A DNA stretch of 52,087 bases, from assembly GCA_027620015.1 (NCBI GenBank), contig JAQCGH010000010.1:1-52087 (forward strand), written 5' to 3'. Source of the stretch: Cyanobacteriota bacterium. Its GTDB lineage: Bacteria > Cyanobacteriota > Cyanobacteriia > PCC-6307 > Cyanobiaceae. The notes beneath the pieces are model-generated. The model made no database searches, had not been told where the DNA came from, and was given only the letters and a program-made list of their open reading frames with translations. Shown here piece by piece: positions 1 to 52,087 of the stretch (the stretch's first letter is position 1; each line of letters opens with the position of its first letter). The position numbers and the translations under genes were made by a program.

Positions 1-97
1 ATGTTGGTACTAAAGGCTCACCTCCAGCAAGCGGGGAAGCCCGCACCTCTTGATGGAATGCCGTGACACTTACCCACCCGCGTCCCGTTCCTGACGC
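1..97. other. left-edge stretch, unassigned, with a short hairpin
   Basis: No gene can be assigned here. A short open frame on the plus strand runs from base 1 to a TGA at 64-66 and could be the last 21 codons of a gene cut by the window edge, but I do not recognise it. A hairpin with a 5-bp GCGGG/CCCGC stem and GAAG loop lies at 31-44. It is not followed by a T-run, so it is not a standard terminator. A structured RNA end cannot be ruled out. Confidence 0.2.
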
Positions 98-1354
98 CTA
101 AGCAGCCAAAGCCTGGCCAGCCAGCCAGCCACTGCTCCAGCAGTGCTGAAAGTTAAACCCCCCCGTAACCCCATCCACATCCAAGAGTTCACCTACTAAA
201 TAAAGGCCTGGCTGCTGACGGCTCTCCATCGTCGCGAGGTTCACCTCACCAAGGGGAATTCCGCCCGCAGTCACGAATTCTTCGCCGAAAGGACCCCGCC
301 CAGTGATAGCCAGCCGGGTATCACGCAACGCCGCAACCAGTAGCTGCTGGTGCCGCTTGGCCAGATCGGCCCAGCGCTGCTGAGGGTCTAAGCCGTTGCG
401 CTGCAACAGGGCCAGCCAGAGGCGCCGGCTGAGAGTGGGCCACGGGCGCCAGTTGGCTAGTTGCCGCTTGGCCTGGTCTCGCTTGGCCTCGGCAAACAAG
501 CCCTCTAGCGCCTGCTGGGACAGCCCGCCACTCCAATCAAGGCGCAGCTCGCCCCGATAGCCACTGACCTTGAGGGCCCGGGCAGCAAAAGCCGTGAGCC
601 GCAGAGTGGCGGGACCTGAGAGACCCCAATGGGTTATTAAAACTGGGCCCCGTTGGCGAAAAGGCTGGGCAGCTCGAACGGCCTGAGGCTCTCGGGGCAG
701 GTGCAAAGCCAGCTCCACCGGATCCATCACCACTCCGGCCAGCTCAAGCAGGGGATCGCCAGCCAAGGCCAAAGTGAATAGGGACGGCACAGGCGGCACC
801 AGTCCATGGCCTAGACCCGCCGCCAGCTGACGGCCGCTGGGGTGGCTGCCAGTAGCAAGCACCAAACGATCAGCTCTGATCGCCCCACCACCGCGCAACA
901 ACAGGTCAAAACCACCTACAGCAGCTACCGCGGCCTGCTGCAGGCTCACCCCCGTATGAAGCTGCACACCAGCCTGTAGGGCAGCTCGGCGCAGGGTGGC
1001 TGCCACCGATTCGGAACGGTTTGAACGGGGAAACAGGCGGCCGTCCGACTCCTCCACTAGCTCAAGGCCATGGTCATCAAACCAGGCGACGGCATCGCTG
1101 GGAGCAAAGCGCGAAAAGGGGCCCCGCAGGGCCTGGCCGCCACGGGGGTAGTGCCCCACAAGGGCACGGGGATCCCAGCAGGCATGAGTGACATTGCAGC
1201 GCCCCCCGCCACTGATCAACACCTTGTGCAAAGGCTCAGAGGTGGCTTCCAGAAGTGCGATATCGCCAACGCCGGCCTCTGCAGCACTGATGGCAGCCAT
1301 GAAACCGGCGGCACCGCCACCGGCCACGACAACAGCAGCATGAATTGGCAGCAT
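98..1354 (-). CDS. NAD(P)/FAD-dependent oxidoreductase, HI0933 family
   Basis: Predicted cytosolic flavoprotein of about 418 residues from the HI0933-like (YhiN / aminoacetone oxidase-like) family; its physiological substrate is unknown. The N-terminus carries the dinucleotide-binding motif GGGAAG (residues 12-17), followed by the family motif LISGGGRCNVTH near residue 46. The C-terminus has the second FAD-contacting segment, GELLDVDGVTGGFNFQ. I start it at the ATG at 1354 because the Rossmann fold begins directly after it; longer upstream frames run through the divergent dus gene. The start lies only 6 bp from the start of that gene. Family assignment is solid, function is not. Confidence 0.85.
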   Translation of the reverse strand: MLPIHAAVVVAGGGAAGFMAAISAAEAGVGDIALLEATSEPLHKVLISGGGRCNVTHACWDPRALVGHYPRGGQALRGPFSRFAPSDAVAWFDDHGLELVEESDGRLFPRSNRSESVAATLRRAALQAGVQLHTGVSLQQAAVAAVGGFDLLLRGGGAIRADRLVLATGSHPSGRQLAAGLGHGLVPPVPSLFTLALAGDPLLELAGVVMDPVELALHLPREPQAVRAAQPFRQRGPVLITHWGLSGPATLRLTAFAARALKVSGYRGELRLDWSGGLSQQALEGLFAEAKRDQAKRQLANWRPWPTLSRRLWLALLQRNGLDPQQRWADLAKRHQQLLVAALRDTRLAITGRGPFGEEFVTAGGIPLGEVNLATMESRQQPGLYLVGELLDVDGVTGGFNFQHCWSSGWLAGQALAA

Positions 1355-1360
1355 GGGGAG

Positions 1361-2386
1361 ATGGGCCAGAACGATCCAGCCAGTTATCGCTTCAGTGTGG
1401 CCCCGATGATGGACTACACCGATCGGCACTTCCGGGTGCTGATGCGGCAGATCAGCAGGCGCTGCTTGCTCTACACCGAAATGGTGGTAGCCCAAGCCCT
1501 CCACCACGCCAGGCAAGAACCGGGTGCCAGCGCACCGGGGGGGCGATTAGAGCGCCTACTGGGCTTCGATCCGATCGAAAAACCCCTATCCCTGCAAGTG
1601 GGTGGAGACGATCCTGGCTTGCTTGCTGAGGCCGCTGCCATGGCGGCCGAATGGGGTTACGACGAAATCAACCTGAATGTGGGCTGCCCCAGCGAGAAGG
1701 TGCAAAAAGGCCGCTTTGGGGCCTGTCTAATGGCCGATCCCAGCCAAGTGGCACGCTGCGTTGCCGCCATGGCCTCCGCCTGCCCCCTGCCAGTAACGGT
1801 GAAACATCGCATTGGTATTGACGAACGCGACTCCTACGCCGAGTTGCTGGCCTTCGTAGATGCGGTGGCGGCAGCAGGGGCCCAGCGCTTTGCGATACAC
1901 GCGCGCAAAGCCTGGCTTGAGGGGCTCGATCCCAAACAGAACCGCACGATCCCACCCCTGCGCTACGACATGGTGCACGCCTTAAAGCGAGATCGCCCGC
2001 AACTGCGCATCGAGCTAAACGGCGGACTGGAAAGCCTTGATGCTTGCGTGCAGCAGCTTGAACTGATGGACGGGGCCATGGTGGGTCGGGCTGCTTATGC
2101 CCATCCCCTCCAATGGAGACAGGTGGACCAGCAGGTCTACGCCGACCGCAGCCGGCCGTTGGCCACGGCTTCCAGCGTGGTGGGGGGTTTAGTTACCTAT
2201 GCCGAGCAATGGCGCAGTCGGGGCGGGCGGCTGTGGCCTATCGCCCGCCACCTAGTTCATGTAGTGGAAGGGGTGAACGGCGCCAAACGCTGGCGCCAGC
2301 GACTCACAGAAAAGGCAGGGGTAAGGGACGCGGATGCTGGCGTGCTGGCAGAGGCAGCTCTAGCACTAGCGGAGCGGGGCCACTAG
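1361..2386 (+). CDS. dusA: tRNA-dihydrouridine synthase A
   Basis: FMN enzyme that reduces uridines in the tRNA D-loop to dihydrouridine. The N-terminus has FSVAPMMDYTDRHFR. The catalytic cysteine lies in NVGCPSEKVQKGRFGACLM, and the DusA-type stretch HARKAWLEGLDPKQNR follows. The length of about 341 residues fits DusA. I place the start at the ATG at 1361; an in-frame ATG at 1340 is possible but would overlap the start region of the divergent oxidoreductase. The stop shares a CTAG with the stop of the convergent RRM gene. Picocyanobacterial chromosomes keep this gene next to the RRM protein and argH, as here. Confidence 0.93.
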   Translation: MGQNDPASYRFSVAPMMDYTDRHFRVLMRQISRRCLLYTEMVVAQALHHARQEPGASAPGGRLERLLGFDPIEKPLSLQVGGDDPGLLAEAAAMAAEWGYDEINLNVGCPSEKVQKGRFGACLMADPSQVARCVAAMASACPLPVTVKHRIGIDERDSYAELLAFVDAVAAAGAQRFAIHARKAWLEGLDPKQNRTIPPLRYDMVHALKRDRPQLRIELNGGLESLDACVQQLELMDGAMVGRAAYAHPLQWRQVDQQVYADRSRPLATASSVVGGLVTYAEQWRSRGGRLWPIARHLVHVVEGVNGAKRWRQRLTEKAGVRDADAGVLAEAALALAERGH

Positions 2387-2883
2387 CCCTCAGCGCCGCC
2401 ATAGAAATCGCCACCACTAGAATCGCCACCGCCAGTGCGGCGACGGCGGGTGCGCCCAGCATCAAAGCTGTCGCCTCCGGCAGGATTGTCGGCGCCATAG
2501 CTGCGATCTTGCCAACCGCGGGCACCGGATCCGCGATCAACACCCCCTGCGTAACCACCACCTCCTCCTGCGTAGCCACCACCGCCGCCGGCATAACCAC
2601 CCCGGCGCGGACCGCCACCACCAGCTCCGCCACCGCCACCCGTGCGGGGCTCGGCTTTGTTGATGCGCAGGGGGCGACCCATCAACTCAGCACCTTGCAA
2701 TGCCTCAACGGCCTTTGCTTCTGCTGCTTCATCGCCCATCTCAACAAAGGCGAAACCACGTTTGCGCCCGGTATCCCGTTCGAGGGGAAGCGAACAGCTA
2801 GACACCTCACCGAAGGGTGCAAACAATTCCGCCACGTCTTCCTGCTCAGCGCGGAAGGGAAGGTTGCCGACAAAAATACTCAC
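2383..2883 (-). CDS. RNA-binding protein, single RRM with glycine-rich tail
   Basis: Cyanobacterial Rbp-type RNA-binding protein of about 166 residues. The RRM spans roughly residues 1-80, with RNP2-like SIFVGNLPF and RNP1-like KRGFAFVEM. It is followed by a Gly/Tyr/Arg-rich tail with repeated YAGGGGG units. The start is taken at the GTG at 2883 because family members begin almost immediately before IFVGNLPF; a longer frame to 2943 would add about 20 unrelated residues. Related cyanobacterial Rbp proteins are often cold-induced and post-transcriptional, but nothing in this sequence shows the regulation. Its 3' end overlaps that of dusA by 4 bp. Confidence 0.9.
   Translation of the reverse strand: MSIFVGNLPFRAEQEDVAELFAPFGEVSSCSLPLERDTGRKRGFAFVEMGDEAAEAKAVEALQGAELMGRPLRINKAEPRTGGGGGAGGGGPRRGGYAGGGGGYAGGGGGYAGGVDRGSGARGWQDRSYGADNPAGGDSFDAGRTRRRRTGGGDSSGGDFYGGAEG
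2546..2608 (-). repeat. three tandem 21-bp units in the glycine-rich tail
   Basis: Three imperfect 21-bp units (2546-2566, 2567-2587, 2588-2608) encode repeated YAGGGGG-type heptads in the tail of the RRM protein. Such in-frame repeats can expand or contract between strains by slippage. Confidence 0.75.
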
Positions 2884-2973
2884 GAACTGAAGATCGGCCG
2901 CAAGACCGATGCATGTGGGCCAGTGGGCCACTAACGAGCTCACCTTAAGACGACTAGCGAAGGCTGGCAGCGC

Positions 2974-4368
2974 TTAGCAGCAAAGTTGAATCCGAATTCG
3001 CTGCAACTGTTGCTGAACTTGGTCAAAGCTTGTGCCCCCCTCGCTTCGCCTGGCCGCCACCACCTGCTGAGGAGTGATGGCCTCATAAATATCGGCTTCA
3101 AAGGCAGGGTGCAGCTGCTGCCAGCGCCCTAGGGGCAGATCGCGCAGCAGGATTCCCTCTCCCAGGCAGCCTTTCACCAGGCCGCCCACCAGCTGGTAGG
3201 CCTCGCGGAAGGGCACCCCCTTAGCCACCAGGTAGTCGGCCACATCGGTGGCGTTGGAGAAATCCGCCGCCACTGCCGCCTCCAAACGCTGGGGCCGAAA
3301 CTCGAGCCCCTCTTCAAACAAGATCGCCATTGCCTCGAGGCAATCGAGGCAGGTGCGCACCCCATCAAACAAGGCTTCCTTGTCTTCCTGGAAATCCTTG
3401 TTGTAAGCGAGGGGCAAGCCCTTGATCATGGTCAGCAAACCCATCAGGTGGCCAAACACCCGACCACTCTTGCCCCGCACCAGCTCGGGCACATCCGGGT
3501 TCTTTTTCTGGGGCATCAGGCTGCTGCCCGTCGCACAGCGGTCGGTGAGGCCGATGAAGCCAAACTCTTCGCTGGCCCAGAGAATCACCTCCTCGCTAAG
3601 CCGGCTTAGATGCACCAGCACCAAGCTGGCGGCAGCCATGAACTCGACAGCAAAGTCCCGGTCACTGACCGCATCGAGACTGTTGGCATAAATGGTGTCA
3701 AAGCCCAGCTCGGCGGCGGTCTGGCGCCGATCAATGGGCACCGGTGTGCCCGCCAGGGCCGCGGCCCCCAGCGGACAGATATTCACCCGCCCGCGCACGT
3801 CCGCCAAACGGGCCCGGTCCCGCTCAGCCATCTCGATGTAAGCCAGTAGGTGGTGGGCCAGACACACCGGCTGGGCCCGCTGCAAGTGGGTGTAGCCGGG
3901 AATTAACACCGTGCTGTGTAGCTCAGCCTGAGCAAGCAGGGCACGCTCGAAGCGCAGCAAACTTTCGTCAATGGCATCAATTTGGCCGCGTAGCCAAAGG
4001 CGTAGATCGGTGCCTACCTGGTCATTGCGGCTGCGGCCAGTGTGCAGTTTCTTTCCCAGGGGGCCGAGCAACTCAATCAGACGCCTCTCAACCGCGAAGT
4101 GCACATCTTCAGCCTCCAGGCCGGGATTGAACTCGCCCCTGGCTGCCTCGGCTCTTACATTCTCCAGACCCTCAATCAACTGAGCCGCCTCGGCCTCGCT
4201 GATCACAGCACAACTGCCCAACATGCGGGCGTGGGCGATAGAGCCGTCCAAGTCTTGCTGCAGAAGGGTGATGTCAAAACCGATCGAGGCGTTGAAGCGC
4301 TCGATCGCCGGATGCAAGCCCTGCTCGAAACGCTGGCTCCAGGTAGACGCAGTGGAATCGACAGCCAT
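2974..4368 (-). CDS. argH: argininosuccinate lyase
   Basis: Last step of arginine synthesis: argininosuccinate to arginine plus fumarate, by a cytosolic tetramer. The fumarase/aspartase-superfamily signature [12 protein letters not shown] is present, as are [10 protein letters not shown] and [10 protein letters not shown]. The start at the ATG at 4368 gives 464 residues, the usual length; the frame stays open upstream but homologous sequence begins about here. argG lies far away at 31918-33129. In marine picocyanobacteria I would expect an rsbU/PP2C-type gene between ftsY and argH; here only 195 bp separate them. Confidence 0.96.
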
Positions 4369-4563
4369 TCGGGGCTCGGCGGGCGGCGCTAGGCAGGGGA
4401 TCAGCTTGGCAGGGAGAGCAGCGTCGAGCTGCCGGTATGCCACCACGAAGGGATTCAGCCTGGCAAACACTGGGCTCAACCCAGCAGCTTTCTATGCGCT
4501 GATCCGGCAGAGCCGCCACTGCCTCATCACAACTAGATAGCTGCAATGTGGGTAAGCGGGACA

Positions 4564-6018
4564 TCAGCGAGCCAGCAATGCCTCTACAAACTCAAAGCTG
4601 TTGAAAGGCCGCAGGTCGCGAATGCCCTCACCAGCGCCGATGAAACGGATTGGTAGCCGGGCTTCGGAAGCGACGGCTAGGGCCACACCGCCGCGGGCAC
4701 TGCCATCGAGCTTCGTGAGCACCACGCCGGTTAGTCCAGCGGCCTTGGCAAAAGCCATGGCCTGACGCAGGCCGTTCTGGCCTTGGCTGGCATCAAGCAC
4801 CAAAAGCGACTCCACCACCGCCTCCGGAGCCAGCTTGTCAACAATCCTCCGCACTTTGCTGAGCTCCTCCATCAGGTTGTGCTTGGTCTGCAGGCGGCCA
4901 GCCGTATCAACGAGCACCAGCTCAGTGCCCTTGGCCTGGGCAGCACCGATTGCGTCATAGACGACGGCAGCTGGATCGGCATTGGCGCTGGGATTTGAGA
5001 TCACCGGCACATTGCTGCGCTCTCCCCACACCTGCACCTGCTGTACCGCCGCGGCTCGGAAGGTGTCAGCAGCAGCGATAAGGCAGCTGTAGCCGCTGCG
5101 CACCGCCAAATTCGCCAGCTTGCCAAGCGTGGTCGTCTTACCTACGCCGTTAACTCCCACCAACAACCACACGTTTAAATGTTCGCGTCGGGGGGCTAGC
5201 AGGGGCTGGCCACTGGCCTCAATCGGTTGATCGAGAATGAAGCGCAGCTGCTCCTTAAGGAAGCGCAGGCCCTCGGAAGGATCCACCACCTCCTGGTTAA
5301 GCCGTTGGCGAAGAGCGCCAAGAGCACGGTCGGTGGCTTCCACCCCAACGTCTGCACGCAGCAAGGTGGTTTCCAGACCATCGACCACCTCTGGCGTAAG
5401 CGGATCATCGCCAAGGTTGTCGAGCAGCTGGGTGACCAAGCCCTGGCGTGTTTTCTCAAGACCCTGACGCAAACGAGCGAGCCAGTCGATCTCCTCAAGC
5501 GAGACCTGATCAACCCGCTTGCCCTGGGCCGCAAGCACTTCAGCTGACCAGGTAAAGGTGGTGTCGAAAGCGCCCAGAATGGGCTCAGCCAGCTCTGCCG
5601 CTGCAGGGACTGCAAGGGCAGGGGCCTCCGGCGCCGTGATTGCCTGTTGGCGTTCTGCCCGCTGGGCCGCTGCCTGCTCCAGCAGAGAAAGGGGCCCCGT
5701 CTCTGAATTGGCGGGTTTATCAACCTGCTGAAGATCCTGCTCAAGTCTCTGTTCGGGCTGCTGTGTATTGATCTGCACAGGCTGTGCAGAATCCGAGGGA
5801 GATTCGGCCTCAAGCTTCAGCAGCTTTTGCTCCTCCTGCTGGGCCTTGAGGCGTGCGTAGGCCTGGCGCGCCCATTCCAGGGCCTCAGCGTTGGGATCAG
5901 GCGAAGTCTCAACAGACTGATCCGGAGACTGGTCAGAAGCCTTTTCCGAAGAGTCCGGCGGTGTTGCTGATGGGTCGGCTGGGGATGGCCCAGTGCGATT
6001 AAACCAGTCGTAAACCAT
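4564..6018 (-). CDS. ftsY: signal recognition particle receptor FtsY
   Basis: SRP receptor GTPase that docks ribosome-SRP complexes at the membrane for co-translational insertion. The C-terminal NG domain has the G1 loop GVNGVGKTTTLGKLA, then DTFRAAAVQQ, the G3 DTAGR, the G4 TKLDGSARGG and GEGIRDLRPF. About 170 N-terminal residues are rich in Gln, Glu, Ser and Pro, a low-complexity acidic A-domain as in many FtsY proteins. It ends 7 bp from nusB, which lies upstream in the same orientation, suggesting co-transcription. Confidence 0.95.
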   Translation of the reverse strand: MVYDWFNRTGPSPADPSATPPDSSEKASDQSPDQSVETSPDPNAEALEWARQAYARLKAQQEEQKLLKLEAESPSDSAQPVQINTQQPEQRLEQDLQQVDKPANSETGPLSLLEQAAAQRAERQQAITAPEAPALAVPAAAELAEPILGAFDTTFTWSAEVLAAQGKRVDQVSLEEIDWLARLRQGLEKTRQGLVTQLLDNLGDDPLTPEVVDGLETTLLRADVGVEATDRALGALRQRLNQEVVDPSEGLRFLKEQLRFILDQPIEASGQPLLAPRREHLNVWLLVGVNGVGKTTTLGKLANLAVRSGYSCLIAAADTFRAAAVQQVQVWGERSNVPVISNPSANADPAAVVYDAIGAAQAKGTELVLVDTAGRLQTKHNLMEELSKVRRIVDKLAPEAVVESLLVLDASQGQNGLRQAMAFAKAAGLTGVVLTKLDGSARGGVALAVASEARLPIRFIGAGEGIRDLRPFNSFEFVEALLAR

Positions 6019-6025
6019 GGTTCGC

Positions 6026-6664
6026 TCAGGCCTCCACCGCTGAACGAGCTGCCGTGAAACGCCGCAGCACCCCGTTGATCATCCGGCGGCCCTGCTCATC
6101 GCTATAGCGATTGGCCAACTGCACAGCTTCGTTGCAAGCCACCGCAGGGGGGGTGCGGAAAATCTCGAGATCTACGGCGGCCAGCCGCAGGATGTCGCGA
6201 TCGATTCTGGGCAAACGGGTAAGACGCCAGCCCTCCATTACACGATCGAGCCGCTGATCAATCGCCTCACGATCGCGCAGCACCGCCTCAACCCGGGCGA
6301 TGGCGCCAAGGCGCACCTCTTCTTGGTCGGCCAGCATCAGCAGCTGGGGGAGTTCCAGGCTTGCAGAAAGGCGATTAAGGGCCTGTTCAGCCGCAACGAG
6401 GCCGGCATTGAGGTGCTGGCGCACCCGGGGCAACTGCTGCTCGCCCTGCTCCTGCAGTTCGCTATCAAGCAATTGCTGCTGGGCGGCCTGCAGATCTTCG
6501 GCGGAGCGATCCAAAGAATCACGCACGTCCTGGCTGAGGGTGGCTAACACCTGCTGCAGCAGGCCCTCAATACCTGTTGGCAGGGCCGGGGCAGACGAGC
6601 CGCGATCACTGGTCTGACCAAGCATCAGCAGGGCCAGTTCACGGGAGAGGGTGCGGCTCTGCAT
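6026..6664 (-). CDS. nusB: transcription antitermination factor NusB
   Basis: RNA-binding antitermination factor that works with NusE/S10 on boxA sequences of rRNA operons. The NusB fold fills the C-terminal half, with DRDILRLAAVDLEIFR and ACNEAVQLANRYSDEQGRR followed by INGVLRR. At 212 residues it is longer than E. coli NusB (about 139) because of a helical Gln/Leu-rich insertion in the N-terminal half, which is usual in cyanobacteria. It sits between the DUF502 gene and ftsY with gaps of 15 and 7 bp. Confidence 0.92.
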   Translation of the reverse strand: MQSRTLSRELALLMLGQTSDRGSSAPALPTGIEGLLQQVLATLSQDVRDSLDRSAEDLQAAQQQLLDSELQEQGEQQLPRVRQHLNAGLVAAEQALNRLSASLELPQLLMLADQEEVRLGAIARVEAVLRDREAIDQRLDRVMEGWRLTRLPRIDRDILRLAAVDLEIFRTPPAVACNEAVQLANRYSDEQGRRMINGVLRRFTAARSAVEA

Positions 6665-6679
6665 CAGGTGGGTTCTGCC

Positions 6680-7405
6680 TCAGGAAAGTTGGGGGGTGCG
6701 CAGCTGGGCCAGCAGGCTGGAGAAGCTGCGATTGGGGGTGGAGCGTTCGTCGGGGTTGACGATGCCAGCGGAAATGATTGTGCGGAAAGCATCCTCCACC
6801 GAAATCTCAAGATCCTTAACGGAACCCTCTGGCACAACTGTGTACCAGCCGGTGGTGGGATTCGGCGCGGTGGGAATGAACACACTCAGCATGGGCTCGG
6901 TGAAGCCTGCCTGCAGGGCAGAGCCGATAGCGCCAGTAACAAAACCCAGGGCATAGAGACCTTCGCGGGGATACTCCACGAGCACGACCCGACGAAACTT
7001 GCTGGAGTTGCCCTGGAGGAAAGTTTCCAGCAGCTGCTTGAGTGTTTTGTAGACCGAGCCAGCTAAGGGGATGCGCAGCAGGGTCCCTTCGCCAAACTCA
7101 AGTAACCAGCGACCAACAATGTTGCGGGCCATCAGGCCAATTAAAAGGATGCCCAGCAGGGGCACCAGTAGACCAACGCCCAGGTTGATCAGATCCTGCA
7201 ATACCGGATTGAGGGTATTAAAGGGATTGAACTGCTTAGGGATAGAGGTGAGAAACGCCAGCACGAAACGGCTCACCGTGGTGCCCAGCCAGATCGTGGT
7301 TGCCAGTGGAATCACCACCAGCAAACCAGCGATCAAATCGTTCTTGAGATCGGATTGGAGCCGATCCCCTAGGGGCTGATCCGATCTGGGTCTGGATTGA
7401 ACCAA
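6680..7405 (-). CDS. DUF502 family membrane protein
   Basis: Predicted inner-membrane protein of about 241 residues, function unknown. There are two hydrophobic segments near the N-terminus (around LIAGLLVVIPLATTIWLG and LINLGVGLLVPLLGILLIGL), then a soluble domain with IPLAGSVYKTLKQ and PTAPNPTTGWYTVVP, typical of DUF502. I choose the TTG at 7405 because homologues start with a short polar leader just before the first membrane segment; the frame also allows an earlier TTG at 7435. It lies 15 bp upstream of nusB in the same direction. Confidence 0.88.
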   Translation of the reverse strand: MVQSRPRSDQPLGDRLQSDLKNDLIAGLLVVIPLATTIWLGTTVSRFVLAFLTSIPKQFNPFNTLNPVLQDLINLGVGLLVPLLGILLIGLMARNIVGRWLLEFGEGTLLRIPLAGSVYKTLKQLLETFLQGNSSKFRRVVLVEYPREGLYALGFVTGAIGSALQAGFTEPMLSVFIPTAPNPTTGWYTVVPEGSVKDLEISVEDAFRTIISAGIVNPDERSTPNRSFSSLLAQLRTPQLS

Positions 7406-7461
7406 GTGACAATCCGGAGATCCGGCCTGCAGCAATCTGCTTTCAACTTAGCCAGCCGTCC

Positions 7462-8133
7462 TCACAGCAGGGCCACCAAGGCAAGAAGCACGAATCCGAT
7501 AGCCAGAACAACTGCTGTGCCGGTGCCCACAAAGCGCCGCTGCTGGATGGCCAGGTCACGACCAAGGCGAGCCTGGCCCAATTGCTGCTCAGCACGCTGC
7601 AACTGGGGCTTCAGCTGGGTTTCTATAACCCTGCGGGCCTTCTGCTGTTTAATTTCCAAACTGTCAGTGGCGGGGAGCTGGCCGCTCTGCTCTCCCTGGG
7701 TAATCAACTGATTGATGAAAGCAGGATCCTCAAGCTGCTGCTTCTGCCGCTCCAGATCAGTTGTTTGCTGGGCCAGAGCAGCATCGGATTTGCTGACCTG
7801 CTGCTCAAGCTCCTGACTGGAGCTGATCGAAAGAGGAATAGCCCCAAGCATCGCCAGAGCAAGCAGGCCGGAGATCGTCACCACGGTCCAACGGAGGGGG
7901 GTGCGCCCATCAGTTGGATGGTCTAGGCGACTGCCGAACAGCATCAGCAGCAGTCCCACCAGGGCCATCGGCGACTCGCCCGTGAGACGATCGACCAGGA
8001 AGGCTCTGAATGGCTCCAACGCCCAGTTCCAGCTGGTCATCAGGGCGAGAAGATGCAAGCAGAAGAGCACGACCAGAGTCACGCCGAGCCAGCGGAGCAG
8101 GTGGCCCAGGCGGCCGAAGGAAGCGGTGCTCAC
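7462..8133 (-). CDS. HpsJ-like membrane protein with coiled coil
   Basis: About 223 residues. Three hydrophobic segments lie in the N-terminal half, then a Gln/Glu-rich coiled coil (around LEQQVSKSDAALAQQTTDLE), then a final membrane helix at the C-terminus. This architecture matches the cyanobacterial HpsJ family, linked in filamentous strains to hormogonium polysaccharide; its role in unicells is unknown. The start is taken at the GTG at 8133, just before the first amphipathic segment; an upstream extension to 8211 would enter the divergent queG gene. The queG start is 47 bp away, so the two probably share a short divergent promoter region. Confidence 0.7.
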   Translation of the reverse strand: MSTASFGRLGHLLRWLGVTLVVLFCLHLLALMTSWNWALEPFRAFLVDRLTGESPMALVGLLLMLFGSRLDHPTDGRTPLRWTVVTISGLLALAMLGAIPLSISSSQELEQQVSKSDAALAQQTTDLERQKQQLEDPAFINQLITQGEQSGQLPATDSLEIKQQKARRVIETQLKPQLQRAEQQLGQARLGRDLAIQQRRFVGTGTAVVLAIGFVLLALVALL

Positions 8134-8180
8134 AGAAATTATTCGCGGCAGATTGGTAGATCGGCGCAACTGTACGGGCG

Positions 8181-9128
8181 ATGACGCTGCACGCCCACCA
8201 CGACCTTGCACTCCGTTTAAAACAACAGGCCCAGCAGCTTGGGTTTGACCCAGTGGGCCTCGCCGCCGTGCCAGCCGGAGAGCGCCTAGGCCTGCGAACG
8301 GCAGCCCTGGAGCGATGGCTGGCAGCGGGCTATCAAGCCGACATGGCCTGGATGGCCGACCCGCGCCGGCGCGCGGTGGAGAAACTGCTGCCTGGGGTGC
8401 GCAGCCTGCTAGCGGTGGGCCTCAACTACTACGTGGAGGCCGATCGGGTACCGGGGGCACTCAAGGTGGCCCGCTACGGCTGGGGACGGGATTACCACCG
8501 AGTCATGGATGGCCGCTTGCGCAAGCTGGGACGGTGGTTGGAGCAGCAGGTGCCTGGGGTTAATTGGCGGGCCTGCGTCGACAGCGCCCCGCTCATGGAT
8601 AAGGCCTGGGCCGAGCAGGCGGGCCTGGGCTGGATTGGCAAAAACGGCAACCTGATCAATCGCGAGCGTGGCTCCTGGCTACTGCTGGGCCACCTGCTCA
8701 CAACCTTGGAGCTGCCTGCGGATGCTGCCGCCACATCCCTTTGTGGCAGCTGCAGCCGCTGCCTGCCGGCCTGTCCTACCGGCGCCATCAGCGAACCCTT
8801 CGTGGTTGACAGCCGCCGCTGCCTGGCCTTCCACACCATCGAAAACCGCGATCCCGAATTGCCGCAAGCGATCAGCAGCAAATTGGAGGGCTGGGTCGCC
8901 GGCTGCGACATTTGCCAGGACGTATGTCCCTGGAATCAACAGCCGCTGCGAAGCAGTGAGGATGCGGATCTGCAGCCCCGGCCCTGGCTGCTGAACCTGC
9001 AGGCCGAGGAAGCCCTGCGCTGGAGCGACGCCGACTGGGATACCAAGCTGCGAGCCTCGGCCCTGCGCCGACTCAAACCCTGGATGTGGCGGCGCAACCT
9101 GCGGGCCACCCGGAACGGCACTGCCTAG
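8181..9128 (+). CDS. queG: epoxyqueuosine reductase QueG
   Basis: Cobalamin- and Fe-S-dependent enzyme that reduces epoxyqueuosine to queuosine in the tRNA wobble position, the last step of queuosine synthesis. The N-terminal DUF1730 region contains DSAPLMDKAWAEQAGLGWIG. Two 4Fe-4S motifs follow: CGSCSRCLPACPTGAI and GCDICQDVCPWN. At 315 residues it lacks the long C-terminal extension of some homologues. It runs in the same direction as the TPR gene and gyrA. Confidence 0.94.
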   Translation: MTLHAHHDLALRLKQQAQQLGFDPVGLAAVPAGERLGLRTAALERWLAAGYQADMAWMADPRRRAVEKLLPGVRSLLAVGLNYYVEADRVPGALKVARYGWGRDYHRVMDGRLRKLGRWLEQQVPGVNWRACVDSAPLMDKAWAEQAGLGWIGKNGNLINRERGSWLLLGHLLTTLELPADAAATSLCGSCSRCLPACPTGAISEPFVVDSRRCLAFHTIENRDPELPQAISSKLEGWVAGCDICQDVCPWNQQPLRSSEDADLQPRPWLLNLQAEEALRWSDADWDTKLRASALRRLKPWMWRRNLRATRNGTA

Positions 9129-9152
9129 GCTGGCCAAACCCGTTTCCCCGTG

Positions 9153-10061
9153 ATGGCTCCGCGCTGGTCGCGCCCTGATTTCAGAACTGTCCTGCTGCCC
9201 GCTGCCCTCGGACTGCTGCTGACATTGGGGCTACCAGCCCGGGCGATCGTGCCCTATGTGTACGTACCCCAACGGCAGGAACTGGAAAGTGCCGGTCTGG
9301 GCATCGCCCAGGCGGCAGCTCGGCTGTTACGACTTGGTCAAGCCAGGGACGCCGCCAGACTGGCTGTACTGACGGTTCAACTGCTACCTGAAGATCCCCG
9401 CGGCTGGGTCTTGCTGGCGGAGGCCCAGCTGCGCAGCAACCAGCCGGAACGCGCCGCTATATCCCTAGCCAAGGCAAAGAAACTCGATCCACGCAACCCT
9501 GGGATCTGGTTTGCCGAGGGTTCACTGGCCCTGCGGGACGGCAAACCCAATGAAGCCATTGGCCTATTGGAGCAGGGCCTGAAACTGGACAAGCGCAACG
9601 CAGGAGCCTATTTCGATTTGGGCAACGCCCGCATCTTGCTAGGCCAGAACGACCAAGCCATCACTGCCTTTGAGCGCGCCTCTTCCCTGCGCAAAGGCTT
9701 CTGGGAAGCTCTTAACAATCAAGGCTTGGTGTTGTTCGAGCAGGGCAATACAAGGGAAGCCATCCGCCGTTGGCGCGAGGTATTAGCGATCAAACCAGAT
9801 GCGGCAGAACCAACCCTGGCCCTAGGCGCCAGTTTGTTTGCCAACGGTCCGGCTAATCGCAGCGAAGCTATCGAGTTGGTTGGCAAGGCCCTCGACAGAG
9901 AACCCAACTACGTGCTCGACAGCTACCAGAAGGAACAGCTCTGGGGATCGAAGCTGCGGAGCACCACCGCAGAACTTTTCAAGCTGAACGAACTCAAACC
10001 CGTGGTGGATCGGGCACTTGCTAATGCCAGCCCGGAGGGCGAAAACAGCGACGGAGAATAA
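9153..10061 (+). CDS. TPR repeat protein, exported or anchored
   Basis: About 302 residues. The N-terminal hydrophobic segment ending in LPARA looks like a signal peptide or anchor, so the protein probably acts in the periplasm, lumen or at the membrane. At least four tetratricopeptide repeats follow, for example WVLLAEAQLRSNQPERAAI, AYFDLGNARILLGQNDQAI and ALNNQGLVLFEQGNTREAI, indicating a protein-protein scaffold. The GTG at 9150 is directly followed by an ATG at 9153, which I use. Its position between queG and gyrA is conserved in picocyanobacteria; the partner is unknown. Confidence 0.85.
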   Translation: MAPRWSRPDFRTVLLPAALGLLLTLGLPARAIVPYVYVPQRQELESAGLGIAQAAARLLRLGQARDAARLAVLTVQLLPEDPRGWVLLAEAQLRSNQPERAAISLAKAKKLDPRNPGIWFAEGSLALRDGKPNEAIGLLEQGLKLDKRNAGAYFDLGNARILLGQNDQAITAFERASSLRKGFWEALNNQGLVLFEQGNTREAIRRWREVLAIKPDAAEPTLALGASLFANGPANRSEAIELVGKALDREPNYVLDSYQKEQLWGSKLRSTTAELFKLNELKPVVDRALANASPEGENSDGE

Positions 10062-10126
10062 ATAGGTAGATCTCGACAGCATCTGTAGGCTGAGCCCCAG
10101 CTTGCTGCCCCAGACCCCAACACCGG

Positions 10127-12640
<2,514 letters not shown>

Positions 12641-12650
12641 CTGGCTGTCG

Positions 12651-14138
12651 TTAAAGCTCTTGCAGCACCTTGGCAGCGATGCCAGCAGGCTCGAGCATCA
12701 GCTTGCTGGAGCGCACCTGCTCAGCCATTTCGATCGGATAGGCACCGTCAAAGCAGGCAGTGCAGAAATGGGCTGAATTGGCATGGGCCGCATCCACCAT
12801 GCCCTGCTTGCTCAAGTAAGCGAGCGAATCAACGCCAAGATGGACTGCTATTTCATCCAGGGTAAGGCGAGCAGCAATTAGCTGATCCTGGGTGTCCGTA
12901 TCTATGCCGTAAAAACAGGGATGGGTTACCGGGGGCGAACTAATTCGCATATGTACTTCTGAAGCCCCGGCATCCCGCAAGGCTTGCACCAATTTTCGAC
13001 TGGTGGTGCCCCGCACAATTGAGTCGTCGATCACGACGACGCGCTTACCGGCGAGCACATCTGGCAGGGGGTTGAGCTTCACCCTGATGCCCGCCTCCCG
13101 CATCGCCTGGGTGGGCTGAATGAAGGTGCGTCCCACATATCGGTTTTTAATCAAACCATCAGCAAAAGGGATACCGCTGAGCTGGGAGTAGCCAATCGCC
13201 GCAGGAATGCCTGAATCGGGAACGCCGATCACGATGTCTGCTTCAACCGGTGTTTCCCGGGCCAGGGCTTCGCCAATTCGCACCCGGTAGCTATAGAGGG
13301 ATTCGCCGAAAAAGCGGCTATCTGGCCGGGCGAAGTAGATCATCTCGAAGACGCACAGCTTGGGGGGCTGCTCAGACCAGCGGCTGCGGATTGGTTCGGC
13401 TTCGCCCGGACGAAAATTGATAATCTCGCCGGGCTCCACATCGCCATCAAAGGCGGCGCCGATGATGTCAAGCCCGCATGACTCACTACTTACCACCCAC
13501 TGGGCTTGCTCCCTTTCACCAATGTGGCCGAACACCAAAGGCCGGATTCCGTGGCCATCCCGAAGTGCGAACAGTCCCTCAGGCGTGCCAATCACCAGGC
13601 TGAAGGCACCGCGACAGCACTCGGCCGCTGCTCGAATCGCCCCATCCCAATCCAACCCGCGATTTACGGCCTGCTGAATAGCAAAGGCAATCAGTTCTGA
13701 ATCGGTTGTGGAAGTGAGCTCACTTGCAATAGCAGCAAGATCATGGCGGAGCTCCGCTGCATTGACCAAATTGCCGTTGTGGGCAAGGGCAAAAGGGCCA
13801 ATACGGGTGTTGAGCACCACAGGCTGAGCATTGCAAACCTTGCTGCTACCGGTGGTGGAATAACGGTTGTGGCCGATGGCTAAATCGCCAGTGAGGCGCT
13901 CCAGCAAGGCCTGATCAAAAACCTGGCTAACCAGACCCATGTCCTTGTGCAGCCGCAACTTGCCATCGGCATCAAACACGGCAATGCCTGCCGATTCCTG
14001 GCCACGATGCTGCAGGGCGTATAGGCCGAAGTAGGTGAGGTTGGCCACCGGTTGCCCAGGCGCCAACACGGCATAGACGCCGCAGGCTTCCTCGGGCTTG
14101 TCCGGACGCATCACCAGCACAGGCCCATCATCAATCAC
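12651..14138 (-). CDS. purF: amidophosphoribosyltransferase
   Basis: First committed step of purine synthesis: PRPP plus glutamine to 5-phosphoribosylamine. The N-terminal Ntn-hydrolase nucleophile is the cysteine of EEACGVYAV (residue 19), so a short propeptide must be removed. The PRPP motif is VVVIDDSIVRGTTSRK. Cysteines in LCVFEMIYFARPDS, THPCFYGID and FCTACFDG match the four 4Fe-4S ligands of the Bacillus subtilis-type enzyme, which predicts an oxygen-sensitive cluster. The start is GTG at 14138; an in-frame ATG at 14111 is the alternative. It follows purL by 9 bp, so the two are almost certainly one operon. Confidence 0.95.
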   Translation of the reverse strand: MIDDGPVLVMRPDKPEEACGVYAVLAPGQPVANLTYFGLYALQHRGQESAGIAVFDADGKLRLHKDMGLVSQVFDQALLERLTGDLAIGHNRYSTTGSSKVCNAQPVVLNTRIGPFALAHNGNLVNAAELRHDLAAIASELTSTTDSELIAFAIQQAVNRGLDWDGAIRAAAECCRGAFSLVIGTPEGLFALRDGHGIRPLVFGHIGEREQAQWVVSSESCGLDIIGAAFDGDVEPGEIINFRPGEAEPIRSRWSEQPPKLCVFEMIYFARPDSRFFGESLYSYRVRIGEALARETPVEADIVIGVPDSGIPAAIGYSQLSGIPFADGLIKNRYVGRTFIQPTQAMREAGIRVKLNPLPDVLAGKRVVVIDDSIVRGTTSRKLVQALRDAGASEVHMRISSPPVTHPCFYGIDTDTQDQLIAARLTLDEIAVHLGVDSLAYLSKQGMVDAAHANSAHFCTACFDGAYPIEMAEQVRSSKLMLEPAGIAAKVLQEL

Positions 14139-14147
14139 CGTGAAATG

Positions 14148-16517
14148 TCATTCTGCACGAGCGCGCTCGCCCATTCGCCGCGGAATGGCCTGCTCGTAGC
14201 AGGCTTCCAGTACCGCCAGGCTCTGATCCAGAAGGGGAGCGCCAGCTTGGCCAATTACCAGACGAGCAGCAGCTGTAACCACACCAAGCCGCTCGGCCGG
14301 CACTCCAGCAGCAGCCAAAGCCTGGTTCCATTCAACGGTCTGATCGGCCGGCACGCTCACCAGGATGCGGGCACCACCTTCAGCAAACAGGAGCCGATCC
14401 AGCCGGGAGGTGCTGGCAGAAATCTCCAGTTCAGCTCCAAGAGGAGTGGCGGCATGGCTAGTCGCGGTCATGGTGGCGATGCAGCACTCGGCCGCAGCCA
14501 CCGCCAGGCCGCCATCGCTGAGGTCGTGGGCTGATGCGACCAAGCCAGAAGCAATCGCCTGGCGCAGGAAACCCTGAACCAAAAGCTCCAGCGCCAGATC
14601 AATCTCGGGCGGGCGCCCTGTAACGGCTCCATGCAAACGCTCCAGATAGCTGCTGCCAGCCAAGCTCAAGCGGGGATCGGCCGGAGCCTCGCCTGTTTCC
14701 AGCGGCACCCCCAGCAACCAGATGGCGTCGCCGGCCGCACGCCAGGCCAAGCCGCGCACCTTCCCAAGGTTGTGCACCAACCCAACCATGCCCACTACGG
14801 GGGTGGGGTGGATCGGCTGCATGCGGCCGTCTGGCAGCCGAGTCTCGTTGTAGAGGGAGACATTGCCACCGGTAACCGGCGTATTGAGAGCTCTGCAGGC
14901 AGAGGAAATACCGCGACAGGCCATCGCCAGCTGCCAATAGCCGCTGGAAGTTTCCGGCGAGGGGAAATTGAGGTTGTCGGTGATCGCCAGGGGCTCTGCG
15001 CCGACGCAGCTGAGGTTGCGGGCGGCCTCAGCCACCGCAGCCATACCACCCCGCTCGGGATCGAGGGCTACCCAGCGGTTAGGGCAGTCAACCACCGCCG
15101 CCACGCCCCGAGTAGCTGGAGCCATAGCGCCTTCGCCCTGCTGGGGCCGCAGCCGCACCACGGCCGCATCGGCTCCACCTGGAGGCACCACAGTGTTGGC
15201 CTGTACATGGTGGTCGTACTGGCGGTACACCCAGCGCTTGGAGGCGATGGTGGGGTCGTCTAGCAGCGCCAGTAATGCCTCGTTCCAGCTAAACGACAAC
15301 TCAGCGGGGAGCTGGGTTTCACTCCAACTCCAGTGGGCCTGAATCTCGGCCGGAGGCTCGCTTAGCAATGTGTGGCGGTTTATCGGCGTATCGTCCGCAA
15401 GTGCACTTGCGGGTACTTCTGCCGCCACCGCGCCGTTCTGAAGCACGCGCACGATGTTTTCTTCCAGCACCCTGCCCACAACTGCTGCCTGCAGGCCCCA
15501 ACGAATGAAGCGCGCCATCAGCACCTCTTCCCGGCCGGGCTTCACCACAAACAGCATCCGCTCCTGGGATTCCGATAGCAGGTACTCATAGGGGGTCATG
15601 CTCGCCTCGCGGGCTGGCACGCGATCTAGATCCAGCTCAATGCCAAGTCCCCCCTTCGCGGCCATCTCCGAGCAGCTGCAGGTGAGGCCGGCGGCGCCCA
15701 TGTCTTGGGCTGCCACCACATCGCCGCTCTGAAAGGCCTCCAAGCAAGCCTCGATAAGTCCCTTCTCCAAGAAGGGATCTCCCACCTGCACGGCGGGGCG
15801 ATCATCTAGGGAGGCCGCGGTGAGCTCGGCGCTGGCAAAGCTGGCGCCTCCCATGCCATCACGGCCGGTGGTGCTCCCCACATAAACGACCGGATAGCCA
15901 ACTCCCTTGGCACCAGAGCAGACGATCTCCTCAGTTTCCATAAGCCCCAGAGCCATAGCGTTCACCAACGGATTGCCGGAGTAGCTGGGATCAAAGGCAA
16001 CCTCGCCACCCACGGTTGGCACGCCCACACAGTTGCCGTAATGGGCTATGCCGGCCACCACCCCCTCCATCAGGCCCACGTTTCTCTCGTCTTCCAGCGG
16101 GCCAAAGCGCAAGGCATTGAGCAGGGCGATTGGCCTAGCGCCCATGGTGAAAATATCGCGCAGGATGCCGCCCACACCCGTGGCAGCTCCCTGGAACGGC
16201 TCCACCGCCGAGGGGTGATTGTGGCTCTCGATCTTGAAGGCCAGGCGCTGACCCTCTCCCAAATCCACCACACCGGCGTTCTCGCCTGGACCAACCAGAA
16301 TGCGAGGTCCCGTGATTGGAAAGTCCTGCAGAAGAGGACGGGAGTTGCGGTAACAACAGTGCTCCGACCACATCACCCCAAACATGCCGAGTTCCGGCCG
16401 GTTAGGGGGACGGCCGAGGCGGCGGCAGATCTCCTCGTAATCAGCCTGGCTGAGGTTCTCCTTCTTAAGGGCATCGGGAACCGAATAGTCCGGTGCTTCG
16501 AAAGAGGCGGCAACCAC
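14148..16517 (-). CDS. purL: phosphoribosylformylglycinamidine synthase subunit PurL
   Basis: ATP-dependent conversion of FGAR to FGAM in purine synthesis. At 789 residues this is the small form, which needs separate PurS and PurQ subunits; neither is in the window. Visible motifs include [18 protein letters not shown] near the N-terminus, [38 protein letters not shown] and [19 protein letters not shown]. The start codon is GTG at 16517. It lies upstream of purF in the same direction, with 71 bp between it and the PRC-barrel gene. Confidence 0.96.
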
Positions 16518-16588
16518 ATGCAGCTAGGCAAGATAACTCCAGTCTCGCCGAGCGAGCCTCATATCAATTCATATGTGTTGTACGAGGT

Positions 16589-17299
16589 TTAAATCCAGGG
16601 ATCTTCGTCTTCAACCGGAGGACCATAACGGCGGCGGCCAGGCGGAGGATCTTTTTCATAGGGCTGATCTAAGCCCTCAGGCTCCTGCCAAGGCTGATCC
16701 TCAAGCCAACCCTCCAGCCTCTCCTCAATTCGGTTTCCAGCCACCTGCACTTGATCGCGCCACCGCCGGGAACGGCGCAAAAACTCTTGCCTCACACTTG
16801 CCCGTGCCAAAGGCATGTCATCGATGCTCTCCAGGGCTGTAAGCACCAGGCCGGGCTGCTGATCAACGAGACGATCCAAGCTCAATCGCCAACGACTACT
16901 GCCAGGCAAGCGTGGATCACTTCGACTCACCAGATAGTGGCGAATACGGCCGCTACGCAACTCAATAGCGGCATCAGCCAGGGTACCGATCTGTTTTTGG
17001 TGGCGATCCAGTACAGCCGCGTCGATCAAGGTCGGCAGCTTCTCCAAAACACCAATCTCCGTTCCAGCTGGTTCGCCCTGCACCAGCAATTCCAACTCAG
17101 AAATTCCCCGCAATTGGTTAAGACGCCAAACTTCCCGGCGATTGCCAAAAGCCGACGGCTTTGAAATCCAACCCAACACCCGATGCACAGGAGGATGCAT
17201 CCACACCTGAACGCCCGCACCGTGATCAAGCCCATGATCACAGCGAACAGAGCGGCGCAGCAACTCACTCAGCAGCACCTGCTCCGGAAGAGGGGCCAC
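16589..17299 (-). CDS. PRC-barrel-like conserved protein next to dnaN
   Basis: Conserved picocyanobacterial protein of about 236 residues that always sits between dnaN and purL in genomes I know. The N-terminal half resembles two PRC-barrel modules: HRVLGWISKPSAFGNRREVW, then PTLIDAAVLDRHQ...IGTLADAAIELRSGRIRHYLVSR. The C-terminus is charged and low complexity. The start is a GTG at 17299, only 2 bp after the dnaN stop, so translation is probably coupled. PRC barrels occur in photosynthetic and RNA-processing proteins; no function can be given here. Confidence 0.8.
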   Translation of the reverse strand: MAPLPEQVLLSELLRRSVRCDHGLDHGAGVQVWMHPPVHRVLGWISKPSAFGNRREVWRLNQLRGISELELLVQGEPAGTEIGVLEKLPTLIDAAVLDRHQKQIGTLADAAIELRSGRIRHYLVSRSDPRLPGSSRWRLSLDRLVDQQPGLVLTALESIDDMPLARASVRQEFLRRSRRWRDQVQVAGNRIEERLEGWLEDQPWQEPEGLDQPYEKDPPPGRRRYGPPVEDEDPWI

Positions 17300-17301
17300 C
17301 G

Positions 17302-18447
17302 TCAGCTTCGGATCTGAACAGGCATCACCAGGTAGGTGAATTGATCACCTTCAGCAGGAGTCAAGATCGCCGGCGTAGTGGGGGCATTGCATTGCAAAAG
17401 GACCCGATCACAAGCCATTGCCTTGAGACCATCAAGCAGGTAGCGAACGTTGAAGGCGATTTGAATCGCTTCGCCCTCAATGGTTGCAGCAAGTCCTTCA
17501 GAACAACTGCCCACGTCCTGAGCATCTGCCTGAATCAATATTTGACCAGTAGCTGGCTCGGCACTGAGCTTGACGACATTGTTGTGCTGATCAGCAAGCA
17601 CAGCCACCCGCTCAAGAGCAGAAACCAGAGCGCGGCGTTCGAGGTTGATAGTGCGCGTGAAGCTATCTGGAATCAGCTGGCGGTAATTGGGATATGTGCC
17701 GTCGAGGCTCCGGCTTGTGAGCACCTGATCAGCCCAAAGGAATACCACCTGGCCGCGATCGCAGAAAAGGCTTAAGGGCTCTTTAGATTGTCTCCCTGAG
17801 AGAAGACGCTCCAGCTCACGCAGAGAACGAGCTGGCACGGTGACGGCAAAAGGCTCCTCGGCTTCGCTTTGCCCAGAGGAGGTTGCATGGGCAAGGCGAA
17901 GAACAGCGAGACGATGGCCATCAGTTGCCGCACATTCCAGATTGACTGGATCAAGACCCAGGTGCACGCCAGTGAGGATTTGCTTGGCTTCGTCGCCGCT
18001 ACTGGCAAAAAGAGTGGCACGCAGGCCTTTAACCAGGGATTCAGCTTCCAGACGTATTGGCGTACCGCTCTGTACTAGAGGCAGGTCAGGAAAATCATCG
18101 GCGGGCATGCCCCGCATCTGGTAGGTGCCCGAAAGGCTGGTGAGTTCCACCTGCTCAGATCCCTCAGAGCAATTCAGAGTGATCGGGCTATCACTCGAGA
18201 GACGCGAAACAATCTCACCAAACAACCGGGAGGGCAAGGTGATGGCACCGCTGGTTTCAACACTGGCAGTGATGCTGGTCTGGATGCCAAGGCTTAGATC
18301 GAAACCGGTGAGACTCAATCGGCCCGTGCCCGCATCGGCAGTGAGCAGCACGTTGGCCAGCACCGGATGGGTGGGGCGACTAGCCACTGCCCTGCTCACC
18401 AGCTGCAGGCTTGAGCTCAGTTCGGACTGGGAACAGACCAGCTTCAT
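17302..18447 (-). CDS. dnaN: DNA polymerase III sliding clamp (beta subunit)
   Basis: Ring-shaped processivity clamp of the replicative polymerase, 381 residues, with the three repeated clamp domains. Recognisable segments are MKLVCSQSELSSSLQLVSRA, RPTHPVLANVLL, ATDGHRLAV, SRSLDGTYPNYRQLIP and the C-terminal YLVMPVQIR. It begins at the ATG at 18447 and is transcribed away from the AT-rich intergenic region. In cyanobacteria dnaN, rather than dnaA, usually marks the replication origin. Confidence 0.97.
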   Translation of the reverse strand: MKLVCSQSELSSSLQLVSRAVASRPTHPVLANVLLTADAGTGRLSLTGFDLSLGIQTSITASVETSGAITLPSRLFGEIVSRLSSDSPITLNCSEGSEQVELTSLSGTYQMRGMPADDFPDLPLVQSGTPIRLEAESLVKGLRATLFASSGDEAKQILTGVHLGLDPVNLECAATDGHRLAVLRLAHATSSGQSEAEEPFAVTVPARSLRELERLLSGRQSKEPLSLFCDRGQVVFLWADQVLTSRSLDGTYPNYRQLIPDSFTRTINLERRALVSALERVAVLADQHNNVVKLSAEPATGQILIQADAQDVGSCSEGLAATIEGEAIQIAFNVRYLLDGLKAMACDRVLLQCNAPTTPAILTPAEGDQFTYLVMPVQIRS

Positions 18448-18855
18448 GACTTTTGTGCTGGGCAGCCTGAAGGCTTGATCAAGGGCAAGCCCACGTTTCC
18501 ATAGGGCGGATGATTCCGCAACATCGGTGATCCGTCCTGTGACTCTCTTCTAAAGATTGAATCAATCAAGTTCAAGAAAGAAATTGAATTAGCTGTAGAA
18601 GGGCTTGAGGAAAACGGGGAAAACCGAAAAAAGCTCTGCAATGGCTTGGTTTTGTTTGGATTAGATACTAGAAATAGTTTTGTAAAGCTGAGTAAAAAAT
18701 CAGGTTTTCCGCTGTTTACAGGAGCTGAGGAAAACTTTGAACCAAATAAGATTGCCAAGTGTGGAGGGTTTTTCTCCGTTTTTAGCTTCTTTCCCCCAGA
18801 CGCTCAGCAGACGCTTTTCTGATTGGTCGTTGGTCTTTGTCACTTATGGGGTGGC
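18448..18855. other. candidate chromosomal replication origin (oriC)
   Basis: This 408-bp gap between dnaN and thrC is the longest non-coding stretch in the window. By hand count 18541-18780 is about 38% G+C, while the flanking genes are near 60%. It contains four TTTTCC-type motifs and a perfect 13-bp palindrome, GATTGA-A-TCAATC, at 18555-18567. In Synechococcus elongatus the origin lies next to dnaN and its DnaA boxes are TTTTCCACA. The origin role is inferred; no box here matches that consensus exactly. Confidence 0.5.
18606..18734. repeat. TTTTCC-type motifs, possible degenerate DnaA boxes
   Basis: TTTTCCTCA occurs twice on the minus strand (18606-18614 and 18726-18734), each one base from the S. 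elongatus DnaA box TTTTCCACA. A third minus-strand TTTTCCCCG lies at 18615-18623, and TTTTCCGCT lies on the plus strand at 18705-18713. They cluster within 130 bp of AT-rich DNA. Chance occurrence in such DNA is possible. Confidence 0.4.
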
Positions 18856-19914
18856 TTAGAAACCCATTACCTCTGCCACCTTGGCTGTGTCCGCTTCAAG
18901 GCCTGTATAAAAGCGAGAGTCATTGTTTTCAATGGCTGTGGTTGGATCCTTGAGGCCATTGCCGGTAAGCACGCAAACGACGGTTGCTCCTTGGGGGACC
19001 TCCTGGTGGTTTTTGAGTAAGCCTGCGACCGATGCGGCACTAGCTGGCTCGCAGAAAACACCCTCGCCGCTGCCTAGCAGCTTGTAGGCATCAATTATTT
19101 CAGCGTCTGTGACGGCCATGAATTTGCCACCACTTTCGCTTCGCACTTTCAGGGCCTTTTCACGATTCACCGGGTTACCTATGCGAATCGCCGTGGCGAT
19201 GGTGTCTGGTTGCTCAACCGTGTGTCCCAGCACCAAAGGAGCAGAACCAGCAGCTTGAAAGCCCATCATTCGGGGCAGCTTGCGGCAATGTCCCTCTTTC
19301 AAGTACTCGTTGAATCCCATCCAGTAGGCACTGATGTTGCCGGCGTTGCCAACTGGGATGCATAGCCAGTCCGGAGCTTCACCAAGGGCATCTACCACCT
19401 CGAATGCCGCCGTTTTTTGCCCCTGCAATCGGTAGGGGTTCACAGAATTCACCAGGGTTACCGGGTATTTGTTGGCTACCTCCTGAACTATCGCGAGCGC
19501 CCGATCGAAGTTTCCCTGAATAGCGATCACTTCGGCGCCGTAGAGCAGAGCTTGGGCAAGTTTTCCTTGGGCTACGTAGCCATCTGGAATCAGTACGAAG
19601 GCCCTCATGCCGCCGCGGCGGGCGTAGGCAGCAGCAGCAGCAGAGGTGTTGCCGGTGCTAGCGCAAATCACCGCTTCAGAACCCGCTTCCTTGGCTTTGG
19701 AAATTGCCATGGTCATGCCCCGGTCTTTAAAGGAGCCGGTGGGGTTGAGGCCGTCGTATTTCAGATAGACCTTCACGCCTCGGCCGATCCGCTCGGAGAT
19801 CACTGGGGCTGGAATCAGGGGTGTGGAACCCTCCCGTAGGGTTATTACAGGTGTTCGCTCTGAAACGGGGAGCCAGCGCCGATAAGCCTCGATCAGCCCA
19901 GGCCAGTCCTGCAT
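18856..19914 (-). CDS. thrC: threonine synthase
   Basis: PLP enzyme converting O-phosphohomoserine to threonine. The PLP lysine is K63 in [11 protein letters not shown], followed by [16 protein letters not shown] and [12 protein letters not shown], which bind phosphate and cofactor. The start at the ATG at 19914 gives 352 residues, the normal length; an in-frame GTG at 19974 would add 20 residues. It is transcribed toward the presumed origin. A location beside the dnaN origin is typical of picocyanobacteria. Confidence 0.95.
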
Positions 19915-19999
19915 GGTGGGACGGGCAGAAAAGGGGCCCTTGCTCAAACGCTGCAGAGAACGGAGCAAGGACACAATTTAGATAGTTGCTCTAGCGAAT

Positions 20000-20605
20000 C
20001 TACGGCGCAGCAGCAGGCGCGTCGCCGCGCAACCCATCAAGCGGTGATTCCGAGAAGAAACGCACCAGATCGGTGATTGAGCTTGCTTTGCTGAGAAGGT
20101 TCATCAAGGCAGGGATGCTCACTTTCATCTCCTGAGCGGGGTAAGCCCGCAAGAAAGAAATGGCAGATATCGAACCGTTGCCGTCAACAACACCCATCAC
20201 CATGGCGGAGCGCAGGGCTGGAAGTCCAGCCTGAGATGCCTTTAGTGGAGACACAATTACAGCTAGGCGCTGCAGGAGCGCTTCACCGATTTTGGTGTTG
20301 ATCAGCCTGCTCACCAGGACAACCGGCAGGCTTAACGACTGATTCAGCAGCTTGGCAATCTCTAGGGGATTTTGGCGGCCGAATCTCAATACATCAGCTA
20401 GCAGGCCACGGGCCTGCCCGGTCTTAGCCAGATGCTCCAGGTCGGCAACGGCGATGGAGCGACGAAAAGCACCGCTCACAAAAACTAGATTTTCTGCAGC
20501 GTCAGCACGCTGCAAGCTGACCGGAGGCCAGGGAAATACCAGGCTCAGGCCCAGAGCAATGGCTGCTAATGCCTGGCGTTTTTGGCCTGAGAAGGTTTTT
20601 TGCAT
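20000..20605 (-). CDS. DUF1400 family exported protein
   Basis: About 201 residues with an N-terminal signal peptide: a basic start, a hydrophobic core around LAAIALGLSLVFPWPPVSL and a likely cleavage near ADA. The rest resembles DUF1400, often found at the N-terminus of cyanobacterial alpha/beta hydrolases, with AENLVFVSGAFRRSIAVADL and LNQSLSLPVVLVSRLINTKI. The hydrolase domain itself is absent, so enzymatic activity is doubtful. It lies between thrC and the ABC1 kinase gene, all in the same direction. Confidence 0.75.
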   Translation of the reverse strand: MQKTFSGQKRQALAAIALGLSLVFPWPPVSLQRADAAENLVFVSGAFRRSIAVADLEHLAKTGQARGLLADVLRFGRQNPLEIAKLLNQSLSLPVVLVSRLINTKIGEALLQRLAVIVSPLKASQAGLPALRSAMVMGVVDGNGSISAISFLRAYPAQEMKVSIPALMNLLSKASSITDLVRFFSESPLDGLRGDAPAAAP

Positions 20606-20635
20606 GGCAATCAGCCTATGGCGATTACTTTTAAA

Positions 20636-22510
20636 TCAGGCTGCGACGAGTACATCTCTCACTAGGCGTACCATGCTGCGTTCGGCCAGCCCCTTCGCTA
20701 GTTGAACTCCCATTTGGCGTAGTTCTGGTTCCCCCATTAGGCGTGGCAGGCGGCGCAGCAGCATCTGGGGTTCGAAACCTGGCAGGGCTTTGAGTATTCC
20801 CATCAACTGGCGCACTGGCTCGAGGTCCAGCAGGGGTTCACTCGCTTCACTTAGCCGTTGACGGCGCAGACCTGGGGGTTGGAAAAGCTCTGGCAGGCGC
20901 TTGCCTATGCGAAGGGTGGTTTGCCAGGCCATGGCATCCACGCGACCCACCATGGCATCCACCAACTGTTGACGAAGTAGCCCGCCATTCGCTGAGAAAA
21001 GAAAGCTCAGCACCTGATCGAGCAGGCTCTCTAGATCGAGCTGGGCTCCTTGGGAGGCGCTAGCGATCAGGTTGTCTAGTCGTTGCCAACGAAAGATGTC
21101 ACCGTCGAAGAGCATCTCTTTGAGGCTCTGGCGCAGGGTGGGATCGGGGTCTTCCATCAGCCGCCGGGCGAAGTAGGGGTAGGCAGCGCCAAGGATCTTG
21201 AATTGGGGATCAACGCTCAGGGCGATGCCTTCCAGGGTCACCAGCGAGCGGATGATCAAGGCGTAATAGGGCGGCACTTGGAAGGGAAACCGATACATAA
21301 CTCCGGATAGGTCATCTGTTACCGCCTTAAAATCCATGCGGCTAACTCCCTGCTCGATCGCTTGGCCGAAGACTTTTTCAAAGGCCGGCACTATTGGTTC
21401 GAGGTTTACGTCTTCTGCCAGGAAGCCCAGGCTGACGAAATCCTTACTCAGTTTGCTGAAACTACGATTTACTAGGTGTACAACCGCCTGAATAAGGCCG
21501 GTGCGTGATTCACGGCTCACCTCGCTCATCATGCCGAAGTCGAGGTAGGCGAGCCGGCCATCGGCCATAGCCAATAAATTGCCGGGGTGGGGGTCAGCGT
21601 GGAAAAAGCCGTGTTCCAGTAATTGCTGCAGGCTGCAATTAACACCCACGTTCACCATGTCATCTGGGTCTACGCCGATGCCTCGTACAGCTTCAAGATT
21701 GGTGAGCTTCACCCCCTCCATCCATTCCATGGTGAGCACTCGGCGGCTCGTTGCCTGGTGGTATATGCGCGGAACTGTTATACGGGGATTGTGGGCATGT
21801 AATTCAGCGAAACGCTCGGCATTGGCAGCTTCATTGAAGTAGTCCATCTCCTCAAAGACCCGCTTGCCCAGTTCATCGATCAAGGCCACCAGGTCGGAGC
21901 GGATTAGCCCAACGTTTTGGTTTAGCCAGGAAGCGATGTTGCGCACGATGTAGAGGTCGAGCGTGATCTGTTCCCGCAAACCTGGGCGCTGCACCTTTAC
22001 GGCTACTAGCTGGCCCCCCTTAAGCACGCCTTTGTGTACCTGCCCCAGCGAAGCTGCTGAGATGGGCTCGGCGTCGAGTTGCTCGTATATATCGAGCACT
22101 GCAGCGCCTAGGTCATCTTCGATGCAGGCCATCGCCAGGGCGGAGTCGAAGCCTGGCAGCTGGTCTTGCAGCTGGGCAAGTTCCTCAAGCAGCATCGGCG
22201 GCACGATGTCGGGCCTGGTTGATAGGGCCTGGCCGGCTTTGATGAAAGCTGGGCCCAGCGAAGCCACCAGATCTGCTGCTTCCTTGGAGCGGGACCTGAC
22301 TACTTCTTTAGATTTGAGGCGCCCGATGAGCCAGTCAAATGCCACCCCAAGTAGGTAGAGCCCAATTGGCACCAGCGTTTGCCACAGGCGCCGGAATAGC
22401 CGTTGCGGGTGGCCGGTGTAAATCCGGGTGATGGCGGCTGGGTCATAGCTCAGCAGGCCAGCGGCTTCCAGAAAGTCGCCCAACTCAGCTTGGTTGTTGT
22501 CGGGATCCAT
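20636..22510 (-). CDS. ABC1/UbiB family atypical kinase
   Basis: Protein kinase-like protein of the ABC1K/UbiB/AarF family, 624 residues. The family KxGQ motif is KAGQALSTRPDIVPP; the ATP-binding region has AASLGQVHKG and VAVKVQRPG, and the catalytic part has HADPHPGNLL and LDFGMMSEV. A hydrophobic segment near residue 50 may anchor it. Relatives act in quinone or prenyl-lipid metabolism and photosynthetic membrane homeostasis; the exact substrate is not shown here. It is divergent from recN, with a 108-bp gap. Confidence 0.92.
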   Translation of the reverse strand: MDPDNNQAELGDFLEAAGLLSYDPAAITRIYTGHPQRLFRRLWQTLVPIGLYLLGVAFDWLIGRLKSKEVVRSRSKEAADLVASLGPAFIKAGQALSTRPDIVPPMLLEELAQLQDQLPGFDSALAMACIEDDLGAAVLDIYEQLDAEPISAASLGQVHKGVLKGGQLVAVKVQRPGLREQITLDLYIVRNIASWLNQNVGLIRSDLVALIDELGKRVFEEMDYFNEAANAERFAELHAHNPRITVPRIYHQATSRRVLTMEWMEGVKLTNLEAVRGIGVDPDDMVNVGVNCSLQQLLEHGFFHADPHPGNLLAMADGRLAYLDFGMMSEVSRESRTGLIQAVVHLVNRSFSKLSKDFVSLGFLAEDVNLEPIVPAFEKVFGQAIEQGVSRMDFKAVTDDLSGVMYRFPFQVPPYYALIIRSLVTLEGIALSVDPQFKILGAAYPYFARRLMEDPDPTLRQSLKEMLFDGDIFRWQRLDNLIASASQGAQLDLESLLDQVLSFLFSANGGLLRQQLVDAMVGRVDAMAWQTTLRIGKRLPELFQPPGLRRQRLSEASEPLLDLEPVRQLMGILKALPGFEPQMLLRRLPRLMGEPELRQMGVQLAKGLAERSMVRLVRDVLVAA

Positions 22511-22606
22511 GGGAGTTGGGCGGGCAAAGTACCGCTGAGGCGCACCAACCCCCTTCTAAACGAATCCCACTGCCGCTACGGTCTAAGGGGTGTCACGGTC
22601 CGGTTA

Positions 22607-22613
22607 GCGGAGG
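22607..22613 (+). promoter_or_regulatory. Shine-Dalgarno site that fixes the recN start
   Basis: GCGGAGG ends 5 bases before the GTG at 22619 and decides this start over longer upstream frames. Confidence 0.7.
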
Positions 22614-22618
22614 CCGAA

Positions 22619-24307
22619 GTGCTTACGGGACTGCGCCTCAGCAACATCGCCCTGATTGAGCGGCTGGAGCTCAGCTTCAGTAAGGGTTTCACGGTGCTGA
22701 CTGGTGAGACGGGAGCAGGTAAATCGATCCTGCTTGATGCCCTCGATGCCCTTTTGGGTGGCGCCCAGGGCAGTGCCGGCGCTCGGCTGCTGCGCCGAGG
22801 TGCTGAGTGCGGCACGATCGAGGCCAGCTTCAGCCTTTCGCCCCCTTTGCAGGCTTGGTTGCAGCAGCAGGAGCTGGAAGTTGAGGAGGGCGAACTGCTG
22901 CTTTCGCGCGAATGGCGCCTTACGGAGGAGCGCCTGAGCAGTCGCAATCGACTTAATGGCGTGGTGGTGAGCCGGGCCCAGATCCAGGAGCTGCGCCCCT
23001 TGCTGCTCGATCTCACCGTTCAGGGCCAAACCCAGCAGCTGGCGCGGCCGGGTCAGCAGCGCCGCTGGCTTGATCGCTTTGGTGGCGAAGCCCTTCCACA
23101 TTTGTTGGAGCCGGTGACGGCGGCCTGGCGCCACTGGAAAAAGGCGGCGGCGACGCTGGAGCAGGCTCGCAGCGACTGGGACCGACTGCAGCAGCAGCGC
23201 GCTGCCCAGGAGCAGCTGCTGGCCGACCTTGAGGCGGCCCAGCTGCATGATCCCCAAGAGCGCCAGCAGCTCCAAAACGAGGAAAACCGCCTCGCCCATG
23301 GGGTGCGGCTGCAGGAAGGGGTGATGGTTTTGGTGGGCCGCTTGCTGGAGGGTGCAGAACAGGCGCCTTCGGTGCTTGATCACCTGGCCGCTTGCGAGCA
23401 GGAGCTGCTGCAGATGGAGGCCTTAGATGGCGGCGTCAGCGAGCTACGCAGCCGCTGCAGCGATGGTTTGGCGGCGTTGCAGGATCTGGCCCGAGACCTG
23501 GATCGCTATGGATCTTGTCTTGATAGCGATCCAGAAAGCCTGGCGGAGCTGCAGGAGCGCATGGCCCAGCTCAAGGCCCTGGAACGCCGGCATGGCCAAG
23601 AATTGGCTGGCTTGATCGCCCTGCGCGATCGCCTGCGGCAGCAACTGGCCCCTGGCGGCGGCGAAGCTTCCCTGGAGGCCCTGGAGCTGGCGGAGCAGCA
23701 AGCTCGCCAGCTCCGCGATCAGGCCAACGCCGCTCTCAGCGCCGCCCGCCGCGAGGCCGCCGCTGCCCTTGAGCAGCAACTGATGCAGGCATTGCGGCCG
23801 ATGGGTTTGGCCAACGTGAGCTTCGCGGTGGCGATTGCACCAGCGCCAGCGGGGGAGGAGGGAGCCGATGCGGTGCAATTTCAGTTTTCTGCCAACCCGG
23901 GTGTGCCCCTGGCGCCTCTGGCTGAGGTGGCCTCAGGCGGTGAGATGTCACGCTTTCTTCTGGCTCTGAAAACCTGTCTGGCGGCGGCAGACCAGCACGT
24001 CACCCTGCTGTTTGATGAGATCGACACGGGAGTTAGTGGCCGGGTGAGCGGCGCTATGGCCGAGTTGCTGGCCCGCCTGGCTAAGCAGCGTCAGGTGTTT
24101 TGCGTCACCCACCAACCCCTGGTGGCCGCGGCGGCAGACCACCACTTCCGCGTCTCCAAACAGGTGAAGGAGGGGGTCACCCATACGCGGGTGTCCCACC
24201 TGCGGGACATCCAGGCCCGTCAGGCGGAGCTGGCCGAACTGGCGGGGGGCGATTCCGGCGAGGCCCGCAGCTATGCCGCCAGCTTGCTGGATCAACACGG
24301 TCGCTAG
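22619..24307 (+). CDS. recN: DNA repair protein RecN
   Basis: SMC-like ATPase used in repair of double-strand breaks, 562 residues. The Walker A motif GETGAGKS is at residues 29-36. A long Gln/Leu/Glu-rich coiled coil fills the middle, and the C-terminal half has the signature EVASGGEMSRFLLALK and the Walker B LLFDEIDTGVSG, then VTHQPLVAAAADHHFRV. The start is the GTG at 22619, where RecN homologues begin, with a good Shine-Dalgarno; an ATG far upstream at 22403 would overlap the divergent kinase gene. uvrA follows 75 bp downstream. Confidence 0.94.
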   Translation: MLTGLRLSNIALIERLELSFSKGFTVLTGETGAGKSILLDALDALLGGAQGSAGARLLRRGAECGTIEASFSLSPPLQAWLQQQELEVEEGELLLSREWRLTEERLSSRNRLNGVVVSRAQIQELRPLLLDLTVQGQTQQLARPGQQRRWLDRFGGEALPHLLEPVTAAWRHWKKAAATLEQARSDWDRLQQQRAAQEQLLADLEAAQLHDPQERQQLQNEENRLAHGVRLQEGVMVLVGRLLEGAEQAPSVLDHLAACEQELLQMEALDGGVSELRSRCSDGLAALQDLARDLDRYGSCLDSDPESLAELQERMAQLKALERRHGQELAGLIALRDRLRQQLAPGGGEASLEALELAEQQARQLRDQANAALSAARREAAAALEQQLMQALRPMGLANVSFAVAIAPAPAGEEGADAVQFQFSANPGVPLAPLAEVASGGEMSRFLLALKTCLAAADQHVTLLFDEIDTGVSGRVSGAMAELLARLAKQRQVFCVTHQPLVAAAADHHFRVSKQVKEGVTHTRVSHLRDIQARQAELAELAGGDSGEARSYAASLLDQHGR

Positions 24308-24312
24308 AACAA

Positions 24313-24348
24313 CTCCCCTTACTGGTCTTTGCCCATGGCAAGGGGGAG
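24313..24348 (+). other. inverted repeat between recN and uvrA
   Basis: CTCCCCTT at 24313-24320 can pair with AAGGGGGAG at 24340-24348, giving an 8-bp stem with a loop of about 19 bases. No T-run follows. It may be an mRNA stability or partial termination element, or chance. Confidence 0.3.
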
Positions 24349-24382
24349 CATCCGTAGAATTATCAGCTCATGAGCCGACTGG

Positions 24383-27409
<3,027 letters not shown>

Positions 27410-27422
27410 AGCATTACCAATT

Positions 27423-28418
27423 TCAGGGCTCTGGCTGTTGACCGTCTAACTCGGCGAAATTGCTATTTCCGTTGGGCATCCAGTAGCTCAGGTCGTTGTG
27501 CCAGAACAGGCGGCCAGGTAGTTTCTGGGTGCTCAGTTTTGTGCTGGCCATTGCGGAGATCAGTTGGCCTATCTCCACTGGTGAAAGATCGGTTTTTATG
27601 TCTTCGCCGGCGACTTTTAGTAGCTCCGGTAGTTGAACGAGGGTGGAGGGCTGGGCCAGTTTGCTAAATACCTTTGCCAGCACTAGTTTCTGACGCTCCA
27701 TACGACCTAGATCGCCCATCTCGTCATGGCGGAAGCGGAGGAATCCCTCAAGTTGCTCTCCCTTAAGTACCTGCAGCCCTGGATAAAGGTCGATGTAAAG
27801 GTTCTGAGCATTGTCTACGTAATACATCCGTTTTGGCACCTCAACTTCAACTCCACCAATGGCATCGGCCAGATTCTCCACAGCGCGCAGATTCACCCGC
27901 ACGTAGCGATCTACCGGAGCACCCAGCAGGTTGGTGAGTTCCTGCTTAAGGGTTCCCATGCCGCCAAATGCATAGAGGGCATTTGCTTTAACTATTCCGA
28001 ACTCGGTCGATTCCACGAAGGTGTCACGTGGCACCTGGGTTAGCTGGGTTGTGCCGTCCTCTAACTGCACCGTAAACATCACATCTGTGTTGTAGCCAAC
28101 CTTGTCTGTGCCGATCACAACAATGCGTCGGTTACCTATTCCGAATGGGTTGATCAGGCTGGGTCCGTGCAACATTGCAGCCCAAACTCCTGAGGCCATT
28201 TGCGGCAGGGGCCCGGCAAGTCCATAGCCCAGACCGATACCCAGCAAGAAGGCCAGAAATGGCGGCTTACGGCGTCGAAGTTTTGTCGGTGTTTTGGCTT
28301 CGTAGCTGGTTGTCGGCTTTGTTTTAGTTAACTCGCGACGGTTATGCAAATCGGTAATCACAGTCCCGAGATTGCTCTCACGTCGGCTGCGACGCGGGCG
28401 GGGCTGGGCCTGGCTCAT
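27423..28418 (-). CDS. LytR-CpsA-Psr (LCP) family protein
   Basis: Membrane-anchored enzyme of about 331 residues; LCP proteins attach glycopolymers to peptidoglycan. A basic N-terminal tail is followed by one membrane segment (around FLAFLLGIGLGYGLAGPL) and an extracytoplasmic LCP domain with TDVMFTVQ, TQVPRDTFV, GGVEVEVPKRMYY and FLRFRHDEMGDLGRMERQ, which contain the conserved Arg and Asp residues. The ATG at 28418 is chosen because AGGAG stands 5 bases upstream; a GTG at 28439 lies further out. The glycopolymer substrate is unknown. Confidence 0.9.
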   Translation of the reverse strand: MSQAQPRPRRSRRESNLGTVITDLHNRRELTKTKPTTSYEAKTPTKLRRRKPPFLAFLLGIGLGYGLAGPLPQMASGVWAAMLHGPSLINPFGIGNRRIVVIGTDKVGYNTDVMFTVQLEDGTTQLTQVPRDTFVESTEFGIVKANALYAFGGMGTLKQELTNLLGAPVDRYVRVNLRAVENLADAIGGVEVEVPKRMYYVDNAQNLYIDLYPGLQVLKGEQLEGFLRFRHDEMGDLGRMERQKLVLAKVFSKLAQPSTLVQLPELLKVAGEDIKTDLSPVEIGQLISAMASTKLSTQKLPGRLFWHNDLSYWMPNGNSNFAELDGQQPEP

Positions 28419-28423
28419 ATCGG

Positions 28424-28428
28424 CTCCT
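28424..28428 (-). promoter_or_regulatory. Shine-Dalgarno site of the LCP gene
   Basis: AGGAG on the minus strand, 5 bases before the ATG at 28418, selects this start over the GTG at 28439. Confidence 0.7.
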
Positions 28429-28485
28429 ATTGAGAGCACCTTAAGGGCTGTATCCCTGTTGCACCAGGGGGTCAGCGCCTCTTGT

Positions 28486-29703
28486 TCAGTTTGAGGCCCG
28501 CACCTGGATGTGGGCTGCGGCCGCGTCTGCTTTGAGGCGTGCTTCAGCCTCGCTACTGCCGCGGGCTAGTGCTACACCCATGCGTCGCTGGGGGCGGGCT
28601 TGCTGCTTGCCGAAAAGCAGCACTTCGGTGTCGGATGCACTGAGGGCCTCCGCCACACCGCTGTAGGAGACCGCTGCTCCCTCACTGTTGGCCAGAATCA
28701 CCCTGCTGGCAGCGGGTCCCAGGCTGTGGATCGACGTGATCGGCAGGCCCAGCACCGCTCGCAGGTGCAGTTCGAATTCGCTGAGGTTCTGGCCAACCAG
28801 CGTCACCAGGCCGGTGTCATGGGGGCGCGGTGAGAGCTCGGAGAAAACCACTTCAAGCTCATCTGGCTGATCGGGGCTGCTGCTTGGCTGCTTGCACAGG
28901 AAAAATTCAACGCCAAATAGGCCAGCGCCGCCCAGGTTGTCTGTGATGCTGCGGGCCATGGCTTCTGCTTCCGCCAGAGCGGCGGCTGGCATTTGGGCTG
29001 GCTGCCAGCTGCATTGGTAGTCGCCCCGCGCCTGAATGTGGCCGATCGGCGGGCAGAAGAGCGTTGGCCCTTGCCACTGCTTCACGGTGAGCAGGGTGAT
29101 TTCGAGCTCGAAGTGCAGGAACTCCTCCACGATCACCAGCGTTCCGGCACCTCGGGCACCCGCCATAGCTGCTTCCCAGGCGGCGGCAATCTCTGCTGGG
29201 CCCCGCACCACGCTCTGGCCCTTGCCTGAAGAGCTCATCACCGGTTTGACCACCACGGGCCAGCCCAGGACGGCAGCGGCGCTTGCCAGTTCACTGGCGC
29301 TGCTGGCATAGGCGAAGCGGGCTGTGCGCAGCCCCAGCTCAGTGGCCGCCAGGTCGCGGATGCGGTCGCGATTCATGGTCACGGCCGTGGCCCGAGCGGT
29401 GGGAATCACGCAGATGCCTTCCGCCTCCAGCTCCGCCAGGGCATCCACCGCTAGGGCTTCTATCTCTGGAATCACCAGATCGGGCCGGTGCTGGCGCACC
29501 ACCGCCTTGAGGGCTTCTGGGTCGGTCATGGCGACCACCTCAGCGACATCAGCCACCTGCATCGCCGGAGCGTTGGCGTAGCGATCCACAGCGATCACCC
29601 GGCAGCCGAGCCGCTGGGCTGCGATGGCCACCTCCTTGCCCAGCTCACCGCTGCCGAGCAGCATCAAGGTGGCGGGAAGAGTGGCAGGGGTGGGAAGGGT
29701 CAT
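28486..29703 (-). CDS. purT: formate-dependent GAR transformylase (PurT)
   Basis: ATP-grasp enzyme that formylates glycinamide ribonucleotide using free formate instead of 10-formyl-tetrahydrofolate. Recognisable parts are MLLGSGELGKEVAIAAQRLG, PEIEALAVDAL, VVKPVMSSSGKGQSV, FGVEFFL and VFSELSPRPHDTGLVTL. The start at the ATG at 29703 gives 405 residues, close to E. coli PurT (392); longer frames add an unrelated leader. Its formate could come from PurU, encoded at 40288-41160. It is divergent from a small membrane-protein gene. Confidence 0.94.
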   Translation of the reverse strand: MTLPTPATLPATLMLLGSGELGKEVAIAAQRLGCRVIAVDRYANAPAMQVADVAEVVAMTDPEALKAVVRQHRPDLVIPEIEALAVDALAELEAEGICVIPTARATAVTMNRDRIRDLAATELGLRTARFAYASSASELASAAAVLGWPVVVKPVMSSSGKGQSVVRGPAEIAAAWEAAMAGARGAGTLVIVEEFLHFELEITLLTVKQWQGPTLFCPPIGHIQARGDYQCSWQPAQMPAAALAEAEAMARSITDNLGGAGLFGVEFFLCKQPSSSPDQPDELEVVFSELSPRPHDTGLVTLVGQNLSEFELHLRAVLGLPITSIHSLGPAASRVILANSEGAAVSYSGVAEALSASDTEVLLFGKQQARPQRRMGVALARGSSEAEARLKADAAAAHIQVRASN

Positions 29704-29755
29704 GGTGGTAAGACAGCAAGATGGAACTGATCTTTTTGCACACCGGGGCTTGTTG

Positions 29756-29929
29756 ATGGCTTGGCTGTTGAAATTGCCCTTCGGTTTCAGTACGGCTGGG
29801 GACGCTGCCAATGGCCTGTTATTCGGCTGGGACATCGCCACCTTGCAGAAGTGGGCCCTGATCTATCTAGGTCTTTCCTCCCTGGCTTTTGTGGTGGTGT
29901 GGCTGGTGGGCTATCTGCGTCGCAACTGA
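29756..29929 (+). CDS. small single-pass membrane protein, unknown
   Basis: A 57-residue protein with one strong membrane helix near its C-terminus (around WALIYLGLSSLAFVVVWLVG) and a short basic end, LRRN. I do not recognise it. The start is taken at the ATG at 29756, where the hydrophobic/aromatic composition begins; the frame is open further upstream over the purT start but looks non-coding there. Its TGA is immediately followed by the stop of the convergent 78-residue gene. A real gene is likely but not certain. Confidence 0.5.
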   Translation: MAWLLKLPFGFSTAGDAANGLLFGWDIATLQKWALIYLGLSSLAFVVVWLVGYLRRN

Positions 29930-30166
29930 TTAGTTCAGCAACGTCAGCTGCCGCACCGGCGATTCCTCGTTGATGAAGCCATAGGCCTCAAATACGTTTG
30001 GATCTGGGTGGGTGATGTGCTGGCCATCGCTGTGGCGCTCCAGCTGAAAGCCTTCGCTGGCCATGCGGCGCATCAGGGCAGCGGCCTCCTCGAAGCGGGC
30101 AGCCATAGCTGCCAGGCTGGCGCAGTCGGAGCTCAGACCGGTGTCTTTCCAGGTGAAGTAAGCCAT
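29930..30166 (-). CDS. conserved small picocyanobacterial protein
   Basis: A 78-residue soluble protein beginning MAYFTWKDTGLSSDCASL, with a helix rich in Ala, Met and Arg (ARFEEAAALMRRMASEGF) and a C-terminus ending SPVRQLTLL. I recall similar short proteins in picocyanobacteria but know no function. It lies 22 bp downstream of mraY in the same direction and may be co-transcribed with it. Confidence 0.7.
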   Translation of the reverse strand: MAYFTWKDTGLSSDCASLAAMAARFEEAAALMRRMASEGFQLERHSDGQHITHPDPNVFEAYGFINEESPVRQLTLLN

Positions 30167-30188
30167 GGGTGTTAGGCGAGGGCAGGGC

Positions 30189-31259
30189 TTAAGGCAGCAG
30201 CACTAAACCCAATCCCACCAGTAGCAGGCTGGCGAGCCAGAAGCGGATCACGACCATTTGTTCGTTGAGCCCACCAAGTTCGAAGTGGTGATGTAGGGGC
30301 GCCATCTTGAACAGCCGTCGGCCCTGGCCGGTGGCTGGGTCTTTGGTGGCCTTAAACACCCACACCTGCAGGATCACCGATAGTGATTCCGCCAGGAACA
30401 CGCCGCCCATCAGCAGAAGAGGCCAGAGACTATTGGAGAGCAAGGCGACGGCGCTTAGGGCTGCCCCCATTGCCAGTGAGCCGGTGTCGCCCATGAACAC
30501 TCGAGCCGGGTGGCGGTTGTGGACCAGAAAGCCCAACCAGCAGCCGGCCATCGCAGCGCAGAAACCTGCCATAGCTGCATCTCCTTCGTGGCCGCGCAGC
30601 ATCAGCTGCAGCCCCATGCCTGCAAACACCACTGCGCCGCAACCTGCAGCTAGGCCGTCGAGGCCATCGGTGAGGTTGGTGGCGTTGCTTTCGGCCATAA
30701 ACACAAACAACCCCAGCGGCCAGATCAGCAAACCGATCGGCAGCACCCAGCCCAAGGGCAGGGCGATGTCGCCAGGGGAGTCCCCACCCAGCCACTGCCC
30801 TGCTGCTGCCCAGATCAGAAACGCCAGGGCCGCGCCGGCCTGGAGCAGCAATTTGCTCAGGGGCGTGAGGCCCGTGTTGGTACCGCGGGTGAGGCTGCGC
30901 CAGTCATCAATGGCGCCGATAGCCATGTAGGCCAGGGTTACGGCGGCAACAGCAAGCAGTCGCGGATCGTTCGGGCTTAGCAGGCCACCCACCAGCACCC
31001 CTACGGGAACCACCAGCAGCCCGCCCATGGTGGGAGTGCCCGCTTTGCTGAGGTGGCCCTGGGGCCCCTCTGCGCGAATCACCTGGCCGAGCTTGAGTTG
31101 GCGCAGTCTCGGCACCCCCCAACCGGTGACTCCCGCGCTGATCAGGCCGGCAGCCAGCAGCGGCATGCTGAGCTGGGCCGCGCCGCTGAGCCAGTCGCAC
31201 AGCAGAAAGGCCAGCAGTACCAAACCGCTAAGCAGGGCAGCAGGGGTTGAAACAACCAA
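30189..31259 (-). CDS. mraY: phospho-MurNAc-pentapeptide transferase MraY
   Basis: Integral membrane enzyme making lipid I from UDP-MurNAc-pentapeptide and undecaprenyl phosphate. About ten membrane helices are visible. Conserved catalytic segments are the DDW of [39 protein letters not shown] and [10 protein letters not shown]. The length of 356 residues is typical. The start is a TTG at 31259, the first plausible codon before the first helix; it is uncertain. The gene stands alone, not in a mur cluster, as is usual in cyanobacteria. Confidence 0.94.
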
Positions 31260-31299
31260 GGGAAAGGGAAGGCGACCTCCCCAGTTTCCCCTGCGGAAC

Positions 31300-31575
31300 T
31301 CAGTCTTCCCAGTCTTCGTTTTGTTGTTCGTCGTCCTTGTTGTAGTCCTCCTTCTCGCCCATCAACGCCGAAAGCTCTTCCTCTTCCACCGTGCTCACTT
31401 CGGTGCTGGCGGTTTCTTCATCCGCTACCAGGCGGCCACTGCTCTCTAGCCAGCTCAGCAGATCGGGCTCATCGCGCAGGGGTAGCACCGGGGCTGGGTC
31501 GCTGCGCCGGTAGCGCGTTAGCGAGGGATTAATTGTGTCCAGTCGATTGCTGTCACTGGTCGCGAGTGTGCTCAT
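31300..31575 (-). CDS. DUF3134-like conserved protein
   Basis: A 91-residue soluble protein with a conserved core, [18 protein letters not shown] then [13 protein letters not shown], and a highly acidic C-terminus. The core resembles the cyanobacterial DUF3134 family; the function is unknown. It lies just upstream of mraY in the same direction (40-bp gap) and is divergent from the small membrane-protein gene before argG. Confidence 0.75.
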
Positions 31576-31665
31576 GCGTGCGCCTACCGGTAGCTGGGTC
31601 TGGGGCTAGGCCCATACAGACCAATCAGTCACCATAGCTGCAAAGCAAATGCAGCATTTCAGCCC

Positions 31666-31899
31666 ATGCCTATCAGCAGCCAAAAGCCCAGACCCTTAGT
31701 CGGGGTGCTGAGGGTCTGGCTCCTGGCTCTGGCAATCAGTGCAGCCCTCGCCGCAGCGGGCGAGCGCTGGCCCCAACCCTTGCCCCTGCTGCAGGGCGTG
31801 GTCTGGCTGCTGGTAGGCCTGCCGCCCCTTCTAATGGGGTTGTGGTTGCTGACCCACTGGTCCCTGCCACACCCTGACAAGGGAGAATCGAGCAACTGA
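31666..31899 (+). CDS. small two-helix membrane protein before argG
   Basis: A 77-residue protein with two membrane segments (around VWLLALAISAALAAAG and VVWLLVGLPPLLMGLWLL) and a polar C-terminus. I do not recognise a family. It starts at the ATG at 31666 without a clear Shine-Dalgarno and ends 18 bp before argG, so the two are probably co-transcribed. Confidence 0.65.
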   Translation: MPISSQKPRPLVGVLRVWLLALAISAALAAAGERWPQPLPLLQGVVWLLVGLPPLLMGLWLLTHWSLPHPDKGESSN

Positions 31900-31905
31900 A
31901 CGCAT

Positions 31906-31912
31906 GGAGAGG
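31906..31912 (+). promoter_or_regulatory. Shine-Dalgarno site of argG
   Basis: GGAGAGG, 5 bases before the ATG at 31918, favours this start over the TTG directly before it. Confidence 0.7.
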
Positions 31913-31917
31913 CATTG

Positions 31918-33129
31918 ATGGGTCGGGCGAAGAAGGCGGTGCTGGCCTATTCCGGCGGCGTAGACACCAGCGTCTGCATTCCCTACCTGAAGCAGGAGTG
32001 GGGAGTCGAGGAGGTGATCACCTTCGCTGCCGACCTAGGTCAGGGCGACGAGCTGGAGGCAATTCGCCAGAAGGCGCTCGATTCAGGGGCAAGCCAGTCG
32101 ATCGTGGGCGATCTGATTGAGCCCTTCATTACCGAATTCGCCTTCCCGGCTATCCGGGCTAATGCCCTTTATGAAGGCCGCTATCCCCTCTCAACCGCCC
32201 TTGCCCGGCCCCTGATTGCGAGGCGACTAGTTGAGATTGCCCGCGAGGTGGGCGCAGATGCGGTCGCCCACGGTTGCACCGGTAAGGGCAACGATCAGGT
32301 GCGCTTCGATGTGGCTATCGGCGCCCTAGCCCCTGACCTCAAGGTGCTCACCCCGGCGCGGGAGTGGGGCATGAGCCGAGAGCAAACCATCGCCTATGGA
32401 GAGCGCTGTGGGATTCCCTCGCCGGTGAGCAAGAAGTCGCCCTATTCGATAGACCTCAACCTGCTGGGTCGCTCGATCGAAGCCGGCCCTTTAGAGGATC
32501 CCAACGTGGAGCCGCCCGAGGAGATCTACGCCATGACTGTTTCGGTTGAGGCCGCGCCGGATCAGGCCCAGAGCGTTGAAATCGGCTTTGAGCAGGGCAA
32601 CCCTGTGAGCATCGATGGCCTGCGCCTCGATCCGGTGAGCTTGATTCGTCAGGCAAATGCCCTGGCGGGGAGCCACGGCTTCGGCCGCCTCGACATGGTC
32701 GAAAACAGGGTTGTTGGTATCAAGAGCAGGGAGATCTACGAAACTCCTGGACTGCTGCTGTTGATCAAGGCCCACCAAGAGCTTGAAAGCCTCACCCTGG
32801 CGGCCGATGTTCTGCGCACTAAGCGCCAGCTCGAACAGCAGTGGGCAGATCTGGTTTATCAGGGCCTTTGGTACGGGCCACTCAAGGATGCGCTTGATGG
32901 CTTTATGGATCGCACCCAACAAACCGTGAACGGCACGGTGCGGCTGAAGTTGCACAAGGGCAATGCCACCGTGGTCGGCCGCAGCAGTGCCAGCCACAGC
33001 CTCTTCGTGCACGATATGGCCACCTACGGCGCCGAAGATCAGTTCGACCACAAGGCAGCTGAGGGCTTTATCTACGTGTGGGGCCTGCCAACCCGCCTTT
33101 GGGCGGCCAACCAGCGCCGGCGGCCCTAG
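31918..33129 (+). CDS. argG: argininosuccinate synthase
   Basis: ATP-dependent joining of citrulline and aspartate, the step before ArgH in arginine synthesis. The PP-loop SGGVDTS is at residues 12-18, followed by [14 protein letters not shown] and [17 protein letters not shown]. Its 403 residues are the normal length for the type I enzyme. The start is the ATG at 31918, behind a good Shine-Dalgarno. The stop TAG overlaps the stop of the convergent 114-residue gene through one CTAG. Confidence 0.97.
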
Positions 33130-33470
33130 GCAGCTCGGTTACTACCAAGGCCAAAGGCATGGAGCAAAGCTTGGCGCCGGCGTGGCTGGCTTAGCTCTTG
33201 CTTGGGCATTAATAAGTGCTGACGCAACATTGCGTTGTCGCTGAGCAGCCGCTGTTGCTGGTCGAGCATCGGCTGCAATCGCTGCCGAAATTTGTCTTCA
33301 AATATGCCTGGTAGGTCTTCCAGCAAGGCCTGCATGGCCTGAAGCTCCTCCCGAGTTTTGACGAGTTCCTGTTCCAGCGCGCCTTGGCGCTCTTGCTGCT
33401 GGTGCCATAAAAAAACCGAAGTGACAGAAGGCTGCCAATTCGGTTCTGGTGTTACGGCTTCAAGCTCCAT
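33126..33470 (-). CDS. conserved coiled-coil protein, unknown
   Basis: A 114-residue soluble protein with a Glu/Gln/Leu-rich coiled coil over about residues 25-90 ([20 protein letters not shown] and onward) and a basic C-terminus. I do not recognise a function. Unusually, the bases directly before its ATG are CCTCCTCCT, which resembles the anti-Shine-Dalgarno end of 16S rRNA and cannot serve as a ribosome-binding site. It shares its stop CTAG with argG. Confidence 0.65.
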
Positions 33471-33547
33471 AGGAGGAGGTTACAAGTGGGCCTGATTTTT
33501 TTCAAGCCAAGCATTTGTAAGTTCCGCAGCTATTTGGAGTCCCTAGA

Positions 33548-33910
33548 TCAGACCGTTGCTGGTTCCATGGGAGCGGCTTCGCTGCCGGCGCCGGGCAGGA
33601 CGCGTGGTGCGGGCATCGGGCCGTCTTGCTTGACGGTGAGATAGCGAATCACATCTTCGGAGAGACGCATGGCCCGCTCAAGCGGCCCTACCTGCTGGCC
33701 GTCGCCGTTGTGATTGAGCTGAACATATATGCCCTCGCGGTGCTTGGCGATCGAATAAGCCAGACGGCGCTTGCCGCGCATCTGGCAATCCAGCACTTCA
33801 CCACCTGATTCGGTGACCAGATCGCGGTACTTGGCGACATGGGTTTCCACCTCCTCTTCCGGAATATCCGGGCGAAGGATGTACATGGTCTCGTAATAGG
33901 GCTGCGTCAT
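33548..33910 (-). CDS. rpsF: 30S ribosomal protein S6
   Basis: Component of the small ribosomal subunit platform, pairing with S18. The 120-residue sequence shows [38 protein letters not shown] and [17 protein letters not shown], all typical of S6, and a short Pro/Ala-rich tail. rpsR and ssb, its frequent neighbours in other bacteria, are absent here. It lies in the same direction as the Tic20-like and aroE genes. Confidence 0.96.
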
Positions 33911-33988
33911 GGTCGCTTCGGGGTTGTCGCCTCAGAAATTGGGGCAGCGGCCGGCGGGCTGATGCCTACCAGCGACGGATCAATCACC

Positions 33989-34450
33989 TTACAACTGCAT
34001 CCGAACGGCTTCTGAGATGCTGGGAATATCGGCTTCCTTACCCCGCAGGTTTTGCATAACTGCAAACAGCACCAGCACCAAAATCCCTATAAACACTGTG
34101 TTGCTGAGGGTTTTGCCAACGAAGTCCAAGGCGCCGAGCTGCAGCACCTGGAAGGCCAAACTCACCAGAACCACCACAATGTCGATCAGGATCGCTTGCA
34201 GCACGTTGAAGCGGATCACATAGGGCACCTTGTTGTTGCGCACTACCGCCAGGAACAGCACTAGGAACAGCACTAGCCCGCCAAAGGGCACCGCCTGCTC
34301 AAGTAGGGCGATTGGCAGGATTGGTACCCCAAGCCACTGCAATGCAGGGAACAGGCTGAAAAGCCCTCGACCGAATGAGAAGGCATCGCTCCAGGGGAGC
34401 AGATAGGCCAGGGCCGCCAGCAGCCGCTGCCAGATCGGGGGATCCTGCAT
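33989..34450 (-). CDS. Tic20-like membrane protein
   Basis: A 153-residue protein with four membrane helices, similar to the Tic20 component of the chloroplast inner-envelope import channel, which descends from cyanobacterial proteins of this kind. Typical parts are LAALAYLLPWSDAFSFG, VPYVIRFNVLQAILIDI and GILVLVLFAVMQNLRG. The role in cyanobacteria is unsettled. The ATG is preceded by a TATATAT run, with aroE ending 28 bp upstream. Confidence 0.85.
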   Translation of the reverse strand: MQDPPIWQRLLAALAYLLPWSDAFSFGRGLFSLFPALQWLGVPILPIALLEQAVPFGGLVLFLVLFLAVVRNNKVPYVIRFNVLQAILIDIVVVLVSLAFQVLQLGALDFVGKTLSNTVFIGILVLVLFAVMQNLRGKEADIPSISEAVRMQL

Positions 34451-34478
34451 ATATATAGAAACTTCCAGGGCTTTCAGG

Positions 34479-35375
34479 CTAGGTGCCCAGCTGGGCTAGG
34501 GCTGCAGCGCGCATCGCCTCAACCGGCACTTGTTCAAGCCCGCTCCAGCGACGCAAGGAGGCTGCCCCCTGCTGCACCAGCATTTCCAGGCCATCGAGGC
34601 CCCGGCAGCCCCGACGAGTCGCCTCCAGTAGCAGGGCTGTGGGTCTGGGTGTGTAAATCAGGTCGTAAACGGTGGCGCTGGGTTGCAGAGCTTCCAGTTC
34701 GCCGGGGCTGAGCGGGGATTGTCGGGCCGCATCTGGATTGCCGGCGGAAGCCATACCCACGGGCGTGGTGTTGACCACTAGGTCGGCCAGGGCCAGTTCC
34801 TCGGCAAGTGCCGTTCTGCCATCAGTCCATTCGAGTCCCCCCAGTTGGGGCGCCCAGCTGTGGCAGGTGGACAGCAGGGCTGCGAGGCGATCGGTGCTGC
34901 GGCCTGCCATTGAGATCGAGCTGCAGCCGAGTTCCACCAAAGCGGCCACCACCGCTCGGGCACTGCCGCCACATCCCAGAATCACTGCTCGCTGCCCCTG
35001 CCAGTTCTGTTCAGTGCTGCGAAGGGGCGCCAAGAAGCCCTCCACATCTGTGTTTTCTCCCAGCCAGCCCCCCTGTTGGTGCCGCACCAAGGTGTTCACC
35101 GCACCCACCCTTTGAGCCAGGGGTGAGAGGCTGCGGCATAGGCCAGCTACGGCCTGCTTGTGGGGCAGGGTCACGTTGAGACCGCGGCAATCAATGCCTT
35201 CCAGCCCCTTCACCACCACCGCCAACTGCTCGGAGCTGGTGGGCATTGCCAAGTACACCCAATTGAGCCCCAGCTTCTCTAGGGCTGCATTGTGCATTGC
35301 CGGCGATAGGGAGTGGCGCACAGGATCCCCGAGAACCCCAGCTAGGGCAGTGCTTCCGGAGATCATCTGGGGCAT
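34479..35375 (-). CDS. aroE: shikimate dehydrogenase
   Basis: NADPH-dependent reduction of 3-dehydroshikimate to shikimate. The substrate site has GDPVRHSLSPAMHNAAL, the catalytic lysine K73 in NVTLPHKQAV and aspartate D110 in LGENTDVEGF. The nucleotide-binding loop is LGCGGSARAVVAAL. Its 298 residues are slightly longer than E. coli AroE (272). It is divergent from dnaK across 112 bp. Confidence 0.95.
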   Translation of the reverse strand: MPQMISGSTALAGVLGDPVRHSLSPAMHNAALEKLGLNWVYLAMPTSSEQLAVVVKGLEGIDCRGLNVTLPHKQAVAGLCRSLSPLAQRVGAVNTLVRHQQGGWLGENTDVEGFLAPLRSTEQNWQGQRAVILGCGGSARAVVAALVELGCSSISMAGRSTDRLAALLSTCHSWAPQLGGLEWTDGRTALAEELALADLVVNTTPVGMASAGNPDAARQSPLSPGELEALQPSATVYDLIYTPRPTALLLEATRRGCRGLDGLEMLVQQGAASLRRWSGLEQVPVEAMRAAALAQLGT

Positions 35376-35471
35376 GAAGGTGGTCTAGGTGGCTGGACCT
35401 GTTCGGGAACCACCCCTCGCCTGGGAAGGCCCCAGCTGCTGAAGATGCTTCAAGTCAGTTCAATTCACCGT

Positions 35472-35477
35472 AAGGAG
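35472..35477 (+). promoter_or_regulatory. Shine-Dalgarno site of dnaK
   Basis: AAGGAG lies 10 bases before the dnaK ATG, at the long end of normal spacing. No CIRCE repeat is visible in the 112-bp region. Confidence 0.6.
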
Positions 35478-35487
35478 TTAGTAACCC

Positions 35488-37395
<1,908 letters not shown>

Positions 37396-37427
37396 TCAGA
37401 TTCATTGAATCCCCTTGAGTGATTTTT

Positions 37428-37453
37428 AGCCCCCCCGGAAGGGGGGGCTTTTT
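37428..37453 (+). terminator. rho-independent terminator of dnaK
   Basis: A 9-bp stem (AGCCCCCCC at 37428-37436 with GGGGGGGCT at 37441-37449) with GGAA loop runs into TTTTT, 32 bp after the dnaK stop. On the minus strand the stem is followed by A residues, so it acts only for dnaK, not pstS. It is the clearest terminator in the window. Confidence 0.92.
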
Positions 37454-37460
37454 GATGGGC

Positions 37461-38450
37461 TCAGGGGCCAATGCTGGCTAGAGCATTTTTTGCTTTGACT
37501 AAGACGGGAGCGGGCAGGGGGATGTAGCCCAGAGCCGAGGCCTGCTTTTGGGCTGCTTCGCTGAGGGCGTAGTTGAAGGTGCGCTGCAGGGTGGGAAGTT
37601 TGTCTGCATTGCCATTTTTGTAGAGCAGCACCCAGGTAAAAGTGACGATTGGATAGCCGGCTCTTGGATTGGGATCGCCGCCGGTGAGATCCTCCCCTAA
37701 GTTGACCGTAGCCAGTGCCTGACTGGCGTTGGCCGCATCAGGCAGGCTGAAGCTGCCGGTGCGATTGGCGATGGCCGCGGCCTGGAGGAGGCCTCGCACA
37801 TAGGCCGTTTCGACGTAGCCAATGCTGCCCTTGCTTTGCAGAAGGCTGGCGGACACGCCCTCATTGCCCTTAGCGCCTAATCCGGTGGGCCAGCTGATTG
37901 ACTTACCAACTCCGTGCTCTTTCTTCCATCTAGGGCTGAAGGCGGCTAATGAATTTGTGAAGTTGTAGGTGGTGCCGGAGCCGTCTGAGCGCACCACCAA
38001 CTGGATCGGCTGGTCGGCGCAGCCCAGCTGCTTGAAGTTCCTGATCTTGGCCTCGAAGACCTGCACCAGCTTCTCCTGGCTGAGCTTGAGCTTGCAGCCG
38101 GGCAGGTTGTAGGCCACGGCGATAGCGCCAGCGGTGAGGGGTAGTTGGACCACACCACGTTTGATTGCTGCAGCATCTTGGGCGTCCAGGGGTTGATCGC
38201 TGGCGGCGAAATCCACCGTGCCCGCTTGGAACTGACGCACTCCGGCGCCCGAGCCCACCGACTGGTAGTTGACCCGAATCTTTTCCTTGCTTTCCAGATC
38301 TGCAAACCAGCGTTGGTAAAGACCTGCTGGGAAACTGGCTCCGGAGGCTTGCAAGGACGGGCCTTTGCTGCAGCTGCTCAGGCTGATTAAGGCAGCCAAG
38401 CCGAGGGCGTTCCTCAAAAGGATGCAGGGGCCAAAGCGGCTGATGGCCAT
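37461..38450 (-). CDS. pstS: phosphate-binding periplasmic lipoprotein PstS
   Basis: Phosphate receptor of the high-affinity Pst transporter, 329 residues. The lipoprotein signal has the lipobox LSSC with cysteine 27, so it is likely membrane-tethered in the periplasm. SGASFPAGLYQRWFADL and VRSDGSGTTYNFTN are phosphate-site segments. No pstC, pstA or pstB lies nearby, so it is a stand-alone receptor gene, common in picocyanobacteria. A Pho-box-like repeat lies just upstream. Confidence 0.93.
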   Translation of the reverse strand: MAISRFGPCILLRNALGLAALISLSSCSKGPSLQASGASFPAGLYQRWFADLESKEKIRVNYQSVGSGAGVRQFQAGTVDFAASDQPLDAQDAAAIKRGVVQLPLTAGAIAVAYNLPGCKLKLSQEKLVQVFEAKIRNFKQLGCADQPIQLVVRSDGSGTTYNFTNSLAAFSPRWKKEHGVGKSISWPTGLGAKGNEGVSASLLQSKGSIGYVETAYVRGLLQAAAIANRTGSFSLPDAANASQALATVNLGEDLTGGDPNPRAGYPIVTFTWVLLYKNGNADKLPTLQRTFNYALSEAAQKQASALGYIPLPAPVLVKAKNALASIGP

Positions 38451-38481
38451 GGAGGTAGCTGGCGAAGGATGGCGCCCCGGC

Positions 38482-38500
38482 AGGTTAAGGCCTGATTAAA
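38482..38500 (-). promoter_or_regulatory. Pho-box-like tandem repeat upstream of pstS
   Basis: On the minus strand, CTTAACCT (38482-38489) matches the cyanobacterial Pho-box repeat exactly. A weaker copy, TTTAATCA (38493-38500), lies 3 bp further upstream, giving the expected 11-bp period. It stands 32 bp before the pstS ATG, suggesting control by PhoB/SphR under phosphate limitation. A known Pho box has three or more repeats; only two are visible. Confidence 0.4.
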
Positions 38501-38519
38501 AAGGTTTTTGCTGGCTGGC

Positions 38520-39623
38520 TTATCCGCCTTGCTCTAGTTGTTCGGCTACCCATTCCGCCGTCGCCGGAGCCAGCAGCACGCCATTTCGGTAGTGGCCGCT
38601 GGCTAACACCAATCCAGGCTCCAGCTGTTCGTGCAGTGGCGCTGGTCGGCCGATTGGATGGGGCCGATGGCCTCGCCACTGGCGCACCACTGTGGCTTGC
38701 TGCAGCCAGGCTGGTGCTGCACCACCAAGCTGTTGCAGTTTGGCGAGGGCAGCGGGATCGGCTTGATCGCCAGGCTCAAGGGTGGCCCCCAGCCAAAGTT
38801 TGCTGTAATCACGGGGAACCAGGTTGAGCCCTCGCCACACAACCGCCCCAGGCCAGGGGCTGGCGCTGATCCAGTTTGTGGGGAGTGGCAATTCCAGTTC
38901 CAGTGCCTGGCCCAGTACTGGCTCCATGGGCACCTGGTGGCCTATTTGCGCCAGCAGAGCGGTACTGGTTACCCCGGCGCTCAGCACCACAGCCTCCACC
39001 TTCAGATTCTTGCCGCTGAGAGTGTGCACGTTCCAGCCGCCGGGGCGTTGCTCGAGGCGCTCAGCACGATCGCAGCAGGCCTGCAATCCCAGCCGCAGGC
39101 CGTCCGCCAGGAGGGCTTCCAGGGCTGGGCCGGGATCAAGCTGCCCATCGGCCTGGGAATAGAGCCCGCCTAATGCTCCGATTGGCAGCGTGGGTGCCAG
39201 GGCATCAAGCCGGGGTTGATCCCAAAGCTCCAAGGCAAAGCCCTGCTGCCGCCGGCTAGTTACCAACTGGCGCTGGCGCTCTAGTTCCTCATGCGTGCTG
39301 GCCAGCAGCAGTAAGCCAGGTCGCCAGGGCAGCACCAAGCCCCGGGCTTGCAGCTGCTGACGCCATTTCCCCCAGAGTTCCAGGCTGCGTTGACGCAACC
39401 GCCAGGCCCGGCCGCTGTTGCGGTGAAATACCTGAGCCATCAACACTCCCAGGGCCGCTTCGCTGCCTGAACTGGGGTCGCGCTGGCCAGTTAGGCCAGG
39501 ATCAAGCAGCAAGACCCTGTGGCCGCGCTGCACAAGTAGCCAGGCGCAGGCGCGCCCCACCAAGCCGGCGCCGATTACAGCGATTGAAAGGCGCCTAACG
39601 GCTGATCCGACGGGTTGAGTCAG
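38520..39623 (-). CDS. FAD-dependent amine/glycine oxidase-like protein (ThiO-like)
   Basis: DAO-family flavoprotein of about 367 residues; the nearest known role is glycine oxidase ThiO in thiamine thiazole synthesis. The Rossmann motif is VIGAGLVGRACAWLL, and the C-terminus has GHRPHPIGRPAP and LASGHYRNGVLLAPATAEW. There is no ATG, GTG or TTG between the upstream in-frame stop (inside psbQ) and this motif. The first TTG, at 39563, would cut the motif in half. I therefore place the start at a CTG (39623), where the sequence continues TQPVGS. It follows psbQ closely. Confidence 0.75.
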   Translation of the reverse strand: MTQPVGSAVRRLSIAVIGAGLVGRACAWLLVQRGHRVLLLDPGLTGQRDPSSGSEAALGVLMAQVFHRNSGRAWRLRQRSLELWGKWRQQLQARGLVLPWRPGLLLLASTHEELERQRQLVTSRRQQGFALELWDQPRLDALAPTLPIGALGGLYSQADGQLDPGPALEALLADGLRLGLQACCDRAERLEQRPGGWNVHTLSGKNLKVEAVVLSAGVTSTALLAQIGHQVPMEPVLGQALELELPLPTNWISASPWPGAVVWRGLNLVPRDYSKLWLGATLEPGDQADPAALAKLQQLGGAAPAWLQQATVVRQWRGHRPHPIGRPAPLHEQLEPGLVLASGHYRNGVLLAPATAEWVAEQLEQGG

Positions 39624-39628
39624 CTGGA

Positions 39629-40153
39629 TCAGATCTGCTTGAGGTCTTCCTGCACTTGGGTTGGCAACACCTGGGCATAGAGACCAAAACCACTGGCCAC
39701 CTTGATGTAGCCCTTACGCAGCTTGTCGCCGTCTTGAAGGCGGGCCGCCTCATCAAGTTGGGCTAGGGCTGTTTTCAGGGAGTTGGCGCGCTTCTCGGCC
39801 TCGGGGCGGTCTGCGGGCAGCAGCCTTTGGTTGATGTAGCTCATTTCCCGGCCCACTTCCTGCATGGGGCCGTGGATCAAGTTTTTGGTGAATACCCAGT
39901 TGCGATCATTTACGAGAGCGGCCAACTCGGGCAGTCGGTTGCGGGCTGCAAGAAAGCCCTCTGCTTGGCGCTCGATCAGGGCCATGTCGTCTGGATTGAT
40001 GCTCGGCGGCTTCTTGCCCTGGCTACCGTCACATGCGCTAAGGCCGAGGCAGAGCACGGGGACCAGGCAGAGCACCAGCAACCGGCGCAGCTGCTGGCTG
40101 AAGGCAGGCCAGCTAAAGCCAGCAGGTAGTGCAGGAATCCGCGCAAAAGCCAT
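39629..40153 (-). CDS. psbQ: photosystem II protein PsbQ (CyanoQ)
   Basis: Lumenal lipoprotein that stabilises the oxygen-evolving side of photosystem II. The 174-residue precursor has a membrane-spanning signal (LLVLCLVPVLCLGLSAC) with lipobox cysteine 41. The mature part is a four-helix bundle, with LIHGPMQEVGREMSYINQRL and LAQLDEAARLQDGDKLRKGY. The start is the ATG at 40153; upstream in-frame residues are not signal-like. The stop is 5 bp before the proposed thiO-like start. Confidence 0.9.
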   Translation of the reverse strand: MAFARIPALPAGFSWPAFSQQLRRLLVLCLVPVLCLGLSACDGSQGKKPPSINPDDMALIERQAEGFLAARNRLPELAALVNDRNWVFTKNLIHGPMQEVGREMSYINQRLLPADRPEAEKRANSLKTALAQLDEAARLQDGDKLRKGYIKVASGFGLYAQVLPTQVQEDLKQI

Positions 40154-40287
40154 GAGCAGGTACCAACACCGTTTCGTGGGGGTGATTGTATCGGGGACAG
40201 ATAGCTCTTCCGGCCTGTCTGTTGCCCCTCGCAACCTGGATCTATTGCCGCCGAGGTGCTACGTCTGAACTGACATCGACCACGGCC

Positions 40288-41160
40288 ATGACTACCGCCA
40301 CCGCCATCCTGCAGATGATCTGCCCAGATCAACCAGGACTGGTGCGTGAATTGTCTGGCTGGGTGGCCGGCAACGGCGGCAACATCGTGCATGCCGATCA
40401 CCACAGCGATCAAGGCGCCGGACTGTTTTTGAGTCGAATCGAGTGGCAGCTTGAGGGTTTCGGGTTGCCGCGGGAGGCGATCTGTCCCACGGCCAGCGCC
40501 CTGGCGGAGCGCCTGGGCGGTCAGTACAAGGTGAACTTCTCAGATGTACGCCCGCCGGTGGCGATCTTCGTGAGCAAGCAGGACCATTGTTTGCTGGATT
40601 TGCTATGGCGCACGCGCACAGGCGAGTTGCCGATGCAGGTGCCTCTGGTGATCTCCAACCATCCCGACCTGGGCCCCATTGCCGAGGAATTTGGGGCCCG
40701 GTTTGCACACGTACCTATCTCAGGCGCAAATCGGGAGGAGGCTGAAGCAAAGCACCTCGCCCTTCTGGTGGACCACGGCATCGAGTTGGTGATCCTGGCC
40801 AAGTACATGCAGGTGCTTACGCCGGCCTTTTTGGAGCGCTTTGATCCACGGGATGCTTTCCACCGAGTGATCAATATCCACCACTCTTTTCTGCCGGCCT
40901 TTCAGGGGGCCCAGCCCTATCACCGAGCCTGGGAGCGGGGCGTGAAGTTGATCGGCGCCACAGGGCACTACGTCACCGATGAACTCGATGGTGGGCCGAT
41001 CATTGCCCAGTCCACCGTGCCGGTAGGCCACCGAGATGAAGTCGACGACCTGATTCGCCTCGGCCGCGACTGTGAACGTCTCGCTCTAGCTCGGGCTGTC
41101 CGCCTGCACCTCAGGCGCCAGGTGATGGTTTACCGGGGGCGAACAGCGGTGTTTGATTGA
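40288..41160 (+). CDS. purU: formyltetrahydrofolate deformylase
   Basis: Hydrolyses 10-formyl-tetrahydrofolate to formate and tetrahydrofolate, balancing one-carbon pools and supplying formate to PurT. The N-terminus is an ACT-like regulatory domain (MICPDQPGLVRELSGWV); the C-terminal formyltransferase fold has VISNHPDLG, NIHHSFLPAFQGAQPYHRA and HYVTDELDGGPIIAQ, which hold the catalytic Asn, His and Asp. The start at the ATG at 40288 gives 290 residues, the usual length; the frame is open upstream to 40186. Confidence 0.94.
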   Translation: MTTATAILQMICPDQPGLVRELSGWVAGNGGNIVHADHHSDQGAGLFLSRIEWQLEGFGLPREAICPTASALAERLGGQYKVNFSDVRPPVAIFVSKQDHCLLDLLWRTRTGELPMQVPLVISNHPDLGPIAEEFGARFAHVPISGANREEAEAKHLALLVDHGIELVILAKYMQVLTPAFLERFDPRDAFHRVINIHHSFLPAFQGAQPYHRAWERGVKLIGATGHYVTDELDGGPIIAQSTVPVGHRDEVDDLIRLGRDCERLALARAVRLHLRRQVMVYRGRTAVFD

Positions 41161-41163
41161 GGT

Positions 41164-42726
41164 TTAGAAAGCTTCGCCGAGCGCATCAAGCCGGTGTTTG
41201 GCGAGAGTCGCCGCGGGTAGCGGTCCCTCCAAGTGCGCCCAGGGCAGCACTCGCTCCGGGCTCCAGTTGGCATGGATCACTTCGTCCCAGGCTGGTGGGC
41301 TCTCGGGGCCTGAGGTCTGTTCACGCACTGCCCGATAGGCCTGCTTCCAACCCCCTAGGGTCTCGTGCTTGCCGCGCGCGGCAGCGATCACCGGCGCGAG
41401 GCGGCGGTCGCTGCGCGATAGCAAGGCCTGGATCACGCTCCAGCCATAGCTCTCGGGGCGCAGCTCAATGCCCTTGGGCTTGAGCCGCTTGGCCAGCAGC
41501 TTGAGCCGCTTGTCGGCTTCTGGCCGCACCCCCTGCCACTGAAACGGTGTGTGGGCCTTGGGCACGAAGCTGCTAACTCCCAAGGTGAGCCTCAGCCCGG
41601 GGGTTGCTTTTTTCAGAGCAAGAAGCAGGTCGGCGGTGGCTTCCACATCGGCGTCTTCTTCCGTAGGCAGGCCCACCATGCCGTAGAGCTTTAGGCCTGT
41701 GAGGCCGCCATCCTTGGCGTAGCGGGCCGCCGCATAGATCTCCTCGGTGGCCAGTTTCTTGTTCACCACTTCGCGCATGCGCTCGCTGCCGCTCTCGATC
41801 GCGATCGTGAGCGATTTGCTGCCCCGTTTGGCCAAGATTCGGCCTAGCTCGGCGTTCACGGTGGCGGCCCGCACCGAGCTGACGCTCACCCGAGTGCCTT
41901 CAAAGCGGTCCTGGTCCAGCCATGCCAGCAGGTCGGCAAATTGTGGGTGCTGGGTGACCGAAGCCCCCAGTAAACCCAGGCGCTGGGTGGCGACCAAACC
42001 CTTTTCCACCGCTGGGATCAGGCCGTCTTCCAGGCTTGGGGTGCGAAACGGCAGGGTTAGGTAGCTGGCCAGACAGAAGCGGCATAGCTCCGGGCAGCTG
42101 CGCGCCACCTCCACCATGTGGATCGAGGGCCAGGCCGCCTCCGGGGTGATCACCGCCGAATGGCTCAAGGTGTTGCCGCGCCAGGTCTGCTTGGCCACCG
42201 AGGCCGGGATACCTGCTTCTGTTGGCTCCACCGCGAGCAGATCGCCCTCGGGGCTGTAGCGGGGGGCATAGAGGCTGGGCACATACACGCCCGGCACCTG
42301 GGCTAGCTGGCGTAGCCGTTTGGCCCGCGGCGCATCGCGGTGTTCCTGGAGGGCATCGATGAAGGCTGGCAGCAACAGTTCGCCGTCGCCAAGCAGCACC
42401 GCATCAAAAAAAGGTGCCAGCGGTTCTGGGTTGGCTGTAAGCACAGGCCCGCCGCCAAAAACGATCGGGTCGCCGTCGCCGCGCTGGTGGGCCCAGATCG
42501 GGATGTGCTGCTGCTCCAGCAAATCCAGTAGCACCGGTCCATCTAGCTCCCAGCTAAGCGATAGGCCGAAGAGGTCGCAGTGACGGTGAGGTGGGTCACC
42601 CTGGTCGGTGAACAAGCGCCGCACATCTACATCGGCCCGTTGGGCCAGGGTGGCCCACACCACCTGGTAGCCCAGGCTGGTGATGCCCACCGTGTAGGTG
42701 CTGGGGAAGGCCAGCACAGCCCGCAA
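41164..42726 (-). CDS. radical SAM protein with B12-binding-like N-terminus
   Basis: About 520 residues. The N-terminal part looks like a cobalamin-binding-type Rossmann domain (STYTVGITSLGYQVVWATL, then DPIVFGGGPVLTANPEPL). The radical SAM 4Fe-4S motif is the CX3CX2C of ARSCPELCRFCLASY (C211, C215, C218). A TIM-barrel follows with TIAIESGSERMREVVNKKL and LKLYGMVGLPTEED. The substrate is unknown. The TTG at 42726 is the first canonical start after an in-frame stop, though the sequence before it (LLFEPVQPAAG) also looks coding. It ends 3 bp from the purU stop. Confidence 0.88.
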   Translation of the reverse strand: MRAVLAFPSTYTVGITSLGYQVVWATLAQRADVDVRRLFTDQGDPPHRHCDLFGLSLSWELDGPVLLDLLEQQHIPIWAHQRGDGDPIVFGGGPVLTANPEPLAPFFDAVLLGDGELLLPAFIDALQEHRDAPRAKRLRQLAQVPGVYVPSLYAPRYSPEGDLLAVEPTEAGIPASVAKQTWRGNTLSHSAVITPEAAWPSIHMVEVARSCPELCRFCLASYLTLPFRTPSLEDGLIPAVEKGLVATQRLGLLGASVTQHPQFADLLAWLDQDRFEGTRVSVSSVRAATVNAELGRILAKRGSKSLTIAIESGSERMREVVNKKLATEEIYAAARYAKDGGLTGLKLYGMVGLPTEEDADVEATADLLLALKKATPGLRLTLGVSSFVPKAHTPFQWQGVRPEADKRLKLLAKRLKPKGIELRPESYGWSVIQALLSRSDRRLAPVIAAARGKHETLGGWKQAYRAVREQTSGPESPPAWDEVIHANWSPERVLPWAHLEGPLPAATLAKHRLDALGEAF

Positions 42727-42820
42727 CGCGCCGGCTGCCGGCTGGACGGGCTCAAACAGCAGGGTTTCGTGGTTCAGATGAGACCCTGGACAGTGACATC
42801 TAGCGTCTCACCACGTCAGC

Positions 42821-45418
42821 TCAGACCCCCGCCAGCGCCTGGGCTTGCTGTTCGGCACTCACCACTCGGCCGCTGTCTTCGAATCCATCGATCTGATCGA
42901 AGTTGAGGTATCGATAGAGCTCGGCGCCGTAGGGGTCGATCTTTTCGGCGGCGACCTTTAGGTATTCGTGTCTGGAGGGAATGCGGCCCAGCTGGGCGCA
43001 CACCGCCGCCAGTTCGGCACTGCCCAGATACACCTGGGCGCCGTTGCCGAGGCGGTTGTTGAAGTTGCGGGTGCTGGTGGAGAACACGGTGGTGTCGTTT
43101 TCCACCCGGGCCTGGTTGCCCATGCAAAGCGAGCAGCCGGGCATCTCCATCCGTGAGCCTGCCTGCTCAAAGATGGCGTAGTAACCCTCTTCTTTGAGCA
43201 TCTCCTCGTCCATGCGGGTGGGGGGGCACACCCAAAGGCGGGCGGCGTTTTCGCCTTGCCCATTAAGCACGTTGGCTGCGGCGCGGTAGTGGCCGATGTT
43301 GGTCATGCAGCTGCCGATGAATACCTCATCGATGGCTGCGCCGGCTACCTCGGAGAGGGTTTTGACGTTGTCGGGGTCGTTGGGGCAGGCCAGGATCGGC
43401 TCTGTGATTTGGTTGAGATCGATCTCGATCACGGCGGCGTATTCGGCATCGCTATCGGCCTCCAGCAGCATCGGGTTGGCCAGCCAGGCCTCCATCGCCT
43501 TGATGCGGCGGGCCAGGCTGCGCCCATCGCAGTAGCCGCGGGCGATCATGTTTTTAAGCAGAGCTACGTTGCTGCGTAGGTATTCGCTTACGGTTTCGAC
43601 GCTGAGTTTGATCGTGCTGCCGGCGCAGGAGCGTTCAGCGGTGGCATCGGTGAGTTCAAAAGCCTGTTCCAGCTTGAGATCGGGCAGCCCCTCGATCTCC
43701 ATAATCCGGCCGTTGAACACGTTCTGTTTGCCCTCCTTGGCCACCGTGAGCAGCCCCTGCTGGATCGCCACGTAGGGGATGGCGTTCACCACATCGCGCA
43801 GGGTGACGCCCGGCTGCAGGGAGCCGGAGAACTTCACCAGCACCGATTCGGGCATGTCCAGCGGCATGGCGCCGATGGCGGCGGCGAAGGCCACTAGGCC
43901 TGAGCCGGCCGGGAAGGAGATGCCGAGGGGGAAGCGGGTGTGGCTGTCGCCGCCGGTGCCCACCGTGTCGGGCAGGAGCATGCGGTTGAGCCAGCTGTGG
44001 ATGATGCCGTCGCCAGGGCGCAGGGCCACACCGCCGCGCGACGCCATGAAATCGGGCAGCTCAGCGTGGGTTTTTAGATCCACCGGCTTGGGGTAGGCGG
44101 CGGTGTGGCAAAAGCTCTGCATCACCAGATCGGCGGAAAATCCCAGGCATGCCAGCTCCTTCATCTCATCGCGTGTCATTGGCCCGGTTGTGTCCTGGGA
44201 GCCCACGGTGGTCATCAGCGGCTCGCAGCTGCTGCCGGGGCGCACGCCTGACAGGCCGCAGGCCTTGCCCACCATCTTCTGGGCCAGGGTGTAGCCCTTG
44301 CCGGTGTCGGTTGGGGCCACTGGCCGGATGAACACCTGGCTGGCTGGTAGCCCCAGCTGGGCGCGCAACTTATCGGTGAGCGAGCGACCGATCAGCAGGG
44401 GGATGCGGCCTCCGGCCCGCACCTCATCGGTGATCGTGCTGGGTTTGAGTTCGAAGTGAGCCACGATTTCGCCTGCCCGCTCAATCGTGCCGGCGTAGGG
44501 GCGGATCGTGATCACATCGCCGCTGCTCAGGGCGCTCACGTCGCACTCGATCGGCAGAGCGCCGGAATCCTCGGCGGTGTTGAAAAAGATCGGCGCAATC
44601 TTGCCTCCCAGCACTACGCCGCCGCCGCGCTTGTTGGGCACATGCGGGATATCACTGCCGGTGTGCCACAGCACCGAGTTGATGGCGGATTTGCGTGAGC
44701 TGCCGGTGCCCACCACATCGCCCACGTAGGCCACGGGATGGCCCTTGGTTTTGAGCTCGGCGATCAGCTCGAGGCCCCCCGGCATCCGGGTTTCCAGCAT
44801 CGCCATGGCGTGCAAAGGGATGTCTGGCCGGGTGGTGGCGTGGGTGGCGGGGGAAAGATCGTCAGTGTTGGTTTCACCCTCCACTTTGAACACCGTCACG
44901 GTGATCTCAGCGGCCAGCTCTGGCTTGGCGGTGAACCACTCGGCTGCCGTCCAGCTGTCGATCACCTGCTGGGCATAGGGGTTGCTTGCCGCCAGCTCAA
45001 GCACATCGTTGTAAGCGTCGTATACGAGCAGAGTTGTGCTCAGACCTTCGGTAGCGGCGCTGGCGATGGTCGGATCGGAGTTGCTGAGTAGCTCGATTAA
45101 GGCGCTCACGTTGTAGCCGCCGATCATCGTGGCTAAAAGCTTCACGGCCGCCACTGGGTTCACTAGGGGGCTAGTAGCCGTGCCTTGGGCTATAGCCGCG
45201 AGCCAACCGGCTTTCACGTAGGCCGCCTCATCCACGCCAGGGGGGATGCGCTCACTGAGCAGATGCAGGAGGAAGGCCTCCTCGCCGGCGGGCGGTGCGA
45301 CCAGCAGTTCTGTGAGGGCACTGGTTTGTTCGGCGCTCAGGGGCAGGGCAGGCACCCCCAAGGCTTCGCGTTCGGCCACGGCGGCCCGATAACTGGGGAG
45401 GAAGGTGGCTGCAGACAT
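42821..45418 (-). CDS. acnB: bifunctional aconitate hydratase B
   Basis: 4Fe-4S enzyme of the TCA cycle, citrate to isocitrate, also with 2-methylisocitrate dehydratase activity in the family. It has AcnB architecture: an N-terminal HEAT-like domain, a swivelling domain (ARGEFNPG-free; note [19 protein letters not shown]), then the catalytic domains. Cluster cysteines lie in [12 protein letters not shown] and in [13 protein letters not shown]. The start at the ATG at 45418 gives 865 residues, the AcnB norm; a longer frame to 45445 begins with an unlikely leader. Cyanobacteria commonly have AcnB only. Confidence 0.96.
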
Positions 45419-45501
45419 GCCCGGTCGCGTCGATCTACACCCCATTGTTCTTGGCAGGCGGCCCTTTTGGTGGTCGCAATCGCTGCTGACTAGGGTGGAA
45501 G

Positions 45502-46584
45502 ATGACTCCGCAGCGCCGTTCTGACGGCCTCAGGCCCATGACCACCACCACCGCCGATTTGCATGTGGTGGAAACTCGACCACTTGTGCCTCCGGCGCTG
45601 TTGCACCGTGAGTTGCCGATCAGCGATCGTTCAACGAGAACGGTTCAACAAGCCAGAGAACGCATTAAGGCAATCCTGCATGGCAGCGATTCCCGCTTAC
45701 TGGTGATCGTTGGGCCCTGCTCGGTGCACGATGTTGCCGCGGCTCACGAATACGCCGCGGCAATAGCCAAAGCTCATGAGCTCTACCGGGATTCGCTCGA
45801 GATCGTGATGCGGGTTTATTTCGAGAAGCCCCGCACCACCGTGGGCTGGAAGGGCCTGATCAATGACCCCCACCTTGATGGCAGCTACGACATCAATACG
45901 GGACTGCGTGTAGCGCGCAGCCTGCTGCTGCATCTAGCCGAGATGGGCCTGCCGGCGGCTACCGAGCTGCTTGATCCGGTGGTGCCCCAATACATCGCCG
46001 ATCTGATCAGCTGGACGGCCATCGGCGCCCGCACCACCGAAAGCCAGACCCACCGGGAGATGGCCTCGGGTTTGTCGATGCCGATTGGCTTCAAAAATGG
46101 CACCGACGGAAGTGCCATCACCGCCATCAATGCCATGGAGGCAGCTGCGCGGCCCCACCATTTCCTTGGCATCAATGGGGAGGGCCAGGCGGCGATCGTG
46201 ACCACCACGGGCAACCCCGATGGCCATCTGGTCTTGCGGGGTGGTAGCCGCGGCACCAACTACCACCCGGAGGCGGTAGAGAATGCCGCCGCTGAACTTG
46301 CTAGATCCGGCCTGCCGCCTCGGGTGATGGTGGATTGCAGCCATGGCAACTCCAATAAGGACTATCGCCTTCAAAGTGAGGTTGCAGCCCAGGTGGCCGC
46401 CCAGCTGAGCGCGCGTTCTAGCCACGTGATGGGAGTGATGCTGGAGAGCCATCTGGTGGCTGGCAGCCAGAAGATTCCTTCAGACCTAAGCCAGCTCACC
46501 TACGGCCAGAGCATTACCGACGCCTGCATCGATCTGGCCACCACCTCTGAGGTGCTCGAAACCCTGGCTAAGGCGGTGCGCTAG
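45502..46584 (+). CDS. 3-deoxy-7-phosphoheptulonate (DAHP) synthase, type I
   Basis: First step of the shikimate pathway: PEP plus erythrose 4-phosphate to DAHP. Type I (AroF/G/H) motifs are [55 protein letters not shown] and [12 protein letters not shown]. Feedback specificity cannot be read off. The start is the ATG at 45502, preceded by a weak purine-rich GGTGGAAG; an in-frame ATG at 45538 gives a more usual N-terminus. Its stop shares CTAG with the convergent kinase-like gene. Confidence 0.93.
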
Positions 46585-47255
46585 CTGAGCCGTTGCCACA
46601 GCCAGCCAGCCGCCAGCGGCACCGTGAAGTTGTCGAGGCCCCCGACCGCCAGCTGCTCCAGCACCACTGCAGTAGCGCTGATGGCCAGCAGGGCCGGCAG
46701 CTCCGGGTGGGGCAGGCCAGCTGCGATCGCCAGCTGGCGTACAAGCAGCAGCATGGCCAGGCTGCCAGCGGCCATGGCGCCGGTGCCAGTGACGGATTTG
46801 CGCTGGCCCCACACCAGCCAGCAAGGGGAGTTCACTAGGGGACCCAGCAGTCCGGCAAGACCATCGCCCACGGCCATTACCAGCACGCCAGCGGCTACGG
46901 CGGCGGGTTGCTGCGGCCAAAACTGCAGCAGCAGCAGGGTGATTGAGGCCCCATAGGCGATGGTGCCGTAGCTGGCCCGGCCCACATCTTCGATGGCTGG
47001 CAGCAGGCGGAAACGATGGTTCATTGCCGCCAGCAGCGTGATGAGGGCGGCAGCGGGGATGGCGATCAGGCGATCAATGCCGGTAGCCCAGGCGATCGGC
47101 ACCACGGCGCCGGTGCCGATGTGAACCAACTTGCGACTCCATTCCCGTTGACCATTCCAGCGCCGCCGCACCTGCAGCGCCGCTAGTGCCAACAGGGCCA
47201 GCCAGCCAGCAACGGCCGCCACTCCCAGCAGCTGCTGCGACCATCCAGCGGCCAT
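46581..47255 (-). CDS. phytol/dolichol kinase-like membrane protein
   Basis: About 224 residues and about seven hydrophobic segments, in the dolichol/phytol kinase (VTE5-like) and CDP-DAG synthase-type superfamily. The conserved parts are WSRKLVHIGTGAVVPIAW near residue 40, VMAVGDGLAGLLGPLV and GQRKSVTGTGAMAAGSLAML. In cyanobacteria such proteins may salvage phytol for tocopherol; the exact alcohol is not shown by the sequence. It ends on the CTAG shared with the DAHP synthase gene and lies 4 bp downstream of the sigma factor gene. Confidence 0.8.
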   Translation of the reverse strand: MAAGWSQQLLGVAAVAGWLALLALAALQVRRRWNGQREWSRKLVHIGTGAVVPIAWATGIDRLIAIPAAALITLLAAMNHRFRLLPAIEDVGRASYGTIAYGASITLLLLQFWPQQPAAVAAGVLVMAVGDGLAGLLGPLVNSPCWLVWGQRKSVTGTGAMAAGSLAMLLLVRQLAIAAGLPHPELPALLAISATAVVLEQLAVGGLDNFTVPLAAGWLWQRLS

Positions 47256-47259
47256 GGGC

Positions 47260-48288
47260 TCAAGCGGCCTGCTGGTAGTTGCTCATCAGGCGCAGCTTCA
47301 TGATTGCTTTTGCCTCCAGTTGCCGCACTCGCTCTCGGGACACATTGATCAGCCTGCCAATCTCCGCCAGGGTGAGAGGTTCGGTCCCCTCTAGGCCGAA
47401 GCGCAGCTTGAGGATTTGCTGTTCCCGGTCATTTAGCTGGGAGAGCCAGGTGCCTAGGTGCTCCTTTTGGATGTGCCGGTCCATCGAGTCCAGGTGCTCA
47501 TTACTGGCCGGATCGGCAATTAGTTCGCCCAGAGTGCTGCGATCTTCTTCGCCGCGGGCATGGGCATCGAGGGAGGCACATGGAGCGCTTTGCGTTATTA
47601 GATCTTCGAGGTCCCGCGGGGCCATATCCATGGCATGGGACAGCTCTAGGCGATTCGGCTGGCGGCCTAGCCGATGGGAAAGCTCCCGGCTGATACGCCG
47701 CATCTTCGAAAGCTTTTCACTGATGTGAATCGGCAGACGAATTGTGCGGGCGCTGTTATCGATGGCCCGAGTCATCCCCTGACGGATCCACCAATAGGCA
47801 TAGGTCGAAAATTTGTATCCCATTGCTGGGTCGAACTTGTCCACTGCTCGCTCTAAGCCGATCGCCCCTTCTTGCACTAAATCCAGCAGCTCCAGCCCCT
47901 GGTTTTGATACTTCTTGGCGACGCTAACTACAAGGCGCAGGTTGGCCGCCATCATTCGATCCCGGGCCCGCTGGGCCATGCGTAGCTGGCGCTTGTGCTT
48001 AGGGCCGTGCTCTTCTGCGGGCAGCTCTAAAAGCCGTTTGCCAGCCTGCACGTGGTGAGCCAGCTCAATTTCTTCTGCTGCTGTGAGCAGCGGCACCCGG
48101 CCGATGGTGCCTAGGTACCAGCCAATCGAATCGGCACTAAGACGGCCGCCAGCTTTAGGACCTGTGGCTGCGCGCCCTTTAGTCGAAGAAGGTTTATTAG
48201 CTAAAGCAGTCTTCGCCATCAAAGATAGCGAATGCTTCGAGGCGTTGCTGTCAACAACGTCCGAAGCGGATTGCAAAGGCGTCCCCAC
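47260..48288 (-). CDS. RNA polymerase sigma factor, group 2 (RpoD-like)
   Basis: A sigma70-family factor of about 342 residues. Region 1.2 has SIGWYLGTIGRVPLLTAAEE; region 2 has NLRLVVSVAKKYQNQGLELL then DLVQEGAIGLERAVDKFDP and YAYWWIRQGMTRAI; region 4 has LTLAEIGRLINVSRERVRQL. The short N-terminus without the long region 1.1 of the primary factor indicates a non-essential group 2 factor. I start it at a GTG (48288) because GGAGG lies 7 bases upstream; an ATG at 48219 and a GTG at 48327 are alternatives. ppk lies upstream in the same direction, 96 bp away. Confidence 0.92.
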   Translation of the reverse strand: MGTPLQSASDVVDSNASKHSLSLMAKTALANKPSSTKGRAATGPKAGGRLSADSIGWYLGTIGRVPLLTAAEEIELAHHVQAGKRLLELPAEEHGPKHKRQLRMAQRARDRMMAANLRLVVSVAKKYQNQGLELLDLVQEGAIGLERAVDKFDPAMGYKFSTYAYWWIRQGMTRAIDNSARTIRLPIHISEKLSKMRRISRELSHRLGRQPNRLELSHAMDMAPRDLEDLITQSAPCASLDAHARGEEDRSTLGELIADPASNEHLDSMDRHIQKEHLGTWLSQLNDREQQILKLRFGLEGTEPLTLAEIGRLINVSRERVRQLEAKAIMKLRLMSNYQQAA

Positions 48289-48295
48289 ACCCCAG

Positions 48296-48300
48296 CCTCC
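48296..48300 (-). promoter_or_regulatory. Shine-Dalgarno site that fixes the sigma factor start
   Basis: GGAGG on the minus strand, 7 bases before the GTG at 48288. Confidence 0.6.
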
Positions 48301-48384
48301 GAATTGGATTTGGCTGAAATATACCACTCTTAGGTTGGTTTTAACTATTTGATTTGGAAGATTTCCTGTATGGATTCCTTCTTA

Positions 48385-50523
48385 TCAGGTCACCAAACCA
48401 CCGCGCCAGCGACTCATCATTTCCCGCTGAACCAGATGTTGTTCGCTTTCGAGCTGTCGTTGACTGAACTTTCCTTGGTTGTCCATGTGCCAAGCACTGG
48501 TGTCATTTAGGTAGAGATCGATGACCTGCTCAAGCTGATGGCGAAGTTTTGGATCTTCGATCGGGGCTACTGCCTCAATTCGTCTGTCCAGGTTTCGTGA
48601 CATCCAGTCAGCGCTGCCGAAGAAAAGTTCGGGCTCGCCGCCATTGCTAAACCAAAACAGTCGCGAATGTTCGAGGAAACGACCGATCACACTTACAACC
48701 TGGATGTTGTCACTGACGCCTTCCAGTTGGGGCCGCAGGCTGCACATGCCACGTACCACCAGATCGATTATGACGTCGGCTTGGGAGGCCTCGTAGAGCA
48801 AGGCGACGATCGCTGGATCGACCAGGGCATTCATCTTTGCCCGGATATGGCCGCCTCTGCCATCTTTTGCATGCTCGATTTCGCGGCGAATCAGGCCTTC
48901 CATTCGACTGCGCAGCGTCACCGGAGCCACCAGTAAGCGGCGGAAGCTTTGCTGCTTGGAGAAACCGGTGAGGTAGTTGAACAACTCCACTAGGTCGGCG
49001 CCGAACTCAGGCCTGGCCGTGAGTAGTCCGATATCGGTGTAGTGGCTTGAGGTTTTGGAGTTGTAATTACCCGTACCTATATGCACGTAGCTGTTGAGAC
49101 GGTCCTTCTCCTTGCGAACTACCAACAGGATTTTCGTGTGAGTTTTTAGGCCAAGCACGCCGTAGACGACGTGCACTCCAGAAGCCTCCAATTGCTTAGC
49201 CCACTGGATGTTGTTGTCCTCGTCGAAGCGGGCTTTTAATTCAACTAGTGCCATCACCTGCTTGCCGTTTTCGGCGGCTCTAATCAGCGCTGCCACCACC
49301 GGTGAGTTTTTAGAGGTGCGATATAGGGTCATTTTGATAGCCAATACCGAGGGGTCATCGGCGGCCTGGTTGAGGAATTCCTCTACAGATGTAGAAAACA
49401 GGTCGTAGGGGTGATGCAGCAGAACGTCTCCCCTGCGGATCACCGAGAAGATGCTTTCAAATTCCTCGGCCTTAATGGAGCCGTCTTCCAGTTGGCTCTT
49501 CTGGGTGCGGGCAAGGGCAGGAGTGGTGCGGCCTTTGTGGGGCTTCTCCTTCAGCTTGGGTAATGGAATAGCCAGCAGGCTCATTAGATCGTCGAGGCCT
49601 AGGGGGCCATTGACCCGGTAGATGTCTTCCGCTTCGACGGCGGTGCCCTCCATCAGCAGCTGCACCACTGCTTCCGGCATCTCATCGGCCACCTCCAGCC
49701 GCACCACCTCGCCGCCGCGTCGACGTTTTCGCAGACCCTCCTCTAGGGCCTCCATCAGATCGTCGGCCTCTAAGTCGCGCAATTCCAGGTCGGCGTCGCG
49801 GGTGACGCGGAAGAAGTAGTGCCCTTCAACGTGCATGCCTGGGAACAGCAGGCCGAGGTTGAAGGCCACCACCTGCTCTAGAGGCACGGCCGTGTAGACG
49901 GCTTCGGGTTGCTTGCCACTCAGATGGGTGGGGATCTGGACGAATCGGGGCAGGTTTTTCTGCGGCACCTTCACTCGGGCGAATTCCTGCTGACCCGTAT
50001 CGGGGTCTCGCACTAGGGCGGCCACGTTGAGACTCAGGTTGCTGATGAAGGGAAAGGGGTGGGAGGGATCCACCGCTAAGGGGGTGAGAACTGGGAAAAT
50101 GGCGCTCTGGAAGTAAGCGTTGAGCCAGTCCCGTTGGGATTCGTTGAGGTTGGCGTAGTCGGTGAGGTAGACCCCGTAGTCGAAGAGATGGTTCTTGAGG
50201 GAATGGCGGTAGTGCTGCTGCTGCATCTCCAGCAGGGGGCGTAGCTTGGTGCGGATCGCCTGAAGCTGTTGTTGGGCGGTGAGTCCGTCATCACTAAGAG
50301 TGCTCACCCCAGCATCGATTTGAGACTTCAGGGAGGCCACCCTCACCATGAAGAACTCATCGAGGTTGTTGCTGAAAATGGCGCTGAACTTCGCCTGCTC
50401 AAGTAGCGGAGTGTGCTCGTCTAAGGCTTGTGCCAGTACCCGATAGTTGAATTCCAGCCAACTCAGTTCGCGGTTGATATAAAGCTCAGGAGCTAGCTGG
50501 GTTTCAGCCGTTGATTTCGCCAT
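48385..50523 (-). CDS. ppk: polyphosphate kinase 1
   Basis: Reversible synthesis of inorganic polyphosphate from ATP, at the membrane, 712 residues. The N-terminus has INRELSWLEFNYRVLAQALD; the catalytic region has TLYRTSKNSPVVAALIRAAE, ELKARFDEDNNIQWAKQLE and the phosphorylated-histidine segment VHIGTGNYNSKTSSHYTDIG. The C-terminal domain includes DLVVRGMCSLRP and SADWMSRNLDRRIE. Full length. With pstS nearby it belongs to phosphate metabolism, but no Pho box is visible in its 48-bp upstream gap. Confidence 0.96.
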   Translation of the reverse strand: MAKSTAETQLAPELYINRELSWLEFNYRVLAQALDEHTPLLEQAKFSAIFSNNLDEFFMVRVASLKSQIDAGVSTLSDDGLTAQQQLQAIRTKLRPLLEMQQQHYRHSLKNHLFDYGVYLTDYANLNESQRDWLNAYFQSAIFPVLTPLAVDPSHPFPFISNLSLNVAALVRDPDTGQQEFARVKVPQKNLPRFVQIPTHLSGKQPEAVYTAVPLEQVVAFNLGLLFPGMHVEGHYFFRVTRDADLELRDLEADDLMEALEEGLRKRRRGGEVVRLEVADEMPEAVVQLLMEGTAVEAEDIYRVNGPLGLDDLMSLLAIPLPKLKEKPHKGRTTPALARTQKSQLEDGSIKAEEFESIFSVIRRGDVLLHHPYDLFSTSVEEFLNQAADDPSVLAIKMTLYRTSKNSPVVAALIRAAENGKQVMALVELKARFDEDNNIQWAKQLEASGVHVVYGVLGLKTHTKILLVVRKEKDRLNSYVHIGTGNYNSKTSSHYTDIGLLTARPEFGADLVELFNYLTGFSKQQSFRRLLVAPVTLRSRMEGLIRREIEHAKDGRGGHIRAKMNALVDPAIVALLYEASQADVIIDLVVRGMCSLRPQLEGVSDNIQVVSVIGRFLEHSRLFWFSNGGEPELFFGSADWMSRNLDRRIEAVAPIEDPKLRHQLEQVIDLYLNDTSAWHMDNQGKFSQRQLESEQHLVQREMMSRWRGGLVT

Positions 50524-50571
50524 GCCGCCACTATCCCGCCCAGGGCCCTCATCATTTTCAAAGTAGCAATA

Positions 50572-51906
50572 TCAACCTTCTGATCCGTGTATCCGTGGTG
50601 TCATCTCAGAAGGTGGGTGAGTTGGCAGGCCACCGGCCACCAGTAGGGCCACCCCCACCAGCAAGGCGATTCCAAGCCAGAAGGGGCTCTGGCGCCCTGT
50701 GGTTTCGTAGGCCAGCCCCGCCAGCGGTGGGCCCAGGAAGCTGCCCAGGCTCTGTAGCCCCTGGAGGCTGCCCAGGGCAGCGCCCTGGCCTTCATTGTCG
50801 AGCCGGCGCGATACCAGGCTGCGCAGGCAGGGGGTGACCAGACCGGTGCCGAGGGCGAGGATCGCCACGGCACTGAATACCACTGGTTGGGCGTTTGCCC
50901 GGGTGGCCAGGGGAATCAGCAGGCAGCCGGCGATCACAAAGCCCAGTCCGGCCAAGGTGAGCCGCCATTCACCGAACTGCCTTACCAGCGGTCCGATTAG
51001 GCCGCCCTGCACCACAGTGGCCACCACGCCAACTACCAGGAAGGCAGCGGCGGCCAGGCCGGGCCCCCAGTTGAAGGCCTGCTTGAAATAGAGGACCAGC
51101 ACGGCGGTAAAGCCGTTGAAAGCAAGGAAAAACAGAAAAAATGCAATGCAAAGCCGCCGAACCTGGGGGTTGGTGAACACCCTTTGCAGGGCGACCAATG
51201 GGTTGAGATCTCGCTTTCGTGGCATGGCCCGGCGTGCTTCTGGCGGGTGGGTTTCTGGCAGCACGGTGAGCACCAGCACAAGGTTGAGCACGGCGATCGC
51301 TACGGCAACGAGCAGCGGCAGGGTGACGCTGATCTGGCCCAGCAGTCCGCCTAGGGCGGGGCCAAGAATGAAGCCCAGGCCAAATGCCACCCCGATCAGG
51401 CCGAAGGCCTTGGCCCGTTTTTCTGGCGGCGAGATGTCGGCTAGTACGGCGCTTGCTGTGGCGGCGGTGCCGCCGCTCACCCCATCAATTAATCGAGCCC
51501 CGAATAGCAGGAGCAGGGGCAACCCGGAGGCCTGGGCGGCGGGCCAGAGGTTGCCCCATGGCAGGCTGATGGTGAGGGCAAAAAGGGCCAGGCCCAGCAC
51601 CGAACCCCCCACACAAACGCTGATTACCGGTTTGCGGCCGTAGCGATCACTGAGGGCGCCGATCAGGGGCGTGAAGGCGAACTGGGCCAACGCGTAACTA
51701 CCCGCCAGTAGCCCCAGCACCCGGCCGTCGCTGGTGAAGCCCGCCAGCAGAAATGGCAGCAGCGGAAATACGATGCTTTCACCCAGCCGGTCGTTCAGCA
51801 GGGTGAGGAAGGCGCAGAGGAAGGTGGAGGGACGGGAGATGGTCAGGCGGCTGTGATTCCACACGTTATGGGGGGAGATGAAAATGATTTGCACCGGGCC
51901 ATCCAT
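50572..51906 (-). CDS. major facilitator superfamily transporter, TetA-like
   Basis: About 444 residues with twelve membrane helices. The MFS loop motif is GALSDRYGRKP, and the TetA/drug-efflux motif GPALGGLLG follows helix 5 (ISPPEKRAKAFGLIGVAFGL). It is likely a proton-driven exporter; the substrate is unknown. The start is taken at the ATG at 51906; the frame extends to 52047 but would run across the divergent gene. Only 36 bp separate the two starts. Confidence 0.85.
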   Translation of the reverse strand: MDGPVQIIFISPHNVWNHSRLTISRPSTFLCAFLTLLNDRLGESIVFPLLPFLLAGFTSDGRVLGLLAGSYALAQFAFTPLIGALSDRYGRKPVISVCVGGSVLGLALFALTISLPWGNLWPAAQASGLPLLLLFGARLIDGVSGGTAATASAVLADISPPEKRAKAFGLIGVAFGLGFILGPALGGLLGQISVTLPLLVAVAIAVLNLVLVLTVLPETHPPEARRAMPRKRDLNPLVALQRVFTNPQVRRLCIAFFLFFLAFNGFTAVLVLYFKQAFNWGPGLAAAAFLVVGVVATVVQGGLIGPLVRQFGEWRLTLAGLGFVIAGCLLIPLATRANAQPVVFSAVAILALGTGLVTPCLRSLVSRRLDNEGQGAALGSLQGLQSLGSFLGPPLAGLAYETTGRQSPFWLGIALLVGVALLVAGGLPTHPPSEMTPRIHGSEG

Positions 51907-51931
51907 GCTTGGGCCTGGCGCTCGGTTTGAG

Positions 51932-51936
51932 AAGGA
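51932..51936 (+). promoter_or_regulatory. Shine-Dalgarno site of the right-edge gene
   Basis: AAGGA lies 6 bases before the ATG at 51943, showing this frame is probably translated. Confidence 0.55.
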
Positions 51937-51942
51937 TGGGAG

Positions 51943-52087
51943 ATGACGGCATCCCAGTTGAGCCACCTCAATGCCACCGGCGAGGTGCACATGGTGGAGG
52001 TGGGCGATCGGCCCACCCCCGCCCATCCCTTGCTTCTGGTGGTGCATGGCCGTTCAGGCGGCCAGCTGCCTGAAGAGCTGGTAGCCC
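51943..52087 (+). CDS. moaC-like N-terminus joined to a CbiX-like sequence (partial)
   Basis: An open frame cut by the right edge after 48 codons. Residues 5-24 (QLSHLNATGEVHMVEVGDRP) clearly match the start of MoaC, the cyclic pyranopterin monophosphate synthase of molybdenum cofactor synthesis. The next residues should then read like VR.A.AEG, but instead they become HPLLLVVHGRSGGQLPEEL, which resembles the first strand of sirohydrochlorin cobaltochelatase (CbiX)-type proteins. No other frame continues MoaC. It may be a deletion fusion of moaC with its downstream neighbour, a true fusion protein or an assembly join. It is divergent from the MFS gene. Confidence 0.55.
   Translation, partial: MTASQLSHLNATGEVHMVEVGDRPTPAHPLLLVVHGRSGGQLPEELVA

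Follow-up and report, generated by a model that had tools for sequence, protein, structure and literature searches.

A moaC-cbiX join at a contig end as the probable scar of a nitrate and molybdenum cofactor cluster deletion in a Cyanobium-type picocyanobacterium

The closest described cases come from marine picocyanobacteria. The marine Synechococcus strains MIT S9220 and RS9917 are described as having lost the nitrate operon together with the genes for the molybdenum cofactor (Moco) (PMC7378029), and at Station P a minority of the Synechococcus population is described as retaining the whole pathway or part of it (PMC10545762). The gene ppk is listed as a flank of the nitrate cluster (PMC6370341). 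In freshwater, a narB-nrtABCD-nirA neighbourhood has been described for five strains (PMC10161378), and most of the freshwater picocyanobacterial genomes in the set of PMC11316352 encode narB and nirA. In the excerpts available, neither PMC9716671 nor PMC11316352 mentions a join of moaC to cbiX, and we found no published description of such a join at the title and abstract level of the literature.

We analysed a window of 52,087 bases, which is the entire contig C14 of its own assembly (the source strain, genome G000, with 80 contigs totalling 1,831,914 bases, a completeness of 99.71% and a contamination of 0.34%). An ATG at 51943 starts a forward-strand frame that has no stop up to the contig end at 52087 (51943–52086; MTASQLSHLNATGEVHMVEVGDRPTP/AHPLLLVVHGRSGGQLPEELVA). 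An earlier note on this DNA had read the first 24 codons (51943–52014) as MoaC, followed by a change into another sequence without a stop, and alignments to genome G006 and contig C10 confirmed that reading. Residues 3–28 of the frame (51949–52026) were 85% identical over 26 residues to the N-terminus of the G006 MoaC, and 51948–52024 was 96% identical over 77 bases to the G006 DNA. The second part, 52013–52087, matched positions 1942–2016 of C10 in the same assembly at 73 of 75 bases (97%, E 2e-30), with mismatches at 52063 and 52084. The junction, which the earlier note had placed near 52015, lies at 52012–52015 in codon 24 of moaC; the codon phase is equal on both sides, so the reading frame is preserved, and at most 2–3 bases are common to both parents, as judged from the moaC genes of relatives. 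The catalytic residues of MoaC presumably sit beyond codon 24, and hence outside the stub. Because the contig stops at 52087, only 75 bases of the cbiX part are visible, and the join stands at that distance from the contig end, not in the contig interior. The 48-residue fused frame had no Pfam family match at E up to 0.01, only about 24 of its CbiX-side residues falling within the window. The stub belongs to MoaC by alignment to the N-terminus of relatives (85% over 26 residues), and the Pfam PF01967 cut-off gave 0 matches in the source genome.

Upstream of the stub, and divergent from it as in several relatives, is a reverse-strand MFS transporter gene (50572–51867; Pfam MFS_1, E 3.5e-58), which adjoins moaC in G012, G002, G013, G004 and G015. 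Beyond it, also on the reverse strand, lies a gene at 48385–50523 that is putatively ppk (polyphosphate kinase), a cluster flank whose homologue stands beside the MFS gene in those five genomes and in G014 and G008.

The cbiX ORF is complete on C10, where it encodes 434 residues with a Pfam CbiX match (PF01903) at residues 237–323 (E 5e-7, score 30.4 against a cut-off of 22). The piece in the window corresponds to this ORF from residue 226 onward and therefore begins in mid-gene, not at a protein start as had been supposed; the CbiX match begins 32 bases downstream of the join. A HEAT-like fold, considered for the N-terminal part of the ORF, was dropped when that region gave no Pfam match. The term nirX appears in the literature and is a candidate name for this ORF. 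A scan of genome_contigs for the CbiX domain returned 2 loci.

In relatives, the two parents of the join are far apart. We searched 60 genomes, our own included, and 8 others matched both genes. Six of these 8 (G004, G005, G006, G012, G015, G033) carry both on one contig, on the same strand and in the same order, with cbiX 16.4–26.0 kb beyond moaC; in G001 and G007 the genes lie on different contigs. This gene order rejects moaC and cbiX as direct neighbours, and with it the statement in the earlier note that the chelatase gene adjoins moaC in picocyanobacteria. In G006 the order is MFS (cut by the end of the stretch), dsbA, GGDEF, moaC, moeA, moaE, mogA, moaA, HPP, tauE, mobA, nrtP, narB, a phosphoribosyltransferase-like gene, nirA, cbiX and cobA, most of these names being putative assignments made from the sequences. 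Because of this order and spacing, the join connects the two edges of the nitrate/Moco cluster, and because cbiX lies 16–26 kb from moaC, a deletion between them would take the whole cluster and not moaC alone. Within the cluster, beyond moaA, G012 (L066 11278–13233), G004 (L080 1793–3694) and G015 (L081 11783–13732) also encode another molybdopterin oxidoreductase, which shares about 25% identity with NarB.

Searches of the assembly for a further moaC or for narB found none: PF01967 (MoaC), PF00384 (molybdopterin oxidoreductase, the NarB family) and PF03453 (MoeA_N) had no match there, and each was positive in 11 of 14 control genomes. The 16.1 kb of G006 cluster DNA matched the assembly in four places only, namely the nirA and cbiX pieces on C10, the moaC stub, and a stretch of C12. 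For moaA, moaE, mogA, mobA and nrtP the absence was assessed at the DNA level only, by means of this G006 sequence, and among the genes that the earlier note had wanted sought, the end of mogA was found on C12 and moaA and moaE gave no match. The G012 DNA before nirA likewise had no match in the source genome, in a search run without a positive control. With the reservation that those five genes are judged by DNA only, narB and the Moco genes are absent from the assembly and the flanks stand in the expected order. Separately, positions 8519–8864 of C12 (L078) contain the mogA end and a 71-residue ORF (8648–8863) like one in the mogA-moaA spacer of G006, at 88% DNA identity, and both stand behind a type III glutamine synthetase gene. 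The 71-residue ORF had no family match; its G014 homologue matched Nif11 below the cut-off (16.6 bits where 23.8 is required, E 0.0097). A sequencing error within an intact moaC was rejected as well, because what follows 52014 matches a different gene of the assembly at 97% identity and no MoaC match occurs elsewhere.

MoaC was found in 38 of the 60 genomes searched and in 10 of the 16 genus genomes, our own included in both counts; PF00384 was found in 12 of the 16. Among the 11 genus genomes that were at least 90% complete and at most 5% contaminated, MoaC and PF00384 were both missing from the same three, G000, G008 and G014. The other genus members without MoaC are 82–88% complete: G003 has neither family, and G009 and G010 have PF00384, in G010 as weaker matches of a second type only.

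Contig C10 bears on how far the loss extends. It begins inside nirA (NIR_SIR domains), which is cut by the contig start, and continues with the cbiX ORF and a tetrapyrrole methylase gene of the cobA type; the far end holds ureC by similarity to G006, and part of this naming is presumptive. Because C10 starts inside nirA, some cells have part of the cluster, and because it has both nirA and a full-length cbiX, the deletion is not the sole arrangement; the nirA on C10 is perhaps from another haplotype. At 52063 and 52084, where the window departs from C10, it encodes Q and A. Among 8 aligned relatives the first position is Q in five, E in two and G in one, and the second is A in all eight. Both differences yield residues that are frequent among relatives, so the window's cbiX piece looks like another natural allele and not an error-bearing C10 copy, and a miscopied piece of C10 at the window tip is correspondingly unlikely. 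C14 and C10 may show different haplotypes of a strain mixture. Two alleles and two arrangements are unsurprising here because many contig ends of the assembly overlap at less than 100% identity, as expected of mixed strains.

We consider it likely, judging from sequence comparison, that the nitrate/Moco cluster really was deleted in at least part of a strain-mixed population and that the join is the resulting scar. Such a deletion would have removed the rest of moaC through nirA together with the N-terminal half of the cbiX ORF, a span of 16–26 kb in relatives, and would have cost the cell Moco synthesis, the uptake and reduction of nitrate, and nirA. It would have left the divergent MFS gene, 24 codons of moaC and an in-frame CbiX domain, which is followed by cobA in relatives and on C10. 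Cells carrying the join would exist and would have neither Moco nor nitrate reductase. The CbiX domain and cobA are expected to be still needed for siroheme, and the moaC start and its upstream signals might now express both for siroheme synthesis, a weaker part of the account in which expression is putative. If the fused frame continues as in C10, it would comprise 24 + 208 codons, with a tail predicted from the other haplotype. The earlier note had suggested that the strain deleted moaC, and with it lost the molybdenum cofactor and nitrate reductase. The cut after codon 24 and the missing MoaC match agree with a deletion, although the whole cluster would go and not moaC alone. The lack of MoaC, MoeA_N and NarB-family matches agrees with the functional loss, but a loss throughout the population is not established, since C10 has nirA and a full-length cbiX.

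Two further genus members, G014 and G008 (99% complete), also had no MoaC and no PF00384 match. In both, cbiX-cobA adjoins the GGDEF, dsbA, MFS and ppk genes, and the cluster is gone between GGDEF and cbiX. Taken from the edges of BLAST alignments, the points at which cbiX homology resumes are G006 coordinates 20114 in G014, 20125 in G008 and 20155 in the window, so that the two genomes differ from the window by 30–41 bases. Their cbiX frames, counted between stops, have 266 (G014) and 258 (G008) codons, against 439–531 in seven full-length frames. G014 and G008 retain the intergenic cluster stretch at G006 5376–5722, part of 7080–7370, and a piece at 19400–19506. A ppk tree placed G000 with G012 (100/100) and G014 with G008 (99/99); one inner fork was unresolved and the base make-up of G000 was flagged as unlike the rest. 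Because the tree joins G000 with G012, and G012 has the cluster, separate events in G000 and in G014/G008 are the simplest account these sequences suggest. It is possible instead that the cluster was gained through exchange where it is present, in place of two losses.

The middle of cbiX also appears as a boundary between G006 and G004. In 150-base bins, with alignment-end bins set aside, the two genomes are 99–100% identical between 11.4 kb (nrtP) and about 20.0 kb (mid-cbiX) and 71–84% identical beyond; moaA is 81% identical. The block of about 8.6 kb (L068/L069 11400–20000 against G004 L079 and L080) stands between aligned blocks of 81–92% identity, which shows that the nitrate block was exchanged recently between G006 and G004. 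Because identity drops there, mid-cbiX also bounds a nitrate block that was exchanged, and that edge lies about 150–200 bases from the window join in G006 coordinates.

The window's left end carries a similar join. There, 1–98 matches C38:26569–26666 with 1 mismatch and 99–156 matches the last 58 bases of C38, on the forward strand and 4.2 kb apart, so that 4,173 bases are skipped. The skipped bases start near codon 13 of a pilB-like gene (taking GTG as its start) and end just past a pilC-like gene, within a pilB-pilT-pilC-like set (Pfam T2SSE, T2SSE, T2SSF; L091 = C38:24000–30897). This left-end join may be a further deletion polymorphism of the population or an artefact of the contig tip. 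As at the right end, the missing part is a functional unit, in keeping with strain differences, though the tips could also be unreliable. We compared the 160 contig ends (300 bases each) with up to 3 kb from the ends of the contigs, a larger part of C38, and C10, C12 and C14 in full. This set is 27% of the assembly, and a match in a contig middle outside it would go unseen. Some other place was matched by 98 of the 160 tips (E up to 1e-8). End-to-end overlaps accounted for 67 tips, of which 10 overlapped exactly, 52 at 94 to <100% identity and 5 at less than 94%. At 12 tips an exact overlap measured 69 or 70 bases, which indicates a k-mer size near 69; the 52 imperfect overlaps indicate a strain mixture. 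The 16 other tip matches listed, some of them repeats of the same tip, were interior or oddly oriented; they include both C14 ends, four exact 69-base interior joins, one 54-base match and five tips with 75–79-base overlaps (C7_L, C16_R, C13_R, C49_L, C75_L). The orientation of these five is unexplained by simple neighbourhood, and we interpret them as repeats or chimeric tips.

Odd short tips thus occur in this very assembly, as the left end of C14 and the five 75–79-base tips attest, and the join could be of the same kind: a chimeric read or an assembler branch at the contig end would have joined moaC to cbiX, and the cluster would exist and be unassembled or unbinned because strains differ. 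In favour of this are the short distance of 75 bases between the join and the contig end, the comparable join at the opposite end of C14, and the start of C10 inside nirA, so that part of the cluster is present in some cells. Because of the five other odd tips, this artefact gains weight and the deletion loses some. However, a chance join would have to strike a gene flanking the cluster in the correct order, strand and frame, and to do so 30–41 bases from where cbiX resumes in G014 and G008 and 32 bases before the CbiX match. The cbiX piece moreover looks like a distinct allele, and the MoaC, MoeA_N and NarB families are absent from a 99.7%-complete assembly. We concluded that the indirect evidence is mostly against the assembly chimera against which the earlier note had warned, and we regard it as unlikely. 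The coincidences of order, strand, frame, domain edge and breakpoints were weighed post hoc and carry no formal probability. Very improbable, in our judgement, is a duplication by which one chromosome holds both an intact nirA-cbiX-cobA (C10) and a partial cbiX behind the moaC stub. Both pieces do occur within one assembly and differ at 2 of 75 bases, but a search of the source genome with the window end found cbiX at C14 and C10 only, and, going by the gene order of relatives, C10 is what would naturally follow the window on its right.

A different question is whether the deletion is real and the fused ORF inert, that is, unexpressed or non-functional, which overlaps with the deletion scar and does not exclude it. 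An in-frame join arises by chance in one case of three, and no sigma-70-like promoter was found in 51750–52087 (0 found, 0.1 expected by chance); a scan of that interval for promoters and terminators gave nothing, and cyanobacterial promoters need not fit the scan. Against inertness, the reading frame is preserved, and cobA and the CbiX domain are retained in G014 and G008 after the loss, as if still needed. An inert scar is a serious possibility toward which we lean slightly less than its opposite.

If the deletion scar is accepted, it would give a base-resolved record of nitrate-cluster loss in a Cyanobium-type picocyanobacterium, with two arrangements coexisting. Together with G014/G008 and G006/G004, it would make mid-cbiX an edge for the loss or exchange of nitrate blocks, and would suggest that, where nitrite is no longer reduced, the N-terminal half of the cbiX ORF can be dispensed with. 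More tentatively, and as a whole doubtful, the genus may repeatedly lose the nitrate cluster up to mid-cbiX. Selection would retain the CbiX domain and cobA for siroheme, and the N-terminal half, tied to nitrite reduction, would leave with nirA. Here the moaC start would have taken over the chelatase domain to form a new fused gene, in an allele segregating in one population, and nitrate blocks would pass between species with almost the same boundary, as in G006 and G004. The same join was found in 0 of 15 other genus members (E up to 0.001), in 0 of 399 other family genomes (E up to 1e-8), and nowhere in genome_contigs, from which the window's own record is perhaps excluded.

Within the genus, G014 and G008 resemble the window in having lost the cluster and, with the frame intact, the N-terminal part of the ORF, and in having kept the CbiX domain. 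They differ from it in having no moaC remnant at E 1e-3, in keeping some G006 spacer stretches, and in the presence of dsbA and GGDEF genes, and their event is probably separate. For MIT S9220 and RS9917, cobA is among the genes that flank the lost cluster, and the excerpts consulted mention no in-frame moaC-cbiX join (PMC7378029); in contrast to our strain, both are marine, and both can assimilate nitrite (PMC10545762). The Station P Synechococcus MAGs Syn-SP1 and Syn-SP2, like our assembly, are described as missing the whole nitrate/nitrite and molybdopterin cluster, but they are marine and iron-limited, and their loss is backed by contig interiors and Nanopore reads, whereas ours is backed by one contig tip (PMC10545762). 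The Prochlorococcus LLI cell AG-311-K21 likewise has an apparent deletion in the nitrate cluster and keeps the ppk and pyrG flanks; unlike here, nirA and narB remain, the transporters and molybdopterin genes are removed, and the genome is that of a 46% complete single cell (PMC6370341). Loss of the nitrate cluster is therefore already published for marine Synechococcus and Prochlorococcus, and what is new here is the base-resolved scar and the convergent trimming of the ORF to its CbiX domain.
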